DNA from: Streptomyces sp. NBC_00690
GTDB taxonomy: Bacteria > Actinomycetota > Actinomycetes > Streptomycetales > Streptomycetaceae
Assembly: GCF_036226685.1 (NCBI RefSeq)
Contig: NZ_CP109009.1
Location: 5,793,501 to 5,857,500 of the forward strand
Direction of reading: 5' to 3'
Length of the DNA stretch: 64,000 nucleotides
Shown piece by piece: positions 1 to 64,000 of this stretch. A program made the position numbers and the translations under genes. Under the pieces are notes generated by a model. It made no database searches, had not been told where the DNA came from, and worked only from the letters and a program-made list of their open reading frames with translations. Position 1 is the stretch's first letter; each line of letters opens with the position of its first letter.

Positions 1-1294
1 ACATTCGCGGGAAGTCGGGCAGGGTCTTCGCGGTGGTCGCCACGTTCTCGATCCGGACGCCGTCGACGGCGAGCCCGATCACCGAGCCCGCGGTGGCCAT
101 CCGGTGGTCGTCGTAGGTGTGGAACACACCGCCGCGCAGGGGGCGGGGCCGGATGTGGAGGCCGTCCTCGGTCTCGGTGACATCGCCGCCCAGCTCGTTG
201 ATCTCCTTGGTGAGCGCGGCCAGCCGGTCCGTCTCGTGTAGACGCAGATGCGCCACGCCCCGCAGGGTGGACGGTGAGTCGGCCAGCGCCGCGACGGCGG
301 CGATCACCGGGGTGAGCTCACCGACCTCGCCGAGATCCACATCGATGCCGTGGATCCGGCCGGTGCCGGTGAAGGTGAGACCCGCGTCCGTCAACTCGTA
401 GGAGCCGCCCATGTCCGTGAAGATCGTGCGCAGGGCGTCGCCGGGCTGGGTGGTGCGCTCGGGCCAGTCCGGGATGGTGACCCGGCCGCCGGTGATCAGA
501 GCGGCGGCGAGGAACGGCTGGGCGTTGGAGAGGTCCGGTTCGATCGTGACATCGCGACCGAGGACGGCCGAGGGGGAGACCCGCCAGACGTTGGGCTCGC
601 CGCCGGTCTCCGGCTCGTCCACCTGCGCTCCCACGGCGCGCAGCATGTCGACGGTCATACGGATGTGGGGCATGGACGGCAGGGTGGTGCCGATGTGCCG
701 CACCTCCACGCCCTGGTTGAAACGGGGCGCCGAGAGCAGCAGTGCGGAGACGAACTGCGAGGACGACGAGGCGTCGATCTCCACCGACCCGCCGTCGAGC
801 GCTCCACCGCCGTGGACGGTCAGCGGGAGCGCGCCGCGCCCTTCGTCGTCGATGCGGGCACCGAGGGCCCGTAGGGCGTCGATCACCCCGTGGAGGGGAC
901 GCTCGTACGACCGAGGGTCGCCGTCGAAGCGGATCGGCCCGTCGGCGAGGGTGGCGACGGGCGGGAGGAAGCGCATCACCGTGCCGGCGTTGCCGACGTC
1001 GACGGTGGCGGGGCCGTGGAGCCCGGCCGGGATGACCCGCCAGACCTCGCCCTCGCCGTCCGCGCCGACGCCCTCTTCGATGCCGACGCCGAGCGCTCGC
1101 AGCGACTGGGCCATCAGCAGGCTGTCGCGGGACCGCAGGGGGCGGCGCAGCCAGCCGGGCTCCGCGGCGAGTGCGGCGAGCACCAGGGCGCGGTTGGTGA
1201 CCGATTTCGATCCGGGCACGGTCACCGTCGCCTCGACGGCTTGGGTCGCGAGCGGGGCGGGCCAGAGGGCAGGGTGCACGGAGGCTTCGGTCAT
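1..1294 (-). CDS. aroA: 3-phosphoshikimate 1-carboxyvinyltransferase (EPSP synthase), C-terminus cut by window edge
   Basis: It transfers enolpyruvate from PEP to shikimate 3-phosphate in the cytoplasmic shikimate pathway. Reverse translation from the ATG at 1294 gives 431 residues, so only the last few of about 435-445 are outside the window. Visible motifs are PGSKSVTNR near the N-terminus (substrate-binding Lys/Ser/Arg), GNAGTVMRF around residue 100, the SSSSQF stretch, LHETDR, and HTYDDHRMA near the C-terminus, which are EPSP synthase signatures. The M50-type protease gene lies 69 bp upstream on the same strand, so the two may be co-transcribed. The GNAGT-V-MR loop has Val where many family members have Ala, as is usual in actinobacteria. 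Identification is firm. Confidence 0.95.
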
Positions 1295-1363
1295 GGTCTT
1301 TACTTTAGTGGCTCCGGGACGGCTGCCCGTTTGATCAAATGCTGGCGAAACCGTGCACCACTC

Positions 1364-2161
1364 CTACAGGTCCAGCAGCCAGCGCCCGCCGCCGATCAGC
1401 GAGCACGCCGCCACTGCGTGGAACAGGAACAGCCACAGGACGGCCGGCGCATGGGTGAGCCGGGCCAGTTGGTCGGCGTCGGAGTCGGGCGCTCCGCCGT
1501 GGCGCCGCTTGACCTGGAGTTCGAAGGACGGGCGCACGCCTCCGAGTAGGAGGAACCAGACGGCGGTGTACGCGAAGGCCGCTTGGACCTCGGAGCCGGC
1601 GAGCCAGGAGATCAGCAGGAAGGCGGCACCGGTGAGGATCACCGTCAGGGCGCCGTAGGCGTTGCGGATCATGACGAGCAGCAGCAGGAGCAGCGCCGTG
1701 GCCAGCCATAGGAGCAGGGTGATGTGTCCGGCTGCGAGCAGCCAGGCACCACCGAGGCCGAGGAGGGGCGGGGCGGTGTAGCCGGCGGCTGCGGTGAGGA
1801 TCATGCCGAGGCCGGTGGGTTTGCCACGGCTGACGGTGAGCCCGCTGGTGTCCGAGTGCAGCCGGATGCCCTCCAGGCTGCGGCCGGTCAGCAGGGCGAT
1901 CAGGCCGTGGCCGCCCTCGTGGGCGATGGTGATGGCGTTGCGGGACAGTCGCCACAGGGGACGCGGTGCCACGGCGGCGAGCGCGAGCACCGCGGTGGCT
2001 ATGACGAGCCACTGTTCCGGGGCGGGCTGGGTGCTGATGACCCGGTCCCAGAGATCACTGAGTGATCGCCCGATGGAGTCGGCGGCCAGCACCGGGTCCG
2101 TCCGGCCCTCGGGCGCGGAGGAGGCCAGGGACTCACGGGAAGCGGAATGGATCATATCCAT
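1364..2161 (-). CDS. M50-type (site-2 protease-like) membrane metallopeptidase
   Basis: This 265-residue integral membrane protein carries a zinc-protease HEGGH motif (His81, Glu82, His85) inside a hydrophobic segment, as in M50B peptidases. At least five further hydrophobic helices follow. Their order (HExxH helix, then GYTAPPLLGLGGAWLL) resembles the actinobacterial M50-like proteins, but no obvious LDG or NxxPxxxxDG second motif is visible, so the third zinc ligand is uncertain. The start at 2161 is chosen because AAGGAG sits 11 nt upstream. Longer versions would run into the divergent SRAP gene. The substrate is unknown. It is located just upstream of aroA on the same strand. Confidence 0.75.
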   Translation of the reverse strand: MDMIHSASRESLASSAPEGRTDPVLAADSIGRSLSDLWDRVISTQPAPEQWLVIATAVLALAAVAPRPLWRLSRNAITIAHEGGHGLIALLTGRSLEGIRLHSDTSGLTVSRGKPTGLGMILTAAAGYTAPPLLGLGGAWLLAAGHITLLLWLATALLLLLLVMIRNAYGALTVILTGAAFLLISWLAGSEVQAAFAYTAVWFLLLGGVRPSFELQVKRRHGGAPDSDADQLARLTHAPAVLWLFLFHAVAACSLIGGGRWLLDL

Positions 2162-2210
2162 TTCTGGGGCGGCTCCTTGGACGGCGTTCCGAAGTGGCAG
2201 TGTTGCAGTT

Positions 2211-3026
2211 ATGTGCGGACGGTATGCGGCGAGTCGTAAGCCCGAAGACCTGGTCGAGGTCTTCGACGTGGAGCAGTGGGAGCCGAAGGAGACCTTGGCG
2301 CCCGACTGGAACGTGGCCCCGACCAAAGAGGTCTACGCGATCCTCGAACGCCCTCTGAAAGACGCCGATGACCCGCGTCCGGTTCGCCAGCTGCGCACCT
2401 TGAAGTGGGGGCTTGTGCCGTCCTGGGCGAAGAATCCCGAGGGGGCAGCCCGGATGATCAACGCCCGGTCCGAGACCGTGCACGAAAAGCCCTCCTTCCG
2501 TCGCCCCTTCGCCTCACGCCGCTGCATCCTGCCCGCCGACGGGTACTACGAGTGGGTCACCGGCGTCGACGAACGACAGCTGGAAGAGGCGGGGAAGAAG
2601 AAGCGACCCCGCAAGCAGCCGTACTTCGTCACTCCCGCGGACGGCTCGATCTTCGCGATGGCGGGCCTGTACGAGTTCTGGCGGGACCGCACCCTCCCCG
2701 ACGAGCACCCCCGGGCCTGGTGGGTCACCTGCACCGTGCTCACGACCGAGGCGGAGCAGGGGCCGCTGGGGGTGGCGCCGGCCGACGGTCCGGGCTCCCT
2801 GGCGGACATCCACCCCCGGATGCCGCTGATGCTGACCCCGGACCGCTGGGACGACTGGTTGGACCCCTCGCGCACGGACCTGGAGCAGTTGAAGTCGCTG
2901 TTGGAGCCGCCGCCCGAGGGGCTGATGCGGGCCTACGCCGTTCCCACGGCCGTCAGTAACGTCCGCAACAACGGGCCGGAACTGCTGGCGGAGCTGGCCG
3001 CACCGGAGGAGAGCACGCTGTTCTGA
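2211..3026 (+). CDS. SRAP (SOS response-associated peptidase) family protein, YedK/HMCES type
   Basis: SRAP proteins form a covalent thiazolidine link through Cys2 with abasic sites in single-stranded DNA and protect them. The ATG at 2211 puts Cys at position 2 (MCGRYA), which is required after Met removal. Other family residues are visible: Asn84 in INARSET, Glu114 in DGYYEW and His201 in DIHPRMPL. At 271 residues it is a little longer than E. coli YedK, because of a Lys/Arg-rich insert around residues 128-136. It is divergent from the M50 gene, with starts 49 bp apart. An in-frame opening upstream to 1794 is antisense to the M50 gene and lacks SRAP similarity, so it is not used. Confidence 0.93.
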   Translation: MCGRYAASRKPEDLVEVFDVEQWEPKETLAPDWNVAPTKEVYAILERPLKDADDPRPVRQLRTLKWGLVPSWAKNPEGAARMINARSETVHEKPSFRRPFASRRCILPADGYYEWVTGVDERQLEEAGKKKRPRKQPYFVTPADGSIFAMAGLYEFWRDRTLPDEHPRAWWVTCTVLTTEAEQGPLGVAPADGPGSLADIHPRMPLMLTPDRWDDWLDPSRTDLEQLKSLLEPPPEGLMRAYAVPTAVSNVRNNGPELLAELAAPEESTLF

Positions 3027-3116
3027 CCCGCTCGGACCTGCGGTGTCCCCTCCCGACGCGACCAGGTCGGGGTGGTCTTGCCCGGCGTGGGCGGTGGGGC
3101 GGGGCAGGATGGGTGC

Positions 3117-3263
3117 GTGAATCACCGCCGCACCAGTTCCCCAGCGACCCGTACGCGTGACCACACGGGACCGGGCGCCACCGCCGTCACCGGTGCCACG
3201 AAGGACATGAACGCCGACAACGCGACAGACACCACAGCGGCGGCGAAGGCTGGCAGGCCGTGA
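3117..3263 (+). CDS. Possible small protein upstream of the hydrolase
   Basis: A 48-codon frame starting with GTG at 3117 ends in a TGA that overlaps the GTG start of the following hydrolase as GTGA, a layout typical of translational coupling. A GGGGCAGGAT stretch about 7 nt upstream could act as a ribosome binding site. The peptide is rich in Thr, Ala, Arg and Asp and has no recognisable domain, signal peptide or membrane segment. It could be a leader peptide or simply an open frame in GC-rich DNA. Confidence 0.3.
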   Translation: MNHRRTSSPATRTRDHTGPGATAVTGATKDMNADNATDTTAAAKAGRP

Positions 3264-3934
3264 GCATGAGCCCTGAAGCGGGTGCCCTGCCGGCCCCGAG
3301 CACCGAGCTGGTCGAGACCGATGCCGGGACCGCGCGCATCAACTGGCACCACGCCGCTCACCCCCGTCTGGTGCTCGCCCTCGGCCATGGCGCCGGTGGC
3401 GGTGTCCACGCCCGCGATCTGGCGGGCCTCGCCGCCGCGCTGCCCGCGCACGGGGTGAGCGTCGCCCTCGTGGAGCAACCCTGGCGCGTGGCGGGAAAGA
3501 AGGTCGCGCCCGCCCCCGCCACCCTCGACCGTGGTTGGCGGGGCGTGTGGCCCAGCCTGTGCGGATCCGGCCTTCCCGTCGTCGCCGCGGGACGCAGCGC
3601 GGGAGCCCGGGTGGCCTGCCGGCTGGCCACGGAGCTCGATGCCGCCGCCGTCCTCGCCCTGGCCTTTCCCCTCCATCCGCCGGGGCGTCCGGAGCGTTCC
3701 CGGGCGGTGGAACTCCTCGGCACCGAGGTCCCCACGCTCGTCGTCCAGGGCGCCCGTGACCCCTTCGGCACCCCGGAGGAGTTCCCCGAAGGCGCGTACA
3801 CGCTCACTCGGATCCCCGACGCCGATCATGCCTTTGCCGTACCCAAGCGCTCCGGCCGCACCGAACAGGACACCGTGACGCTCATCACCGAAGCCGTACG
3901 GGATTGGCTGCATCCCCTGTTGGCCGAGGCGTGA
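3260..3934 (+). CDS. Small alpha/beta hydrolase (KANL3/Tex30-like, dienelactone hydrolase fold)
   Basis: This cytosolic protein of 224 residues has the alpha/beta hydrolase layout. An LGHGAGGG oxyanion-type loop lies near residue 42, the nucleophile elbow GRSAGAR has Ser113, an Asp sits in VVQGARDPFG after the fifth strand, and a His in DADHAF near the C-terminus. This set matches the KANL3/Tex30 group, whose bacterial substrate is unknown. The GTG at 3260 overlaps the stop of the preceding small frame; an ATG at 3266 is the alternative start. The downstream sigma-R promoter begins 9 bp after the stop, so this gene is probably not in the sigR transcript. Confidence 0.8.
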   Translation: MSMSPEAGALPAPSTELVETDAGTARINWHHAAHPRLVLALGHGAGGGVHARDLAGLAAALPAHGVSVALVEQPWRVAGKKVAPAPATLDRGWRGVWPSLCGSGLPVVAAGRSAGARVACRLATELDAAAVLALAFPLHPPGRPERSRAVELLGTEVPTLVVQGARDPFGTPEEFPEGAYTLTRIPDADHAFAVPKRSGRTEQDTVTLITEAVRDWLHPLLAEA

Positions 3935-3942
3935 CGAGGACG

Positions 3943-3968
3943 GGAATGCCGGGTGCCCCGGGTCTGTT
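3943..3968 (+). promoter_or_regulatory. Sigma-R-type promoter upstream of sigR
   Basis: GGAAT at 3943-3947 and GTT at 3966-3968 are separated by exactly 18 bp. This is the SigR consensus (GGAAT-N18/19-GTT). The predicted start point is about 7 bp downstream, roughly 45 nt before the ATG of the long SigR form. It is the expected autoregulatory promoter from which the longer, unstable SigR' isoform is made on thiol stress. Confidence 0.85.
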
Positions 3969-4021
3969 GCAGCGGATGTCAGGACCTGAGTCATCCGAGC
4001 TCGGAGTAGGGAGTACCTCGC

Positions 4022-4891
4022 ATGAGTTCGACCATCTGCCCCCGCCGTACGCACAGCGCTGACCTGGAGTGGTCCGTGCTGACGGCGGCGAAGACCGCCG
4101 CTGTTCGGGCGCCGGGCGGAGCCGGTCGACAGGAGCTGGCCACCGAAGGTCGACTATTCTCCGATTCGAGCGGGTCCACTTTCGGTCCCGCCACAGCGTT
4201 GGAGGAGGTGGGTCCGGTCACTGGGACCGACGACGGCCAGGCGGCACAGGCAGACGCAGAGCCCGCGGAGACGTCACGGCCCGCGGAGACGGCTGCGGAG
4301 CGCAACGCCCGTTTCGAGCGGGACGCCCTCGGCTTCCTGGACCAGATGTACTCCGCCGCGCTGCGCATGACGCGCAATCCGGCCGATGCCGAGGATCTCG
4401 TCCAGGAGACCTACGCCAAGGCGTACGGCTCGTTCCACCAGTTCCGCGAGGGCACCAACCTCAAGGCGTGGCTGTACCGGATCCTGACGAACACGTTCAT
4501 CAACTCGTACCGCAAGAAGCAGCGCGAGCCCCAGCGCAGCGCTGCCGAGGAGATCGAGGACTGGCAGCTGGCGCGCGCCGAGTCGCACATGTCGACAGGT
4601 CTGCGTTCCGCCGAGTCGCAGGCCCTCGACCATCTTCCGGATTCCGACGTGAAGGCCGCGCTCCAGGCCATTCCGGAGGAGTTCCGCATCGCGGTCTATC
4701 TTGCCGACGTAGAAGGCTTTGCGTACAAGGAGATCGCGGACATCATGGGTACACCCATCGGGACGGTGATGTCCCGCCTGCACCGGGGCCGTCGACAGCT
4801 GCGCGGCATGTTGGAGGACTACGCCCGTGAGCGCGGTCTCGTCCCGGCCGGTGCGGGGGAGTCGAACGAAGCGAAAGGCTCGGGCTCATGA
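4022..4891 (+). CDS. sigR: ECF sigma factor SigR (long SigR' form; short form starts at 4208)
   Basis: SigR directs the thiol-oxidative stress regulon (thioredoxin system, mycothiol and others). The ATG at 4022 gives 289 residues, and an in-frame GTG at 4208, preceded by GGAGGAG, gives 227 residues, the size known for S. coelicolor SigR. Region 2 is seen in [19 protein letters not shown] and the following KAW-YRILTN segment; region 4 is the HTH around [20 protein letters not shown]. The promoter just upstream can only make a transcript that includes the long start, which matches the two-isoform scheme described for S. coelicolor. In that scheme the long form has an N-terminal extension and is degraded faster. 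The last codons overlap rsrA as ATGA. No promoter for the short form was identified. Confidence 0.96.
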
Positions 4892-5217
4892 GCTGCGGAG
4901 AGCCGCACGAGACGGACTGCTCAGAGGTTCTCGACCACCTCTATGAGTTCCTCGACCGTGAGATGCCCGAAGGTGACTGCACCAAGTTCGAGGTTCACTT
5001 CGAGGAGTGCTCTCCCTGCCTGGAGAAGTACGGGCTGGAACAGGCGGTGAAGAAGCTCGTCAAGCGCTGCTGCGGGCAGGACGACGTCCCCACCGACCTG
5101 CGGGCGAAGGTCATGGGCCGGATCGATCTGATCCGCTCCGGGCAGACCGTGCCCGACGAGGACGTGCAGAGCGCGTCGCGCGCCACGGTGGGCCCGGCGG
5201 AGGTCCAGGGCGAGTGA
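4888..5217 (+). CDS. rsrA: Zinc-binding redox anti-sigma factor RsrA
   Basis: RsrA holds SigR inactive when reduced and zinc-bound, and releases it when a disulfide forms. The 109-residue product has Cys3, Cys11, Cys31, His37, Cys41, Cys44, Cys61 and Cys62, exactly the set described for S. coelicolor RsrA. The ZAS motif His37-xxx-Cys41-xx-Cys44 is intact, as are Cys3/Cys11, which take part in zinc binding and disulfide exchange. The ATG overlaps the sigR stop (ATGA), so the pair should be translated together in near-equal amounts. A strong hairpin with a T run follows 31 bp after the stop. Confidence 0.97.
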
Positions 5218-5247
5218 GTTGAAGGCGTCCGACAGGACGTCCGATGA

Positions 5248-5280
5248 GGGTGCGCCGCAGCGGATGCGGTGCACCCTTTT
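5248..5280 (+). terminator. Rho-independent terminator after rsrA
   Basis: GGGTGCGCCGCA and TGCGGTGCACCC form a 12-bp stem (one mismatch) with a short loop, followed by TTTT. It closes the sigR-rsrA operon. Confidence 0.85.
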
Positions 5281-5435
5281 GCCGTACGGCCACCGCCGAG
5301 CATTCGACTAGAATGCCAGTTCGACACCTTCGTACGCGCCCGGTGTCACTCGTCTGTGCGAACGGCTCCCCGACCACCCGCCCCAGGCGCCCCAACTCGC
5401 TAGCGTGACGCGCGAGGTGAGAAGGGGGCGGGGAG

Positions 5436-6887
5436 TTGAGGTCCGTACCGGCCGCGGCACACGCGTACATTCTCTGCGCAGTGCTCAGCACCGTGCTGCT
5501 CGCCCTGCCCGCCCTGCGGCCGGGGGCCGGCATCAACTGGGTGGCCGTGGCACTGCTCGCAGGGCTCTACGCGGCCTGCGAACTGCCCGCCCGCTGCCGA
5601 CATCTCGGCCGGTCCGTCCCCGTCAGCGCGGGATCCTTCTTCCCGGTCCTGCTGGCCGCCGCGTTCCTGCTGCCACCGTCCGCAGCCCTTCTGGTCGCCA
5701 TCCCCGGAGCACTCGTGGGACGGGTCGAGCGCCGCCCGGCCGCCCTGCGCCGCATCTGGCGCGCCGCCCAACTGGCCCTCGCCATCTGGGGCGCCGCACA
5801 GACCTATGACTTGCTGGGCGGCGACCACGCGCCCGGCCCCGGGCCCAGTCCCATCGACTTCCCCCTCGTTTTGCTCCCCGGCGCGGCCGGCGCGCTCGCC
5901 TTCTGCCTGGTGCTGACCGTCCTCGAAGCGGGCATCCTGGCCACGGCCGAGCGCACCCCCCTGCGGGCCGGCTGGCACGGACCCGTCCTCGGTGCACTCC
6001 TGCCCCATCTGGTCCACGGACTGGCCGGGCTGATGATGGCGGTGCTCTGGCAGAGCCCCTACGGCTGGCCCTCAGCCCTCTTCGTCCTGCTCCCGATGTA
6101 CATCTCCTGCTGGCTCTTCGCCCAGTACCACCGCGAACGCACGGCCTACCAGGCCACCATCCGCGCCCTGGTGCAGGCCGTCGACATCAAGGACCGCTAC
6201 ACCCGTGGCCACAGCGAGCGCGTCGGCCGCGCCTCGGTCCTCATCGCCCGCGAACTGGGCCTGGCCGAAGACCGGATCGAGGTCATCCGATTCGCCGGGA
6301 TCCTGCACGACGTGGGCAAACTCGGCGTCCCCACCCGCGTGCTCCGCAAGGAGGGCCCCCTCACCCCCGAGGAGAGGCGGGTCATCGAACTGCACCCGGA
6401 GTACGGTCACGAGATCGTGCGTGGCATCGGCTTCCTCGGCGAGGCCCGGGCCGCGATCCTGCACCACCACGAGAGGGTCGACGGCACCGGCTACCCCTAC
6501 GGACTGGCCGGGGACGACATCCCGGAGTGCGCCCGGGTAGTGGCCGTCGCCGACGCCTTCGACGCCATGACCTCGACCCGCTCCTACCGCCGCGCCCGAC
6601 CGGTGACCACCGCCCTGACCGAACTGGAGCGCTGCGCGGGCACCCAGTTCGACCCCCGGATGGTGCACGCCCTCGTGCGCGCGCTCGACCGTCACGGCTG
6701 GGAGACCGAGGTCACCTCCGACGAGCCACTGCCCCAGGGCACGTGGGGCCGGCGTGATCGGCCCGAAACGCACGACATCCCGGCCCAACCGGTACGGGTC
6801 TTCGCCCACGGCAGCGCGGGTCGGTGGGCCGCCGCGGATGAACCGTCCGCCCACCGAGCCGGCGAACGCCCCGCGGGGGACCCCTGA
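5436..6887 (+). CDS. Membrane-anchored HD-GYP domain phosphohydrolase
   Basis: The first 230 or so residues hold about six hydrophobic segments, followed by a cytoplasmic HD-GYP domain from about residue 245. The domain has the first metal His in RGHSERVG, HDVGKLGVP (HD pair), HPEYGHEI, HHERVDGTGYPYGL (intact GYP) and the late Asp in VADAFDAMTS. HD-GYP proteins hydrolyse cyclic di-GMP or related nucleotides, and all the usual metal ligands are present here. The TTG at 5436 follows GGGGAG and is the only start that keeps the first membrane helix complete. The C-terminal 60 residues are disordered. The next gene overlaps by one base (TGATG), so the two are coupled. Confidence 0.88.
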   Translation: MRSVPAAAHAYILCAVLSTVLLALPALRPGAGINWVAVALLAGLYAACELPARCRHLGRSVPVSAGSFFPVLLAAAFLLPPSAALLVAIPGALVGRVERRPAALRRIWRAAQLALAIWGAAQTYDLLGGDHAPGPGPSPIDFPLVLLPGAAGALAFCLVLTVLEAGILATAERTPLRAGWHGPVLGALLPHLVHGLAGLMMAVLWQSPYGWPSALFVLLPMYISCWLFAQYHRERTAYQATIRALVQAVDIKDRYTRGHSERVGRASVLIARELGLAEDRIEVIRFAGILHDVGKLGVPTRVLRKEGPLTPEERRVIELHPEYGHEIVRGIGFLGEARAAILHHHERVDGTGYPYGLAGDDIPECARVVAVADAFDAMTSTRSYRRARPVTTALTELERCAGTQFDPRMVHALVRALDRHGWETEVTSDEPLPQGTWGRRDRPETHDIPAQPVRVFAHGSAGRWAAADEPSAHRAGERPAGDP

Positions 6888-8206
6888 TGAATCCCCCACC
6901 AGCGAGCGACCCGCGCCCCTTCGGGGGCACCGCGAGCCCGATACCGGCGCCCGGGGTCACCGGCGCCACCGTGATCGCCCTGATCTACCTCGCCGCCGGT
7001 GCGCTGGTCTGCACCGCCCTCGCCGCCACCCTGTGGCACGGAGTACACCAACCGACCGTGGCACTGGCCTTCGGCGCGTTGATCGCCATCGGTGAACTGG
7101 CCCGCTGCGGCACCGTCCCCTCGGAGCGCGAGGCCGCACCGCTCGGCGCTGCCGGTGCGCTGGCCTACGCCCTGCTCGGCGAGTGCGGCGGCGGACCCAC
7201 CAGCCACGGCGTCTTCCAGGTCACGACCGTCGTCTTCGCCGCCGTGCTCATCGGCATCGTCCCCCACGTGGCGCGCGGCCGAGGGCCCTCGCCCGACCAC
7301 GTCGTCCGTCGGGTGCTCACCGTCGGATTCGCCGCAGTCTGCTTTCAGCCGCTCTACAACTCGGGCGAGCTGCCCCTGTGGTCCGACGAGTCCTACTACG
7401 CACTGTTCCTCCTGGTGCTGCTGCTCCTCACCGCCCTGTGCGACGCCGTGCTCGCCGCCGTGATGCTCAGGGCCCGCACCGGCTTCCCCTATCTGTCCCT
7501 GCTCCGGGACGAACTGCGCGCGCTGCTCGGCATCGGCTCCGCGGTCTGCGCCACCGGCGCCGTCATCGCCCTCGCCGTGGCCGCAGCCGGGCTCTGGGCC
7601 CTGCCCGTCTTCTGCGTACCGCTCCTGCTCACCCAGCTCTCCTTCCGGCGGTACGAGGGCGTCCGCGCCACCTATCGCCAGACCATCGTCTCCCTGGCCC
7701 GCGCCACCGAGATCGCCGGCTACACCCCGCCCGGCCACGCCCGTCGGGTCGCCGAGCTGAGCTGCGCGGTCGGCCGGGAGGTCGGGCTCGCGGGCAAGGA
7801 CCTCACCGTGCTGGAGTACGCGGCCCTGATGCACGACATCGGACAGCTCTCCCTGGTGGACCCGGTACCCGACGGGGCGACGGCACTACTCCCGGTGGCC
7901 GAGCAGCGTCGGATCGCCCTGCTCAGCGGAGCCGTCGCCCGCCAGACCGGTGTGCCACCCGCCGTGGCCATCATCGTGGAACGCCAGGCCGACCCCTCGT
8001 TCGAACAGCCGCTGGCCGCTCGGATCGTCCGAACGGTCAATGCATACGACGATCTCACCGGGGCACATGGAGGGGGCGCGGGCGGGGCGCTGGCGGCCCT
8101 GGAGCGGCTGCGGCTCGCCCCCGAGGCCGACCATCAACGGGAAGTGGTCGAAGCGCTGGCCAGGGTGCTGGCGCGGGGTACACAGGCACCGGTGCGCCAG
8201 GCGTGA
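6887..8206 (+). CDS. Membrane protein with degenerate HD-GYP-like domain
   Basis: The 439-residue product repeats the architecture of its upstream neighbour: six or so hydrophobic segments, then an HD domain from about residue 270. Early HD-domain residues remain (His in PPGHARRVAEL, the HD pair in LMHDIGQLS, the late Asp in VNAYDDLTG). The HHExxDGxGYP region is replaced by VAIIVERQADPSF, so the GYP motif and its metal-binding His residues are missing. It may be catalytically weakened or a binding/regulatory partner of the intact HD-GYP protein. Start ATG 6887 overlaps the upstream TGA, and the two probably arose by tandem duplication. Confidence 0.8.
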   Translation: MNPPPASDPRPFGGTASPIPAPGVTGATVIALIYLAAGALVCTALAATLWHGVHQPTVALAFGALIAIGELARCGTVPSEREAAPLGAAGALAYALLGECGGGPTSHGVFQVTTVVFAAVLIGIVPHVARGRGPSPDHVVRRVLTVGFAAVCFQPLYNSGELPLWSDESYYALFLLVLLLLTALCDAVLAAVMLRARTGFPYLSLLRDELRALLGIGSAVCATGAVIALAVAAAGLWALPVFCVPLLLTQLSFRRYEGVRATYRQTIVSLARATEIAGYTPPGHARRVAELSCAVGREVGLAGKDLTVLEYAALMHDIGQLSLVDPVPDGATALLPVAEQRRIALLSGAVARQTGVPPAVAIIVERQADPSFEQPLAARIVRTVNAYDDLTGAHGGGAGGALAALERLRLAPEADHQREVVEALARVLARGTQAPVRQA

Positions 8207-8379
8207 TCCAGGAACGCTCCAGGCGGGTCTGGCACCCCTCCAGCCTGGGTAACCCATGGGTAATGAGCCAGCCGTCGACCGGGCATGGTTGGATGCGAAA
8301 GAGGACAGAGAACCTGCGTCAAGCAGACACACACAGAGCGTCCGGGGGAACTTCCCCGAGCGATCGGCAGGCGGGAATC

Positions 8380-9381
8380 GTGAAGATCTTCGGGAAGGTA
8401 CGGCATCGGCCCTCCGCCTCGTGGCGGCAGGCCACGGACCGCGCGTTCACGCTGATCGGCGACGGCCGGTACGAAGATGCGGGCGCGCTGCTGACCAGGG
8501 CTGCCGATCTGGAGCCTTGGCTCTCGGAGTCCTGGTTCAATCTGGCTCTGCTGCACAAGTTCCGGCACGACTGGGAGCAGGCGCGCGCCGCAGGACTGCG
8601 GGCCGTGGCCCTCCTGGACAAGGAGACCGGAGCCCCCGACTGGTGGAACGTGGGCATCGCGGCCACCGCGCTGCAGGACTGGCCGCTGGCCCGCCGCGCC
8701 TGGCAGGCGTACGGACTCAAGGTGCCCGGTCTGCCCACCCGCAGCGGTGTGGGCGCCGGGCCGAGCGGCGCCGCCGTCGGCATGAACCTGGGCAGTGCGG
8801 CCGTGCGGCTCTCGCCTGAGGGCGAGGCAGAGGTCGTCTGGGGGCGGCGGCTCGACCCCGCCCGGATGGAAGTGCTCTCGATCCCCCTGCCCTCCTCCGG
8901 GCGGCGCTGGGGCGAGGTCGTCCTCCACGACGGCGTGCCCAACGGTGAGCGAACGACATCCGCCGGACCTGCCTACCCCGTCTTCGACGAGATCGAGCTG
9001 TGGGCGCCCTCGCCCGTCCCCACCTGGGTGGTCCTGCTGGAGGCCGCCACCGAGGCCGACCGGGACGCGCTGGAGCAATTGGCGTCCGACGCGGGATTCG
9101 CCGCCGAGGACTGGTCGTCATCCGTACGGCTGCTCTGTCGCGCCTGCTCCGAGAGCAGGATGCCGAGCGCCGAGGGTGAGGGGGAGCACCTCGATCCGCA
9201 CGATCACAGCGAGCCGGGTCAGCCGGGACCACTCGGTCACCGTACGTCCGGCGATCTGTGGTCCCCGGAGCGGGAGTGCGGGATCGCGGCCCCCGCGGGG
9301 CTGGTGCGCGGTCTGCTGGACGGCTGGGTATCCGACAGTCCGGACACTCGGGAGTGGCGCGATCTCGAAGAGGTCTGCTGA
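8380..9381 (+). CDS. Tetratricopeptide repeat protein
   Basis: About two to three TPR-like helix pairs occupy residues 15-110 (for example RYEDAGALLTRAADLEP and the DWEQARAAGLRAVALLD helix pair). The remaining 220 residues form an uncharacterised region with two Cys in LLCRACSES and a disordered, acidic His/Glu/Pro-rich stretch. No signal peptide or membrane helix is present, so it should be cytosolic and protein-binding. The GTG at 8380 (start of VKIFGKVRHRP) is preferred because conservation-like sequence begins there; an ATG at 8263 in the same frame would add 39 residues of low-complexity sequence. It precedes def by 122 bp on the same strand. Function unknown. Confidence 0.75.
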   Translation: MKIFGKVRHRPSASWRQATDRAFTLIGDGRYEDAGALLTRAADLEPWLSESWFNLALLHKFRHDWEQARAAGLRAVALLDKETGAPDWWNVGIAATALQDWPLARRAWQAYGLKVPGLPTRSGVGAGPSGAAVGMNLGSAAVRLSPEGEAEVVWGRRLDPARMEVLSIPLPSSGRRWGEVVLHDGVPNGERTTSAGPAYPVFDEIELWAPSPVPTWVVLLEAATEADRDALEQLASDAGFAAEDWSSSVRLLCRACSESRMPSAEGEGEHLDPHDHSEPGQPGPLGHRTSGDLWSPERECGIAAPAGLVRGLLDGWVSDSPDTREWRDLEEVC

Positions 9382-9503
9382 ACGCTGCCCGTAGTGTGGA
9401 GGGGCACAGCGCGACCGCACCAACCGGCTGACGCGGGCAGACATGGGCCCCACAGGGCGGGCACTGGGCATTCACTAGGTACTGAGGAAGGCGTACGGCT
9501 GAC

Positions 9504-10136
9504 ATGGCGTCGCAGCAGGAGACGGACCAGCAGGTCAATGATGGTTTCGTCGTGGACACGGAAGACTGCGAGGCACGTGAGCTCGCACATCGCGAGCGCG
9601 GCACCTCGCGCCCCATCACGGTCGTCGGCAATCCGGTGCTCCACAAGGAGTGCAAGGACGTCACGGAGTTCGACGACAAGCTTGCGGCGCTGATCGACGA
9701 CATGTTCGCCAGCCAACGCACCGCCGAGGGCGTGGGGCTGGCCGCCAACCAGATCGGCGTGGACCTCAAGGTCTTCGTCTACGACTGCCCGGACGACGAC
9801 GGTGTGCGTCACGTCGGGTACGTCGTCAATCCGGTGCTTGAGGAGCTTCCCCCCGAGGAGCGTCACCTCGACGACTCCAACGAGGGCTGCCTCTCCGTGC
9901 CGACGGCCTACGCCTCGCTCGCCCGCCCCGACCATGCGGTCGTGCGCGGCCAGGACCTCGAAGGCAACCCCATCAAGGTGCGCGGCCAGGGTTACTTCGC
10001 CCGCTGCCTCCAGCACGAGACCGACCACCTGTACGGGTACCTCTACATCGACCGGCTCTCCAAGCGGGACCGCAAGGACGCGCTGCAGCAGATGGCCGAG
10101 GGCACTCCGCGCTACGCGGTCGTCGCCAACGACTGA
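9504..10136 (+). CDS. def: Peptide deformylase
   Basis: It removes the formyl group from the N-terminal Met of nascent proteins. All three family motifs are intact: [10 protein letters not shown] (residues 76-85), EGCLSVP with metal-ligand Cys129, and QHETDH with His171, Glu172 and His175. The N-terminus carries about 35 residues more than the minimal enzyme, as in other Streptomyces deformylases. GAGGAAGG lies about 14 nt upstream of the ATG. A strong hairpin follows within 10 bp of the stop. Streptomyces genomes usually carry more than one deformylase, so this is one paralogue. Confidence 0.95.
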
Positions 10137-10143
10137 CCGTGCG

Positions 10144-10182
10144 ACGAGCGGGCCCGGGCACTCGGTGCCGGGGCCCGCTCGT
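10144..10182. terminator. Bidirectional hairpin terminator between def and the GlxA-type regulator
   Basis: ACGAGCGGGCCC (10144-10155) pairs with GGGCCCGCTCGT (10171-10182) and the inner GGCAC/GTGCC extends the stem. It sits between two convergent genes and can end transcription from both sides. Confidence 0.8.
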
Positions 10183-10194
10183 GTCTGTTCGCGC

Positions 10195-11160
10195 CTATCC
10201 CACCGGTACCGGACCGCGGAAGGTGCGGCGGTAGGCGTTGGGCGTGGTGCCGAGCGTACGGAGGAAGTGGTGGCGCAGGGCCGCCGCATTGCCGAAGCCC
10301 GAGCGGCTCGCGATCGCGTCGACCGTTTCGTCCGTGGACTCCAGGAGTTCCTGTGACAGCAGGACCCGCTGTCGCAGCAGCCAGCGGTACGGCGTGGTTC
10401 CGGTCTCCTGCTGGAAGCGGCGGGCGAAGGTCCGGGTGGACATATGGGCGCGGGCGGCGAGTTGGTCCACGCTCATCTCCCGGTCGAGGTGGCGTTCCAT
10501 CCAGCCGAGTACCTCTCCCACGGTGTCGCACCGGGTGCGCGGCAGTGGCCGTTCGATGTACTGCGCCTGGCCGCCGTCGCGGTGCGGCGGGACCACCATG
10601 CGTCGGGCGACGTGGTTGGCGATCTCCGGGCCGTGCTCCTGACGCAGCACATGGATCGAGGCGTCGATCGCCGCCGCCGTGCCCGCCGATGTGATGATCG
10701 ACCCCTCGTCCACGTACAGCACGTCGGCATCGACGACGGCGTGCGGATAGCGGTTCGCGAGGGCCTCGGCATGGCGCCAGTGGGTCGTACAGCGGCGGCC
10801 GTCGAGCAGTCCGGCGGCGCCGAGGACGAAGGCACCGGTGCAGACGCTCAGCACCCGGGCGCCCCGGTCCACGGCCCGGCGCAGAGCCGCCAGGAGGTCT
10901 TCGGGATAGTCGCGCGTCGGATAGTCGCCCCCCGTGGGCACGGCGATGAGGTCCGCAGCGTCCAGTCGCTCCAGACCGTGGTGCGTGGTGATGGAGTAGC
11001 CGGCATGGGTGGCCAGGGTCCGGTGCGTGGCGGACACCACCGCGAAGTCGTAGACGGGCATGCCGTCGTCGCTGCGGTCCAGGCCGAACACTTCACCGAT
11101 CACGCCGAGTTCAAAGGGATGTACGCCTTCGAGAAGCACGGTGGCGACATTCTTCAACAT
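10195..11160 (-). CDS. GlxA-family AraC-type transcriptional regulator (DJ-1/PfpI + AraC HTH)
   Basis: The 321-residue product has an N-terminal DJ-1/PfpI-like domain (LSVCTGAFVLGAAGLLDG, with the Cys at the nucleophile-elbow position) and a C-terminal double HTH of AraC type (LAARAHMSTRTFARRFQQET, then IASRSGFGNAAALRHHFLR). Such proteins regulate transcription and the first domain is usually non-catalytic. ATG 11160 is used because upstream codons read into the divergent gene's leader. It lies downstream of nrdAB on the same strand. S. coelicolor nrdAB is followed by an AraC-type gene called nrdS, so this may be its counterpart, but a strong hairpin after nrdB and a gene on the other strand separate them. 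Confidence 0.85.
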   Translation of the reverse strand: MLKNVATVLLEGVHPFELGVIGEVFGLDRSDDGMPVYDFAVVSATHRTLATHAGYSITTHHGLERLDAADLIAVPTGGDYPTRDYPEDLLAALRRAVDRGARVLSVCTGAFVLGAAGLLDGRRCTTHWRHAEALANRYPHAVVDADVLYVDEGSIITSAGTAAAIDASIHVLRQEHGPEIANHVARRMVVPPHRDGGQAQYIERPLPRTRCDTVGEVLGWMERHLDREMSVDQLAARAHMSTRTFARRFQQETGTTPYRWLLRQRVLLSQELLESTDETVDAIASRSGFGNAAALRHHFLRTLGTTPNAYRRTFRGPVPVG

Positions 11161-11242
11161 GGATCGAGTGTGGCAGTAATTCGATGATCCATGACAGTCC
11201 TGCCACTGACTTTTCTGCTGCGGCGGCAGGACAGTAGAGGAC

Positions 11243-11587
11243 ATGGACACATTCCTCGGTTACCTCATCGTCCTGGGACTTCTCACCCTTCTCGTACTTC
11301 CCTCGCTTGTCGGCCATGTCAGAGATCGTTCCGTCGACCGTCAACTCCGGGCGGCTGAGCGCGAAGACGCCCCCCTGATCCGGGCTGCCGAGCTCGTTCC
11401 GCCCACCGGCCCCGTCCGGCCGGATGCGGCACCGGTCGCGGTTCCGTTGCGGTTCACCCCGATCGGGACCGCCGCGAGCGACCGCGGGCCCGAAGCCGGG
11501 GCCAGCGGTGACGCTTCCCACCCCGGCGTCATCGGCGACGCGTACCCGGCCGACCCGGTCCCCAGCACGTGCGGCGTCGGCCGGTAG
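11243..11587 (+). CDS. Small single-pass membrane protein, uncharacterised
   Basis: The 114-residue product begins with a hydrophobic helix (residues 5-24, YLIVLGLLTLLVLPSLVG), followed by a basic/acidic stretch and a Pro/Ala/Gly-rich tail. The topology suggests an N-terminal anchor with a disordered cytoplasmic tail. It is divergent from the GlxA-type regulator (starts 82 bp apart) and points towards the nrdB terminator. No family was recognised. The hydrophobic start and codon bias make it more likely real than chance. Confidence 0.55.
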   Translation: MDTFLGYLIVLGLLTLLVLPSLVGHVRDRSVDRQLRAAEREDAPLIRAAELVPPTGPVRPDAAPVAVPLRFTPIGTAASDRGPEAGASGDASHPGVIGDAYPADPVPSTCGVGR

Positions 11588-11645
11588 CGCGGTGTGCGTC
11601 CTGCCTCACACCACACCGCAGCGGGGCGTGCCTACCCAACAGACA

Positions 11646-11695
11646 GCGCCCCCGGCCCGGAGCCGGTAGGAGAACCGGCCCCGGACCGGGGGCGC
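11646..11695 (-). terminator. Strong hairpin terminator after nrdB
   Basis: GCGCCCCCGG at 11646-11655 pairs with CCGGGGGCGC at 11686-11695, and the inner CCGG-rich arms extend the stem to about 20 bp with small mismatches. It lies 27 bp past the nrdB stop and also faces the small membrane protein gene from the other side. Confidence 0.75.
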
Positions 11696-11721
11696 ACAAC
11701 GACATGGCCGACTGCCGCAGC

Positions 11722-12741
11722 CTAGAAGTCCTCGTCCAGGTCGACGGACCCCTCGACGGCCACCTGGTAGGCGGACGGACGGCGCTCGAAGAAGTTGGTC
11801 AGCTCCTGGACGCCCTGCAACTCCATGAACGAGAACGGGTTCTGCGAGCCGTACACCGGGGCGAAGCCCAGCCGGGTGAGCCGCTGGTCGGCGACGCACT
11901 GGAGGTACTCCCGCATCGACTCGGTGTTCATGCCCGGCAGTCCGTCGCCGCACAGGTCCTGACCGAACTGGAGCTCCGCTTCCACGGCCTCCTTCAACAT
12001 GTCCGTGACCTGCTGCTGGAGTGCGTCGTCAAAGAGTTCGGGCTCCTCCTTGCGGACCGTGTCCACGACCTCGAACGCGAAGTTCATGTGCATGGTCTCG
12101 TCGCGGAACACCCAGTTCGTCCCGGTGGCCAGACCGTGCAGCAGACCGCGGGAGCGGAACCAGTACACGTAGGCGAAGGCGCCGTAGAAGAACAGCCCCT
12201 CGATGCAGGCGGCGAAGCAGATGAGGTTGAGCAGGAACCGGCGCCGGTCGGACTGCGACTCCAACTGGTCGATCTTCTCGACCGAGTCCATCCAACGGAA
12301 GCAGAACTGCGCCTTCTCCCGGATGGACGGGATGTTCTCCACGGCCGCGAACGCCGCGGTGCGGTCCTCCGGATCGGGGAGGTAGGTGTCGAGCAGCGTC
12401 AGATAGAACTGGACGTGCACGGCCTCCTCGAAGAGCTGACGGCTGAGGTAGAGCCGTGCCTCCGGGGAGTTGATGTGCTTGTACAGCGTCAACACGAGGT
12501 TGTTGGCGACGATCGAGTCACCGGTCGCGAAGAAGGCGACCAGCCGGCCGATCAGATGCTGCTCGGCCGGGGTCATCTTGGCGAGGTCGGACACGTCCGA
12601 GTGGAGGTCGACCTCCTCGACGGTCCAGGTGTTCTTGATCGCGTCCCGGTAGCGCTCGTAGAAGTCCGGGTAGCGCATCGGGCGCAGGGTGAGCTCGAAG
12701 CCGGGGTCGAGCAGGTTCTTGACGGGCTGGGGGGTGGGCAT
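11722..12741 (-). CDS. nrdB: Ribonucleoside-diphosphate reductase class Ia, beta subunit (R2)
   Basis: NrdB holds the diiron-tyrosyl radical cofactor that starts ribonucleotide reduction in NrdA. Iron-ligand-type helices are visible: the LFEEAVHVQFY segment (ExxH pattern) and the FRDETMHMNFAFE segment, with an acidic residue in AEQHLIGRLVAFFATGDS. At 339 residues it fits class Ia R2. The ATG at 12741 shares one base with the nrdA stop (TAATG), so translation is coupled. The C-terminus ends in an acidic tail (GSVDLDEDF), which is the part of R2 that docks on R1. Confidence 0.95.
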   Translation of the reverse strand: MPTPQPVKNLLDPGFELTLRPMRYPDFYERYRDAIKNTWTVEEVDLHSDVSDLAKMTPAEQHLIGRLVAFFATGDSIVANNLVLTLYKHINSPEARLYLSRQLFEEAVHVQFYLTLLDTYLPDPEDRTAAFAAVENIPSIREKAQFCFRWMDSVEKIDQLESQSDRRRFLLNLICFAACIEGLFFYGAFAYVYWFRSRGLLHGLATGTNWVFRDETMHMNFAFEVVDTVRKEEPELFDDALQQQVTDMLKEAVEAELQFGQDLCGDGLPGMNTESMREYLQCVADQRLTRLGFAPVYGSQNPFSFMELQGVQELTNFFERRPSAYQVAVEGSVDLDEDF

Positions 12742-15167
12742 TACTGGCACGCCTCGCAGGACTCGGGGTTCTCCAGCGAGCAGGCGACCGCATCTTCGGT
12801 GGTCTCGGGGGTCTGCTGCGCGGGGACAGGGGCAGGGGTGGGGACGGCGTTCGTGGTGCCGGAGGCCGCACGGGCGATCCGGGTGGCCGGTCGCGACCGC
12901 AGGTAGTACGTCGTCTTCAGGCCCTGCTTCCAGGCGTAGGCGTACATCGAGCTGAGCTTCCCGATGGTCGGCGTCTCCAGGAAGAGATTCAGCGACTGGG
13001 ACTGGTCGAGGAACGGGGTGCGCGCGGCTGCCATGTCGATCAGGCCGCGCTGCGGGATCTCCCACGCCGTGCGGTACAACTCGCGCACCTCGGCCGGCAC
13101 CCAGGTGAAGCCCTGCACCGAGCCGTTGGACTCGCGCAGCGCCTCCCTCGTGGTCGCGTCCCAGACACCGAGCCGCTTCAGCTCCTCCACCAGGTAGTTG
13201 TTGACCTGGAGGAACTCACCGGAGAGCGTCTCGCGCTTGAAGAGGTTGGAGACCTGGGGCTCGATGCACTCGTACACACCGGCGATGGAAGCGATGGTCG
13301 CGGTCGGGGCGATGGCGAGCAGCAGCGAGTTGCGCATGCCCGTCGTCGCGATCCGCTCCCGCAGGGCGGCCCAGCGCTCGGGCCAGTGCAGTTCGACGCC
13401 GTAGTGGTCCGGGTGCAGCACACCGCGGGCCGTACGGGTCTTCTCCCAGGCGGGGAAGGTGCCGTGGCGCTCGGCGAGTGCGCAGGACGCCTCATAGGCG
13501 GCGAGCATGATCCGCTCGGAGATCTGGGTGGAGAGGGCCCGGGCGGCGGGCGAGTCGAACGGCAGCTTCAGCTGGAAGAAGACGTCCTGGAGGCCCATGG
13601 CGCCGAGGCCGACCGGGCGCCAGCGCGCGTTGGAGCGGCCCGCCTGCTCGGTCGGGTAGAAGTTGATGTCCACCACGCGGTCGAGGAAGGTGACGGCGGT
13701 ACGGACGGTCGAGTCCAGCCGCTCCCAGTCGACGGCGCCGTCGACGACGAAGGCACCGAGGTTGACCGAGCCCAGGTTGCACACGGCGGTCTCGCCGTCG
13801 TCGGTGACCTCAAGGATCTCCGTGCACAGGTTCGACGAGTGGACCGTGTGGCCCGGCTCGGCGGTCTGGTTGGCGGTGCGGTTGGCCGCGTCCTTGAAGG
13901 TCATCCAGCCGTTGCCGGTCTGCGCGAGGGTACGCATCATCCGCCCGTAGAGCTCTCGGGCGGGCATGGTCTTGCGGGCCAGGCCCTGGGCCTCCGCGCG
14001 CCGGTACACGGCGTCGAAGTCATCGCCCCACAGGTCGACGAGCTCGGGGACGTCGGACGGGGAAAACAGCGACCACTCACCGTCGGTGTCGACCCGCCGC
14101 ATGAACTCGTCCGGCACCCAGTGGGCGAGGTTGAGGTTATGCGTGCGCCGGGCGTCCTCGCCGGTGTTGTCGCGCAGCTCCAGGAACTCCTCGATGTCCG
14201 CGTGCCAGGTCTCCAGATAGACGGCGGCAGCGCCCTTGCGTCGGCCGCCCTGGTTGACGGCGGCGACGGAGGCGTCCAACGTCTTCAGGAACGGCACGAT
14301 CCCGTTGGAGTGCCCGTTGGTGCCGCGGATCAGAGAGCCGCGGGCACGGATGCGGGAGTACGAGAGCCCGATGCCGCCCGCGTGCTTGGAGAGCCGGGCG
14401 ACCTGGTGGTAGCGGCCGTAGATCGAGTCCAGCTCGTCCAGGGGCGAGTCCAGCAGATAGCAGGACGACATCTGCGGGTGGCGGGTGCCCGAGTTGAACA
14501 GGGTGGGTGAGGACGGCAGGTAGTCCAGCCGGCTCATCAGCCGGTACAGCGCGGTGACCTCGTCGAGGGCGCGTACGGAGTCGTCCTCCGCCAGGCCGCA
14601 GGCGACGCGCAGCATGAAGTGCTGGGGCGTCTCGATGACCTGACGGGTGATGGGGTGCCGCAGCAGGTAGCGGCTGTAGAGGGTGCGCAGCCCGAAGTAG
14701 CCGAAGCGGTCGTCGGCCGTGGGGTCGAGGGTCGCGTCGAGGCGTTCGGCGTGGAGCGTCACGAACGCGGCGGTGCGGTTGGCGATCAGACCCTCGGTGT
14801 GGCCGACGGCGACGGACGCGGAGAAGCAGGATGCTCCCTGGCTCTCGGCCTCTTCGGCGATGGTGAGGGTCAGCAGCCGGGCGGCGAGCCGGGAGTACGC
14901 CGGGTCCTCGGAGATCAGTCCGGCGGCGGCATCGGTGGCGAGTCCACGGAGTTCGGCCGTGTCTGATCCGGCGTTCCGTCCGCGCAGCGCAGCGGCGGCG
15001 ACCCGACCGGGGTCGGTGTCCGGCAGATCGGCGGTCAGATCGGTCAGGGTCCGCAGCAATGCGGTTCCCGGTCCGTCCTCGCCGTTCCGCGACGGGGGAA
15101 CCTGCTGCGGCATCTGCTCGGAGATGTCGGCGGTGCCTGAAACCGGATCGGCAGGCGCGATGGTCAC
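12741..15167 (-). CDS. nrdA: Ribonucleoside-diphosphate reductase class Ia, alpha subunit (R1)
   Basis: NrdA reduces NDPs to dNDPs. Active-site Cys residues are visible in QMSSCYLL, SSNLCTEIL and TAVCNLGSVNLG, and the C-terminal redox pair is ESCEACQ. The P-loop-like GGIGLSYSRIRARGS and the MRNSLLLAIAPTAT segment are also typical. The first 70 residues are Pro/Ala/Asp-rich and I see no ATP-cone KRDG-type motif, so overall allosteric control by dATP may be absent or different. GTG 15167 is chosen because GGGAGAG precedes it. The 5' leader carries a cobalamin riboswitch and NrdR-like boxes, so transcripts should fall when vitamin B12 is plentiful and the class II enzyme can work. Confidence 0.95.
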   Translation of the reverse strand: MTIAPADPVSGTADISEQMPQQVPPSRNGEDGPGTALLRTLTDLTADLPDTDPGRVAAAALRGRNAGSDTAELRGLATDAAAGLISEDPAYSRLAARLLTLTIAEEAESQGASCFSASVAVGHTEGLIANRTAAFVTLHAERLDATLDPTADDRFGYFGLRTLYSRYLLRHPITRQVIETPQHFMLRVACGLAEDDSVRALDEVTALYRLMSRLDYLPSSPTLFNSGTRHPQMSSCYLLDSPLDELDSIYGRYHQVARLSKHAGGIGLSYSRIRARGSLIRGTNGHSNGIVPFLKTLDASVAAVNQGGRRKGAAAVYLETWHADIEEFLELRDNTGEDARRTHNLNLAHWVPDEFMRRVDTDGEWSLFSPSDVPELVDLWGDDFDAVYRRAEAQGLARKTMPARELYGRMMRTLAQTGNGWMTFKDAANRTANQTAEPGHTVHSSNLCTEILEVTDDGETAVCNLGSVNLGAFVVDGAVDWERLDSTVRTAVTFLDRVVDINFYPTEQAGRSNARWRPVGLGAMGLQDVFFQLKLPFDSPAARALSTQISERIMLAAYEASCALAERHGTFPAWEKTRTARGVLHPDHYGVELHWPERWAALRERIATTGMRNSLLLAIAPTATIASIAGVYECIEPQVSNLFKRETLSGEFLQVNNYLVEELKRLGVWDATTREALRESNGSVQGFTWVPAEVRELYRTAWEIPQRGLIDMAAARTPFLDQSQSLNLFLETPTIGKLSSMYAYAWKQGLKTTYYLRSRPATRIARAASGTTNAVPTPAPVPAQQTPETTEDAVACSLENPESCEACQ

Positions 15168-15299
15168 GTGGTGCTCTCCCTCGCTCGGCTCGCGGGCCGA
15201 CGGGCGGGGAGGGCAGGGCCGCCCGAGCGCATGCCCGACTTGGGGCAGCACTGTGCGGCGTCCCCCGGCCCAACCGCGAGGCCCGGACGTCTGGGCACC

Positions 15300-15425
15300 C
15301 GGATCGGTTGAACCGGGCGCGCTGTCGGCAGTCGGCCGGACTCGTACAGGTACGACAAAGCGCACCACGACATACCGTTGCGGGACAGTTCCGGATTCGC
15401 ACCGGATTCCTCTGCGACGACAGCG
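15300..15425 (-). promoter_or_regulatory. Cobalamin (B12) riboswitch in the nrdAB leader
   Basis: Read on the minus strand, the leader has the conserved core GGTGCGAATCCGGAACTGTC followed by CCGCAAC (15403-15377), then a B12 box GAGTCCGGCCGACTGCC (15343-15327). Both are in the right order for an adenosylcobalamin aptamer. A further hairpin (CGGGCGG/CCGCCCG, 15201-15225) lies about 34 nt before the nrdA GTG and may be part of the expression platform. B12 control of class Ia nrd genes is established for S. coelicolor. The outer limits given are approximate. Confidence 0.9.
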
Positions 15426-15430
15426 AGATG

Positions 15431-15478
15431 AGCATACATGTGGGGGGGCATGCTGGAAGTACCCCCCACATGTTGTGT
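15431..15478. promoter_or_regulatory. Pair of NrdR-like boxes and putative nrdAB promoter
   Basis: Two ACATGT cores (15436-15441 and 15468-15473) lie exactly 32 bp apart, each flanked by a C/G run, forming a long inverted repeat. The distal copy continues as ACATGTTGTGT, matching the right half of the NrdR consensus (WGTGT). NrdR boxes normally occur in pairs about 31-32 bp apart. On the minus strand TATGCT (15437-15432) could be a -10 element, placing the start point just before the riboswitch. Confidence 0.65.
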
Positions 15479-15921
15479 CGTGGCGGAATGCGAGGGGGAA
15501 GCCGGGGCCCTTGCGGCGTAGGGGCTGTGGCCCTGGAAAGCCTGGGTTCGAGGGGTCGGTGACGGCCGTTCGACGGGTTCGCAGGGGCGTCGGCGGGGTT
15601 CTCAGGGACGGCCACGGGGCTTCTTGCCCACGGCATCGGGGTCACGGGCTCGGCGATGGTTCCTCGTTCCGTGGCGGTGCCCGTGCTTGGGTGCCGGGGC
15701 AGGAATCAGCGGGCACAGTGGGCACAGCGGACGCACGGACGGGTGCGTACGACCCCGTCGAATCCGGTGTGCGCGATCCGATGGGCGATCCGTGCCCACG
15801 CGTATCCGCGCGTGGGCGCAGGCCAGAAGCGCCCGGGTGCGCACGGAATGGGGACCGATCCGCGGAAGGCTGAGGGGTGGAGAAAGCCGCGCGGTGTGGA
15901 ACGGCCCCGCTCAACCGACGC

Positions 15922-15944
15922 CATGACGCCATGACGCCATGAGA
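15922..15944. repeat. Short tandem repeat, unit ATGACGCC, about three copies
   Basis: CCATGACG is repeated at an 8-bp period and ends in CCATGAGAAGG. Because the unit is 8 bp it would shift any reading frame at each copy, which argues against coding here. Confidence 0.7.
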
Positions 15945-16501
15945 AGGCGACATGAAGGAGAGTGCGAATGGAGATACGAACGAGAGGAGCCGTCCGTCGA
16001 TCACCAAGCCGGATGCCGAGCTGCCGGAGGGCGATGAAAGGCCCTGGTGGGACCGTGTCCGCAGGTGTCAGTGCTTCGACATGGACTTTCGGCACCCGGG
16101 CTTTCCCCTACATCGCGGGAATTCCCGTACGCATGGAGGGTTTCGAAGTGCCGGGCGGCAATGGGGGGCACCACGGCGGATAGCCGTTGTCGGCCACGTA
16201 CCGTTCCACCGGAGAAATGCCGAAACCGCAAACCCGAAACCGCTCAACAGCGGATGGCTCGTGACCGGCGGTTCGACGCCGTTCACCAGCTGGGGACTCC
16301 CGGGCAAGGTCGCTTACCGCTGCGCCGATCGGCGATCTCGTGCGGATCGCACGAGGGGGCGGGAGGGCGCGGGGTCGTCGCGCGCTGGGAGGGCCCGGTG
16401 GGGGTGATCGGGTCGCGCGACGAGGGCGGCCGTTTCCGGCGGCCGTCCGCACGGCCGGTGCGGACCGGGCCGTCGGTGTCGTTGGTGTCGTCGTTTATTG
16501 G

Positions 16502-16526
16502 CAGGTTCAGCAGGTTCAGCAGGTTT
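16502..16526. repeat. Short tandem repeat, unit CAGGTTCAG, about three copies
   Basis: GCAGGTTCAGCAGGTTCAGC and a third diverged copy (CAGGTTTGG) follow one another at a 9-bp period, about 70 bp downstream of the dasR stop in dasR orientation. Confidence 0.65.
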
Positions 16527-16594
16527 GGGCGTGAGGGGTTGGTGGTGCCGTCCGGGGGAGTTCCCGGAGCCGGGGCGGTCCCGGACCGGCTGGT

Positions 16595-17410
16595 CTAGTT
16601 GAGCGGGCGACGTAGACGTGCCACGAACTTGTAGCGGTCGCCCCGGTAGACGGACCGGACCCATTCCACCGGTTCGTTGTTGGCGTCGACCGAGTGCCGG
16701 GAGAGCATCAGCATCGGTAGTCCCACATCGGTCCCGAGCAGCCCGGCTTCACGCGGGGTGGCCAGCGAGGTCTCGATCGTCTCCTCCGCCTCCGCGAGAC
16801 GGACGTCGTAGACCTCGGCGAGTGCCGTGTACAAAGAGGTGTACTTCACCAGCGAGCGCCGCAGGGCCGGGAAGCGCTTCGCCGACAGATGCGTGGTCTC
16901 GATCGCCATCGGCTCCCCGCTCGCCAGCCGCAGTCGCTCGATGCGCAGTACCCGGCCCCCGGTGTTGATCTCCAGGAGTTCGGCCAGTCGGTCATCCGCC
17001 GTGACATAGCCGAGGTCGAGGAGTTGTGAGGTGGGTTCGAGACCCTGGGCGCGCATGTCCTCCGTGTAGGAGGTGAGCTGGAGCGCCTGGGCGACCTTGG
17101 GCTTGGCGACGAAGGTCCCCTTGCCCTGGATCCGCTCCAGTCGTCCCTCGACCACCAGCTCCTGGAGCGCCTGCCGGACGGTGGTGCGCGAGGTATCGAA
17201 CTCGGTGGCCAGAGTCCGTTCGGGTGGCACCGGTGTGCCCGGGGGGAGGGTCTCCGTCATCTCCAGCAGATGACGCTTGAGGCGGTAGTACTTGGGCACG
17301 CGCGAGGTCCGTGTGACAGGGCCCGTCCTGCCCTCGGTGCCGCCCCCGTCCGAGGCCAAGCCTTGTTTGCCTGGCTGTTGTGCTGCTGCCGTCACCGATT
17401 CCTCCATCAC
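16595..17410 (-). CDS. dasR: GntR/HutC-family regulator DasR
   Basis: DasR is the global regulator of N-acetylglucosamine uptake, chitin use, development and antibiotic production. It is released from DNA by glucosamine-6-phosphate. The product has an N-terminal winged HTH ([20 protein letters not shown], then [19 protein letters not shown]) and a C-terminal UTRA effector domain from about residue 110 ([20 protein letters not shown]). The sequence is very close to what I know of S. coelicolor DasR. The start at 17410 gives 271 residues; a GTG at 17395 is an alternative, and the family N-terminus varies. A dre-like site lies about 105-120 bp upstream, consistent with autoregulation. dasA is divergent, 849 bp away. 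Confidence 0.97.
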
Positions 17411-17514
17411 TAGGTTTCACATCGTGGCATGGGCTGGCCTCAGGGCGTCACCCTCTCGGGTGCCCGGCCGGGCAACGGGCACGAGTGCACCTCTTATACA
17501 CCGAGGGGACCACG

Positions 17515-17530
17515 CTTGGTCTAGTCCATC
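17515..17530. promoter_or_regulatory. dre-like site (DasR operator) upstream of dasR
   Basis: CTTGGTCTAGTCCATC matches 11 of 16 positions of the DasR consensus ACTGGTCTAGACCACT, with the TGGTCTAG core intact. Confidence 0.65.
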
Positions 17531-18104
17531 GGGCAATGTTGCTGCCAGACCGTAGTACGGAAGGCGTGGCCGGTCAGGGCACCCGGGAGGGCTTGGGGAG
17601 GGTGCCTCCGTCTCCTGTGTGCAACCTGTGGAGTCCGGTCCGCGGCCGGTTCGGCAGCGGTTGTCGATCACCGGGGGACGGCGCGTGATGGGTCGAGGCG
17701 GGAGTGCGTCGAGAATGTCGGAGGCGTCCCTGTGTGAGTGTGCCCCGTGATCGACGGCGCGTCCGCGCGGGGGCTCGAAGGGTGCGACCCGTCGAGCCCC
17801 CACGGCGACGGCGGACCCGTCGGCGGTCGACGGTGGTGGCCGACCCCGGGAGCACTGCGACCCTTCGGTCTCCGGGGGCGTCAGCGGCTCGTGTGCCGTG
17901 TGTGGCCGGCTTTCGAACGGTCGGACGAGCGGTCTTCTCGAACGGCCCCCAACGCCGCTCGCCCCAGGTAATACTGCTGTGGTCTGGGGCCTCTGTCGGA
18001 GCGGTTGAACATGGATGCCCGCTCCGTCATGGCTTCACGCTGACGGTCAGATGTCGGTCTGATAACGGACGTGTCGGGCCTTCCGGTCGAGCCTTGACAG
18101 CCAT

Positions 18105-18120
18105 AAAGGTCTAGGCCAAG
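18105..18120. promoter_or_regulatory. dre-like site 1 upstream of dasA
   Basis: AAAGGTCTAGGCCAAG matches 11 of 16 consensus dre positions, with the GGTCTAG core. It lies 9 bp from a better site. Confidence 0.6.
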
Positions 18121-18128
18121 CTCCGGGT

Positions 18129-18144
18129 GCTGGTCTAAACCACT
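18129..18144. promoter_or_regulatory. dre site 2 upstream of dasA
   Basis: GCTGGTCTAAACCACT matches 14 of 16 positions of the DasR consensus. It is centred 24 bp from site 1 and lies about 116 bp before the dasA start, as expected for repression of dasABC. Confidence 0.85.
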
Positions 18145-18164
18145 AAAGATCAGTTCCCAGCCCC

Positions 18165-18224
18165 ACGAGCAGTACTAGGCATCGGCTTGGCGGTACGAGC
18201 AGTACTAGGCATCAGCTTCGCGGT
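18165..18224. repeat. 30-bp direct repeat, two copies, in the dasA leader
   Basis: Two adjacent 30-bp units beginning ACGAGCAGTACTAGGCATC start at 18165 and 18195 and differ at only 2 of 30 positions. Each unit has a TACTAG element that could serve as a -10 box. The block lies between the dre sites and the dasA ribosome binding site. Confidence 0.9.
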
Positions 18225-18259
18225 GGGCAGGGGTTGCAGACATCCCTGAGGAGGGTGGC

Positions 18260-19546
18260 GTGAAGCGCAAGCTCATCGCGGCGATCGGCGTCGCAGGCAT
18301 GATGGTCGGTCTCGTGGCATGCGGCAGCGACGACAAGGACAGCGACAAGGGCAGCGAGTCGAAGGGTCCTGATAGCTACAAGGGTCAGACGCTGACCGTC
18401 TGGGCGATGGACGGCTCCACCCCCGACCAGTGGCAGGCGGACCTTACCGCCGAGTTCGAGAAGACCACGGGCGCCAAGGTCAAGTTCGAGGTCCAGCAGT
18501 GGAACGGCATCCAGCAGAAGCTGACCACCTCCCTCTCGGAGGAGAACCCGCCGGACGTCTTCGAGATCGGTAACACCCAGACCGCGGCCTACGCCAAGAC
18601 CGGTGGCCTCGCGGACCTGGGCGACCTGAAGAAGGAGATCGGCGGCGACTGGGCCGAGAACCTGAACAAGGCGTCCGTCATCGACGGCAAGCAGTACGCC
18701 ACCCCGTGGTACTTCGCTAACCGCGTGGTCCTCTACAACAAGTCCGTGTTCAAGGAGGCCGGCATCGCCGCGCCGCCGAAGACCCGTGACGAGTTCTACG
18801 CGGCCCTGGACAAGATCAAGGCCAAGGGCAAGGCAGAGCCGATCTACCTGCCCGGCCAGAACTGGTACTACTTCGTCGGCCTGACCATCGGACAGGGCGC
18901 CGAGCTCGTCAAGAAGGACGGGGACAAGTGGGTCTCCAACCTCGGTGACCCGAAGGTCGCTGCGGCTGCCGAGCTCTACAAGAAGCTCCAGTCCTACTCC
19001 AAGGCCCCCAAGGACAAGGACGAGGCGACCCCCCAGCAGGCCGACATCTTCGCCAAGGGCAAGACCGGCGCCTTCATCGGCATGGGCTGGGAAGCCGGCA
19101 CGGCGATCAAGGCCAACCCGGCCATCGAGAAGGAGATCGGCTACTTCACCATCCCGGGTGAGACGGCCGACAAGCCCGAGGGTGTCTTCCTCGGTGGCTC
19201 CAACCTCGCCGTCGCCGAGGGCAGCAAGAAGAAGGAGCTCGCCAAGGAGTTCCTGAAGCTCGCCCTGTCCGACAAGTACGAGGGCCAGCTCGCCAAGCTC
19301 AACGGCGTCATCCCGAACAAGGAGTCGCTGAACTCCAACCTCGCGGGCAACCCGGTCGCCGAGGCCGCGGCGCCGTCCGCCAAGTTCGGTGGCACCACCC
19401 CGCTGATCGCCGAGTGGGCCGCCGTGGAGAACGCTCCGAACCCGATCAAGACCTACCTGACCGCGGTCCTGAACGGTAAGTCCCCGGCCGACGCTGCCAA
19501 GCAGGTCGAGGGCGAGTTCAACAAGCGTCTCTCGCAGAAGCAGTAA
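18260..19546 (+). CDS. dasA: Chitobiose/GlcNAc ABC transporter substrate-binding lipoprotein DasA
   Basis: DasA captures N,N'-diacetylchitobiose outside the membrane for the DasBC permease. The 428-residue product has a lipoprotein signal peptide (MKRKLIAAIGVAGMMVGLVAC) with the lipidated Cys at about residue 21, then a Lys/Asp-rich linker and a family 1 extracellular solute-binding domain (LTVWAMDGSTPDQW and following). GTG 18260 is preceded by GAGGAGGGTG. A very stable perfect hairpin follows 8 bp after the stop, separating it from dasB, so dasA mRNA should be more abundant than permease mRNA. DasR sites upstream link expression to the cell's aminosugar state. Confidence 0.95.
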   Translation: MKRKLIAAIGVAGMMVGLVACGSDDKDSDKGSESKGPDSYKGQTLTVWAMDGSTPDQWQADLTAEFEKTTGAKVKFEVQQWNGIQQKLTTSLSEENPPDVFEIGNTQTAAYAKTGGLADLGDLKKEIGGDWAENLNKASVIDGKQYATPWYFANRVVLYNKSVFKEAGIAAPPKTRDEFYAALDKIKAKGKAEPIYLPGQNWYYFVGLTIGQGAELVKKDGDKWVSNLGDPKVAAAAELYKKLQSYSKAPKDKDEATPQQADIFAKGKTGAFIGMGWEAGTAIKANPAIEKEIGYFTIPGETADKPEGVFLGGSNLAVAEGSKKKELAKEFLKLALSDKYEGQLAKLNGVIPNKESLNSNLAGNPVAEAAAPSAKFGGTTPLIAEWAAVENAPNPIKTYLTAVLNGKSPADAAKQVEGEFNKRLSQKQ

Positions 19547-19554
19547 GCACCCGC

Positions 19555-19595
19555 TGTAGGGGGGTGGGTTCCGGACCGGAACCCACCCCCCTACA
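19555..19595 (+). terminator. Perfect 20-bp hairpin between dasA and dasB
   Basis: TGTAGGGGGGTGGGTTCCGG (19555-19574) is followed by one A and its exact reverse complement (19576-19595). It has no T run. It probably acts as a partial terminator or 3' stabiliser that raises dasA output over dasBC. Confidence 0.85.
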
Positions 19596-19657
19596 GGCAC
19601 ACGTGCTGCCCCCGACTTCTGCTTCCCCCCAGTTGCCTAGGAAGAGATGGCAAGAGC

Positions 19658-20635
19658 ATGACCGTGCAGACCGAGAGGCCGCCATCCGGCCCGATGAAGG
19701 TCCACCGGCGGACCAATGGAGGACACGGGAAACCTCCGGAGAGCAGACGAGCCGGAGCGCTTCTGCCCTATCTGCTTCTGCTCCCCGCTGTCGCGGTCAC
19801 CTTGGTTTTCCTCGGTTATCCGCTGATCAACAACGGCATCCTGTCATTCCAGAACCTGAACATGAGGCAGCTGATCCAGCACCTCACGGAATGGAACGGA
19901 ATTGACAACTACAAGGAAATCCTGACGGGTTCGGATTTCTGGCGGGTCACCGGCCGCTCCATCGCCTTCACCGCCGCGAACGTCGTCCTCATCATGCTGC
20001 TGGGAACGCTCGTCGGGCTGCTGCTCGCGCGTCTCGGCAAGCGGATGCGCGTGGCTCTGCTGATCGGCCTCGTCCTCGCCTGGGCCATGCCGGTCGTCGC
20101 TTCCACCACCGTCTACCAGTGGCTCTTCGCCCAGCGCTTCGGTGTCGTCAACTGGGTCCTCGTCCAGTTCGGCTTCGAGAACATGGCGGAATACAACTGG
20201 CTGGGCAGCCAGATGTCCACGTTCTTCGTGGTCACGCTGCTCATCGTGTGGCAGTCCATACCGTTCGTCGCGATCAACCTATACGCAGCGACGACCACCA
20301 TTCCCAAGGAGCTCTACGAAGCCGCCTCGCTCGATGGCGCAGGCGCCTGGAAGAGCTTCACCTCGGTCACGCTCCCCTTCATGCGGCCGTTCCTGTACGC
20401 AACGACCTTCCTTGAGATCATCTGGGTTTTCAAGGCGTTTGTACAGGTCTACACGATCAATGCCGGTGGCCCGGACCGTCTCACCGAGATCCTGCCCGTG
20501 TACGCGTACATCGAGGGCATCGGTAACCAGCACTACGGCATGGGCTCGGCGATCGCCATGCTCACCATCGTGATCATGCTGGCGCTCACCGCGTACTACC
20601 TCCGGATCGTCCTGAAGCAAGAGGAGGATGCGTGA
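19658..20635 (+). CDS. dasB: Sugar ABC transporter permease DasB
   Basis: This MalF-type inner-membrane permease of 325 residues has a 35-residue cytoplasmic N-terminus and six hydrophobic helices (the first at PYLLLLPAVAVTLVFLGYPLI). The EAA loop is EAASLDGAGAWKSFTSVTLP, where the ATPase docks. The operon has no ATPase gene. In Streptomyces the shared ATPase MsiK, encoded elsewhere, energises this transporter. The stop overlaps the dasC start, so the two permeases are made together. Confidence 0.93.
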   Translation: MTVQTERPPSGPMKVHRRTNGGHGKPPESRRAGALLPYLLLLPAVAVTLVFLGYPLINNGILSFQNLNMRQLIQHLTEWNGIDNYKEILTGSDFWRVTGRSIAFTAANVVLIMLLGTLVGLLLARLGKRMRVALLIGLVLAWAMPVVASTTVYQWLFAQRFGVVNWVLVQFGFENMAEYNWLGSQMSTFFVVTLLIVWQSIPFVAINLYAATTTIPKELYEAASLDGAGAWKSFTSVTLPFMRPFLYATTFLEIIWVFKAFVQVYTINAGGPDRLTEILPVYAYIEGIGNQHYGMGSAIAMLTIVIMLALTAYYLRIVLKQEEDA

Positions 20636-21465
20636 TGCAGCGCTCACTGCTTGGCCGTCTTTGGCCCAACATCACTGCCGCACTGCTGATTGTCGGCTTC
20701 ATCTTCCCCGTGTACTGGATGTTCGCCACGTCGTTCAAGAAGACGCCGGACATCGTCTCGGACACCCCCGTCTGGTTCCCCACGAGCCCGACGCTGCAGC
20801 ACTTCGAGACCGCCCTGAACGCGGATAACTTCTGGACGCTGGTCCGCAACTCGCTGACCGTCACCGTCCTGGCCGTCGTCTTCTCGCTGATCATCTCGCT
20901 GGCGGCGTCCTTCGCCCTCGCGCGGATGCGCTTCAAGGGCCGGCGCGGCTTCATCGTCGGCTTCATGATGGCCCAGATGGCGCCGTGGGAAGTCATGGTC
21001 ATCGCGATCTACTTCATCGTGCGCGACGCCGACATGCTCAACAGCCTGATCCCCCTGACCCTCTTCTACATGGTCATGGTGCTGCCCTTCACCCTCCTGA
21101 CGCTCCGCGGCTTCGTCGCCGCCGTGCCGAAGGAACTGGAGGAGTCCGCGATGGTCGACGGCTGCACCCGCCGTCAGGCGTTCCTCAAGGTGATCCTGCC
21201 GCTGCTCGCGCCCGGTCTGATGTCGACGTCCATGTTCGGCTTCATCACCGCGTGGAACGAGTTCCCGATGGTGCTGGTGCTCAACAAGGACGCGGAGTAC
21301 CAGACGCTTCCGCTGTGGCTGTCCAGCTTCCGCTCCACCTTCGGCGACGACTGGGGCGCCACCATGGCCGCCTCCACCATCTTCGCCATTCCGATCCTGC
21401 TCCTCTTCGTCTTCCTTCAGCGCAAGGCCGTCAGCGGCCTTACTGATGGCGCAGTGAAAGGCTGA
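20635..21465 (+). CDS. dasC: Sugar ABC transporter permease DasC
   Basis: This MalG-type permease of 276 residues has six hydrophobic helices and an EAA-like loop, EESAMVDGCTRRQAFLKVIL. ATG 20635 is favoured because GAGGAGG ends 7 nt before it and it overlaps the dasB stop (TGATG); the GTG at 20632 is an alternative. It pairs with DasB to form the membrane channel for chitobiose and is followed 6 bp later by the hexosaminidase gene. Confidence 0.93.
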   Translation: MQRSLLGRLWPNITAALLIVGFIFPVYWMFATSFKKTPDIVSDTPVWFPTSPTLQHFETALNADNFWTLVRNSLTVTVLAVVFSLIISLAASFALARMRFKGRRGFIVGFMMAQMAPWEVMVIAIYFIVRDADMLNSLIPLTLFYMVMVLPFTLLTLRGFVAAVPKELEESAMVDGCTRRQAFLKVILPLLAPGLMSTSMFGFITAWNEFPMVLVLNKDAEYQTLPLWLSSFRSTFGDDWGATMAASTIFAIPILLLFVFLQRKAVSGLTDGAVKG

Positions 21466-21470
21466 TCCCG

Positions 21471-23006
21471 GTGGGAATCCCGACCAGCGGACTCCGTGCG
21501 CAGGACCCTCTGTACGCGGACGCCCTGGCTGTTCTGCAGCCAGGCTTCGGAGGCACCACGGCACCCGAATGGGTCCGTCGCACCGTCGCTCAGGGCCTGC
21601 TCTCGGTGGCGCTGTACGGCCGCAACTGCAAGGACTCCGAGCAGGTTGCGGCGCTCACATCGGAGTTGCGCAAGGAGAACCCCGACATCCTCGTCGCCAT
21701 CGACGAGGAGGGCGGGGACGTCACCCGGCTGGAGGTCATGGGCGGCTCGTCCTGGCCCGGCAGCCTCGCGCTCGGAGCGATCGACGACCTGGCGGTCACC
21801 CGTGACGTGGCCCGTGAACTCGGCCACTCGCTGGCCGCCTGCGGCGTCAACTTCAACTGGGCGCCATCGGCCGACGTCAACGCCAACCCCGACAACCCCG
21901 TCATCGGGGTCCGGGCCTTCGGCGCCGACACCCAGCTCTGCGCCCGGCACACGGCAGCCTGGGTCGAGGGACTCCAGTCCGTCGGCGTGGCCGCCTGTGC
22001 CAAGCACTTCCCCGGCCACGGTGACACGGCGGTCGACTCGCACCTGGGTCTGCCCAGCATCGAGGTGTCCGAGACCGTACTGAGGGAGCGGGATCTGATC
22101 CCCTTCCAGGCCGCGATCGACCAGGACGTCAAGGCCGTCATGACGGCGCACATCATGGTCAACGCGCTCGACACCGAGCACCCGGCGACCCTGAGCCGTC
22201 GGGTGTTGACCTCCCTGCTGCGCGCCCCCAAGTCCGAAGGCGGGCTCGGCTACGACGGGCTGATCGTCACGGACGGCATCGAGATGGGCGCCATCGCGCG
22301 CACCTACGGTGTCGCCAGGGGCACCGTGCTCGCCATCGCCGCGGGCGCCGACGCGATCTGCACCGGTGGTGACTCCTTCGGTGAGGACACCGTCATCGAC
22401 CTCGCCGGCGCCATCGTGGACGCCGTCCACTCGGGCGAACTGCCCGAGGAGCGGCTGGTCGACGCCGCGAGCCGGGTTCGCGCGCTCTCCGCGTGGACCG
22501 CTGAGCAGGCCCACCCCGACGGCCGGCGCGCTCCGGACGCCTCCGTCGGTCTCGCCGCCGCCCGCCAGGCGCTGCGGGTGACCCGCGGTGCCCAGCACGA
22601 TGCCGTCACCGGCCCCGTACAGGTGGCGACGTTCTCGCCCGAGGCCAACTGCGCCGCCGGCGCGGAGACCCCCTGGGGCGCCGCCGCAGCCATCGGTGAG
22701 CTGCTGCCCGGCTCCGGCCAGGAGACCTACAGCAGCGATCAGGCGACGGCCGACGGCACCGATGTGCTGGTCGCCAAGGTCCTGGGCGCTGCCGGTGAGC
22801 GTCGCACGGTCGCGGTGGTGCGGGATGCGCACCGGCACCCGTGGATGGCCGAGGCACTGACCGCCCTGGTGACCGCTCGCCCCGACACGATCGTGGTGGA
22901 GATGGGGGTGCCGCAGGCCGAGCCGACCGGCGCCCTGCACATCGCCACCTTCGGCGCGGCGCCCGTCTGCGGCCGGGCCGCGGCGGAGGTCATCGCCGGC
23001 AGGTGA
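21471..23006 (+). CDS. dasD: Family 3 glycoside hydrolase, beta-N-acetylglucosaminidase (NagZ-type)
   Basis: The GH3 domain has the NagZ signature KHFPGHGDTAVDSHLGLP, containing the His-Asp catalytic pair (GHGDTAVDSH), and the nucleophile region LIVTDGIEMGAI. The product (511 residues) has no signal peptide, so it should split imported chitobiose into GlcNAc in the cytoplasm. The C-terminal 150 residues form a separate GH3 C-type domain. The GTG at 21471 follows the dasC stop by 6 bp, making it the last gene of dasABCD, and a strong terminator follows. The gene at this place in S. coelicolor is called dasD. Confidence 0.9.
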   Translation: MGIPTSGLRAQDPLYADALAVLQPGFGGTTAPEWVRRTVAQGLLSVALYGRNCKDSEQVAALTSELRKENPDILVAIDEEGGDVTRLEVMGGSSWPGSLALGAIDDLAVTRDVARELGHSLAACGVNFNWAPSADVNANPDNPVIGVRAFGADTQLCARHTAAWVEGLQSVGVAACAKHFPGHGDTAVDSHLGLPSIEVSETVLRERDLIPFQAAIDQDVKAVMTAHIMVNALDTEHPATLSRRVLTSLLRAPKSEGGLGYDGLIVTDGIEMGAIARTYGVARGTVLAIAAGADAICTGGDSFGEDTVIDLAGAIVDAVHSGELPEERLVDAASRVRALSAWTAEQAHPDGRRAPDASVGLAAARQALRVTRGAQHDAVTGPVQVATFSPEANCAAGAETPWGAAAAIGELLPGSGQETYSSDQATADGTDVLVAKVLGAAGERRTVAVVRDAHRHPWMAEALTALVTARPDTIVVEMGVPQAEPTGALHIATFGAAPVCGRAAAEVIAGR

Positions 23007-23465
23007 ACCAAGGAGCGGGCCTCTCGCCGCCGCACCTCCCGACTGGGAGGACCACGGCCACGAGGGGCCCGTTCGTACGAGCCCCGGGAGCACCACCGCG
23101 TTCGTTCGCGGTCGCCCCGGAGGGCCGGTGTCGGGCGCGGCACAGCAGGAGGGGACCGCGCCCGACACCGGCCCTTTTGCATGCCCCTTTCTGCCCGGCA
23201 GTGTCGCGCGCACGCGGTGCCCCGTACACCGTGAAAGCGGCTGGCACCGGCCGCCTGGGCGCCAGCCCAGAGCTCTGGCCAGGAACGTGCTGGTCAACCC
23301 GGCAGACCGTACGATCGTGGCAGTGGTTCGCGCGGTTCCCGGTCGAGGCACTCGGTCGTCCTCGTTCCCTGTGCGCAGGCGGGGAAGCGCAGCGCGCCAC
23401 GGTTGCTGGAGGGGCCAGCAGTACGTCCGCCCCGGAGCACGGAACGCTCTTTGGAGGCACAGCGC
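23007..23465. other. Intergenic stretch between dasD and the SIS gene
   Basis: It holds the dasD terminator (23122-23178) and the upstream region of the SIS-domain gene. I see no further gene and no good dre match. Confidence 0.6.
23122..23178 (+). terminator. Rho-independent terminator after dasABCD
   Basis: GGGCCGGTGTCGGGCGCGG (23122-23140) pairs perfectly with the complement at 23156-23174, followed by TTTT. It isolates the SIS-domain gene from the das operon, so that gene should have its own promoter. Confidence 0.9.
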
Positions 23466-24536
23466 ATGACCGCCACGACGTCATCCGACCAGAGCGAGCG
23501 CCCGGGCCGCATCATGTCCGGTGAGATGGCGGAGCAGCCCGAGGTGCTCCAGCGGATCCTCACCCGCGGTGCGCCGAGGATTCGCCAGATCGCCGCCGAG
23601 ATCGCTGCCCGAGCCCCCCGTTTCGTCCTGCTGACGGCCCGCGGTACCTCCGACAACGCCGCGCTGTACGCGAAGTACCTGCTGGAAGTGCGGCTCGGGC
23701 TGCCCTGTGGGTTGACCTCGATGTCCACCACGACGGCCTATGGCGCCCGCCCCGATCTCCGCGACGTCCTGGTGATCACGGTGAGCCAGTCGGGCGGCTC
23801 GCCCGATCTGGTCGCCTCCACCCGCGCGGCCCGGGACGCCGGTGCGATCACCCTGTCGGTCACCAACAATCCGGACTCCCCGCTGGCCGCGGTCTCCGAG
23901 TTCCACATCGACGTGCTGGCCGGCCCCGAGAAGGCACTGCCGGCCACCAAGACGTACACGGCCTCGCTGCTGTCGCTCTATCTGCTGGTGGAGGGGTTGC
24001 GCGGCGGGGACGGGGCTGCGGCGCGGGTGCTGCCGGACCTGGCGGCCGAGGTGCTCGCGCGCCAGGACGAGGTCCGTCAGTTGGCATCGCGCTACCGGTT
24101 CGCCGAACGAATGGTGATCACCTCGCGCGGCTACGGCTATCCCACTGCCAAGGAAGCCGCGCTGAAGCTGATGGAGACCAGCTATATCCCGGCCCTCTCA
24201 TACTCCGGAGCCGATCTGCTGCACGGTCCGCTGGCGATGGTCGACAACATCTCCCCGGTGATCGCCGTGGTGACGGACGGCAAGGGCGGTGAGGCGCTGC
24301 AACCGGTCCTCGACCGGCTGCGCGGCCGGGGCGCCGATCTGGTGGTGGTGGGGCCCGCGCCCCAGGTGGCGGCGGCGTCGGCGGGTTTTGTCCTGCCCAC
24401 GGCGGGTGTGGTGGAGGAGCTTCAGCCGGTGCTGGAGATCCTGCCGCTCCAAATGCTGGCGTACGAGGTGACCATCGCCAGGGGGCAGGACCCGGATGCG
24501 CCGAGGGCCCTGGCGAAGGTGACGGAGACCCACTGA
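23466..24536 (+). CDS. SIS-domain aminosugar-phosphate isomerase/deaminase-like protein
   Basis: Two SIS domains are seen: residues 40-160 (LLTARGTSDNAALYAKYLLE, then TVSQSGGSPDLVASTRAARD) and residues 200-340 (VITSRGYGYPTAKEAALKLM). This matches the isomerase half of glucosamine-6-phosphate synthase, and the product ends in LAKVTETH, close to the GlmS terminal LAKSVTVE. It lacks the glutaminase domain, so it probably acts as a glucosamine-6-phosphate deaminase/isomerase or AgaS-like enzyme. Next to DasR and DasD it would convert GlcN-6-P, the DasR effector, into fructose-6-phosphate. The ATG follows GGAGG with the usual spacing. The orthologous position in S. coelicolor is annotated as a glucosamine-phosphate isomerase. 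Confidence 0.87.
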   Translation: MTATTSSDQSERPGRIMSGEMAEQPEVLQRILTRGAPRIRQIAAEIAARAPRFVLLTARGTSDNAALYAKYLLEVRLGLPCGLTSMSTTTAYGARPDLRDVLVITVSQSGGSPDLVASTRAARDAGAITLSVTNNPDSPLAAVSEFHIDVLAGPEKALPATKTYTASLLSLYLLVEGLRGGDGAAARVLPDLAAEVLARQDEVRQLASRYRFAERMVITSRGYGYPTAKEAALKLMETSYIPALSYSGADLLHGPLAMVDNISPVIAVVTDGKGGEALQPVLDRLRGRGADLVVVGPAPQVAAASAGFVLPTAGVVEELQPVLEILPLQMLAYEVTIARGQDPDAPRALAKVTETH

Positions 24537-24900
24537 GCGCCGAGGGGCGTCTTGGCGTCGATCGGACCGCGACGGGCCCGGAAATACCCGCGGGCCGCGG
24601 CGCCTGACGGGACCCTCAACCCGTCCGGCACCGCAGCCCGGAGTGCTCCGGCCGGGCGGGTGTGCGGGCCCGCCGGGCCGTGGGGGAGGTCTCGATGCAG
24701 TCAGGGCAGAGAGCACCGGGGCCTCGGTTCCACTCTCCTGTGCGGGGAGAGCGGAAGTTCTTGTGCTCGTTATTGTGGACTAGACCATTCGAAGATGTCC
24801 ATCTATCTGGCGCTGTTTGTTCGTACTCTCATCCATCTCTCATCAAGTCTCATCAAGCCCGGCCCCGGTGAGCGCCCGCCACGCGGGTACGCTCGCACTC
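24537..24900. other. Intergenic stretch upstream of the sensor kinase gene
   Basis: Apart from a dre-like site at 24774-24789 no gene or clear promoter is visible. The first 150 bp is GC-rich and low in structure; the last 130 bp is distinctly richer in T, as is usual for a promoter region. Confidence 0.6.
24774..24789. promoter_or_regulatory. dre-like site between the SIS gene and the sensor kinase gene
   Basis: TGTGGACTAGACCATT matches 12 of 16 positions of ACTGGTCTAGACCACT and keeps the CTAGACCA core. It lies about 110 bp before the kinase start. Confidence 0.55.
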
Positions 24901-26394
24901 GTGCCCTCCATGAACGACCTCGTACGCCAGCACACCGCGCTCGGCGAGTCCGATCTCGAATGGCTGCATCTGCTGGTCTCGGAGTGGCAGCTGCTCTCCG
25001 ACCTGTCCTTCGCGGACCTCGTCCTGTGGGTCCCCACCCGGGACGGCTCCCGCTATGTGTCGGTGGCCCAGATGCGCCCGAACACGGGCCCGACCTCCTA
25101 CCAGGACGACATGGTCGGCCATCTCGTCCCGCGCGGGCGCCGCCCGCTGCTCGATGCCGCGCTCGACGAGGGCCGGATCGTGCGCGAGGGCGACCCGGAG
25201 TGGCGCGAGGAGGTTCCCGTACGGGTCGAGTCGATCCCCGTGCGCCGGGACGGCCGGGTGCTGGGGGTGATCGCGCGCAACACCAATCTGCTGACCGTGC
25301 GCACGCCGTCGCGGTTGGAGCTCACCTATCTCCAGAGCGCCTCAGACCTCGCCCAGATGATCGCTGCCGGAACGTTCCCCTTCCCCGGGCAGCAGGTCGA
25401 CATGGACGCCTCACCACGGGTCGGTGACGGACTGATCCGGCTCGATGCCGAGGGGATCGTGCAGTACGCGAGCCCCAATGCCCTCTCCGCTTACCACCGG
25501 CTCGGACTGGCATCGGACCTCGTCGGCCATCACCTCGGCCAAGTGACCGCCGATCTCGCCCCTTCGCGCGGCCCGGTAGACGAAGCCCTGGTCAAGCTCG
25601 CCAGTGGCTATGCGCCGCGGGAGACGGAGGTGGAGGGCAACGGTGGAGTGATCCAGTTGCGCGCTATTCCGCTGAAGCCCAAGGGCAGCCGGATCGGTTC
25701 GCTCGTCCTGCTGCGCGACGTCACGGAACTACGTCGTCGCGAGCGTGAGTTGATTACCAAGGACGCGACCATCCGGGAGATCCACCACCGGGTGAAGAAC
25801 AACCTCCAGACCGTCGCCGCGCTCTTGAGGCTCCAAGCCCGGCGCATGGACTCAGCCCAGGGCCGCGAGGCGCTCAACGAGGCCGTACGGCGGGTCGGTT
25901 CCATCGCCATCGTGCATGAGACGCTCTCGCAGACCCTCGACGAGCGGGTCGAATTCGACGAGATCGCGGACCGGGTGATCGCCATGGTCGCCGAGATCTC
26001 CCCGGGAAGGGTCGTGTGCCGTCGAACGGGACGCTTCGGTGTTCTGGACGCCGAAGTCGCAACCCCGCTGTCGATGGTGTTGACCGAAGTGCTCCAAAAC
26101 GCTCTGGAACACGCCTTCCCCGCGGGAGAACGGGGATTCGTGGAAGTCGCGGCGGTCCGCGGAGAACGCTCCGGCGACCCTCAGCAGAAGGGCCGGCTGC
26201 TGATCACCATTCAGGACGACGGCTGTGGATTGCCCGAGGGATTCGATGCCCAACGGGCCGGAAATCTTGGATTGCAGATCGTGCGGACCTTGGTGGAAGG
26301 CGAGTTGGGCGGCGTGTTCGACATGCTTCCTGTGACAGAACCGGGACACGGCACCCGAGTGGTGCTCGACATTCCGGTCAGCGCCCAGAAATAG
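24901..26394 (+). CDS. PdtaS-type soluble sensor histidine kinase (GAF-like/PAS/HisKA_2)
   Basis: The product is about 497 residues with an N-terminal GAF-like sensor domain (residues 1-150), a PAS domain (about 175-290) and a HisKA_2/HATPase kinase core. The phosphoacceptor motif is TIREIHHRVKNNLQTVAALL; the N box is VLTEVLQNALEHAF and the G boxes are DDGCGLPEGF and GLQIVRT. There is no membrane segment. It is closely similar to M. tuberculosis PdtaS, whose gene also lies beside whiB1. The partner response regulator PdtaR (an RNA-binding antiterminator) would be elsewhere. GTG 24901 is used; ATG 24910 is possible. Confidence 0.88.
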   Translation: MPSMNDLVRQHTALGESDLEWLHLLVSEWQLLSDLSFADLVLWVPTRDGSRYVSVAQMRPNTGPTSYQDDMVGHLVPRGRRPLLDAALDEGRIVREGDPEWREEVPVRVESIPVRRDGRVLGVIARNTNLLTVRTPSRLELTYLQSASDLAQMIAAGTFPFPGQQVDMDASPRVGDGLIRLDAEGIVQYASPNALSAYHRLGLASDLVGHHLGQVTADLAPSRGPVDEALVKLASGYAPRETEVEGNGGVIQLRAIPLKPKGSRIGSLVLLRDVTELRRRERELITKDATIREIHHRVKNNLQTVAALLRLQARRMDSAQGREALNEAVRRVGSIAIVHETLSQTLDERVEFDEIADRVIAMVAEISPGRVVCRRTGRFGVLDAEVATPLSMVLTEVLQNALEHAFPAGERGFVEVAAVRGERSGDPQQKGRLLITIQDDGCGLPEGFDAQRAGNLGLQIVRTLVEGELGGVFDMLPVTEPGHGTRVVLDIPVSAQK

Positions 26395-26441
26395 CCTTAC
26401 CCGATATTCCCCGCGTACTCCGTGAGGAATGGCACAGCAGC

Positions 26442-26475
26442 GAGCCCCGGACCTAGAGAAGATGGTCCGGGGCTC
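26442..26475. terminator. Hairpin between the kinase gene and whiB1
   Basis: GAGCCCCGGACC (26442-26453) pairs perfectly with GGTCCGGGGCTC (26464-26475). The genes converge here, so it serves both sides. Confidence 0.8.
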
Positions 26476-26575
26476 GAATGCTGTGAGTTTTACTGGCTGC
26501 GCGCTGCGACTCGTGGGCGGTGAGTGCGTACTCTCTGTACGCGCCGCCGGAGGCTCAGGCTCGGTGCGGTGGCAA

Positions 26576-26833
26576 TCAGGCGCTGGCGTTACGCGCCCGG
26601 TTGCGAGCGGCGCGGCGCTTCATTGCGCGGCGCTCGTCCTCGCTGAGGCCACCCCAGACGCCGGAGTCCTGGCCGGACTCAAGCGCCCACTGCAGGCACT
26701 GCTCCATGACGGGGCAGCGACGGCAGACGGCCTTGGCTTCCTCGATCTGCAGCAGCGCAGGACCGGTGTTGCCGATGGGGAAGAAGAGCTCGGGGTCTTC
26801 CTCGCGGCAAACGGCGTTGTGACGCCAGTCCAT
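26576..26833 (-). CDS. whiB1: WhiB-family iron-sulfur regulator WhiB1 (WblE)
   Basis: This small nitric-oxide-sensitive [4Fe-4S] protein binds the primary sigma factor. The 85-residue product has the four cluster Cys (9, 37, 40, 46), the GVWGGLSEDERR turn and a basic tail (RRAARNRARN). It begins MDWRHNAVC, as WhiB1 of mycobacteria does, and is called WblE in S. coelicolor. The ATG at 26833 follows AGAGGTAGC. A Crp-type palindrome lies 43 to 58 bp upstream, and cAMP-CRP control is established for M. tuberculosis whiB1. Confidence 0.95.
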   Translation of the reverse strand: MDWRHNAVCREEDPELFFPIGNTGPALLQIEEAKAVCRRCPVMEQCLQWALESGQDSGVWGGLSEDERRAMKRRAARNRARNASA

Positions 26834-27150
26834 GGCTGCTACCTCTCTTTGTATGACATGCAGGTTGCTTGTGAATGTGAACGCTTTCACGAATCCCCCC
26901 ACAACGGAAGGGCCGAACGCCGAACACGCCGACGTGGTCCAGGGTTTAGAGGAGGGGTTCTGGCGGTCTGTGGGGCCGATTCTGCGGGCCGTCCCGATCG
27001 CCATGAAGAGACTCGCAAACCTCGGCGACGGATACAACCCCTTCCGGAAACTTTTTTTTGATTCCTCGGTGTCGACTAGGTCACAGCCGTACTTCTATGG
27101 GGTGGAGTCCAGTCCGTACGTTCGAGATAAAGGACTAGAGGCCCTTCCAC
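26834..27150 (-). other. whiB1 upstream region
   Basis: The stretch holds the Crp-like box (26876-26891). On the minus strand TTCACA plus 16 bp plus TACAAA forms a possible whiB1 promoter. A run of eight T (plus strand, near 27052-27059) lies between whiB1 and the end of the lipid kinase gene. No further gene. Confidence 0.6.
26876..26891. promoter_or_regulatory. Crp/cAMP-type operator upstream of whiB1
   Basis: TGTGA-ACGCTT-TCACG fits the Crp consensus TGTGA-N6-TCACA at nine of ten half-site bases. Its inner 14 bp (GTGAA-CGCT-TTCAC) is a perfect inverted repeat. It lies immediately upstream of, or overlapping, the likely -35 element, so activation is the more likely effect. Confidence 0.75.
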
Positions 27151-28119
27151 TCACACAATCACACGCAGTGCACGGCGTACGCCTGTGAACGTCACGCTCG
27201 TACGGAGCCCCAGATGGTCACCGTCCATCTGAAAGGGCAGCGGAACCTTTGAATTCAAGGTGAAGTCAGTGAGGTCGTGGAGTGTCGTCGCGTGCTTGCC
27301 GTGCGGCCCTCGCTCGGGGCTCGACATCAACAGCTGTGTGGCATAGCGGGCTACGGCCGGCGTCGACAGTTTGGTCAGACCGAGAACGTCGAGACCGGTG
27401 TCGAAGGACGCCTTCGGAGAGGCGTACAGCGGCCGATTGCCCAGGAAGCTCCACGGAGACGTATTGCAGACTATGGAGAGCGCGAGATCGGTGATCGGAT
27501 CGGCGCCGGGGCGCTCCAGGGAGATCACGCCCTGTCTGCGGTGGGGGTCGTCCAGGAACTGGCGCATGACCTGGCGCACGTACAGCGCATGGGTCGACCG
27601 CTTCCCCCGGGCCCGCTGCTGTTCGACGCGACCGATCACACTGGCGTCGAAGCCGACCCCGGCGCAGAAGGTGAACCAGCGGGAGGGCACGGACTCGTCC
27701 TCCGTGCCGGGCGTGCCCGACGCCAGGCCGAGGCCCACCGTCCGCTCGCTCTTCTCGCGGAGCGCGTCCAAGATCGCACCCGTGGCTTCGACGGCGTCAT
27801 TGGGGATCCCGAGCGCACGGGCGAAGACATTGGTGGAACCGCCCGGCACGACCGCGAGCCGCGGCAGCCCCTCCGGCTCGGGCCCGTGGTGGAGCAGGCC
27901 GTTCACGACCTCGTTGACCGTGCCGTCCCCGCCCAGCGCGACGACCAGGTCGATCTCGCCGGATTCGGCGGCCCGGCGCGCCAGGTCACGGCCGTGGCCC
28001 CGGTACTCCGTGGTGATGGCTTCCAGCTTCATCTCGCTGGCCAGTGCATGGATCAACACATCACGGGTGCGTGCACTGGTGGTGGTAGCTGCTGGGTTGA
28101 CCACGAGGAGTGCGCGCAT
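27151..28119 (-). CDS. Diacylglycerol kinase family lipid kinase
   Basis: The DAGK catalytic domain fills the 322-residue product: nucleotide-binding motif VALGGDGTVNEVVNGLL around residue 60, VVPGGSTNVFARALGIP near residue 90, and a C-terminal DGDHLGL (the second active-site Asp). It probably phosphorylates diacylglycerol or a related lipid at the membrane in phospholipid turnover. Unlike YegS-type proteins of 300 residues, it has a slightly longer C-terminal part. The ATG at 28119 is preferred over the upstream frame. The gene is transcribed towards whiB1, 317 bp away. Confidence 0.9.
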   Translation of the reverse strand: MRALLVVNPAATTTSARTRDVLIHALASEMKLEAITTEYRGHGRDLARRAAESGEIDLVVALGGDGTVNEVVNGLLHHGPEPEGLPRLAVVPGGSTNVFARALGIPNDAVEATGAILDALREKSERTVGLGLASGTPGTEDESVPSRWFTFCAGVGFDASVIGRVEQQRARGKRSTHALYVRQVMRQFLDDPHRRQGVISLERPGADPITDLALSIVCNTSPWSFLGNRPLYASPKASFDTGLDVLGLTKLSTPAVARYATQLLMSSPERGPHGKHATTLHDLTDFTLNSKVPLPFQMDGDHLGLRTSVTFTGVRRALRVIV

Positions 28120-28261
28120 GTGAGGCAGCGTACCCACCTGGGGGTACCTGGCCCAGTTCGGGTGCAGGCCGCGAGGGTGCCAGGTGGGACGGCGGGCCCG
28201 CTCCTGAGCACGGCGAACCCTGCTCCGGCCCGGTGGGAGTGGGGCCGGTTACCCTGCTGGG

Positions 28262-28678
28262 GTGAGTACTGACCCGACCCCCCGCCCCGCCCGCCTGACC
28301 GCCGCCGCGGCCGTGTCCGGCCTGGAGGGCCTGGCGCTGGTCGGCTACGGCATCTACATGCTGGTGATGGGGTTGCTCGGCAGCCCCGAGAGCCCGACCC
28401 AGGCCGAGATGGGCGGATTGACCATGATCGCGCTCGGCGCACTGCCCTTGGCCGCCGCCCGCGGTCTGCTCGGGCAGCGCAGCTGGAGCCGGGGCCCCGC
28501 GATGATCACCCATCTGATGGCGCTGATCCCCGCGTGGACGCTGCTGCGTTCATCGGGCGGACTGATTCCGCTCGGGATGCTCGTCGCCGCCGTCGCCGTG
28601 ACCGGACTGGTGCTCCTCGTCAATCCGACGACGACCCAGGCCCTGGGGATCCGCGGTCCCGGCGCCCGCGACGCATAG
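28262..28678 (+). CDS. Small four-helix integral membrane protein, uncharacterised
   Basis: The 138-residue product has four hydrophobic segments: residues 15-40, 51-66, 79-93 and 98-117 approximately. The connecting loops are short and the C-terminus is Arg/Gly-rich. I recognise no domain, but the layout and the GTG start, preceded by a T/G-rich leader, are normal for Streptomyces. It is divergent from the lipid kinase gene (143 bp between starts). Confidence 0.7.
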   Translation: MSTDPTPRPARLTAAAAVSGLEGLALVGYGIYMLVMGLLGSPESPTQAEMGGLTMIALGALPLAAARGLLGQRSWSRGPAMITHLMALIPAWTLLRSSGGLIPLGMLVAAVAVTGLVLLVNPTTTQALGIRGPGARDA

Positions 28679-28908
28679 GCACGGCGGCACACTCGACGGG
28701 CGAACCGTCACAGGCGTACGAGGGACGACAGGGCCGGTGCGGCAGGGGCCCAGAGGGCGTCCAGGGGCTCCTGAGACGGCCTTGCCGCGCCACGTGGGGC
28801 ATTCCCGCCCGACCATGGCTGAGCTCGCCGCCACCGACCGCCCCGCGCTTTTTGATCGCCGAGCGTGACGGCTATGCCGGTGCAGGACCTCCGGCCCGGA
28901 ACGCAGAG

Positions 28909-28941
28909 CGGGCCGTGACCACCAGGAGCGGTCACGGCCCG
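28909..28941. terminator. Hairpin terminator between the membrane protein gene and sigH
   Basis: CGGGCCGTGACC (28909-28920) pairs with GGTCACGGCCCG (28930-28941) as a perfect 12-bp stem. The two genes converge on it; it lies 31 bp past the sigH stop. Confidence 0.8.
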
Positions 28942-28971
28942 AACAGCCCCGAATAGCGAGGACAGCCCCCG

Positions 28972-29970
28972 CTACTCCTCCACCAGCAACTTCTCCCGCA
29001 GTTGCGCCAGGGTGCGGGCCAGCAGCCGCGATACGTGCATCTGCGAGATTCCCACCTCCTGGGCGATCTGCGACTGCGTCATGTTGCCGAAGAACCGCAG
29101 CAGTAGGATCCGCTTCTCGCGCGGCGGCAGATCCTCCAACAGCGGCTTGAGTGACTCGCGGTACTCGACACCTTCCAGCGCCTCGTCCTCGGAGCCCAGG
29201 GTGTCGGCCACCGCAGGGGACTCGTCATCCGTGTCGGGCACGTCCAGCGAGAGCGTCGAGTAGGCGTTCGCCGACTCCAAGCCCTCCAGGACCTCCTCTT
29301 CGGAGATGCCGAGCCGTTCGGCCAACTCATGCACGGTCGGCGAGCGGCCGTGCTGCTGCGACAGCTCCGCCGTCGCCGTCGTCAAGGAGAGCCGCAGCTC
29401 CTGGAGGCGACGCGGCACCCGTACCGCCCAGCCCTTGTCCCGGAAGTGGCGCTTGATCTCGCCGACCACCGTGGGCGTGGCGTAGGTGGAGAATTCGACA
29501 CCGCGCTCCGGGTCGAACCGGTCCACCGACTTGATCAGCCCGATCGTCGCGACCTGGGTGAGGTCGTCGAGCGGCTCCCCGCGATTGCGGAACCGTCGGG
29601 CCAGATGCTCGACCAGAGGTAGATGCATCCGGACCAGCCGATTGCGCAGCTCCGCCTTCTCAGCAGACCCATCCGGGAGCTTTCGGAGCTCGACGAACAT
29701 CGCCCGAGCCCCGCTGCGGTCACGTGGATCGTGCTGCTGATCGTCGGTCATGAAATCTGCCCTCCCCCTGACACTCGGCTGGCTGAGGTCCTCCCCGACG
29801 GAGTTGGGGGGTGCGCCCCCGACCTGTGCCGGCTCCGCCCCTGCCGGGTGGCCGTCGACTCCGTCCACCGGGTGTGGCCTTGCCTGCTGTTCCGGGAAGT
29901 CATGCACCGCGGGTGCCTCGTCGCGCACCGGACCGTCCTCGTTCCGCACTGGACCGTCCCCGTCTCTCAT
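28972..29970 (-). CDS. sigH: Stress sigma factor SigH (SigB/SigF type; long and short starts)
   Basis: SigB-type sigma factor with region 2 (LTQVATIGLIKSVDRFDPER) and region 4 HTH (MTQSQIAQEVGISQMHVSRL). The ATG at 29970 overlaps the anti-sigma stop (ATGA) and gives 332 residues. A second ATG at 29751, preceded by GGGGGAGGG, gives 259 residues, the usual family size. The extra 73 residues are Pro/Gly/Asp-rich and disordered. S. coelicolor SigH is known to occur in several isoforms from alternative starts, so both may be used. It acts in osmotic stress and development. Confidence 0.93.
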   Translation of the reverse strand: MRDGDGPVRNEDGPVRDEAPAVHDFPEQQARPHPVDGVDGHPAGAEPAQVGGAPPNSVGEDLSQPSVRGRADFMTDDQQHDPRDRSGARAMFVELRKLPDGSAEKAELRNRLVRMHLPLVEHLARRFRNRGEPLDDLTQVATIGLIKSVDRFDPERGVEFSTYATPTVVGEIKRHFRDKGWAVRVPRRLQELRLSLTTATAELSQQHGRSPTVHELAERLGISEEEVLEGLESANAYSTLSLDVPDTDDESPAVADTLGSEDEALEGVEYRESLKPLLEDLPPREKRILLLRFFGNMTQSQIAQEVGISQMHVSRLLARTLAQLREKLLVEE

Positions 29971-30401
29971 GCCGGCCCGGGGCCGGCGCCGCGCTGTTTG
30001 TACAGACTGATGGAGACCGTCCGGTCATCGGCGACCGACGAGTCGACCTTCCCCGCCAAGGCGGAGAGCACCGTCCACGCGAAGGTGTCGCGCTCCGGCG
30101 CCCGGCCGTCGGTCGTCGGCGCGGAGACCGTGACCTCCAGCGAGTCGTCGATGAGCCGGAACACACAGCTGAGGACCGAACCGGGAACCGCCTGCTGCAA
30201 CAGGATGGCGCACGCCTCGTCGACCGCGATCCGCAGATCCTCGATTTCGTCGAGGGTGAAGTCCAATCGCGCCGCGAGACCGGCCGTGGCCGTACGCAAC
30301 ACCGACAGATAGGCACCCGCTGCGGGCAGCCGGACTTCCACGAAGTCCTGGGTCCCGGGCTCGCCTGCGATCTGGGACACCCTCACCTCCAAGGTGTACA
30401 A
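29967..30401 (-). CDS. RsbW/SpoIIAB-type anti-sigma factor for SigH
   Basis: The 144-residue product has a GHKL ATPase fold: the N box DEIEDLRIAVDEACAIL, a short G-box region (DDRTVSISLYK at the C-terminal end), and otherwise the layout of serine-kinase anti-sigma factors. It should bind SigH and release it through an unphosphorylated anti-anti-sigma partner. The overlap with sigH (ATGA) keeps the two in stoichiometric balance. In S. coelicolor the equivalent gene is UshX/PrsH. No anti-anti-sigma gene is visible next to it here. Confidence 0.88.
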   Translation of the reverse strand: MYTLEVRVSQIAGEPGTQDFVEVRLPAAGAYLSVLRTATAGLAARLDFTLDEIEDLRIAVDEACAILLQQAVPGSVLSCVFRLIDDSLEVTVSAPTTDGRAPERDTFAWTVLSALAGKVDSSVADDRTVSISLYKQRGAGPGPA

Positions 30402-30621
30402 GCTCTTTCGGGGCCGCGGGAGAAAGATCCCGAAGCCGTCGCTACACAGTCCGTGCGTAGCAGTACTGGCCCGGCGACGCTATCGCGATCCATAGCGTTG
30501 TGTCGCAGGACCCCCATCCTCAGCAACTGTCACTCATGGTAGGCATATAGCCACACACAGTGGCTAGAGGTCTGCGTGACCCAATTGCGAGGATGCGGGG
30601 GAGGGTTGACGTACCCAGACT

Positions 30622-30882
30622 TCAGACGATCGAACCGTCGACAAAGCACCATCGCCAGCTCTCACCTGGCTCGAAGCTCCGCATCACCGGGTGGCCGGTC
30701 TCGGCGAAGTGGGCGCTCGCGTGCCTCAGCGGCGATGAATCGCAGCAGCCCACGGAACCGCAGACCAGACAGAGCCGCAGATGCACGGGCTGGACCCCCG
30801 CGGCGAGGCACGCCTGACAGGTCTCGCTCGACGGAGCCGGCTCCGGGCGAGGCAGTGCTGCTGTGTGCGGACACTCGCTCAT
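30622..30882 (-). CDS. UBP-type zinc-finger protein
   Basis: This 86-residue protein is a single ZnF-UBP domain. Zinc ligands are visible in SETCQACLAAGVQPVHLRLC, CLVCGSVGCCDSS and HASAHFAETGHP, and it ends in WRWCFVDGSIV. The domain binds free C-terminal di-Gly in eukaryotes; the bacterial role is unknown. ATG 30882 is picked because the residue pattern starts at MSECPH; longer readings of this frame overlap the antiporter on the other strand and are spurious. It is divergent from the antiporter gene. Confidence 0.85.
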   Translation of the reverse strand: MSECPHTAALPRPEPAPSSETCQACLAAGVQPVHLRLCLVCGSVGCCDSSPLRHASAHFAETGHPVMRSFEPGESWRWCFVDGSIV

Positions 30883-31161
30883 GTTCGCCAGGTTACGGCG
30901 CGAAGGGCGGACGTTCTCGCTGGGAGCGCCGAACCGCCGGAATGGGCGTGAGACGACGGGATGCGACGGGATGTGCCGGGACGTATGGGGGCGCGACGGG
31001 GCGTTCGGGGGCGTTAGGAGGGGCTTCGCCGTCCGATCGGCCATGCTGTCGCCCGGACGAGCGGCGCCGGGTGCCCAGGCGACGGGTCGGGCAGCCGACC
31101 GAGGCCGAGCAGGGCCGGGCCGGATCCCAGGACACCGAGGGACGAGCATGAGGGACGGCGC

Positions 31162-32763
31162 ATGGACGCATTGCCACTGGTGGCGCTGATCGCGGTCAGC
31201 GCCGTGATCGCGGGAGCCGCCCGCAGAACACCCGTACCGCCACCGCTGCTCCTGGTCACGATCGGGCTGATCGCCGCGTACGTCCCCGGGGTGCCGGACT
31301 ACACGCTCGATCCGCACATCGTGCTTCCGCTGCTGCTGCCTCCCCTGCTGCACACGGCCGCGCTCGACAGCTCGTACCTCGACCTCCGCGCCAATGTGCG
31401 ACCCGTCGCGCTGCTGTCTGTGGGGTACGTCCTCTTCGCCACGGTGTCGGTCGGCTATCTCGCCCACCAGTTGATCCCGGAACTGCCGTTGACGGCCGCG
31501 CTGGTGCTCGGAGCCGTGATCGCGCCGCCGGACGCGGTCGCGGCGACGGCCATCGCCCGCCGGCTGGGGTTGCCGAACCGGATCACCACGATCCTCCAGG
31601 GCGAGTCGCTGGTGAACGACGCGACGGCGATCACCGCCTACAAGGTGGCGCTCGCCGCAGCGATCGGTGAAGGGGCCAGCTGGGCCGGGGGGATCGGCGA
31701 GTTCCTGCTGGCAGCGGTCGGCGGGGTCGGGGTGGGGCTGCTGCTGATGGTGCCGATCCACTGGCTGCGCACGCATCTGAAGGAGGCGCTGCTCCAGAAC
31801 ACCCTGTCGTTGCTGATTCCGTTCATCGCGTACGCCGCCGCCGAGCAGGTCCATGCCTCCGGGGTGCTCGCCGTGGTGGTCGTGGCGCTCTACCTCGGAC
31901 ATCGTCGCTGGCAGGTGGACTTCGCCACCCGGCTCCAGGAGGAGGCGGTGTGGAAGATGGTGGGCTTCATCCTGGAGTCCACGGTCTTCGCGCTGATCGG
32001 CCTCCAGCTGCCCTATGTGCTCGAAGGGCTGGGCACCTACGGCGTCGCCGAATCCCTGGGGTACGCGATCGGGGTCTTCGTCTTCGTGGTGGCGATGCGC
32101 TACCTGTGGGTCTTTCCCGCCACCTTCTTGCCGCGCACGCTGTCGACGCGCATCAGGGAGCGGGAGCCGGGCGTCGACTGGCGGGCACCAGTGGTCGTGG
32201 GCTGGGCGGGGATGCGGGGCGTCGTCTCCCTGGCGATCGCGTTCTCCATCCCCCTGACCACGGCCGCCGACGAGCCCTTTCCGGCGCGGAACCTGGTGCT
32301 GTTCCTGACCTTCACCACCGTGATCGGCACCCTGGTGGTCCAGGGGCTGACCCTGCCGGCGCTCATCCGGCTGCTCAAACTGCCGAAGAAGGACCGCTAC
32401 GCCGAGACGCTGGCCGAGGCTCAGGCGCAGAATGAGGCGTCCGAGGCGGCGGACGAACGGCTCGATGAGTTGCTGACGGACGAGCGCAATGCGCTGCCGC
32501 AAGCACTGGCGGACCGGTTGCGGACGGTGATGGAGCGACGGCGCAATGCGGTCTGGGAGCGGCTCGGCTCGGTCAACGAGCGAACGGGGGAGTCCGCCGA
32601 CGACACCTATCGACGACTGGCGGGGGAGATGATCGAAGCCGAGCGCGAGGTGTTCGTACGGTTGCGGGACGCCCGCAGCATCGATGACGAGATGATGCGC
32701 ACGTTGCTCAGGCGCCTCGACCTGGAGGAGGCCGCCGCCTATCGGGAGGAGGAGTCGGGCTGA
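31162..32763 (+). CDS. CPA1-family Na+/H+ antiporter (NhaP-type)
   Basis: The product (533 residues) has about 12 hydrophobic helices followed by a soluble, acidic 130-residue C-terminal domain. Motifs: VIAPPDAVAATAIARRL (ion-binding Asp) and QGESLVNDATA, typical of CPA1 exchangers. It would expel Na+ in exchange for H+ for pH and salt balance. The C-terminal 130 residues are long coiled-coil-like helices with many Arg and Glu and could regulate it. The last 25 bp overlap the tail of the convergent PLP-enzyme gene. Confidence 0.9.
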   Translation: MDALPLVALIAVSAVIAGAARRTPVPPPLLLVTIGLIAAYVPGVPDYTLDPHIVLPLLLPPLLHTAALDSSYLDLRANVRPVALLSVGYVLFATVSVGYLAHQLIPELPLTAALVLGAVIAPPDAVAATAIARRLGLPNRITTILQGESLVNDATAITAYKVALAAAIGEGASWAGGIGEFLLAAVGGVGVGLLLMVPIHWLRTHLKEALLQNTLSLLIPFIAYAAAEQVHASGVLAVVVVALYLGHRRWQVDFATRLQEEAVWKMVGFILESTVFALIGLQLPYVLEGLGTYGVAESLGYAIGVFVFVVAMRYLWVFPATFLPRTLSTRIREREPGVDWRAPVVVGWAGMRGVVSLAIAFSIPLTTAADEPFPARNLVLFLTFTTVIGTLVVQGLTLPALIRLLKLPKKDRYAETLAEAQAQNEASEAADERLDELLTDERNALPQALADRLRTVMERRRNAVWERLGSVNERTGESADDTYRRLAGEMIEAEREVFVRLRDARSIDDEMMRTLLRRLDLEEAAAYREEESG

Positions 32764-33656
32764 CCCGTGATGACGGCTGCCAGTCGGGTGCCGGGGGGGA
32801 AGACACCCTCCGTGGCGAGCACGGTCAGACCCCAGAGCATTTTGGCGACATATGTACGCTCCACGGGGAGTTCGTGACGTGCTTCGAACTCAGCTGCGAA
32901 TGCGTTCAGTTCGGGTGTGGTCCGGGCGTAGCCCCCGCAGTGGAAGCGTTCGTCCAGGGACCAGGCCCCTCGGCGACCGCCGAAGGCGGAGCGTTGGATG
33001 CGGAGCGTCTCGGCGGCCAGGAAGTCGCCTTTGAGTACGGGGAACGCCAGCGCCCGCTGGTCCGGCCCGAGACCGGCGGCCAGTCCGGCGAGGGTGCCTC
33101 CGGTGCCGCAGGCGACGGCGGCCACATCCGCCCGCCCACGCAGCTCCCGGCCGAGAGAGGCGCACCCCTCGGCGGCGAGGGCGTTACTGCCGCCTTCGGG
33201 GATCACATAGGCGTCGTCCGGTGCCGAGTCGCGCAGCAGGCGCGCCAGCACCTCGGGCTCGCTCTTGCGGCGGTAGGTGGCCCTGTCGACGAAGACCAGC
33301 CGCATCCCGTGGTCGGCGCATCGGGCGAGGGAGTCGTTGAGGGGGCGGTGGGCCAACTCGTCCCCGCGGACCACGCCGATCGTGGGGCAGCCGAGCAGTC
33401 TGCCGGCCGCTGCCGTGGCCCGCAGGTGGTTGGAGTAGGCGCCGCCGAAGGTCAGCAGGGGGCGCCCGGCCGCGGCCCTGAGATTGGGCGCCAGTTTGCG
33501 CCATTTGTTGCCGGGGATGTCCGGGTGGATCAGATCGTCGCGCTTGAGCAGCAGACGGAGGCCGTGGCGGGCGAAGCGCTCATCGTCGACTGGTTGGAGC
33601 GGAGAGGGCAGCCGGGGCTCCAAGGCGGCGGTGGGGTCGGGCGCTGACATCGGCAT
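32739..33656 (-). CDS. ACC deaminase/D-cysteine desulfhydrase-family PLP enzyme
   Basis: Fold-type II PLP enzyme of 305 residues. The PLP Lys is in DIPGNKWRKLAP (first Lys), with GGAYSNHLRATAAAG (the SNH phosphate-loop motif), a VIPEGGSNALAAEG loop and a Gly-rich CGTGGTLAG. The sequence class is the 1-aminocyclopropane-1-carboxylate deaminase/D-cysteine desulfhydrase group; the substrate cannot be decided here. The start is 33656; ATG 33650 is possible. Its tail overlaps the antiporter gene by 25 bp, a convergent overlap without room for a terminator. Confidence 0.85.
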   Translation of the reverse strand: MPMSAPDPTAALEPRLPSPLQPVDDERFARHGLRLLLKRDDLIHPDIPGNKWRKLAPNLRAAAGRPLLTFGGAYSNHLRATAAAGRLLGCPTIGVVRGDELAHRPLNDSLARCADHGMRLVFVDRATYRRKSEPEVLARLLRDSAPDDAYVIPEGGSNALAAEGCASLGRELRGRADVAAVACGTGGTLAGLAAGLGPDQRALAFPVLKGDFLAAETLRIQRSAFGGRRGAWSLDERFHCGGYARTTPELNAFAAEFEARHELPVERTYVAKMLWGLTVLATEGVFPPGTRLAAVITGQPDSSSR

Positions 33657-33771
33657 GCACCCATTGTCACCTGCGCGGACAGGGCGATCCTCGGGTGGGC
33701 GGGGTCGGCTCGATCCGGCCGCGGAGCCGGTCAGGCGGGCCGCCCACCGGGCCGGCCCGGTGGGCCGGGCA

Positions 33772-34362
33772 TCATTTCAGCCGCTCCTGCACGCGCTCCC
33801 GCAGCCAGGCCATGGTGAAGCCCCTGGGATCGGGCTTGCCTGGCTGCCACTCCAGATGTCCGATGACCGAACGCGCACCCCAGCCGTGCACCCGGCACAC
33901 GGCGGCCGACGCCTTCTCGATCGCCGTCAGTTGGGCGGCGGGCCAGGGGTCCTTGCCGTCGCCGAGGTTGATGCACTCGAAACCGTAGAAGTACCGGTTG
34001 CCGTCCGTGTTGGCCTCGTTGTCCGGGGGCAGGGCCTTCTCGGCGATGACCGCCCGCAGGACGTCGTCGTCGCCCATGCCGGCGTGGTTGGCGCGACCGA
34101 AGCCGACGAGGTGCACGGTGCCCTCCTTGTCGATGACGCCGTGGCACAGCGGTCCCGGTAGATCGCTGCGCCCGTCGCGGCACAGGGCGACAGTTCCCGC
34201 CGTGCCCCGGGTGACGGTGTGGTGGATCATCACTCCGTGCACGGGCCCCCAGGGTCCCTTGTGGTTGCGGTTGTGGGTGCGCCAGTCACCGACTTGGACG
34301 ACGGTCAGCCCCTCGTCGCGAAGCGCTTTGAGGAACGTGCTCGCGGACATGGGTGAGGCCAT
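33772..34362 (-). CDS. N-acetylmuramoyl-L-alanine amidase (Amidase_2/PGRP fold)
   Basis: This 196-residue single-domain amidase hydrolyses the bond between muramic acid and the stem peptide. Zinc-ligand and catalytic residues are visible in HGVMIHHTVT and RSVIGHLEWQPGKPDPRG. The product has no signal peptide or cell-wall-binding domain, which is like phage endolysins or cytosolic recycling amidases. No phage genes are nearby, so it seems a chromosomal gene. The downstream PLP-enzyme gene is on the same strand, but 115 bp upstream of it in sequence order, so no tight operon. Confidence 0.85.
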   Translation of the reverse strand: MASPMSASTFLKALRDEGLTVVQVGDWRTHNRNHKGPWGPVHGVMIHHTVTRGTAGTVALCRDGRSDLPGPLCHGVIDKEGTVHLVGFGRANHAGMGDDDVLRAVIAEKALPPDNEANTDGNRYFYGFECINLGDGKDPWPAAQLTAIEKASAAVCRVHGWGARSVIGHLEWQPGKPDPRGFTMAWLRERVQERLK

Positions 34363-34647
34363 GGCCGACTCCCTGAGGTACAGAGGGGTACGGAATGTTC
34401 CGTACTTGGCTTGTCCAGCCTTTACCCGCTGCCCCGTCGGGAGCCATGCGTACGAGTGGTGTGCGAGCCGATTCGGTCACTCAATCAAACGGATTGTTGA
34501 ATTCTGCGCAACATGCCCCGTTAGTCGGTAAGTATTCCCATCCGTTCGTGTAATGGTGCTGGCCCATCCACACTGCAAGTCTTTCCCTCGCAGGTCAGGC
34601 CGGCTGGTCGGACCTCGCAGATCAGACTGTGATCGAGAGGGAGTCCT
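34363..34647. other. Intergenic region before eshA
   Basis: AT-richer than its surroundings. It carries a short inverted repeat CAATC-aaac-GGATTG near 34480-34500 and a GAGAGGGAGTC ribosome binding site just before eshA. Promoters were not resolved. Confidence 0.5.
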
Positions 34648-36072
34648 ATGTCGGTTGGTTCGGTTGGTTCTGTCGGCGACGAAGTACGTGATCAGCAGGC
34701 GCCACAGCAGCAGAGCCTCGGCACGGCAGCCGCGCGGAATCTCGCGACCACCACCAAGTCCGCACCCCAGATGCAGGAGATCACCTCACGGTGGCTGCTG
34801 CGGGCGCTGCCGTGGGTGCAGGTGCAGGGCGGCACCTATCGGGTGAACCGCCGACTGAGTTACGCGGTGGGTGACGGCCGGGTCACCTTCGTCCAGACCG
34901 GTGAGCGGGTCGCGGTGATCCCCGCCGAGTTGGGGGAGCTGCCCGCGTTGCGGCAGTACGACGACGAGGGTGTCCTCGGCGAATTGGCGAACCGTTGCGA
35001 GCAGCAGGAGTTCAGCGCAGGTCAACTGCTGGCGGAGGCGGGCTCGCCCGCAGACCGCGTCCTGCTGCTGGCCCACGGCAGGGTCGAGCAGATCGGCACC
35101 GGCCCCTACGGGGACGAAGCCGTCGTCAACGTCCTTGCCGACGGTGCCTACCTGGGCGAGCAAGCGCTGGTGGAAGCCGACGCCACCTGGCAGTACACCG
35201 CCCGTGCAGCCACCGCCTGCACCGTTCTCGTGCTCACCCGCAGCGACGTGCTCAACCTCGCGGAGCGGGCGGAGTCGCTGCGGACCCATCTGGCGGGGGT
35301 CGCGGCCCTGCCCCGCCAGCGGACCAACAAGTACGGCGAGGCGGCCATCGACCTCTCCGCCGGCCATGTCGGCGAAGCGGTGGTGCCGCACACCTTCGTC
35401 GACTACGAGGCGTCCCCCCGCGAGTACGAACTGAGCGTCGCGCAGACCGTTCTGAAGGTCCACAGCCGGGTTGCCGACCTGTACAACCAGCCGATGAACC
35501 AGACCGAGCAGCAGTTGCGGCTCACGGTCGAGGCGCTGCGCGAGCGCCAGGAGGACGAGCTCATCAACAACCGGGAGTTCGGTCTCCTGGCCAACTGCGA
35601 CTACGAGCAGCGCCTCCAGCCCCACGACGGCGCGCCCAGCCCCGACGACATGGACGAACTGCTCTCCCGGCGGCGGGGATCGAAGCTCTTCCTCGCTCAC
35701 CCGAGGGCCATCGCCGCCTTCGGTCGCGAGTGCAACCGGCGCGGACTGGTGCCGCAGAGCGTGGAGGTGGGTGGACACCATGTGCCGGCGTGGCGTGGTG
35801 TGCCCATCTTCCCCAGCAACAAGATCCCGATCACCCCGGCCCGGACCACGTCCATCATCTGTATGCGTACCGGTGAGGCCGAGCAGGGTGTCATCGGGCT
35901 CCAGCAGGCGGGCATTCCGGACGAGATCGAGCCGAGCCTGTCCGTGCGCTTCATGGGCATCGACGAGCAGGCGATCATCTCCTACCTCGTCACGGCGTAC
36001 TACTCGGCCGCGGTCCTCGTCCCTGACGCGTTGGGCGTCCTGGAGAACGTCGAGGTGAGCCGCTGGAGCTGA
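34648..36072 (+). CDS. eshA: Family 2B encapsulin shell protein EshA (with cyclic-nucleotide-binding domain)
   Basis: EshA belongs to HK97-fold family 2B encapsulins and self-assembles into a protein nanocompartment. The 474-residue product has an N-terminal disordered region (VGSVGSVG repeat), a shell-fold start ([24 protein letters not shown]), and an inserted cyclic-nucleotide-binding domain at about 100-225 ([30 protein letters not shown]). The rest of the shell fold follows ([20 protein letters not shown] and later). EshA affects aerial growth and antibiotic production in S. griseus. The start follows GAGAGGGAG. The polyprenyl synthase gene 220-230 bp downstream is the expected cargo. 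Confidence 0.93.
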
Positions 36073-36298
36073 GCCGTCACCGGCCGGGGCGGCCATGCTC
36101 ACACCCGCCCCGGCCGCCGCTGCGCCCTGTCGCACCCGGCTGCTCCTCGCATCTTCGACTTCCAGGACCGGCCCTGCCGCCCGGCTCCCCGTGCTCCGGC
36201 CGGCGGGGCAGGGGGCGGTGTCCGGCCGTGCTTGCCGCTTTGGGGCCCCACCGCTGTGAACCGCCCCGTCCGTCCCGTGAAAGGACCAGCCGTTGACC

Positions 36299-37330
36299 AT
36301 GTCGGAGGCCGTCGAGGGCCGTGAGGCCCTCGCCCTTCTGGAACGTACCCGCGACGCCGTCGATCCCCGACTCCGTGCAGCCGTCGAATCTCTGCCCGGT
36401 TCCCTGCGCCACGTCGCGATGTACCACTTCGGGTGGGAGCACGCGGACGGGACCTCCGCCACCAAGCCCGCCGGGAAGGCCATCAGACCCGCCTTGGTGC
36501 TGGCCACTGTCCGTGCGCTTGGCGGAGAGCCGCGACAGGCCGTGCAGGCCGCGGCTGCCGTGGAGTTGGCACACAACTTCACGCTCCTGCACGACGATGT
36601 GATCGACGAGGACTCCACGCGTAGGCACCGGCCCACCGCGTGGACGGTCTTCGGCACCGCCGACGCCATCATCGCCGGTGACGCCATGCTCGCCCTCGCC
36701 CTGCGGTTGCTGGCGGAGGACACCCATCCCGCCGCCGCGGCGGCCTCGAAGCGGGTCGCGGCCTGTGTGATCGAGCTCTGCGCAGGCCAGCAGGCGGACT
36801 GCGCCTTCGAGGAGCGTGCTCCCCACGAGGTCTCGTTGGACGAGTGCGTCCAGATGGCCACCGCGAAGACGGGGGCGCTGCTGGGGTGTGCCTGTGCGGT
36901 GGGGGCGCTGTACGCGGGAGCGGGTCCGGAGGAGACCGAGGCGATGGACGCCTTCGGCCGTGAGGCCGGGTTGGCGTTCCAGCTCATCGACGATCTGATC
37001 GGCATCTGGGGGGACCCGGGGCGGACGGGCAAACCTGCGGGTGCGGATCTCGCCGCGTACAAGAAGTCGCTGCCCGTGGTGGCGGCGCTCACCTCCGGCA
37101 CACCTGCCGGGGCGGAGCTCGCGGAGCTCTACCGAGGCCCGATGACGGGCCGGACGATCGGTCTTGCCGCGGATGCGGTGGACCGGGCCGGAGGCAAGGA
37201 CTGGGCACAACTCCAGGCGTCCGACCGTATGGCCAGGGCGGTCCACGAACTGTCCCGGGCGGTCCCGGACCTCGCTGCGGCGGGGGACCTTCTGGCCCTC
37301 GCGGAGTTCGTCACGCGCCGCACCCGCTGA
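36299..37330 (+). CDS. Family 2 encapsulin-associated polyprenyl diphosphate synthase (putative cargo)
   Basis: Trans-isoprenyl diphosphate synthase of 343 residues. The first Asp-rich motif is HDDVIDEDSTRRHRPTAW and the second is QLIDDLIGIWGDPGR. Helices around LATVRALGGEPRQAV and AHNFTLLHDD are typical. Family 2B encapsulin loci normally encode such a synthase with a disordered N-terminal extension that targets it to the shell interior. Here an in-frame TGA at 36278 stops any extension, so the product starts close to the catalytic fold, and cargo status needs testing. ATG 36299 is used; TTG 36293 is possible. It should make short or medium-chain prenyl diphosphates. Confidence 0.88.
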   Translation: MSEAVEGREALALLERTRDAVDPRLRAAVESLPGSLRHVAMYHFGWEHADGTSATKPAGKAIRPALVLATVRALGGEPRQAVQAAAAVELAHNFTLLHDDVIDEDSTRRHRPTAWTVFGTADAIIAGDAMLALALRLLAEDTHPAAAAASKRVAACVIELCAGQQADCAFEERAPHEVSLDECVQMATAKTGALLGCACAVGALYAGAGPEETEAMDAFGREAGLAFQLIDDLIGIWGDPGRTGKPAGADLAAYKKSLPVVAALTSGTPAGAELAELYRGPMTGRTIGLAADAVDRAGGKDWAQLQASDRMARAVHELSRAVPDLAAAGDLLALAEFVTRRTR

Positions 37331-37377
37331 GAGCGCCCCGGGCGACGGAACCGGTTCCGGGAGAACAGTGCTTGCCA

Positions 37378-37442
37378 AACCACTATGCCTGAAGCACTAT
37401 GAGTGGAGTGGTTGCGTTGACGGCGACCGGGTGACTGGGTCA
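37378..37442. promoter_or_regulatory. Inverted repeats upstream of the reductase-like gene
   Basis: AACCACT (37378-37384) and AGTGGTT are 22 bp apart, with CACTATG occurring twice between them. GTGAC-TGG-GTCAC follows nearby. They lie 60-110 bp before the start of the next gene. They look like an operator pair for an unidentified repressor. Confidence 0.45.
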
Positions 37443-37495
37443 CTCATTGTCGCGTCGCGCCGCCCGACGGCTACTCCACGACGAACGGGACCGGT

Positions 37496-38071
37496 TTGCG
37501 CAAGCTCAGCTACTACGTCGCCGCATCGATCGACGGCTTCATCGGCGCCCCTGGAGGGGATGCCGTGTTCTTCAACAGGTTTGTGGTCGGCGACTACCTC
37601 GACTACATGCGAACGGAGCAGGCGGACACCCTGCCGGCCATGGCCCGTCAACACTTCGGGGTCGAGGACCGGCCCCTGAGCCGCTACGACACCGTGATCC
37701 AGGGGCGCGCCAGCTATGACCTCGCACTCCAGGAGGGCATCACCCGCCCCTACGCCCATCTGCGGGAGATCGTGGTCTCCCGCACCCTCACCGAATCCCC
37801 CGACCCCCAGGTGGAGATCGTTTCGGCCGATCCCGTCGGCCGGGTCAGGGAGTTGAAGAAGGAGGAGGGGCTCTCCATCTATCTCTGCGGGGGCGCCAAC
37901 CTCGCGGGGCAACTCCGTGACGAGGTGGACGAACTCGTCATCAAGACCTACCCCGTGGTGCTGGGTGAGGGAATGCGGATGTTCGACGCCGAGTTCCGTG
38001 TTGACGACTTCTCGCTGGTCTCCTCGCGAGCCTTCGACAACGGCGTGGTCGTCCGGCAGTACGAACGCTGA
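37496..38071 (+). CDS. Dihydrofolate reductase-like (RibD C-terminal domain) protein
   Basis: The 191-residue product has the pattern of the DHFR/RibD-C superfamily: RKLSYYVAASIDGFIGAP at the start, VIQGRASYDLAL, IVVSRTLTES and ... IYLCGGANLAGQLRDEVDEL followed by VIKTYPVVLGEGMRMF. These proteins bind NADPH in a Rossmann-like fold; the substrate is unknown. TTG 37496 is used. It follows the encapsulin genes but with 165 bp between and with its own inverted repeats. Confidence 0.75.
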   Translation: MRKLSYYVAASIDGFIGAPGGDAVFFNRFVVGDYLDYMRTEQADTLPAMARQHFGVEDRPLSRYDTVIQGRASYDLALQEGITRPYAHLREIVVSRTLTESPDPQVEIVSADPVGRVRELKKEEGLSIYLCGGANLAGQLRDEVDELVIKTYPVVLGEGMRMFDAEFRVDDFSLVSSRAFDNGVVVRQYER

Positions 38072-38423
38072 TGACCGGGGTGCCGCCCCGGCGATCCCGT
38101 GCTTTCCCAGGTGGACGGCCAGGCCCGTTCATACCCCAATAGGCTGAACATACGGGCGGCGAACGAGGCGGAAGGGCCGCAGCCCCCAGACGGCGCGGCG
38201 ACGTCGGGAGCGCGGTCGGCCCGGCCGGAGCCGCCGTCGAGCGGCGGGGAATCCCGGGGTGTTCGCCCCTCCTGGGCCTCGGCCGAAGCCACCGCCCAGG
38301 CCGCCCGTCGCGCGTGGAAACCACGGCACGGCCCCTCGGGGCGGCGATCCGACCCGGCTTTCGATGGCCGATGAACCATCCCGGCTGTTCAGGGCAGGGC
38401 CACATACCGCTACAGTCCGCGCC
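38072..38423. other. Gene-free stretch
   Basis: About 350 bp without a convincing frame. Open frames on both strands are Arg/Pro/Ser-rich and lack motifs. No promoter, repeat or terminator of note was recognised. Confidence 0.5.
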
Positions 38424-38864
38424 ATGTCATCGGATTCGACTGAAGTCTGGGCGGGCTGGTACCGCGACCGACGTGGCGCGGAAGCGGTCACGATCGCGGC
38501 GCACGGACGGCAACTGCGCACGCGCATCAGGGGTGTTGAGTACGAAGGGGCGACCTTTGCCGCCCTGGAGGTCGTCGGAGCGGAGGGAGTCCTCTCCTCC
38601 TGCGTACTGGAGTGGGACATACCGCTGCCCGTCCATGTGGACGGCGGTGTCGAGCGCGCCACACTGAGCTGTCTGCTGACGCTCGGTGAACTGAGGCCCG
38701 AAGGGTCCCTCGATCGGGCGGACCTCAACCTCACCCTGCACTACGGCGGAGCCGCCTACGAGTCCGGAGTCGCAGGAGGCGACTTCGACGATGCGCTGGA
38801 CCGCATCCAGAAACAACTGCCCCCCGGGGCCGAGTTGGGATCACACGTGTGCGCCGAGGTCTGA
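38424..38864 (+). CDS. Conserved hypothetical protein of Streptomyces
   Basis: The 146-residue soluble product is acidic with alternating hydrophobic residues (VTIAAHGRQLRTRIRGVEYE, SCVLEWDIPLPVHVDG) that suggest a beta-sheet-rich fold. It has no signal peptide, membrane helix or recognised motif. The ATG at 38424 is chosen because the codon bias becomes regular there. Two hairpins follow the stop, so it may be a monocistronic unit. Confidence 0.65.
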   Translation: MSSDSTEVWAGWYRDRRGAEAVTIAAHGRQLRTRIRGVEYEGATFAALEVVGAEGVLSSCVLEWDIPLPVHVDGGVERATLSCLLTLGELRPEGSLDRADLNLTLHYGGAAYESGVAGGDFDDALDRIQKQLPPGAELGSHVCAEV

Positions 38865-38903
38865 TCCGACCCGAGGATCGACCGGAACGCACGAACGCCA
38901 AGG

Positions 38904-38933
38904 GCGCCCCCTCATCCAAGGACGAGGGGGCGC
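38904..38933 (+). terminator. Hairpin after the hypothetical gene
   Basis: GCGCCCCCTC (38904-38913) pairs with GAGGGGGCGC (38924-38933) as a perfect 10-bp stem, with GTCC/GGAC extending it. Confidence 0.75.
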
Positions 38934-38982
38934 TCTCGGGGCGGTACGACATCACCCGCAGTGCGGGCACGGTGAGGAAGGA

Positions 38983-39017
38983 GGGGGCGCCCCGCTTCCT
39001 GGTAACGGGACGCCCCC
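38983..39017. terminator. Second hairpin between convergent genes
   Basis: GGGGGCGCCCCG (38983-38994) pairs with CGGGACGCCCCC (39006-39017), with one mismatch. It lies 60 bp past the snpA stop and can end snpA transcription. Confidence 0.7.
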
Positions 39018-39076
39018 GGCAGTGCGGGCCCTGCCCCTGCGGTCCTGGCGGTGGAGACCTCAGGGCCCGCTCATGG

Positions 39077-39739
39077 TCAGGAGATACGCGCAGCCGCAGC
39101 GGCCAGCCCATACGCCCAGATCGAGTTCACCCGTGACCGCTCCTGGGTGTTGGGCACCGCATTGCGGCAGGACGGCCCGGGGCCGCCACCGGACATCAAC
39201 TCGCTGCACGGACCCCGGTAGTTGTCCGGCAGGCCGAGCACATGACCGGTCTCGTGCGAGGTCACCCGGTACGAGTCGTACTGCTGGTTCTGCCGGTAGT
39301 CGAGGAAGATGTAGCCGCGTCCGCGGCCGTCCGTGCTGGCGTAGGAACCGCGGGCGTCATTTCCCTCGTAGTAGCGGAAGTTCGGGTTGCTGCCCTCCTG
39401 GAGGCGCACATTGGTGACCGAGCTGTTCCATATCTGGGTGCTGCGCGCTATCTGGCTGCGGAAGGTGGGCGCGCTGGTCGCGTTGTACGTGACGGTGACG
39501 ACACGGGCGCCGGGGTTGGCGGCCCGCTGCTCGGCGACCGACTTCAAAACGGCCTGGAAGAATGCCCTGGTCGCCTTGGTGTCCGCGGCGGACCCCTCGT
39601 AGGCGACGTAGGACGGGACGGCGGCCTTCGTGGGGGAGTCGGCCGGGACGGCGGCGGTGGCGGGGACGGCACCGAGTGCGGCAGCCAGGGTGAGGCCGAC
39701 GGTGAGTGCGGCGGAGAACGCGGTTCTGGGATGACGCAT
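39077..39739 (-). CDS. snpA: Snapalysin, secreted small neutral metalloprotease (M7)
   Basis: Extracellular protease of 220 residues. It has an N-terminal signal peptide ([20 protein letters not shown], cut near ALGAVPATA) followed by a pro-region of about 50 residues. The catalytic domain holds [13 protein letters not shown], the HExxHxxGxxD metzincin zinc site in which the third ligand is Asp, typical of family M7. The end ([16 protein letters not shown]) also fits. The LysR-type gene divergent to it is the known activator arrangement (snpR/mprR). Confidence 0.93.
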
Positions 39740-39972
39740 GGGGGGCTCCTACTCGTCCGGTTGGGAATCCGGTGAATCGGATCGTGCGCACACAACCGAT
39801 GAGTCCTGCTGGACCCGGGGAACGGATGCGTAACGCAGAGTCTCGGGGAGAGCGCCCACCGGCGGATGATGCCAACTGGTGATAACCCCGCTGCATCACA
39901 CTGTCCCCGTCCGTCCGCTGTGCCCGAACTGTGTCTCTGGTGCGGCCGTTGGCGTCGCCCTACTCTCGGGTC

Positions 39973-40929
39973 ATGGAGCTAGAGGTGAGGCACCTGCGCG
40001 CCTTGTGCGCCATCGCGGAGACCGGCAGTCTGCACAAGGCTGCACGCCGACTCGGCGTCAGCCAACCGTCCCTGACGACCCAGTTGCGACGGATCGAGAA
40101 CTCCCTCGGCGCCGAACTGTTCTCACGCGAGCGGTCCGGCTGTCGACCGACGCCCCTGGGGCGGGCCGTACTGACCCGAGCCAGACCGTTGGTGGCCGAA
40201 ATGGCAGCCCTCGTGGTGGAGGCCAAGGCCGCCGCTGCCCGAGCGCAGGGCGCCCGACTGCGCGTCGGCTCGACCGCCAGCAGCGCGCTGCCCGGCTGGC
40301 TCGGCCGACTGCGGCGCAGACTGCCCGACACCGATATCTCGCTGCATGTGGACGTCTCGGCGAACGCCCTGCTCAGGATGGTTTCGTCCGGGCAACTCGA
40401 CGTGGCGTTCGTCCATGAGGTCGAGGGCTGCCCACTGCTGGTCCCCGACGGCGTCTTCCGGCGGGTGCTGATGGAGCGCGAGCCGCAATTCGTCTCCATG
40501 TCACGTGACCATCCGGCCGCCGCCGCACCCGTCGTGGAGCTGAGGGATCTGGCCGACGATCGATGGATCGTCGATCCGACCGTCGACGGCGAATGGGACG
40601 GTCTGCGCCGGGTGTTGGCCGCAGCGGGACTCAATCCACCGGTTCTGCACGGCGACTACCACACGGCCGCCTCGCTGATCGCGGTCGGCGAGGCCGTCGC
40701 CCCCTGCCAGCCGACCTCGGGCGGGCGGGAGGACATGGCCGTACGACCCCTGCTCGGCGATCCCCTCGCCGTCCGGCTGCTGTTGTGCACCCCGCCCGGC
40801 CCCCAGGAGCCGTACGACGAGGTGTACACGGACCTGGAGTCCGCCTATCGGGAGGCGGCGACCCGGGCTGCGGTCTACCGTCAGTGGCTGCGCCGCCACA
40901 AGAGCCCGCTGATCACCCCGGCCGCCTGA
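39973..40929 (+). CDS. snpR: LysR-family activator of the snapalysin gene
   Basis: The product (318 residues) has the LysR N-terminal HTH (LHKAARRLGVSQPSLTTQLR, then IENSLGAELFSRER) and a C-terminal effector-binding domain of periplasmic-binding type (residues 90-300). The position divergent to snapalysin, with 233 bp between the starts, identifies it as the cognate activator described for other Streptomyces. T-N11-A-type sites in the interval, such as around 39868-39885 (CCAACTGGTGATAACC), may be its binding target. Confidence 0.9.
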   Translation: MELEVRHLRALCAIAETGSLHKAARRLGVSQPSLTTQLRRIENSLGAELFSRERSGCRPTPLGRAVLTRARPLVAEMAALVVEAKAAAARAQGARLRVGSTASSALPGWLGRLRRRLPDTDISLHVDVSANALLRMVSSGQLDVAFVHEVEGCPLLVPDGVFRRVLMEREPQFVSMSRDHPAAAAPVVELRDLADDRWIVDPTVDGEWDGLRRVLAAAGLNPPVLHGDYHTAASLIAVGEAVAPCQPTSGGREDMAVRPLLGDPLAVRLLLCTPPGPQEPYDEVYTDLESAYREAATRAAVYRQWLRRHKSPLITPAA

Positions 40930-40932
40930 CCG

Positions 40933-41472
40933 TCAGCGCCCCGAAGTGGCCTCGTCCAGCAGCAGATAGAGCAGCCCCACCAGGCTGCCGCCGCTGACCA
41001 CTTCTCGGCGGTCGATCATCGCCCGGACTTGCGTCAACTCGATCCACTCGATGCGGTCCGACTCGTTCATCTCGGTCGGTGGGCCGGCGTAGTGTGCGCC
41101 GTCGGCCCGGAACACATGGTGCTCAGAATCCGTGATGCCGTTCGCGGGCTGGGCGTAGACCAGGGGTTTCATCGACCCGACCCGCCAACCGGTCTCCTCC
41201 TCGACCTCCCGTGCCGCCGTCTGCTGGGGGGTTTCGCCCGGCTCGATCAGCCCCATCGGGAGCTCCCAACCCCAGGTGTCCGTGATGAACCGGTGCCGCC
41301 ACATCATCAACACCCGCGACCGCTCGTCCAGTACGGCCGCGACCGCGAGGTGCCGCATCCGCACGACGTGGTGCTCAAGACGGAGGCCGTCCGGCTGTTG
41401 GACGTCCGCGAGCCACAGATTGACCCACGGGTTCTTGTAGATCTGCCGTTCCCCATGGACGGTCCACCGCAT
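40933..41472 (-). CDS. NUDIX hydrolase
   Basis: Nucleoside-diphosphate-linked substrate hydrolase of 179 residues. The Nudix box is complete (GLIEPGETPQQTAAREVEEE followed by TGW), with Gly, Glu, Arg-Glu and Glu-Glu in the right places. The upstream strand IYKNPWVNLWLADVQQPDG and the region after the box (YAQPANGITDSEHHVF) resemble ADP-ribose pyrophosphatases, but the substrate cannot be fixed. It converges with the LysR gene, with 3 bp between stops. Confidence 0.88.
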   Translation of the reverse strand: MRWTVHGERQIYKNPWVNLWLADVQQPDGLRLEHHVVRMRHLAVAAVLDERSRVLMMWRHRFITDTWGWELPMGLIEPGETPQQTAAREVEEETGWRVGSMKPLVYAQPANGITDSEHHVFRADGAHYAGPPTEMNESDRIEWIELTQVRAMIDRREVVSGGSLVGLLYLLLDEATSGR

Positions 41473-41650
41473 CAGCTCAACTCCTTCGCCCCCAGCGCCC
41501 CGTACCGCACCGGGCGCTGATCTGGTCTGCCGGGCTCCTGTCTACGCCCATCAGGGGGCATTCATGGCAATCCATCACCCGTGCGGCCTACGGGCTTCGG
41601 AGGCAACCAGCCGATGACCAGGCTGACGCGCGGCGCGGAGCGTCCGGGCG

Positions 41651-42142
41651 TCAGCGCTTGCGCTTGCGGCGGGACTCCCAGTACGCCAGCAACTCGGCGG
41701 CCTTCTCGTCGAACCGCTTGTCCAGCATGGACATCGGGGACGGCAGGGCGAACTGGTTGCCGTTCTTCCGCACCACCACCAGACGCCGACCCCAGATCGT
41801 CCGCCCCACCTGGATCGCAGCGACGTCCCCCCACGGGATCTTCCCCCGCGGTCCGCGCGCCACGATCAGCGCGGACGCCGTGGCCTGCACTCCTCGGGGC
41901 CGCGGTATGACACAGCACGCGGCGCCCGCTATCGCGGCCATCAGCACACCGTTCCTGAGCTGACTCACGGGCATCGGGTCATCGGTGAAGAGCAGTCCCA
42001 CGTACAGCAGGAGGGTCGCCAGCAGGATGCCCACCGTGGCCGGCACCGCGATCTGCACCCGGCTCGGCCGGTACGTGATGACCTCGTTGCTCGGCTTGTC
42101 GTTCCTCGCGGGACGCTTGAACTTGTTCACTGAGGCCACCAT
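41651..42142 (-). CDS. PH-domain-like membrane protein
   Basis: The 163-residue product has two hydrophobic segments (residues 30-52 and 62-82), then a bacterial PH-like domain (ALIVARGPRGKIPWGDVAAI, GRTIWGRRLVVVRKNGNQFALP) and a very basic tail (RRKRKR). PH-domain proteins of this type are membrane anchored and of unknown function. It lies 178 bp upstream (in its own direction) of the NUDIX gene; the two may be co-transcribed but no overlap exists. Confidence 0.75.
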   Translation of the reverse strand: MVASVNKFKRPARNDKPSNEVITYRPSRVQIAVPATVGILLATLLLYVGLLFTDDPMPVSQLRNGVLMAAIAGAACCVIPRPRGVQATASALIVARGPRGKIPWGDVAAIQVGRTIWGRRLVVVRKNGNQFALPSPMSMLDKRFDEKAAELLAYWESRRKRKR

Positions 42143-42406
42143 TCACGTCACCCGCCCTGAACCGGGGTACCTCTCCCCGCGGGTGAGCACGACAGTACGA
42201 CAGTGGTACGGCCACTCGCCGGGAATCCGCCGTCGGTCGACAGCCCACTGGCGGCCATATCGACGCGGATCGCCCGGGCGTCGGTGCACCCGGTGCGACG
42301 AGGACCCACCGATGCCGGGGATCGGTCGTGCGGGCTCCGGCCCGACCCGGGACGGACACCGCTGCGCCGGCCCCCGGTCCGTTCTTGGTTCGTCCGCACA
42401 TGCGTC

Positions 42407-42439
42407 AAGGGCCCCACCGCTGCGCGCGGTGGGGCCCTT
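42407..42439. terminator. Terminator after sodN
   Basis: AAGGGCCCCACCGC (42407-42420) pairs with GCGGTGGGGCCCTT (42426-42439) as a perfect 14-bp stem. It lies 39 bp past the sodN stop. Confidence 0.85.
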
Positions 42440-42477
42440 TCGACCTGCAATGACGCCATAAAAGGCAGGCGCATGCG

Positions 42478-42873
42478 TCAGGCTTGCTTGGTCTCCCAGA
42501 AGATCTTGTCGATCTGGGCGATGTAGTCCAGCGCCTTCTGACCCGTCGCGGGGTCCGTCGACGCCTTGGCGGCCGACAGCGCCTTCAGGGTGTCGTTGAT
42601 CAGCTGGTGGAGCTCGGGGTACTTCTCGAAGTGCGGGGGCTTGAAGTAGTCGCTCCAGAGCACCGAAACGTGGTGCTTGGCGAGCTCCGCGCGCTGCTCC
42701 TTGATGACCGTTGCGCGGGCCCGGAAGTGCGCGTCCTCGTTGGCCTGGAACTTCTCCTGGACTGCCTTGACCGATTCGGCCTCGATCCTGGCCTGGGCCG
42801 GGTCGTAGACACCGCAGGGCAGATCGCAGTGCGCGCTGACCTTCACCTTGGGGGCAAACAGGCGGGAGAGCAT
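42478..42873 (-). CDS. sodN: Nickel-type superoxide dismutase
   Basis: Cytoplasmic enzyme that converts superoxide to H2O2 and O2. The 131-residue precursor has a 14-residue leader (MLSRLFAPKVKVSA) cut before His15; the mature protein begins with the Ni hook HCDLPCGVYDP, with ligands His1, Cys2 and Cys6. The rest is a four-helix bundle (residues 40-131) with no extra domain. The divergent gene sodX encodes the protease that removes the leader, in the usual Streptomyces arrangement. In Streptomyces, Ni availability controls the switch between this enzyme and the Fe enzyme. Confidence 0.97.
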   Translation of the reverse strand: MLSRLFAPKVKVSAHCDLPCGVYDPAQARIEAESVKAVQEKFQANEDAHFRARATVIKEQRAELAKHHVSVLWSDYFKPPHFEKYPELHQLINDTLKALSAAKASTDPATGQKALDYIAQIDKIFWETKQA

Positions 42874-43024
42874 GGTGCAGTCCTTCCTCGTGATCGTCTT
42901 CTCAGGTGGGACATTACTCCGTGAGAGAGTCGATTTCGCGAGTGCCCCCTAGGGCTTAGGACGAAAGTCCGGGGTCAGTATGCGACTGGTGGCGGAACTT
43001 ACCCTGGTACTCGGAGGTGGCCGG

Positions 43025-43447
43025 ATGTCGGAGCGGGGCCGGGCGCAGAATGCGCCGTTCGGTGTGGCCGAGGTGTCGGGACCGTCCATGTATCCGACGC
43101 TCAAGCCCGGCGATCAGCTACTGGTCCACTACGGTGCGCAGGTCAGGCCCGGCGATGTCGCCGTGCTGCGCCATCCGCTCCAACAGGACCTCCTGATCGT
43201 GAAACGGCTCGCCGAGCGGCGGGCGGGCGGCTGGTGGGTGCTCGGGGACAACCCCGGTGCCGAAGGGGACAGCAGGGTGTTCGGAGCCGTCCCGCCCGAA
43301 CTGCTCCTGGGGCGGGTGCGGGGTCGCTACCGGCCGCGCGCCGAGGGTCAGCGGTCGGCGCTGGGGCTGGTCTCCTGGGCGCTGACCGCCGTACGCCCCG
43401 TGCTGTGCAGCCGGTCGGTGCTCTCCAAGCGCTTGCGGGCGCGGTAG
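43025..43447 (+). CDS. sodX: Ni-SOD maturation protease (S26 signal peptidase family)
   Basis: It removes the SodN leader so that the Ni hook is exposed. The 140-residue product has the catalytic Ser in EVSGPSMYPTLKPGDQLLV and the catalytic Lys in DLLIVKRLAERR, followed by VLGDNPGAEGDSR as in type I signal peptidases. There is no N-terminal membrane helix, as expected for a cytoplasmic substrate. The ATG at 43025 is preferred over an earlier in-frame ATG at 42980. Its last 100 bp overlap the convergent CGNR gene. Confidence 0.92.
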   Translation: MSERGRAQNAPFGVAEVSGPSMYPTLKPGDQLLVHYGAQVRPGDVAVLRHPLQQDLLIVKRLAERRAGGWWVLGDNPGAEGDSRVFGAVPPELLLGRVRGRYRPRAEGQRSALGLVSWALTAVRPVLCSRSVLSKRLRAR

Positions 43448-43980
43448 GCGGCGACGTTGGCGCGGGTGGCGCAGCGGTCCGAGCAGTAGCGGCGGGAGCG
43501 GTTGGTCGAGGTGTCCAGATAGGCGTTGCGGCACGGCGCTGCCTCGCACAGGCCGAGCCGGTCCACCCCGTACTCCGTCAGATGGACGGCGAGCCCCATG
43601 GCTGCGATCGCCGCATAGCCCGCGGTGGCGTTGGAGGGGTGCTCGGCGAGGTGCATGTGCCACTTGGGACGGCCGTCGTCGTCCCGGAAGTCGTGCCCTG
43701 AGATCTGTGGGCTGACGGGGAATTCCAGCAGCAGTGAGTTCAGCAGGTCTACGGCCTGGGTCTCATCGCCCTCGTCGGCCGCGGCGAAGACCGCTCGCAG
43801 CCGGCCGCGCACCGAGCGGAAGCGTGTCACATCGGCATCCGTCGCGCGCCGGGCGGCCTGTGCGGACGCCCCGAAGAGCTCCCGGATCACCTCGACCGAG
43901 GTGAGGGAGTCCTTGCCGCGGGCCGGCTCCTCGGTGTTGACCAGTCGCACTGCGAAGTCCGAGTAATGGGCTAGTTCCAC
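43348..43980 (-). CDS. CGNR zinc-finger transcriptional regulator
   Basis: The 210-residue product has an N-terminal ABATE-like domain (SDFAVRLVNTEEPARGKDSL) and a C-terminal CGNR zinc finger with Cys residues in EAAPCRNAYLDTSTNRSRRYC and SDRCATRANVAAYRAR. CGNR proteins are DNA-binding, often as repressors. The stop is 100 bp inside the sodX gene on the other strand, so the last 26 residues overlap sodX coding. The zinc finger itself is mostly outside the overlap. A divergent methyltransferase gene starts 89 bp away. Confidence 0.85.
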   Translation of the reverse strand: MELAHYSDFAVRLVNTEEPARGKDSLTSVEVIRELFGASAQAARRATDADVTRFRSVRGRLRAVFAAADEGDETQAVDLLNSLLLEFPVSPQISGHDFRDDDGRPKWHMHLAEHPSNATAGYAAIAAMGLAVHLTEYGVDRLGLCEAAPCRNAYLDTSTNRSRRYCSDRCATRANVAAYRARKRLESTDRLHSTGRTAVSAQETSPSADR

Positions 43981-44068
43981 TTGTAGTCCTTACCGGGGGC
44001 GGTCTAGAGTCGGGCTGTCGAAGTAATGGATGTTACTGGTTTCAGGGTATTACGAGTGGGAGGCTTTC

Positions 44069-44836
44069 ATGGGAGAGGCGCAGATGCCCCGAAGCGCGGA
44101 CTGGGATGCGTGGCAGCGGAGCTGGGACCGTCAACAAGAGTGGTACATGCCCGATCGCGAGGAGCGGTTCCAGGTCATGTTGGACATGGTCGAGGCGACC
44201 GTGGGGCCCGCACCGCGGGTGCTGGACCTCGCCTGTGGCACCGGCACCATCAGCGACCGCCTCCTCGCCCGCATGCCCGACGCCACCAGCACCGGTGTCG
44301 ACCTCGACCCGGCGCTGCTGACGATCGGGCGGGGGCATTTCGCCGGGGACGACCGCGTCACCCTGGTCACCGCCGACCTCACCGATCCCGAGTGGCCCGC
44401 GAAGCTGCCCCACGACACGTACGACGCCGTGCTGACCGCGACAGCCCTGCACTGGCTTCGGCTGGGGCCGCTGGCCGCGCTGTACGGACAACTCGCCCAG
44501 CTCGTGCGGGACGACGGGGTCTTCCTCAACGCCGACCGCATGATCGACGGCTCCACCCCGCGGATCAACGCGGCCGAGAGTGCCCACCGGCACGCCCGGA
44601 TGGACCGGGCCAAGGCTGCGGGCGCCGTCGACTGGTCCGAGTGGTGGGCGCTGGCGGGCCGGGACCCCGCGCTCTCCGGGCCGGTGGCCGAGCGCTTCGC
44701 GATCTACGGCGAGCACGCCGACGGTGAGACGCCCTCCGCCCACTGGCACGTTGAAACCCTCCGAGCGGCCGGGTTCGGCGAAGCGCGCACCGTCTGGTCG
44801 TCCCCGTCGGACTGCCTGGTTCTCGCCCTGAAGTGA
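44069..44836 (+). CDS. Class I SAM-dependent methyltransferase
   Basis: The product is 255 residues from ATG 44069, preceded by GTGGGAGG. The SAM-binding motif I is RVLDLACGTGTISDRLL with the acidic motif II in STGVDLDP, and a C-terminal Asp in VTADLTDPEW. There is no fused domain, so the substrate cannot be predicted. It is divergent from the CGNR gene, which suggests a regulator-target pair. The next gene, an ECF sigma factor, lies 126 bp downstream. Confidence 0.85.
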   Translation: MGEAQMPRSADWDAWQRSWDRQQEWYMPDREERFQVMLDMVEATVGPAPRVLDLACGTGTISDRLLARMPDATSTGVDLDPALLTIGRGHFAGDDRVTLVTADLTDPEWPAKLPHDTYDAVLTATALHWLRLGPLAALYGQLAQLVRDDGVFLNADRMIDGSTPRINAAESAHRHARMDRAKAAGAVDWSEWWALAGRDPALSGPVAERFAIYGEHADGETPSAHWHVETLRAAGFGEARTVWSSPSDCLVLALK

Positions 44837-44962
44837 CGTTCCGGCATCCGCCTTCGACGGTTCCCGGCCATGTTCCGTCCAGCTCCGGCAGTAGGTGCAA
44901 CCCTTCCGCGGGCCATCGCACTGAAGAGATGGACGGCCCGCGCCAGCGGGTCCGGGGGAGGG

Positions 44963-45463
44963 GTGGCGATGGGGCGGGCCGAAGAAGATGCCACGCTGCA
45001 CGCATTCGTGGAGGGGAGGCGCTCGGCGCTCTTTCGCAGCGCCTATCTGCTCTGCGGCGACCGGGACGAGGCCGATGACCTCGTACAGACGACCCTCGTC
45101 AAGGTCGTCCTCGGAGGACGGCGGCATCTGCGTCTGGACAACATCGAGGCGTATGCGCGCAAGACCCTGATCAACACCTTCATCGCCTCCCGGCGGCGGT
45201 TTTGGCGGCGGGAATATGCGTACGCGGAGATTCCCGACCAGGCCCGGGTCCCGGAGGCCGACAGGGAGACGGGCCTACTGGTCCGAGAGGCCCTGGCGCG
45301 GCTCACACCACGGCAGCGCGCCGTGGTCGTGCTGCGCTACTGGGAGGACATGACGGTCTCGGCCACCGCGGAACTGCTCGACATGCGGGAGAACACGGTG
45401 AAGAGCCATGCGGCCCGCGGACTCGCCGCGCTGCGGGCCGAGGTGCGGGAGGAACTCGTATGA
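44963..45463 (+). CDS. ECF sigma factor (SigE-like group)
   Basis: The product is 166 residues from GTG 44963 (ATG 44969 is an alternative). Region 2 is FRSAYLLCGDRDEADDLVQT, followed by ARKTLINTFIASRRRFWRRE, and region 4 is QRAVVVLRYWEDMTVSATAE with ENTVKSHAARGLAAL. It belongs to the short ECF group with no SnoaL or other extension. It overlaps the next gene by ATGA, so sigma factor and membrane protein are co-translated. A GGGGGAGGGG stretch precedes the start. Confidence 0.87.
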   Translation: MAMGRAEEDATLHAFVEGRRSALFRSAYLLCGDRDEADDLVQTTLVKVVLGGRRHLRLDNIEAYARKTLINTFIASRRRFWRREYAYAEIPDQARVPEADRETGLLVREALARLTPRQRAVVVLRYWEDMTVSATAELLDMRENTVKSHAARGLAALRAEVREELV

Positions 45464-46206
45464 ACGACATCAAGGATCTGCTGGAGCGGGCGGCGGCCGG
45501 TGCCGGACGCTGCACCGTCACCAGCGAGGACGTCCACACCGAGGCCGCCCGCATCAGGAGCCGACGCATGGCAGTGGCGAGCGGGGCGCTGGTGGCCGTT
45601 CTCGCATCAGCAGCTTTTGTGGGTGCGGCGCTCGACTCCTGGCACGACGAGCAGCGCGCGTCGGCGACCGCCGGCCATGGGCCCGTGTCCGGGGTGCTCG
45701 TGACCTCGGGCACTGAGGCGCTCCTGGAGGGGTTCATCGCGATGATGCCCCAGAGGCTGCGCGAAGGCGGGAGTTTCCATCAGGCGGAAAGCGCCCACGA
45801 TCGCCGCCACGAGGCCCCCACGGACAGGGTCGGGCCCTTCGACGGGCGGATCCTGACTCCCAGCGGATACCTCTACATCGAGTACTTCGACGAGGACGAT
45901 GTGATGCGGAGCGACCGTGTGCGGGAGATGCTGACCCCGGGGCAGTGCGAGGCCGACTTCAAGGCGGACTGCCGAACGGAGAAGGTGCCCGGGAGCGGAC
46001 AGCTGGAGATCTGGAGTCAGAAGCAGCAGCGCATCATGCTGTGGCAGGGATTTCACGGCGGCTACTCCGGAATCCTCAGGCTGCCGGACGGTGCCGTGCT
46101 CACCATCACCGAGGCGGTCCGGGACAAGACCAAGCTCCAGTCCCTGACCCGCGTCGAGTTCCGTGAACTGATGCTCCGCGCCGAATTCCTGCCCGAGGAG
46201 AAGTAG
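45460..46206 (+). CDS. Single-pass membrane protein, putative partner of the ECF sigma factor
   Basis: The 248-residue product begins with a 35-residue cytoplasmic part (MNDIKDLLERAAAGAGRCTV) followed by one hydrophobic helix (residues 38-58) and an extracytoplasmic part of about 190 residues with no recognised domain. ATGA overlap with the sigma gene, one helix and the cytoplasmic N-terminus fit an anti-sigma role, but the N-terminal part is short and lacks a ZAS zinc motif. It could also be a surface sensor. The pair ends at a clear terminator. Confidence 0.65.
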   Translation: MNDIKDLLERAAAGAGRCTVTSEDVHTEAARIRSRRMAVASGALVAVLASAAFVGAALDSWHDEQRASATAGHGPVSGVLVTSGTEALLEGFIAMMPQRLREGGSFHQAESAHDRRHEAPTDRVGPFDGRILTPSGYLYIEYFDEDDVMRSDRVREMLTPGQCEADFKADCRTEKVPGSGQLEIWSQKQQRIMLWQGFHGGYSGILRLPDGAVLTITEAVRDKTKLQSLTRVEFRELMLRAEFLPEEK

Positions 46207-46227
46207 TCCCCGTCCGGGACGGGCGAA

Positions 46228-46261
46228 GGGGCGGTACGGGCGAAGTTCCCCGTACCGCCCC
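46228..46261. terminator. Terminator between the membrane protein gene and the ABC transporter
   Basis: GGGGCGGTACGGG (46228-46240) pairs with CCCGTACCGCCCC (46249-46261) as a perfect 13-bp stem. It lies between convergent genes and can serve both. Confidence 0.8.
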
Positions 46262-46280
46262 CTGACGCACCGACCTACCG

Positions 46281-47048
46281 TCAGAGCACCTTCGACAGGA
46301 AGGACTTCGTCCGGTCGTGCTGCGGATTGGTCAGCACATCGCGCGGATGTCCCGACTCGACCACCACGCCGTCGTCCATGAAGACGAGTGCGTCGCCGAC
46401 CTCGCGGGCGAAGCCCATCTCATGGGTGACGACGACCATCGTCATGCCGTCCTCGGCCAGACCGCGCATCACATCCAGTACGTCGCCCACGAGTTCGGGG
46501 TCAAGGGCGGACGTCGGCTCGTCGAACAGCATCAGCTTCGGCTCCATCGCCAGCGCCCGGGCGATCGCCACCCGCTGTTGCTGACCACCCGAGAGCTGCG
46601 ACGGGTAGCTCATGGCCTTGTCCGCGAGGCCCACCCGGTCGAGGAGTTGCTCGGCCCGGGCGCGCGCCACGGCCCGTGCCTCGCCCTTGACCTGGACCGG
46701 GGCCTCCATGACGTTCGCGAGGGCCGTCATATGGGGGAACAGGTTGAACCGCTGGAAGACCATGCCGATGTCCCGGCGCTTGACGGCGACCTCGCTGTCC
46801 TTCAACTCGTAGAGCTTGTCGCCCTTCTGGCGGTAGCCGACCAGTTCGCCGTCGACGTAGAGCCGTCCGGCGTTGACCTTCTCCAGATGGTTGATGCAGC
46901 GCAGGAAGGTCGACTTGCCGGATCCGGACGGGCCGATCAGACAGAAGACCTCCCGGGGGGCGACCTCCAGGTCAATGCCCTTGAGGACCTCGATGGGACC
47001 GAAGGACTTGTGCACGCCCTCCGCCTTGACCATGGCGTTCGTGCTCAT
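46281..47048 (-). CDS. Polar amino acid ABC transporter ATP-binding protein
   Basis: Cytoplasmic ATPase of 255 residues: Walker [11 protein letters not shown]-loop [13 protein letters not shown], signature LSGGQQQR, Walker [15 protein letters not shown] and switch His in VVVTHEMGF. It belongs to the GlnQ/HisP type. The insert [20 protein letters not shown] is typical of this sub-family. Start ATG 47048 overlaps the permease stop (ATGA). It is the last gene of a three-gene operon of binding protein, permease and ATPase. Confidence 0.93.
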
Positions 47049-47986
47049 GCGGAGACTCCCTTCGGACGACGCACCGAGAACACGGTCGACTTGATCTTCT
47101 GGAACGGGGTGGGTGGCAGGCTGCGGCTGGAGCCGCGTGCGTAGTGCCGCTCCAGGTAGTACTGGCCCACGCTCAGGATCGACGTCATCACCAGGTACCA
47201 GGCGGCGGCCAGGAAGTACATCTCCACCGGGGCGCCGGAGGACTGGCCGATGTTCTGCGCCTGCCGGAACAACTCCGTGAACTGGACCGCGGCGACCAAC
47301 GAGGTCGTCTTGAGCATGTTGATGACTTCATTGCCGGTCGGCGGCACGATGACCCGCATCGCCTGCGGTATCACGACACGGCGCAGTGTCTTGCTCTGGC
47401 TCATGCCGAGCGCGTGCGACGCCTCCGTCTGCCCCTCGTCGACCGAGAGCAGACCCGCACGGCAGATCTCCGCCATGTACGCGGCCTCGTTCAGACCGAG
47501 CCCCAGGAGCGCCGTGAGCATCGGCGTCATGAAGTCGGACCACTCGTCCTGGTAGAAGCCGAGGTTGATGGTGTCGAAGACGAGCCCCAGGTTGAACCAG
47601 ACGAAGAGCTGGACCAGGACCGGGGTGCCGCGGAAGAACCAGATGTAGAACCAGGCGATGGACGAGGTCACGGGGTTCTTGGAGAGGCGCATCACCGCGA
47701 GGAGGATGCCTCCGACGATGCCGATCAGCATCGACAGGAAGGTGAGGACCAGGGTCTCCCAGACGCCGTCCAGAATGCGGTCGTCGAAGAAGTAGTCGGG
47801 GATGGCACCCCAGTTGATCTTGCCCTGGGAGAAGGCGTTGACCACCAGCGCGAAGAGCGCGATCGCGATGAACGCGGTGATGTAACGGCCGTAGTGGCGG
47901 ACCGGGATGGCCTTGATGGCCTCCGGGCGGGTGGTTGGTGGCGGCGGTGTGTCGTCCGGCCCCGTCTTTTCGATGTCGACTGTCAC
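47045..47986 (-). CDS. Polar amino acid ABC transporter permease
   Basis: HisMQ-type permease of 313 residues with about five hydrophobic helices (first near residue 36) and an extended cytoplasmic N-terminus. The EAA loop is [20 protein letters not shown], followed by [18 protein letters not shown]. One permease gene means a homodimer. GTG 47986 follows AAAGG. The binding-protein gene upstream is separated by 202 bp with a hairpin. Confidence 0.92.
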
Positions 47987-48143
47987 AACGAGCCTTTCAA
48001 TGCCGAGTCGGCCGGGACATGGCCTGATCGGGGGTCCTGTACTCCACCGGGGTGAAGTCCCGGGACGGTGCGCGGCGCTCGGGAGGTGTGTACCCGTTCT
48101 CACCTGCGTCGTGCTGAACCGCCCGGTGACGGGCCCGGTGGGA

Positions 48144-48171
48144 CCCCGGCCGGGGGTCGGTCCGGCCGGGG
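48144..48171 (-). terminator. Hairpin between the binding-protein gene and the permease gene
   Basis: CCCCGGCCGG (48144-48153) pairs with CCGGCCGGGG (48162-48171) as a perfect 10-bp stem, 18 bp after the binding-protein stop. No T run. Probably a partial terminator or stabiliser that makes binding-protein mRNA more abundant. Confidence 0.7.
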
Positions 48172-48188
48172 ATGCCTACCCGTTGGGC

Positions 48189-49175
48189 TCAGGTACCACC
48201 GTTGACCTTGGCCTCGGTCACCGCGCCCGCGGCGACGCCCCACTTGTCGACGATCTTCTGGTACTCGCCGTTCTTGATGATCGCCTCCAGAGCCTTCTGG
48301 ATGGCGTCACGCAGTTGGTCGTTGCCCTTGGCGATGGCGATGCCGTACGGGGCGGCCTCCACCTGCTCGCCGACGATCTGGAAGTCGTTGCCGCCGCCCG
48401 AGGTCTTCACGGCGTAGGCGGCCACCGGGAAGTCGGAGGAGCCGGCGTCGGCGCCACCGGCGCGCAGCCGGGTCTGGGCCTCCAGGTCGTTGTCGAACGC
48501 CTCGATGGTGATCTTGCCCTTGGCGCCGCACTTGGTGCTCTCGGCCTTGGCCAGGTCCTCGGAGACCGTGCCGCGCTGGACGGCGATCTTCTTGCCGCAC
48601 AGGTCGGCCCAGGACTTGATGCCCTTGTCGTCGCCCTTCTTGGTGTAGATCGAGACGCCCGCGGTGAAGTAGTCGACGAAGTCGACGCCCTCGCCGACCT
48701 TCTTCTTGGTCTCGGAGTCGACACCGTCCTGGCGGTCCTTGGTGTCGGTCATGGCCGACATGGCGATGTCGTACCGCTTGGAACGCAGGCCCGTGATCAA
48801 GGTGTCGAAGGTGCCGTTCTCGAACTCGAAGTCCACTCCGAGCTGCTTGCCGAGGGCGTCCGCGATGTCCGGGTCGATGCCCACGGTCTTGCCCGCGTCG
48901 TCCTTGAACTCGACCGGCGGGTAGGCGATGTCGGAACCGACCTTCACCTTGCCCTGGTCCTGGATCGCCTTGGGCAACAGATCGTGCAGCGGCGCTCCGC
49001 CCTGAGAGCTGGAACCGGTGCTCTCGGTGGTCTTCTTGCTGCTGCTCGTCTGGTCGCCGCACGCGGTCAGCAGCATGGAGCCGGCGACCGCGACAACGCC
49101 TACCGCGATGATCCGGGAGTTGAGGGTCTTCCGGGTCTTCGGGGCGGTCGTCTTGCGCGTGATGCTTGCGGTCAT
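48189..49175 (-). CDS. Amino acid ABC transporter substrate-binding lipoprotein
   Basis: The product is 328 residues. It has a lipoprotein signal peptide with lipobox LLTACG (Cys at about residue 39), then a Ser/Thr-rich linker (TSSSKKTTESTGSSSQ) and a family 3 solute-binding domain (KVKVGSDIAYPPVEFKDD and following). It is secreted and lipid-anchored and brings polar amino acids (glutamate/glutamine class by family; exact ligand not decided) to the permease. ATG 49175 is preferred because the signal peptide begins there. Transcription starts within the 528-bp region shared with malic enzyme. Confidence 0.9.
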   Translation of the reverse strand: MTASITRKTTAPKTRKTLNSRIIAVGVVAVAGSMLLTACGDQTSSSKKTTESTGSSSQGGAPLHDLLPKAIQDQGKVKVGSDIAYPPVEFKDDAGKTVGIDPDIADALGKQLGVDFEFENGTFDTLITGLRSKRYDIAMSAMTDTKDRQDGVDSETKKKVGEGVDFVDYFTAGVSIYTKKGDDKGIKSWADLCGKKIAVQRGTVSEDLAKAESTKCGAKGKITIEAFDNDLEAQTRLRAGGADAGSSDFPVAAYAVKTSGGGNDFQIVGEQVEAAPYGIAIAKGNDQLRDAIQKALEAIIKNGEYQKIVDKWGVAAGAVTEAKVNGGT

Positions 49176-49703
49176 GAGCGGGGTCCTCCGGCGTGTCAGA
49201 AAGCTGCCATTTCTTGTTCGTATCCAGGTCAGGTACTCACCATCGAGTGTCCCGACCTTGTGTGTTTTCGGCATCTTGCCATTCGGACTAGCCCATTCAG
49301 GGGGCCGCGCATGTCAAAATCGCATAACGGGACACCCCCGACCTCCCGTCGATCGGCCTCTCGGGGCCGAATCATTGACGGAAGGGGCGTCTTTCAGCCG
49401 GAAGATCTGCGGCTTGCGCCCCTCCAGAGAGAGGACATACGGCACAAGATCGACGTGTCGTGATATCCGCCGATGAGTCATGCCGTCCATCGGGATATGG
49501 ACTCGTCTTGGGGGGCCTCCGTCCGGTATGAAGGACGATTACACCCCTCATCCGGGGCTCAGGGCGCGTGTGCGGCGCGCCCGCGTGTGCGTATTCACCC
49601 TGCCCGGCGGGCCAACCGTCGACGTGGGGCACGGACACGGTGCCCGCCCCTCCTCAACCAGGAGTGGAAACCCTCAACTGATGAAGAAATAAGGGGTCAA
49701 CCC
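49176..49703. other. Divergent control region between the transporter and malic enzyme
   Basis: Contains promoters for two divergent units. A low-GC section lies near 49200-49330. Short frames (for example 49480-49692) have no support from motifs. A weak dre-like sequence at 49283-49298 scores only about 10 of 16 and is not called. Confidence 0.5.
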
Positions 49704-50915
49704 ATGGCAGCGGAGATCGTCAACCCCCATAGCGACAGTGTGACGGAGAGTGCTCCGGAGGAGCCCTTCGATCCGGCTTTCGCGCTTCACCGCGGCGGGA
49801 AGATGGCCATTGTGGCCACCGTTCCCGTGCGGGACAAGGACGACCTGTCCCTCGCATACACCCCCGGCGTCGCCAAGGTGTGCTCCGCCATCGCGGAGCA
49901 CCCCGAACTGGTCCACGACTACACCTGGAAGTCACAGGTCGTCGCCGTGGTCACGGACGGGACCGCGGTGCTGGGCCTCGGTGACATCGGACCCGAGGCG
50001 TCCCTTCCGGTGATGGAGGGCAAAGCGATCCTCTTCAAGCAGTTCGGCGGCGTCGACGCCGTGCCGATCGCGCTGGCCACCAAGGACACCGACGAGATCG
50101 TCGAGACCGTGGTCCGGCTCGCACCCTCCTTCGGCGGGGTGAACCTGGAGGACATCTCGGCGCCGCGCTGCTTCGAGATCGAGCGCAGGCTCCAGGAGCG
50201 GCTGGACATCCCCGTCTTCCACGACGACCAGCACGGCACTGCGGTGGTGACCCTCGCAGCCCTGCGGAACGCGGCCAAGCTGACCGGCCGCAGTATCGGC
50301 GATCTGCGTGCGGTGATCTCCGGCGCGGGCGCGGCCGGTGTGGCCATCGCCAAGTTCCTGCTGGAAGCGGGTCTGGGCGATGTCGCCGTCGCCGACCGCA
50401 AGGGGATCGTCAGCAAGGACCGGGACGACCTCAACCCGGTGAAGCGCGAGCTCGCCGAGATCACCAACCGGGCGGGGCTCAGCGGATCGCTGGAGTCGGC
50501 CCTCGCCGGAGCCGATGTCTTCATCGGCGTCTCCGGCGGCACGATCCGCGAGGAGGCCGTGGCGTCCATGGCCCCCGGCGCGTTCGTCTTCGCCATGGCC
50601 AACCCGACCCCGGAGATCCACCCCGATGTGGCCCACCGGTACGCGGCCGTGGTGGCGACGGGACGCAGCGACTTCCCGAACCAGATCAACAACGTGCTGG
50701 CCTTCCCCGGGATCTTCGCGGGCGCGCTCCAGGTGCGGGCGTCGCGGATCACCGAAGGTATGAAGATCGCCGCGGCGACGGCGCTCGCCGACGTCGTGGG
50801 TGACCAGCTGGCCGCCGACTATGTGATCCCCTCACCGTTCGACGAGCGCGTCGCACCGGCCGTGACGGCCGCGGTCGCGGCTGCCGCCCGGGCGGAGGGC
50901 GTGGCCCGGCGTTGA
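49704..50915 (+). CDS. NAD(P)-dependent malic enzyme
   Basis: It converts malate to pyruvate, CO2 and NAD(P)H. The 403-residue product has the short malic-enzyme layout: FALHRGGKMAIVATVPVRDK, YTPGVAKVC, NLEDISAPRCFEIERRL (Lys/Asp/Glu metal site region) and DDQHGTAVVTLAAL, then a Rossmann nucleotide fold GAGAAGVAIAKFLLEAG. The cofactor type is not certain from sequence (NADP use has been shown for a related S. coelicolor enzyme). AAGGGG lies 7-12 nt upstream of the ATG. Single gene, with a terminator 100 bp downstream. Confidence 0.92.
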   Translation: MAAEIVNPHSDSVTESAPEEPFDPAFALHRGGKMAIVATVPVRDKDDLSLAYTPGVAKVCSAIAEHPELVHDYTWKSQVVAVVTDGTAVLGLGDIGPEASLPVMEGKAILFKQFGGVDAVPIALATKDTDEIVETVVRLAPSFGGVNLEDISAPRCFEIERRLQERLDIPVFHDDQHGTAVVTLAALRNAAKLTGRSIGDLRAVISGAGAAGVAIAKFLLEAGLGDVAVADRKGIVSKDRDDLNPVKRELAEITNRAGLSGSLESALAGADVFIGVSGGTIREEAVASMAPGAFVFAMANPTPEIHPDVAHRYAAVVATGRSDFPNQINNVLAFPGIFAGALQVRASRITEGMKIAAATALADVVGDQLAADYVIPSPFDERVAPAVTAAVAAAARAEGVARR

Positions 50916-51396
50916 CGCCGGGCGGGCTGCCCCGCCCCCGGGTGGCCGGGCGCTGACCTGCGGGTCAGCGCACCCACTCACGGTCGGGAGCCTGCCGCCC
51001 TGGCGAAACGAGCCTCAGGGCCCCACCCCTTCGGGGGAGGGGCCCTGGCTGCTGTCCGGGACCATCGAGACGCGACCGCCGACAGGGGCCCATCGATGCG
51101 AACCGCCGACACGGGACCGCCGACGGGAGTCCACCCGCGCAGCGGGCCGCCTTCGCGGAGCCGCCGACCCGGGTGCGCATAGCCCGAACGGTCGCGGCCA
51201 TCCGGGAAGCGGCACGGTCCACCGCCGATGAGCCCGGTACGCGGTGCACCGCCGAGTCCGGTACGCGACCCGCCCTGATCGGCACATCAACGGCTCCGAG
51301 AGCGGCGCCGCCCGTACCCGTCGTGATCGCGGGGGGCGGCGCGTGTCACACCCCTGTGTGGTTCCGCCACCCACCCTGCCGCCCTAGGGTCGAGCC
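50916..51396. other. Gene-free stretch with a hairpin and short imperfect repeats
   Basis: Holds a strong hairpin at 51018-51045 and several copies of ACCGCCGAC around 51076-51126. Two near-identical GAGYCCGGTACGCG copies sit near 51229 and 51254. No gene was recognised. Confidence 0.55.
51018..51045 (+). terminator. Terminator for the malic enzyme gene
   Basis: GGGCCCCACCCC pairs with GGGGGAGGGGCCC across a TTCG tetraloop, with a small bulge. It lies about 100 bp past the malic enzyme stop. Confidence 0.7.
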
Positions 51397-52362
51397 ATGT
51401 TCGCCGCCTACGCCGCTCGCATCGACCCCGACCATCCCCTCGACGGGCTGGAGCTCGGTGAGGTCCCCGCTCCGGAGGACCGGCCCGGCTGGACCACGAT
51501 CGCCGTCAGAGCCGCCTCGCTCAACCACCACGACCTCTGGTCCCTGCGCGGCGTCGGTCTGCCCGAGGAGCGGCTGCCGATGGTCCTGGGCTGCGATGCC
51601 GCGGGGATCGACCCGGAAGGGCGCGAGGTGGTGGTCCACTCCGTCATCGGTCAGAGCGGCCACGGCGTCGGACCCGACGAGCCCCGCTCCATCCTCACCG
51701 AGCGCTATCCGGGCACGTTCGCCGAGCGGGTCTCGGTGCCCACCTGGAATGTGCTGCCCAAGCCGAAGGAGCTCTCCTTCGAAGAGGCCGCCTGTCTGCC
51801 CACGGCCTGGCTCACCGCGTACCGGATGCTGTTCACCAACGCCGGGGTGCGTCCCGGGGATTCGGTCCTCGTCCAGGGCGCCGGCGGTGGGGTCGCCACC
51901 GCGGCCATCGTCCTCGGCAAGGCGGCGGGACTGCGGATGTACGCCACCAGCCGGGACGAGGCCAAGAGGGTCCGGGCTCTTGAACTCGGCGCCGAAGAGG
52001 CGTTCGAACCGGGGGCGCGGCTACCGCACCGCGTGGATGCGGTGATCGAGACCGTTGGGGCCGCCACCTGGTCGCATTCGGTCAAGTCCCTGCGGCCCGG
52101 GGGCACCCTGGTGATCTCCGGAGCCACCAGCGGGGACCGTCCCGCGCACGCGGAGCTGACCCGCATCTTCTTCCTGGAACTGAAGGTCGTCGGCTCCACG
52201 ATGGGTTCCAAGGACGAGCTCCAGGCCCTGCTCAACTTCTGTGCTGCGACGGGGGTACGGCCGGTGATCGACGACGTACTGCCGTTGGACCGGGCCCGTG
52301 AGGGCTTCGAACGGATGGCGGCGGGCGAGGTGTTCGGCAAGGTGGTGCTCAAGCCGTCCTGA
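51397..52362 (+). CDS. MDR-superfamily zinc-binding-type oxidoreductase (quinone reductase-like)
   Basis: The 321-residue product has the MDR fold: GroES-like N-terminal part (SLNHHDLWSLRGVGLPEERL, VLGCDAAGI) and a Rossmann motif VLVQGAGGGVATAAIVLG. The Cys/His ligands of the structural zinc loop are missing, so it is not an alcohol dehydrogenase of the zinc type; quinone oxidoreductase or a crotonyl-CoA reductase-like role is more probable. The ATG lies after a GC-rich leader. It converges with the PadR operon. Confidence 0.85.
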   Translation: MFAAYAARIDPDHPLDGLELGEVPAPEDRPGWTTIAVRAASLNHHDLWSLRGVGLPEERLPMVLGCDAAGIDPEGREVVVHSVIGQSGHGVGPDEPRSILTERYPGTFAERVSVPTWNVLPKPKELSFEEAACLPTAWLTAYRMLFTNAGVRPGDSVLVQGAGGGVATAAIVLGKAAGLRMYATSRDEAKRVRALELGAEEAFEPGARLPHRVDAVIETVGAATWSHSVKSLRPGGTLVISGATSGDRPAHAELTRIFFLELKVVGSTMGSKDELQALLNFCAATGVRPVIDDVLPLDRAREGFERMAAGEVFGKVVLKPS

Positions 52363-52509
52363 CCCCGGGTCCGAGAACCGTCCGTTCCGGCGCCCGGTCG
52401 GTGGCGCACCCCGAATCGCACCACCTCGGGCGCTCGTCGGACGGGCACCCGAGGCGGCACCCCGGTCCGCATGGGCCACAGCGGGCACAGAGAGCGGACC
52501 GGGGGCGGA

Positions 52510-53475
52510 CTACTTCTTCTGGATGAGCGCGGCCACGATGTGGGCCGCCGCCGCGGACAAGTGCCGACGGGCGGTGGCCAATTGCGGCTCGGTCACGCCG
52601 TGGTCCTTGGCCGCATCGCGGATGTCGTCACGGAAGCGGTCCAACAGCCGCTCCAGGTCCCGGGCCGGGTCGCCCGTGGACGGGGTGTCCCTCAGCCACT
52701 CCTCGTCCGGAGAGCTCGGCCGAGGTGGTGCGGGCGGTGCGGGCGGTGCGGGCGGTGTGGGCGGTGGAGTGGGACTGGGAGTCGGGGGAGGCGTCGGTGG
52801 ATCCTCCGGCGCGGAGGGCATCCCCGCATTCCTCGCCAACCCACTCAGCTGGGAGGTCAGTTCCGACAGGCCCTCGCGCAGGCCCGTCGGCCAGTCCCCG
52901 CGGGCGAAGTGGTCCTGCACCTGGTCCTGCACCTGCTTGGCGATGCGCTGCACATCGTCCCGCGCCTTCTCGTGGGCCTCCTTGGCCTGACGGCGGGCCC
53001 GTTGGGCGTCCTCCCGGGCGCGGCGGGCCTGCTCCTGCCACTCGTGGGTTGTCTTGGCCCACTCCTCCTTCTCCTGGGTGTGCGAGGTGCGCGCCCTGGA
53101 GGTCGCGGCCCGCACTTCGCTGCGCAGCTTGCCCGCGGCGCCGCGCACATCGTCGCGGATCTCCGCGGCGAGTTCGGACACGGACTCCCGGATCTCCAAC
53201 TCCAGATCGGCCAGTTCGCCGCTGCGCCCCGCCAGTTCCGCCCGCCCCGCCTCGGTGAGCGAGTAGACCTTGCGTCCCCCTTCGGTGGCGTGGGTGACGA
53301 GCCCTTCGGCCTCCAGTTTGGCGAGCCTGGGGTAGACCGTTCCCGCGGACGGCGCGTACAGACCGTGGAAGCGCTCCTCCAGCAGGCGGATCACCTCGTA
53401 CCCGTGGCGGGGCGATTCGTCCAGGAGCTTCAGCAAGTACAGGCGCAGTCGGCCGTGGGCGAATACGGGAGGCAT
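52510..53475 (-). CDS. PadR-family regulator with long coiled-coil and Pro-rich C-terminus
   Basis: Residues 1-95 form the PadR winged helix (LYLLKLLDESPRHGYEVIRL, GTVYPRLAKLEAEGLVTHA). Residues 95-205 form a long charged coiled coil (HEWQEQARRAREDAQRARRQ), followed by a Pro/Thr repeat (PPTPPPTPSPTPPP) and a C-terminal helical part of about 75 residues (LERLLDRFRDDIRDAAKDH). PadR proteins are normally 110-180 residues, so at 321 it is far longer than usual. The start is 1 nt after the DUF4097 stop. It probably controls its own operon through the ATATCGCG boxes at 54415-54452. Confidence 0.88.
   Translation of the reverse strand: MPPVFAHGRLRLYLLKLLDESPRHGYEVIRLLEERFHGLYAPSAGTVYPRLAKLEAEGLVTHATEGGRKVYSLTEAGRAELAGRSGELADLELEIRESVSELAAEIRDDVRGAAGKLRSEVRAATSRARTSHTQEKEEWAKTTHEWQEQARRAREDAQRARRQAKEAHEKARDDVQRIAKQVQDQVQDHFARGDWPTGLREGLSELTSQLSGLARNAGMPSAPEDPPTPPPTPSPTPPPTPPAPPAPPAPPRPSSPDEEWLRDTPSTGDPARDLERLLDRFRDDIRDAAKDHGVTEPQLATARRHLSAAAAHIVAALIQKK
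52735..52770. repeat. GCGGGCGGT tandem repeat inside the PadR gene
   Basis: Repeats of about 9 bp, roughly four copies, coding for the Pro-Ala-rich stretch PPAPPAPPAPP of the PadR protein. Confidence 0.7.
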
Positions 53476-53476
53476 G

Positions 53477-54385
53477 TCAGAACACCTTTCCGGTGTCGGT
53501 GGGGTCAGCGTCATCCGCGCTCGCGGTGGGAGGTGGGTCCGCGGGGGCTTCGGATGCCTCGGACGGCCTGCGGAGCAGGGCGATGGAGCCTGACATGGTG
53601 GTCGCCTTGAGCTTGCCCGTCCCCGAGCCCAAGGTGCCGGTGATCTTCTTGGCGCCCCACTGCCCGCTGACCCGGAGGTCCTCGAAGGCGTTGGAGACCG
53701 CACCGCTGGCCGTGTTGGCATCCACCTGGGCGTCAGCGGGGTGCGGCAGCCTGATCGCCACTTCCCCGGAGACCGTCGTCAGGCTGACGTCGGTCGGGAC
53801 CGCCGTACCGTCGTCGTGTGCGGCGAGGTCCACCAGCATGTCCCCGCTGACCGTGTTGGCCCGTACCCGGGAGCCGGCTCCGCCTTCGATGACGGTCAGA
53901 TGACCTGACACGGACTGGTAGCGCAGTCGGCCGGTGACGCCCTGGGTCTCCAGATTGCCCGATACGGTCTCGGCCACGACGTCGCCCGCGAGTCGGACGA
54001 GGGTGGCGTCCCCGTGGACGCTGCGGACGGAGGTCGCACCCTGGACACCGGAGATCACCGCTCCCGCGCCGACCACCCCGACCTCCACGGTGGCGCCGAG
54101 CGGCACCGCGAGCGAGACGACGGCGTCACGGTGCCAGCCCTTGCGGTCGAGCCACTTGAGCCAGTTGTGCCAGGGCAGGTCCTCGTAGGCGATGGTGAGG
54201 GTGGAGCCCTCCTGGGTCACCTTCAGCGCGGGTCCGTCGAGCTGGGTGACCTCCAGCCGGGCCGAGTCGCCGTCCGTCCCCACGACATTGACCGCTCCAT
54301 TGACGACCCGCACTTTGAGTGCGGTCACGGGCCCGTCAAAGGCGAGCTTCTGCGGCTCCTTGACCTCCCACGTCGACACCGCCAT
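53477..54385 (-). CDS. DUF4097-family beta-strand repeat protein
   Basis: The 302-residue product has no signal peptide and consists of repeated short beta strands with Gly/Ser turns of the DUF4097 type (VSGNLETQGVTGRLRYQSVS, ANTVSGDMLVDL, TTVSGEVAIRLPHP). DUF4097 repeats form right-handed beta solenoids. ATG 54385 follows GGGGAGG, and the stop is 1 nt before the PadR start. PadR/DUF4097 pairs occur widely in actinobacteria, often in a stress-responsive setting. Confidence 0.87.
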   Translation of the reverse strand: MAVSTWEVKEPQKLAFDGPVTALKVRVVNGAVNVVGTDGDSARLEVTQLDGPALKVTQEGSTLTIAYEDLPWHNWLKWLDRKGWHRDAVVSLAVPLGATVEVGVVGAGAVISGVQGATSVRSVHGDATLVRLAGDVVAETVSGNLETQGVTGRLRYQSVSGHLTVIEGGAGSRVRANTVSGDMLVDLAAHDDGTAVPTDVSLTTVSGEVAIRLPHPADAQVDANTASGAVSNAFEDLRVSGQWGAKKITGTLGSGTGKLKATTMSGSIALLRRPSEASEAPADPPPTASADDADPTDTGKVF

Positions 54386-54414
54386 GACGCTGACCTCCCC
54401 ATCGGCCGTGACGC

Positions 54415-54452
54415 AACATATCGCGTCTTCCGCTAGATACGATATATCGCGA
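54415..54452. promoter_or_regulatory. Putative PadR operator upstream of the DUF4097-padR operon
   Basis: ATATCGCG occurs twice (54418-54425 and 54444-54451), 26 bp apart, and the second copy overlaps the palindrome CGATATATCG (54440-54449). It lies 30-65 bp upstream of the operon start and fits an autoregulatory operator. Confidence 0.7.
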
Positions 54453-54536
54453 GCGGTGGGTGTCAAGGTCCGCTCCTCCGACCATTGGAGGCGCGTACCG
54501 GGTCATGAACGGACGAACTGGCCTAGCGTGAGAGGC

Positions 54537-55391
54537 ATGAACGCGACACCCACCGGTGCACTGCTGCTGTGCCGGGCCGAACCCTTCGCCGCACGGCCCC
54601 CGGCGCAGTTGCTGCGCGAACAGCTCCTGCTGGCCCCCGCCGGCGAGGGCTGGAGCGTTCTCGTACCGGAAGGAAGGCCCTGGCGGGACAGCGGTGAGTC
54701 CGTGGAGCGGGTCCTCGCCGGCTGGGCCTCCGCGATGGCGATCGGCACCAGCGGGCCCGTGGTCGCCCTGTGGTGGGACGGCGAGCGTGCGGGAACCACC
54801 CTGGCCTCCGGATTTCGCCGTCAGGTCGGCTATGTGTGGCTGGCGGACGGCACCGCCGTCGGTGAGGACGAGGCGATGCGGACCTTCGCCTCCCGCCTCG
54901 GCCTCGATCCCGTACTGGACGTCCAGTCGCTCGAACCGCTCACCCGCCCCGACCCCGAATCCGACGCGCGCTCGCGGCTGCTCGGACTGATCGCCGTGCT
55001 CTCCCGGGCCGGACTCGAACTGCCACCCGGACTCGCCCCGGGTGAATCCGCCGGCCAGCTCCGGGCCACTGCCCAGGCGCACGGTGCCCAGACCGTCCAG
55101 TGGGCCGGCTGGCGCGGTGCGGTACGGGCCGAGATCCAGGCCGTCGAGGACGGGCTTGACCACTGGCTGGGCACCTCCCGCCAGCAGCCGTCCGCCCGGG
55201 CGTTCGCGGCCCTGCAACTGGGCGCAGGGGTGCCGCTCGCGCTGTGGGGCCTGCGTCGGCGCAGCGCCGGATGGGTGGTCGCCGGCGGGCTTCTGATCGC
55301 CTACGGGTGCGGGGGGCTGGCAAGGGGACCGGGCGGCGAGCGACACGACGACAGCACAACGGCAGACACAACGGCAGAACAGCACGACTGA
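54537..55391 (+). CDS. Conserved hypothetical protein with two C-terminal hydrophobic segments
   Basis: The 284-residue product is mainly soluble with a regular pattern of acidic and hydrophobic residues (PTGALLLCRAEPFAARPPA, GTSGPVVALWWDGERAG). Residues 225-265 form two hydrophobic segments (LQLGAGVPLALWGL, GWVVAGGLLIAYGCGGLA), so it may be tail-anchored. The start at 54537 follows AGAGG. It is divergent from the DUF4097 gene across the PadR operator, and so may also be PadR-regulated. No family was recognised. Confidence 0.65.
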   Translation: MNATPTGALLLCRAEPFAARPPAQLLREQLLLAPAGEGWSVLVPEGRPWRDSGESVERVLAGWASAMAIGTSGPVVALWWDGERAGTTLASGFRRQVGYVWLADGTAVGEDEAMRTFASRLGLDPVLDVQSLEPLTRPDPESDARSRLLGLIAVLSRAGLELPPGLAPGESAGQLRATAQAHGAQTVQWAGWRGAVRAEIQAVEDGLDHWLGTSRQQPSARAFAALQLGAGVPLALWGLRRRSAGWVVAGGLLIAYGCGGLARGPGGERHDDSTTADTTAEQHD

Positions 55392-55409
55392 CGGAAAGCG
55401 CGACGCACG

Positions 55410-55437
55410 AACAGCACGGAACAGCACGAACAGCACG
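55410..55437. repeat. Short tandem repeat AACAGCACG, three copies
   Basis: AACAGCACG occurs at 55410, 55420 and 55429, with a fourth partial copy at 55378. It lies just after the end of the preceding gene. Confidence 0.75.
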
Positions 55438-55616
55438 ACGGCGACGCGCCCCGGTGGCCGACGCCCGGCGCACTTTCGGCCGCTACGGAGGGCCGCTAGC
55501 AGGGTGCCCAGCGCGCGGTCGTGTCCGCTGCCCGTACCGCTCTACTCGTTGTCGTTTCCAGTCGCCCCTGGTCGTCACCAGTCACGCGCTACGCCTCACC
55601 GGTCACCGGTCATTCG

Positions 55617-55799
55617 TCACTCGTCTTCATCGTCGTCGTCCAGCCGCGCCAGCCAGGTGGCCAGCCGTTCCACCGGCACCTCGAAGTCGGGGTTGAGGTC
55701 GACGAAGGTGCGCAACTGTTCGGCCAGCCACTCGAAGGTGACCTCTTCCTGGCCGCGCCGCTTCTCCAGCTCCTCGATGCCGCGATCGGTGAAGTACAA
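55617..55799 (-). CDS. Small conserved protein (DUF6104-like)
   Basis: The 60-residue product is strongly acidic at the end (RLDDDDEDE) and has one predicted amphipathic helix region (EELEKRRGQEEVTFEWLAEQ). I recall closely similar short proteins in Streptomyces genomes assigned to DUF6104; this is a memory-based match. It is divergent from the first gene of the trypsin/MoxR/SAV_2336 cluster by 84 bp. Confidence 0.75.
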   Translation of the reverse strand: MYFTDRGIEELEKRRGQEEVTFEWLAEQLRTFVDLNPDFEVPVERLATWLARLDDDDEDE

Positions 55800-55882
55800 G
55801 ACATGCTCCTGGGGCTAACGGGGGACTACCTCATCAGACTACGGCGATTGCCTACGGCCCAGGAGGCCGGACCGGCGGACCC

Positions 55883-56509
55883 GTGACGACCGGCCGGCCA
55901 CCGAGAAGCGGGGGACCCGTGAACGGACGCATCCAACAGATCGAACTGCCCGGGGGGGCCGTCGTGCACGCCCGGCTGTCCGCTCCCGGAGGGGGGTACT
56001 GGGAGGACGAGGAGGACGTGGGCGTGGGGGAGCAGGCCGTCGCCCGGGTCCGGCAGCTGCGGGAGCTGATAGCCGGCATCGGCGACTCGGTCCTCCAGGC
56101 GGCAGCCGCCGCCGGCCCGGACGAGGCGAGCGTCACCTTCGGGATCGAGCTGACTGCCAAGTCCGGAGCGGCACTGGCCGTCCTGGCCACCGGGGAGAGC
56201 AAGGCGTCGGTCCAGGTCTCCTTGACGTGGTACCTCCACGGTCAGCAACCCGGCCACCCCCACGGGCGGTTTCCGGGGCCGGGCCACCCGGACGCACCCC
56301 CCGGCCCGTCCCCGTCCCCGTTCCCGTCTCCTTCGCCTTCGCCTTCGCCCGGCTCGGACGGGCAGGGCACACCCGTCCCGCCTCCCGCCGCACCGCCACA
56401 GCCGCCGAACGCCCCACCCCAGCGGTCCGATCCCGTACCGGCACCGCCCCGACACCCGCCCGCCCCCACCACTCCCATCAGCCCCCCATGTCCCCCCACG
56501 GTCACGTGA
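55883..56509 (+). CDS. Trypsin-co-occurring domain protein (Trypco1, CU044_2847-like)
   Basis: A short domain at residues 17-115 has the pattern IQQIELPGGAVVHARLSAPG, then GIELTAKSGAALAVLATGES and KASVQVSLTW, matching the Trypco1 domain that is found next to trypsin-like proteases in actinobacterial operons. The C-terminal 90 residues are Pro/Ser/Ala-rich and disordered (SPSPFPSPSPSPSPG), encoded by short DNA repeats. GTG 55883 is used; GTG 55919 is an alternative. It overlaps the next gene by about 20 bp. Function unknown, but its co-occurrence suggests a regulatory or adaptor role. Confidence 0.8.
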   Translation: MTTGRPPRSGGPVNGRIQQIELPGGAVVHARLSAPGGGYWEDEEDVGVGEQAVARVRQLRELIAGIGDSVLQAAAAAGPDEASVTFGIELTAKSGAALAVLATGESKASVQVSLTWYLHGQQPGHPHGRFPGPGHPDAPPGPSPSPFPSPSPSPSPGSDGQGTPVPPPAAPPQPPNAPPQRSDPVPAPPRHPPAPTTPISPPCPPTVT

Positions 56510-58512
56510 ACGCCTCGGAGTCCGGGTCCGACCCCGTCATCGACGCCCTCGCTCGCGCCGCCACCGTCCAGTTGCGCGCCTCGGACGAGCAGGGTGGCGC
56601 ATGCTGGGGCACCGGGTTCTTCGTCGCCCCCGGTCGGCTCCTCACCTGCGCCCACGTCCTCGCACCCCACCTCAGGGGCGCCATCGACCGGGTCTTCTGG
56701 GTCGCCGGCAGCGAGGTCAACGGCGGTGAGCCGCTGCCCGCCCGACTGGACGCCTGGTTACTCGACGGCCCCGCCAGACCCGAGGTGCGGGTGCCCGTCG
56801 AACAGGATCTGGCCCTCGTGCGACTGCTGGACGCGGCGGTGGAACACGAGTGCGTATGGCTGACCGACCGCACCGACTACCCCGGCGGTCGCGGCGTCGT
56901 CCAGGGCTATCACCCCGACACCGCCGACCCGGGCTCTCGGCGTGCCGTCCGCTGGAAGGCGACCGTACGGATCAACGGCTTCGACGACGACCACGGTCTG
57001 CGCTTTCGACCCGAGGCCGAGTTCCCCAAGGGCGGCTCGGGATCGCCCGTCCTCGACGCCCACACCGGAGCGGTCGTCGGCCTGTTGAAGTCGCGGCGCG
57101 TCGGCAAGGACGGCGGAACGGCCATCGCGGCCACCGCCCTGCGCCGGTTCGGCGCCCGCTACCAGCAGCTGATGGCCGACCACGACCGCTGGCACGGCCA
57201 GTCCCCGAAGATCACCGGGCACAACTGGATCGAGCGTCAACACCAACTCCCCGGCTCCGGAATCCACACCGGCGGCGACCAGTGGAGCCCCCGGGACCGG
57301 CGCGAAGCCCTCTCCCAACTCGCCGCCATGACCGCCCCCGACGGCATCAGACCGGTCGCCGCACTCGCCAGGAAGGCCCGCGGCGACATCCCCCCACCAC
57401 CGGGGCAACTGCCCCCCTACACCTGGCGGGACGGGCACGGACTGCTGTACGAGGCCGGACAGCCGGTCGCCGCCATCGCAGCGCTGCACTACCTCCAACT
57501 GGTGGCCGAGTACGAGCGACTGCGCGGCGGTGACCCGACGGCCCTGGTGGGCTGGGTGGCGCAACGACTCCAGGAGGTGCCCCGCATCGTCCACACCGTC
57601 GTCACCCAGGCCACGCTGCCGCCCGCACTCCGCCATGTTCCAGCCCCCCTCGGTCAGCGGCCCGCCGTCGCCCGCTATCCCCGCGTCGGGGACGGCCGGG
57701 CCGTCGTCGTCGTCGAACTCGAACCCGTCATCGACGCCCGCGCCCCGCGCTTCTACTGGCGCATCCGCGTCGACGACGGCCACGGCGTCGATGAGCCGCT
57801 CCACGAGGAGCAACACGGCGACGGCGTACCGCCCGAGCGGTTGATCCAGCGGCTGCGCACCCCCCTCGCGGAGATCTTCGCCACCGTGGACGCGCCCGGT
57901 GCACCCGCACCCCTGGAAGTCGCCCTCCCCGCCGACCGCTTCGACACCGCCGTACACCGCTGGCAACTCACCGAAATGGCCCGCTTGCACTATCCCGCGC
58001 AGGTCGGCGTGCGGCGGACCGTGGTGCTGCGCGACATATCCCGACGGGGAGATCCCGACGAGCGATGGCGGCAGCGCTGGGAGGCACTGGAGCGCGCCGG
58101 CACACCCACGGCCCACCGCACGCCCCCGGTGCGACAGGTGCCCCGGGCCCGGCACTTCGACGCCCTGGCGCCGTCAGCGGTGCCCGTCCTGTGCAGACCC
58201 GTGGGCAGCGGCGTCGGACGACGGGCCATCGGCCTGGCGCTCACCGCCGGATACGGCATCGCCCTCTGGCACACCGACGGCCACCCCGAGTACGGCTGCA
58301 CCGAGACCTGCGACCGCTTCCACGACGGCGCCGCCCTCCTGCTGGCACAGGCGGGTGACGCACATGAACTACCCGAGCGCCTACGACGCCTCAGGGACGA
58401 CATCAGCGGCTCGCGGAACAGCAGGCACTGGGCCGAGGGTGCGGCCATGCTCTACGACGACCCCGGCCGTCCGCTGCCCGCCGACGAAGGCGACCCGCTG
58501 GACTCGCCCTGA
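56488..58512 (+). CDS. Trypsin-like serine protease fused to a VMAP-type C-terminal region
   Basis: Residues 16-215 form a trypsin-fold protease with the complete triad: His56 in LTCAHVL, Asp107 in EQDLALVRLL and Ser184 in PKGGSGSPV. There is no signal peptide, so it acts inside the cell. Residues 240-674 form a large uncharacterised region, partly similar in organisation to the C-terminal part of vWA-MoxR-associated proteins (VMAP): REALSQLAAMTAPDGIRPVA and YTWRDGHGLLYEAGQPV, then a beta-rich section ending in WRQRWEALERAGTPTAHRTP. ATG 56488 is used, with GTG 56506 as alternative. It is followed by MoxR. Confidence 0.8.
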   Translation: MSPHGHVNASESGSDPVIDALARAATVQLRASDEQGGACWGTGFFVAPGRLLTCAHVLAPHLRGAIDRVFWVAGSEVNGGEPLPARLDAWLLDGPARPEVRVPVEQDLALVRLLDAAVEHECVWLTDRTDYPGGRGVVQGYHPDTADPGSRRAVRWKATVRINGFDDDHGLRFRPEAEFPKGGSGSPVLDAHTGAVVGLLKSRRVGKDGGTAIAATALRRFGARYQQLMADHDRWHGQSPKITGHNWIERQHQLPGSGIHTGGDQWSPRDRREALSQLAAMTAPDGIRPVAALARKARGDIPPPPGQLPPYTWRDGHGLLYEAGQPVAAIAALHYLQLVAEYERLRGGDPTALVGWVAQRLQEVPRIVHTVVTQATLPPALRHVPAPLGQRPAVARYPRVGDGRAVVVVELEPVIDARAPRFYWRIRVDDGHGVDEPLHEEQHGDGVPPERLIQRLRTPLAEIFATVDAPGAPAPLEVALPADRFDTAVHRWQLTEMARLHYPAQVGVRRTVVLRDISRRGDPDERWRQRWEALERAGTPTAHRTPPVRQVPRARHFDALAPSAVPVLCRPVGSGVGRRAIGLALTAGYGIALWHTDGHPEYGCTETCDRFHDGAALLLAQAGDAHELPERLRRLRDDISGSRNSRHWAEGAAMLYDDPGRPLPADEGDPLDSP

Positions 58513-58639
58513 TCCGCGGGCGCTCGTCGCCGAATCCGCCATCACCCGCCGTCCACGACTTGTCATGGGACGGCGGGGCACTGGGTACATATTCCGCGTT
58601 GCCCGCCACGGCCCCCGGGCCGCCGCTAAGGAGCGAGCG

Positions 58640-59653
58640 ATGGACGACTGGCTGATCTACCGGGGCACGGGAGCCCCCGACCCCGACCGCATTGCGTCGC
58701 TCCCCCCGCCCCCGCCCTGGCGCGCCTTCTGCGGCGAGCCGCTACCGGATGCCGCGCCCCCCATCGAAGCCTCCTCGCTCCGACGGCTGGGCAACCGCAT
58801 CGAGACACCCCCCGCGCAGGACGCCGAAGCGCTCCAACTGATCAACGCCGCCCTCTATCTGCGCCGCCCCCTCCTAGTCACCGGCGAACCCGGCTCGGGG
58901 AAGTCCACCCTCGCCCACTCCATCGCCTACGAACTCGGCCTCGGTCGCGTCCTCCAATGGCCCATCGTCAGCCGCACCGAACTCACGGACGGCCTCTACA
59001 CCTACGACGCCATCGGCCGCCTCCACGATGCCCAACTCGCCGAACGCCACGACCCCTCGCACAGCGACGACATCGGGCGGTACATCAGACTCGGGCCGCT
59101 CGGTACCGCGCTCCTGCCCGCGACCCGACCCCGCGTCCTGCTCATCGACGAACTCGACAAGAGCGACATCGACCTCCCCAACGATCTGCTCAATGTGGTG
59201 GAGGAGGGCGAGTTCGCCCTGCCCGAACTGGAACGGATCGCCGACAGGCCCGGCCACGACGAGGTCCGCGTGCTCACCGACGACGGCCGCCGCGTCCCCG
59301 TGCACGGCGGACGGGTGCGCTGCCACGCCTTTCCCCTGGTGGTGATGACGAGCAACGGCGAACGGGACTTCCCCGCCCCCTTGCTGCGCCGCTGCATCCG
59401 ACTCCACCTCGACCCGCCGCGCGACGAACGACTGGCCGCCATGGTGCAGGCCCACTTCGGCTCGGGCTCGGACGAACGCAACCTCGATCTGATCGGCCAC
59501 TTCACCAGCGAGGACGGCGACGGCGAACTACGCCCCACCGACCAGCTCCTGAACGCCATCTACCTCACCCAGCACACGGTGCGCACGGAGCCCGGACGCC
59601 GTGAGGAGATCGCCGACCTCCTGATGCGGCCCCTCGACACCAGGCACGGGTGA
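58640..59653 (+). CDS. MoxR-type AAA+ ATPase
   Basis: Cytosolic AAA+ ATPase of 337 residues. Walker A is GEPGSGKST (82-90), Walker B is VLLIDELDKSD (166-176) and sensor 1 is VVMTSNGERDFP, with an arginine-finger-like LLRRCIRL. The N-terminal 60 residues are Pro-rich and may be a partner-binding part. The start follows AAGGAG. MoxR proteins typically act with vWA-domain partners, and the next gene encodes a candidate. It is 127 bp after the protease gene and 4 bp before the SAV_2336 gene. Confidence 0.88.
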   Translation: MDDWLIYRGTGAPDPDRIASLPPPPPWRAFCGEPLPDAAPPIEASSLRRLGNRIETPPAQDAEALQLINAALYLRRPLLVTGEPGSGKSTLAHSIAYELGLGRVLQWPIVSRTELTDGLYTYDAIGRLHDAQLAERHDPSHSDDIGRYIRLGPLGTALLPATRPRVLLIDELDKSDIDLPNDLLNVVEEGEFALPELERIADRPGHDEVRVLTDDGRRVPVHGGRVRCHAFPLVVMTSNGERDFPAPLLRRCIRLHLDPPRDERLAAMVQAHFGSGSDERNLDLIGHFTSEDGDGELRPTDQLLNAIYLTQHTVRTEPGRREEIADLLMRPLDTRHG

Positions 59654-59657
59654 CGCC

Positions 59658-62600
59658 ATGGGCCCATCCCGAAGGTCCCGGGACCCCGCGCCGCCTCCCC
59701 ACCCCCGAGGCACCCCGGCTCCGGACGCGGACCCGCCTGCGGACGGGGTGCGGTCGCCGGACACCCTGCACACCGTTCTGACCGCCCTGGCCACCAGGCT
59801 CCGCGCAGCGGACCTCGCCCCCACCGCGAAGGAACTCGCCGACGCGCTGTGGCTCGCCCGCCACACCCCCGCCATCGGGCTCCGTCCGTTCCCCGCCGTC
59901 CCTCCGCCCGACCGTCCGGACGACCGCCCCGCGGCCACCGAACCCGGGGTGCCCCCGGCGACGGACGCCCATGGCGCGGACGAAGACTGCCGTGCAGCGG
60001 GATGCACCGCCGAGCCCCAGCCCTCCCGCACCACCAGCCTCTACGGCCCCGCGCCTGTGGAGAGCACCCCGACCACCCCGGCCAGTGAGGCACGACGTCG
60101 GATATCCGTCCCCCATCCCGCGGTCCTGCCCGACCCGCTGGCCCTGGAACGCTCACTGCGCCCCCTCCAGCGCTACCGTCCGCCCACCCGCCCGGAGCGC
60201 CGTGCGCTCGACGAGACCGCCACCGCCGAGCGCGCCGCCGACACCGGGCTCGTCGTCCCCGTGTTCGCCGCCCGACGCAGGCGCGAGGCCCACCTCGCCC
60301 TCGTCATGGACGACTCCAGCTCCACGGTCGTGTGGCGCGGCGCCTTCGAGGAGCTCCGGCAGATCTGCGAACGCGCCGGCGCCTTCCGTGACATCACCGT
60401 CCACCACATCGATCCGCACGCCCCCCTGCCCGCCGATCTCTCGGACCCCTCGGGCCGCAGACTCACCCTGGTGCTCAGCGACTGCGTCGGCCCCCTGTGG
60501 CGCAGCGGGCGCATCCAACAGCTCCTCCACACCTGGGCGGCGACCGCGCCCGTCGCCGTCGTCCAACCGCTGCCCCAACGGATGTGGGCACGCACCCACC
60601 TCCCGGCCCGCCCCGGAGTGCTACGGCGGCGCGAGGGGCCCGCGGGTCGGATGGAGTTCACCGCACGGGGCGCCGCCCGCGCCCTCGTCCCTCCCGCGGG
60701 CGCCATCCCCATCCCCGTGCTCGCCCCGCGCCGCTCGTCGTTCGAGGCTTGGACCCGGCTGGTCACCGGAGCCACCGGGCAGACCCTGCCGGCCGCCGCG
60801 GCCCTGGTCCTGCGGCGCCACCCGCCCGCTCCGGAGCGCCCCCGTACCGCGGGCGACCTCGTACCCGCCGAACGCGTACGGGCCTTTCGCAAGCACGCCT
60901 CGCCGGCCGCCGCGCAACTCGCCGTCTATCTGGCCGCCGTCCCCCTGATGCTGCCGGTGATGCAACTCGTCCAGCGCGCCATGCTCGTGCGCAGCGGCCC
61001 GGACGTCCTGGCCGAAGTGCTGCTCAGCGGACTGCTGCGGCGCGATGACAGTGGCCCCACCGAAGCCGAGGGCGGCCCCGCGTACGCCTTCCTCGACGGC
61101 GTACGGGACGAACTGCTGGGCCAACTCGGCGCCAGCAGCGCAGCCCTGGTGCTCAAGCACTGCTCCGACTACATCGAGGCGCGCTACGGACGGACCGTAC
61201 GCAACTTCCCGGCGCTCGCGGCGGCCTTCCTCGCCGGCGCGGTACCCGCACCCACCCCGGTCGACCCGGCGGCCCTGTCCCGGCTCGCCGACCAGGACGG
61301 CCCGGGCCTCTGGGCCTTCGCCCAGGTCTCCACGCAGGTCCTGCGCCGCCTCGGCACCCCACCGCCCTCGACGGTCCCCGACAGCCTGACCCACAACGGC
61401 CCGGCCGCCCTGGTCGCCAAGGCCCGCGCCGCCTACACCCACTTCGGCGAGCATGGCACCGTACGCGATCTGGACACCGCGATCCGACTGCTCGGCTCCG
61501 CCACCCAGGAGGAACGACGCACCACCGAACGGGCCGCGCTCTTCGAGGAACTCGGCGAGGCCCTGTTGCGGCGCTGGCTGGTCCGGCCACTGCCGGAAGA
61601 CCTCATCGCCGCCCTGGACGCCGCCCAGAGCGCCATCTCCGACGGTCCCCCGAGGGCGCATCTCACCCTCGCCCGGGTGCTGCACGCCATGGCGGAGGAG
61701 GTGGCGACGGGACGCCTCGACTCCAAGCTCGTACCGGAGTGGGTCTGGGTCCAGGCCGGAGCGTCCGACGAGCCCGCCCGGCGCATGCAGTCGGTGGCCG
61801 CGGTGCTGCTCTCCGCCGCCGACAGCAGCCTGGCCGAACTGACCGTGCCCCCCGAGCGCTACGACCGCCGCTATGAGGACATCGCGGTGGCCGCGGCGAC
61901 CACCCGCATCCGCGTCCTGCGCCGGCTCGCCGCCCTGGGCGCACCGCACGGCACACGACCCCCCGCGGCGCCGCAGGACCCCGCCACGACGACTGGCGGG
62001 CCGCCGTCCCGATCCCGCCGTGAGGACCTGCCCCAGACGGCCAGACAGCCGCAGGCCACCCCGGGGGAGTGGTTCACCGCCACCCTGTGGATCGCCGTCG
62101 GTGTCGTCCAACGGCTCCTCGACCGGGCCGCCGACACCCAGGAGACCTATCCCGACGGCGATACCGAACTCCCGTCGTCCGAGCGTCGCGAACCCGCACT
62201 GCTGCTGCGCGGCGGGCTCCTCCTCGACCTCGCCCGCCACCACCGCGGCGACGGCCCCGTACGACCGACGGCCGTGGACCCGGCGACCGCCCGTGAGTAC
62301 GCGGAACGAGCGGGCGAGGACCTCCACGCCGGCATCGACGGCATGGACTGGGACGCCGTCGACGGGCGCGAGCTGTGCCGGGCCTGGTTGGACTACGCCG
62401 ACGCCATCGAACTCGCCGCCGACCTCCTCGACGACGACGCCAGACTGCGCATCCTCCAGGCCCTCGACCAGGCCCGCCGCGCCGTCGGCCGGGACGAGCG
62501 GGCACGGGCCGGCATCCTGTTGCGCATGGCCAGGCTGTTGGAGCAGCGCTACCTCTCCACCGGCAGTTGGGCCCACCGCGACTCGGCCGTCGCTGCCTGG

Positions 62601-63212
62601 ACCGAGGCCCTGCCCCTGCTGGCCCGGCGCGATCCGGCCCGGCCTGCCGTCCTCACCTCCCTCGGACGACAGTTGACGGAACGGGGCGTCGACAAGGACA
62701 CGGCCGACGACGTCCACGCCGCGGTACGGGCCCTGCGCACCGCGATCGAGGCCACCGGACCGGCCGACCCCGAGCTACCGCGGCGGCGAGCGCTGCTGGG
62801 ACAGGCGTACATCGAGCGTTTCCGCGCCGACGGGAAGCCCGCCGACCTCCAGTTGGCGGACTGGGCGCTCGGCGCAGCCGCCCGTACCGTCGACGATCCG
62901 GAACTGGCCGCGTACGCCTGGTGGTACCGGGCCCTGTGCTCCGCCTTGCTCGCCCGGCACGCCGATTCGCCCACCCGACTCCAGTCCGCGGTCGACTACT
63001 GCCATCGAGCCCAACGCGGGCCCACCGGGCTGTTGGAGACGGCCGTGATGACCCAGTGGGCCCGCGCGGGGCGACTGGAGCGCACCTCGGGCCCCGAGCG
63101 GGCGCTGAACGAGCACCGGGCGGTACTGGCGCTGTTGTCCGCCGCGGGCATCAAGACCGGTACTGGCCTGCTCCGCAGGGAAGTCGCGCGGCTGGAAGCG
63201 GCGGCGCGCTGA
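59658..63212 (+). CDS. SAV_2336-family protein with degenerate vWA-like domain and helical repeats
   Basis: The 1184-residue protein begins with a disordered Pro-rich section, then a SAV_2336-type N-terminal region with a vWA-like strand and metal-site-like motif (HLALVMDDSSSTVVW at about 212-226). It continues with a Rossmann-like alternation (LTLVLSDCVGPLWRSGRIQQ) and long alpha-helical repeats from about residue 630 to the end, TPR-like in spacing (RARAGILLRMARLLEQRY). The DDSSS stretch resembles a vWA MIDAS but lacks a clear second Thr, so metal binding is uncertain. It is the last gene of the cluster; the helical repeats probably act as a sensor or platform. Confidence 0.8.
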   Translation: MGPSRRSRDPAPPPHPRGTPAPDADPPADGVRSPDTLHTVLTALATRLRAADLAPTAKELADALWLARHTPAIGLRPFPAVPPPDRPDDRPAATEPGVPPATDAHGADEDCRAAGCTAEPQPSRTTSLYGPAPVESTPTTPASEARRRISVPHPAVLPDPLALERSLRPLQRYRPPTRPERRALDETATAERAADTGLVVPVFAARRRREAHLALVMDDSSSTVVWRGAFEELRQICERAGAFRDITVHHIDPHAPLPADLSDPSGRRLTLVLSDCVGPLWRSGRIQQLLHTWAATAPVAVVQPLPQRMWARTHLPARPGVLRRREGPAGRMEFTARGAARALVPPAGAIPIPVLAPRRSSFEAWTRLVTGATGQTLPAAAALVLRRHPPAPERPRTAGDLVPAERVRAFRKHASPAAAQLAVYLAAVPLMLPVMQLVQRAMLVRSGPDVLAEVLLSGLLRRDDSGPTEAEGGPAYAFLDGVRDELLGQLGASSAALVLKHCSDYIEARYGRTVRNFPALAAAFLAGAVPAPTPVDPAALSRLADQDGPGLWAFAQVSTQVLRRLGTPPPSTVPDSLTHNGPAALVAKARAAYTHFGEHGTVRDLDTAIRLLGSATQEERRTTERAALFEELGEALLRRWLVRPLPEDLIAALDAAQSAISDGPPRAHLTLARVLHAMAEEVATGRLDSKLVPEWVWVQAGASDEPARRMQSVAAVLLSAADSSLAELTVPPERYDRRYEDIAVAAATTRIRVLRRLAALGAPHGTRPPAAPQDPATTTGGPPSRSRREDLPQTARQPQATPGEWFTATLWIAVGVVQRLLDRAADTQETYPDGDTELPSSERREPALLLRGGLLLDLARHHRGDGPVRPTAVDPATAREYAERAGEDLHAGIDGMDWDAVDGRELCRAWLDYADAIELAADLLDDDARLRILQALDQARRAVGRDERARAGILLRMARLLEQRYLSTGSWAHRDSAVAAWTEALPLLARRDPARPAVLTSLGRQLTERGVDKDTADDVHAAVRALRTAIEATGPADPELPRRRALLGQAYIERFRADGKPADLQLADWALGAAARTVDDPELAAYAWWYRALCSALLARHADSPTRLQSAVDYCHRAQRGPTGLLETAVMTQWARAGRLERTSGPERALNEHRAVLALLSAAGIKTGTGLLRREVARLEAAAR

Positions 63213-63267
63213 AATCCCGCGGCCCCGCGTTCCAGTAGCCCGGTCCCCATGGCACCCGGGCACGAGC

Positions 63268-63307
63268 GAGGGGCCCGCCCCGCGCCTGTGCGCGGAACGG
63301 GCCCCTC
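63268..63307. terminator. Terminator between the SAV_2336-type gene and sucA/kgd
   Basis: GAGGGGCCCG (63268-63277) pairs with CGGGCCCCTC (63298-63307) as a perfect 10-bp stem, extended by CGCG inner pairing. The genes converge here. Confidence 0.8.
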
Positions 63308-63358
63308 GAACATCAGCCGTCAACCATCAGCCAGGCCCCGGCGAGCCGGAGCACCGGA

Positions 63359-64000
63359 TCAGGCGTCGAAGACCTCGTTCACCAACTGCTGCTGCTCCGC
63401 CTGGTGACGCTTGGCGGAACCCACCGCCGGCGACGAGCCGTGCGGACGCGAGATGCGCCGCAGCCGCTCGCCGTGCGGAATGTCCGCGCCGACGGCCAGA
63501 TCGAGGTGGTCGATCAGGTTCAGCGCGATGAACGGCCACGCACCCTGGTTCGCCGGCTCCTCCTGCGCCCACAGGTACTTCGCGGCGTTCGGGAACTTGG
63601 CGATCTCGGCCTGGAGCTCCGCACCCGGCAGCGGGTACAGCCGCTCCAGACGGATGATCGCCGTGTCCGTGATACCGCGCTTGTTCCGCTCGGCGTCCAG
63701 GTCGTAGTAGACCTTGCCGGAGGTGAAGACCACCTTGCGCACGGCCGTCGGGTCCACCGAAGCGTCGCCGATCACCGGGCGGAAGCCGCCGGTCAGGAAC
63801 TCGTCCACCTTCGAAGCCGCGGCCTTCAGGCGCAGCATCGACTTCGGCGTGAAGACGATCAGCGGCTTGTGGTGCGGGTTGTGGACCTGCCAGCGCAGCA
63901 GGTGGAAGTAGTTCGACGGGAGCGTCGGCATCGCGACCGTCATGTTGTTCTGCGCGCACATCTGGAGGAACCGCTCCGGGCGGGCGGAGCTGTGGTCCGG
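63359..64000 (-). CDS. sucA: 2-oxoglutarate dehydrogenase/decarboxylase E1 (multifunctional), C-terminal part only
   Basis: Thiamine-dependent TCA-cycle enzyme, present here only from its last 214 codons. Residues at the end (VFTPKSMLRLKAAASKVDEF, VRKVVFTSGKVYYDLDAERN, GAWPFIALNLIDHLD) match the C-terminus of the actinobacterial multifunctional E1/E2 protein (kgd). The gene is transcribed towards the window's interior, so the start and the N-terminal succinyltransferase-like part lie beyond 64000. The Rossmann-like end (RRISRPHGSSPAVGSAKRHQ) is as expected. Confidence 0.93.
   Translation of the reverse strand, partial: PDHSSARPERFLQMCAQNNMTVAMPTLPSNYFHLLRWQVHNPHHKPLIVFTPKSMLRLKAAASKVDEFLTGGFRPVIGDASVDPTAVRKVVFTSGKVYYDLDAERNKRGITDTAIIRLERLYPLPGAELQAEIAKFPNAAKYLWAQEEPANQGAWPFIALNLIDHLDLAVGADIPHGERLRRISRPHGSSPAVGSAKRHQAEQQQLVNEVFDA

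Follow-up and report, generated by a model that had tools for sequence, protein, structure and literature searches.

The closest described relatives of this locus are the vWA-MoxR-VMAP ternary systems. The combination of Trypco1, a trypsin-VMAP protein, MoxR and a vWA protein is already in print, presented without experiments in the sections of Kaur et al. 2020 that treat it (PMC7159879). Those sections describe a VMAP-C domain with an N-terminal trypsin, an adjoining Trypco1 gene, the order 5'-VMAP, MoxR, vWA-3', a MoxR defined by N-terminal WxhapG and PsWRxa motifs, and a vWA domain followed by repeats. One variant in the same source carries an FxSxx cassette and has its vWA domain fused only to TPRs, with an FxsB radical SAM gene and an AP-ATPase-TPR gene downstream. 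DGR-linked systems also contain a trypsin-VMAP protein, MoxR and a vWA protein, as laid out in the part of PMC10907252 devoted to them. As far as these parts go, the two papers give opposite models of which component senses and which acts, and a literature search found no phage, toxicity or other experimental data on any VMAP system. A cassette-free single-copy module with natural empty-site relatives, at a defined address, makes a simple test case for polarity, consisting of one protease, one ATPase and one TPR protein.

Four genes in the window (the whole 64-kb stretch of DNA analysed) almost certainly form a classical vWA-MoxR-VMAP ternary system of the Trypco1-trypsin subtype, judging by profile and motif matches. 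Their co-directional open frames, proposed in a sequence-only reading, were confirmed, and the domain searches suggested there returned the expected families for genes 1, 2 and 4. Gene 1 (55919..56509, +) and gene 2 (56506..58512, +) overlap at GTGA (56506-56509); a gap of 127 nt precedes gene 3 (58640..59653, +), and 4 nt separate it from gene 4 (59658..63212, +). The genome holds one copy each of VMAP-C, the SAV_2336 N-terminal domain and Trypco1 (E <= 0.001). To the left lies a 60-aa ORF with a TTG start (55617..55799, -), presumably of the DUF6104 type. To the right, 146 bp from gene 4, is the 3' part of a kgd/sucA-like 2-oxoglutarate dehydrogenase gene (63359..64000, -; PF16870, E 7.6e-44), which is convergent with the module. 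The clear terminator that had been said to end the block does not hold up: a terminator scan gave no T-tailed terminator after gene 4. The G+C hairpin at ~63267-63308 is probably kgd's own, because it lies ~50 bp beyond the kgd stop and a like inverted repeat was seen by eye at the same place in the empty-site genomes inspected.

Gene 1 encodes 196 aa from GTG 55919, a more likely start than the 55883 given earlier (208 aa), and matches Trypco1 in Pfam (PF19493, E 4.7e-15) and in NF041216 (E 3.8e-19). A PDB search with Trypco1 gave two matches, both at chance level. Gene 2 encodes 668 aa from GTG 56506, or 674 aa from the alternative ATG 56488. It joins an HtrA-like protease domain (residues ~20-210; Trypsin_2, PF13365, E 2.4e-12) through a middle region (217-367) that is helical in the predicted model to VMAP-C (415-653; PF20028, E 7.1e-38, 131 bits against a cut-off of 27). 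The triad is complete (H50-D101-S178), with Ser178 (codon 57037..57039, +) in a GGSGSP motif at residues 176-181; it is the serine previously counted as 184 from the ATG. Among aligned rows, the window included, the histidine is kept in 84/85, the aspartate in 86/86 and the serine in 85/86. The predicted protease fold is nearest HtrA/DegS, a family in which allosteric activation is known. In both fold searches of the gene 2 model the matches listed were taken up by the protease domain. A Pfam scan placed VMAP-C in 60/60 members of an alignment of kin and reported no VMAP-M family in these 60 (E <= 0.01). None of the four module proteins has a membrane-like segment (19-residue Kyte-Doolittle maximum 1.0-1.8), a hydropathy result in keeping with the reported lack of signal peptides; a secreted protease or umbrella-type toxin was rejected on this ground.

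Gene 3, 337 aa behind the Shine-Dalgarno sequence AAGGAG, is an AAA_5/AAA P-loop ATPase in Pfam with Walker A/B, sensor and double arginine motifs. Its identification as MoxR is borne out by the N-terminal signatures WLIYRG (residues 4-9) and PPWRAF (25-30), of which W4, G9, W27 and R28 are kept in all 86 aligned rows, window included. Gene 4 (1184 aa) has no match in Pfam and none in a PDB sequence-profile search, and matches NF041121 SAV_2336_NTERM over residues 56-512 (E 2.5e-135). N-terminal helices are followed by a vWA-like domain and a C-terminal TPR superhelix (~575-1183), and the predicted model likewise shows an alpha/beta core and then helices, in line with the vWA-like region and helical repeats first proposed. 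The MIDAS residues are nearly invariant (D218 and D275 in 91/91 rows, S220 in 90/91, S222 in 89/91). The printed vWA motif [D/E]xxx[D/E]xxxa has no match in residues 1-200, although ELADALW at 59-65 is close; residue 62 is D or E, and residue 65 W, in 87/87 rows.

In these respects nothing essential separates the module from the subtype as set out in the relevant sections of PMC7159879; the vWA motif is not matched letter for letter, and Pfam gives no VMAP-M. The same set recurs among kin, taken as the best 80 of the 405 loci found with gene 4 and thus occupied by construction. VMAP, MoxR and vWA were all found in 75 of the 80, in that order by best match in every one but L073, and Trypco1 in 74, the other six loci being truncated. 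Unlike the DGR-linked systems, whose vWA protein ends in retroelement-diversified CLec domains in the account of PMC10907252, the window's protein ends in TPRs. PADLOC returned weak matches only, the best being mad8 for the ATPase (E 1.8e-6) and RT-Protease_XI for the protease (E 5e-4).

Compared with most kin the module is reduced, having no FxsB/FxSxx_TPR cassette. Both cassette genes adjoin the module in 50 of the 63 loci with kgd in view (from the best 80 of 405), whereas the gene 4/kgd interval of the window has neither the radical SAM nor the AP-ATPase-TPR gene. The site likewise lacks fxsB and fxsT in L026-L029 and L034; twelve kin loci have no fxs genes, and in three of them (L026, L070 and L077) the domains of gene 4 were scanned. 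Given how common this pairing is, and that three FxsB and three FxSxx_TPR genes above the curated cut-off lie elsewhere in the genome, the core might be an in-trans partner of those systems, which would supply the NTPase/TPR effector. This is quite improbable: the loci are at 2.06, 2.69 and 8.60 Mb, against 5.85 Mb for the module, and the pertinent part of PMC7159879 describes peptide-processing systems that stand alone and carry an AP-ATPase of their own.

Purifying selection acts on each of the four genes, and the catalytic triad is preserved. Within the clade formed by the window and L026-L029, dN/dS is 0.25-0.43 for gene 1, 0.18-0.27 for gene 2, 0.09-0.16 for gene 3 and 0.30-0.39 for gene 4; these are rough values from a purpose-written Nei-Gojobori script on tblastn pairs, with dS of ~0.5-1.2 for the module genes. 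A pseudogene or decayed locus was rejected in view of the intact frames and triad and the low dN/dS. Since this clade has neither fxsB nor fxsT at the site and yet shows low ratios, the core is kept with the protease as its sole evident output enzyme. Inside the clade the dN/dS of genes 1 and 2 is similar to that of PadR and DUF4097 in the flanks; the ratios of genes 2 and 4 (0.43-0.61) pass that of DUF4097 (0.35-0.38) only when more distant kin are compared.

The favoured reading, held at roughly 45% and placed ahead of both the reverse polarity found in print and a role in stress proteolysis, is that the TPR/vWA protein senses, MoxR switches and the protease is the effector. The TPR superhelix of gene 4 would recognise a sign of invasion or damage inside the cell, and MoxR, through its coupling to the vWA domain, would turn this sign into an ATP-driven change handed to VMAP-C. 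The HtrA-like protease, until then kept latent, perhaps by Trypco1, would be switched on to cleave host proteins, and the resulting growth stop or cell death could spare the mycelium. This direction matches the proposal, in the portion of PMC10907252 on these systems, that the vWA protein is the sensor and the VMAP N-terminal domain the effector. The same portion notes that the effector of characterised antiviral STAND proteins is the domain fused at the N-terminus. An earlier suggestion, that the protease is held inactive until sensor and ATPase release it, comes close to one of the two published models (PMC7159879; PMC10907252, in the parts concerned) and is the one toward which the data lean, though it is not proven. 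Counting against the favoured reading are the flank-like dN/dS of genes 1 and 2 within the clade, the failure of any folded region to stand out there as a hypervariable sensor, the close tracking of module and flank at short range, and the weakness of the PADLOC matches.

The opposite polarity, proposed in the corresponding part of PMC7159879, has the VMAP middle and C-terminal domains sense the invader and MoxR-vWA set the threshold, after which the protease cuts the vWA protein and frees a C-terminal scaffold, decoy or trap. The vWA C-termini at the site do differ among kin (TPR, FxSxx_TPR-like fusion, NB-ARC, NB-ARC plus trypsin), and long low-confidence linkers at residues 1-34 and 71-124 of the gene 4 model could be cleaved. 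However, a fold search covering the TPR part of gene 4, rather than the vWA part, found only the superhelix and no enzyme in its C-terminus. Furthermore, the gene 2 middle is no more variable than its protease (within-clade dN/dS 0.17-0.26 and 0.16-0.28), so that a hypervariable sensor in this region was rejected. This polarity is accordingly judged rather unlikely for the window. In gene 4 the ratio for the C-terminal part (0.28-0.37; 0.33-0.46 for its first half, 531-800) is only slightly above that for the vWA part (0.21-0.31). Variation peaks at the N-terminus, over residues 1-150 (0.40-0.65), where model confidence is low, and no hypervariable folded sensor region stands out within the clade.

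Comparison of chromosomal sites bears on both the favoured reading and the biological role. VMAP-C occurs in 242/295 genus genomes and adjoins kgd in at least 46 of 100 sampled, a lower bound since many assemblies are fragmented. Of 20 sites without VMAP-C beside kgd, picked from 54 for long contigs, 14 have an empty junction of 78-239 bp. A 98-row tree of the flanks, with 18 of these sites in it (L120 and L136 lacked a flank), shows at least 12 changes of occupancy. The tree was built quickly and joins two long branches, gains and losses are pooled, the count has no shuffle control, and some strains occur twice (L081/L140, L092/L139 and L045/L142 with identical flanks, L049/L145 nearly so). 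Another locus, L133, carries at the same address a Trypco1 gene (E 1.2e-24) and a trypsin-NB-ARC-TPR protein, a two-gene system that shares Trypco1, trypsin and TPRs with the module but places an NB-ARC ATPase within one polypeptide where the window uses MoxR, vWA and VMAP-C. Protease, Trypco1 and TPR thus recur at the site while the ATPase changes, and sharing of the slot with this system is a comparative argument for the protease as output. A fixed address that is empty or otherwise filled in relatives hints at an immune role, and the occupied/empty polymorphism fits the putative conflict system first suggested. More tentatively, the kgd junction may be a Streptomyces slot for protease-based immune switches, with Trypco1, trypsin effector and TPR sensor as its constant part. 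Exchange or loss would then affect the NTPase switch, either MoxR-vWA or NB-ARC, and the accessory cassettes (FxsB with FxSxx_TPR; HExxH hydroxylase), and a separate SigB-type promoter for the MoxR-vWA half would let stress set the alarm threshold.

A promoter-like element precedes MoxR in many kin and is a candidate SigB-like one by comparison with a table of SigB-family promoters (PMC8346170). GGGTA[CT] occurs in 52/73 gaps between gene 2 and MoxR, for which motif counts were compared with shuffles in two-base blocks, and all 41 occurrences of the extended element in the best 80 of 405 kin loci are upstream of MoxR. In view of this conserved element, a single four-gene transcript should not be assumed. 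The window itself has a candidate SigB-type -10 box, GGGTACATA (58583..58591, +), 57 nt upstream of the MoxR start; its gene 2/3 gap lacks the CCGGAAA box of many relatives and any SigB-type -35 match, and the two extended elements in its 64 kb are both on the minus strand, neither before MoxR. Such a promoter is compatible with stress physiology as much as with defence. Regulated proteolysis in stress or development, by a cytosolic HtrA-like protease and a MoxR-vWA chaperone raised under SigB-type control, would accommodate the element, the fold and the purifying selection. It would also suit the database searches with gene 2: 50,697 phage records contained no match (E <= 1e-5), and among 72,556 plasmid records there was a single partial one (E <= 1e-10; 52% covered, 45% identity). 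Nevertheless, patchy presence with empty sites, differing cargo and the repeated occupancy changes are unlike housekeeping, and the window is without the extended element and -35; such a role is considered unlikely.

Inheritance of the module was followed through correlations across 80 rows, some of them likewise one strain twice. The correlations are higher among module genes (r 0.63-0.93) than between module and flank (0.31-0.56), with flank-flank values of 0.64-0.78. When only modules with MoxR distances below 0.35 are considered, r reaches 0.54-0.75 in the four module-flank comparisons made, so that descent is largely vertical at short range. A mobile island was rejected: nearly all kin loci share one address, the neighbouring genes scanned include no integrase, the window has no tRNA gene, and the phage and plasmid searches gave only the partial match above. 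In one close pair, occupied L082 and empty L137, homology breaks off near the start codon of the DUF6104-type ORF at one edge and continues as far as the stop of kgd at the other, with no edge repeats or target duplication seen by eye. The DUF6104-type ORF was found in 72/80 kin loci (best 80 of 405), left of the module in 71, on the opposite strand in 13 of these, and to the right, adjoining kgd, in L038. These changes of strand and side indicate that the border is rearranged at times, so that the module lies between this ORF and kgd as a rule, though not always. Spacing between VMAP-C and kgd is unusual in two of the 46 adjoining cases, at 761 bp in G068 and 23.5 kb in G034.

The four genes at 55919..63212 (plus strand) constitute a VMAP-type system, as the sequence-only reading had recognised, and both the domains and the MoxR motifs fit this assignment. 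Profile searches identify gene 1 as Trypco1, gene 2 as a trypsin-like protease and VMAP-C in one chain, gene 3 as a MoxR-type AAA+ ATPase, and gene 4 as a SAV_2336 N-terminal-domain protein. The gene 3 product carries WLIYRG and PPWRAF near its N terminus, the two N-terminal motifs defined for MoxR proteins of VMAP systems by Kaur et al. (PMC7159879). The MIDAS of gene 4 comprises D218, S220, S222, and D275, each conserved in at least 89 of 91 aligned rows. The 9.17-Mb host genome (two contigs) has a single VMAP-C, a single SAV_2336 N-terminal domain, and a single Trypco1 at E <= 0.001, and among the listed relatives of genes 2 and 4 that bear a name, all are Streptomyces except one labelled Actinomycetota bacterium. 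The module belongs to an already described kind. What is added here is an address at which the whole block is either in place or missing, cargo that is exchanged at this spot, a conserved core that lacks a neighbouring cassette, and a promoter element.

The address lies between an ORF, presumably of DUF6104 type (55617..55799, minus strand), and kgd (3' part at 63359..64000, minus strand); the literature searched yielded no paper describing this kgd-side location. Module genes and the window's neighbours were sought in 80 kin loci (L026-L105), the best 80 of 405 retrieved with gene 4. MoxR is present in 76, trypsin-VMAP in 75, and Trypco1 in 74, the six loci lacking Trypco1 being short or truncated by contig ends. 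Among flank genes, the DUF6104-type ORF is found in 72 loci, DUF4097 in 70, PadR in 68, kgd in 63, and ADH in 54. Of the 72 DUF6104-type ORFs, 71 lie on the left side of the module, 58 of them oriented as in the window and 13 reversed (L031, L033, L035, L041, L043-L045, L051, L058, L061, L062, L064, and L073), and that of L038 lies on the right, indicating that the border has been rearranged at times. Its apparent start is TTG in the window and ATG in an aligned empty-site relative, L137.

VMAP-C occurs somewhere in the genome in 84 of 101 members of an even genus sample and in 242 of 295 in a larger one; it is convergent with kgd and at most 25 kb away in at least 46 of the 100 genomes having kgd. 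Twenty sites, chosen for long contigs, were read from 54 genomes without a VMAP-C listed beside kgd. The distance from ORF to kgd is 78-239 bp at 14 of them, 586 bp at one, ~1.5 kb at four, and 4.5 kb at one. The occupied kin loci and these short junctions together indicate that the module is present or absent as a block at one place. In L141 (genome G068) and in L073, two VMAP-C genes are apparently close neighbours, at the site or in its vicinity.

The site holds other cargo as well. Where kgd is in view (63 loci), 50 have a cassette of FxsB radical SAM and FxSxx TPR genes between gene 4 and kgd; neither gene is found in 12, and in one (L086) the FxSxx_TPR part is fused onto the vWA protein. 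The gene 4 homologues of L070 and L077 contain NB-ARC, that of L077 also a trypsin domain. In L133 this slot (L133:770-5141) holds Trypco1 and a trypsin-NB-ARC-TPR protein with no VMAP at the site, and that genome has three VMAPs elsewhere. In L132 (L132:783-1115) the slot has a Trypco1 of that kind on its own, perhaps a remnant; Trypco1 of this type (93-100% identity) adjoins kgd in 2 of 101 genomes. At L120:11064-12296, in a genome without a VMAP-C match, an HExxH peptide beta-hydroxylase gene lies between the DUF6104-type ORF and kgd, and L131 has a similar frame. At L143:1102-12484, Trypco1, trypsin-VMAP, MoxR, and vWA are followed by a 443-aa frame and a TIR-NB-ARC-TPR protein; FxsB was not found at this site, and the arrangement is a further cassette type.

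On the flank-gene tree, occupancy of the site requires at least 12 changes (98 rows) and the FxSxx cassette at least eight (68 rows). Pairwise-distance correlations over 80 rows are 0.63-0.93 between module genes, 0.64-0.78 between flank genes, and 0.31-0.56 between module and flank; at MoxR distances below 0.35, the four module-flank correlations tested are 0.54-0.75. Some of the weaker module-flank correlation can be put down to the module evolving faster. Our reading of these data is that, atop mostly vertical short-range descent, the module was exchanged as a block, or lost and regained, at this address.

L034 lacks the FxSxx cassette that its close relative L032 has between gene 4 and the hairpin of kgd. 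The window and L026-L029 form a clade (SH-aLRT 98) in which every member lacks the cassette. Within this clade dN/dS is 0.25-0.43 for gene 1, 0.18-0.27 for gene 2, 0.09-0.16 for gene 3, and 0.30-0.39 for gene 4, and 0.08-0.36 for flank genes. The catalytic triad is whole in every aligned row except L101, where the match is spurious or cut, L104, which is cut, and L105, which has a gap in place of the histidine. These ratios and the intact triad indicate that the core is under selection for a job without adjacent FxsB or FxSxx_TPR. Such genes may help the core in trans, given that the same genome (G000:C1) carries, away from the module, three genes each for FxsB and FxSxx_TPR, near 2.06, 2.69, and 8.60 Mb (L106-L108 and L111-L113).

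Two polarities have been proposed. In the proposal of Kaur et al. (PMC7159879), VMAP senses, MoxR switches, and proteolysis frees vWA-linked effectors; a 2024 PNAS paper (PMC10907252) reverses this order, with the vWA protein sensing, MoxR relaying, and the VMAP N-terminal domain acting as effector. Two observations favour the latter without proving it: gene 4 in the window displays only TPRs and no enzyme, leaving the protease as the sole evident output, and the trypsin-NB-ARC-TPR system found at this slot combines the same ends with a different switch. Strong claims are tempered by the dN/dS data, which mark no folded region as hypervariable in the manner of a sensor among members of the window clade, and by the lack of any VMAP experiment in the literature searched, which covered few subscription papers or bioRxiv preprints. 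A 2023 survey (PMC10910872) places vWA-MoxR-VMAP proteins in the vicinity of type III CRISPR loci, an observation in general support of a defence setting.

A promoter-like element precedes MoxR. Of the 73 gaps separating gene 2 from gene 3, 52 contain GGGTA[CT], the window's included, against a mean of 5.2 and a maximum of 12 in 200 block shuffles, and in 37 cases the motif lies precisely 89 nt before MoxR, counts that are inflated by kinship of the loci, as are those that follow. Both strands of the 80 loci (1.67 Mb) together contain 41 instances of the extended form CC[GT]G?AA[AC]-N20-26-GGGTA[CT], always upstream of MoxR. PMC8346170 gives -10 elements such as GGGTAC and GGGTAT, with -35 GTTT or the looser GNNT, for promoters of Streptomyces coelicolor SigB homologues; the corresponding layout, GNNT-N14-16-GGGTA[CT], precedes MoxR in 27 of 76 loci versus 0.9 expected. 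These patterns suggest that MoxR-vWA may have its own promoter, perhaps stress-driven. The window retains GGGTACATA at 58583, between genes 2 and 3; the upstream box is missing from that gap, as is any matching SigB-type -35, and the two occurrences of the extended form in the 64 kb both lie elsewhere than before MoxR. In many kin among L026-L105, the VMAP-MoxR gap (58513-58639 in the window) has CCGGAAA-N23-GGGTAC, often 89 nt before MoxR.
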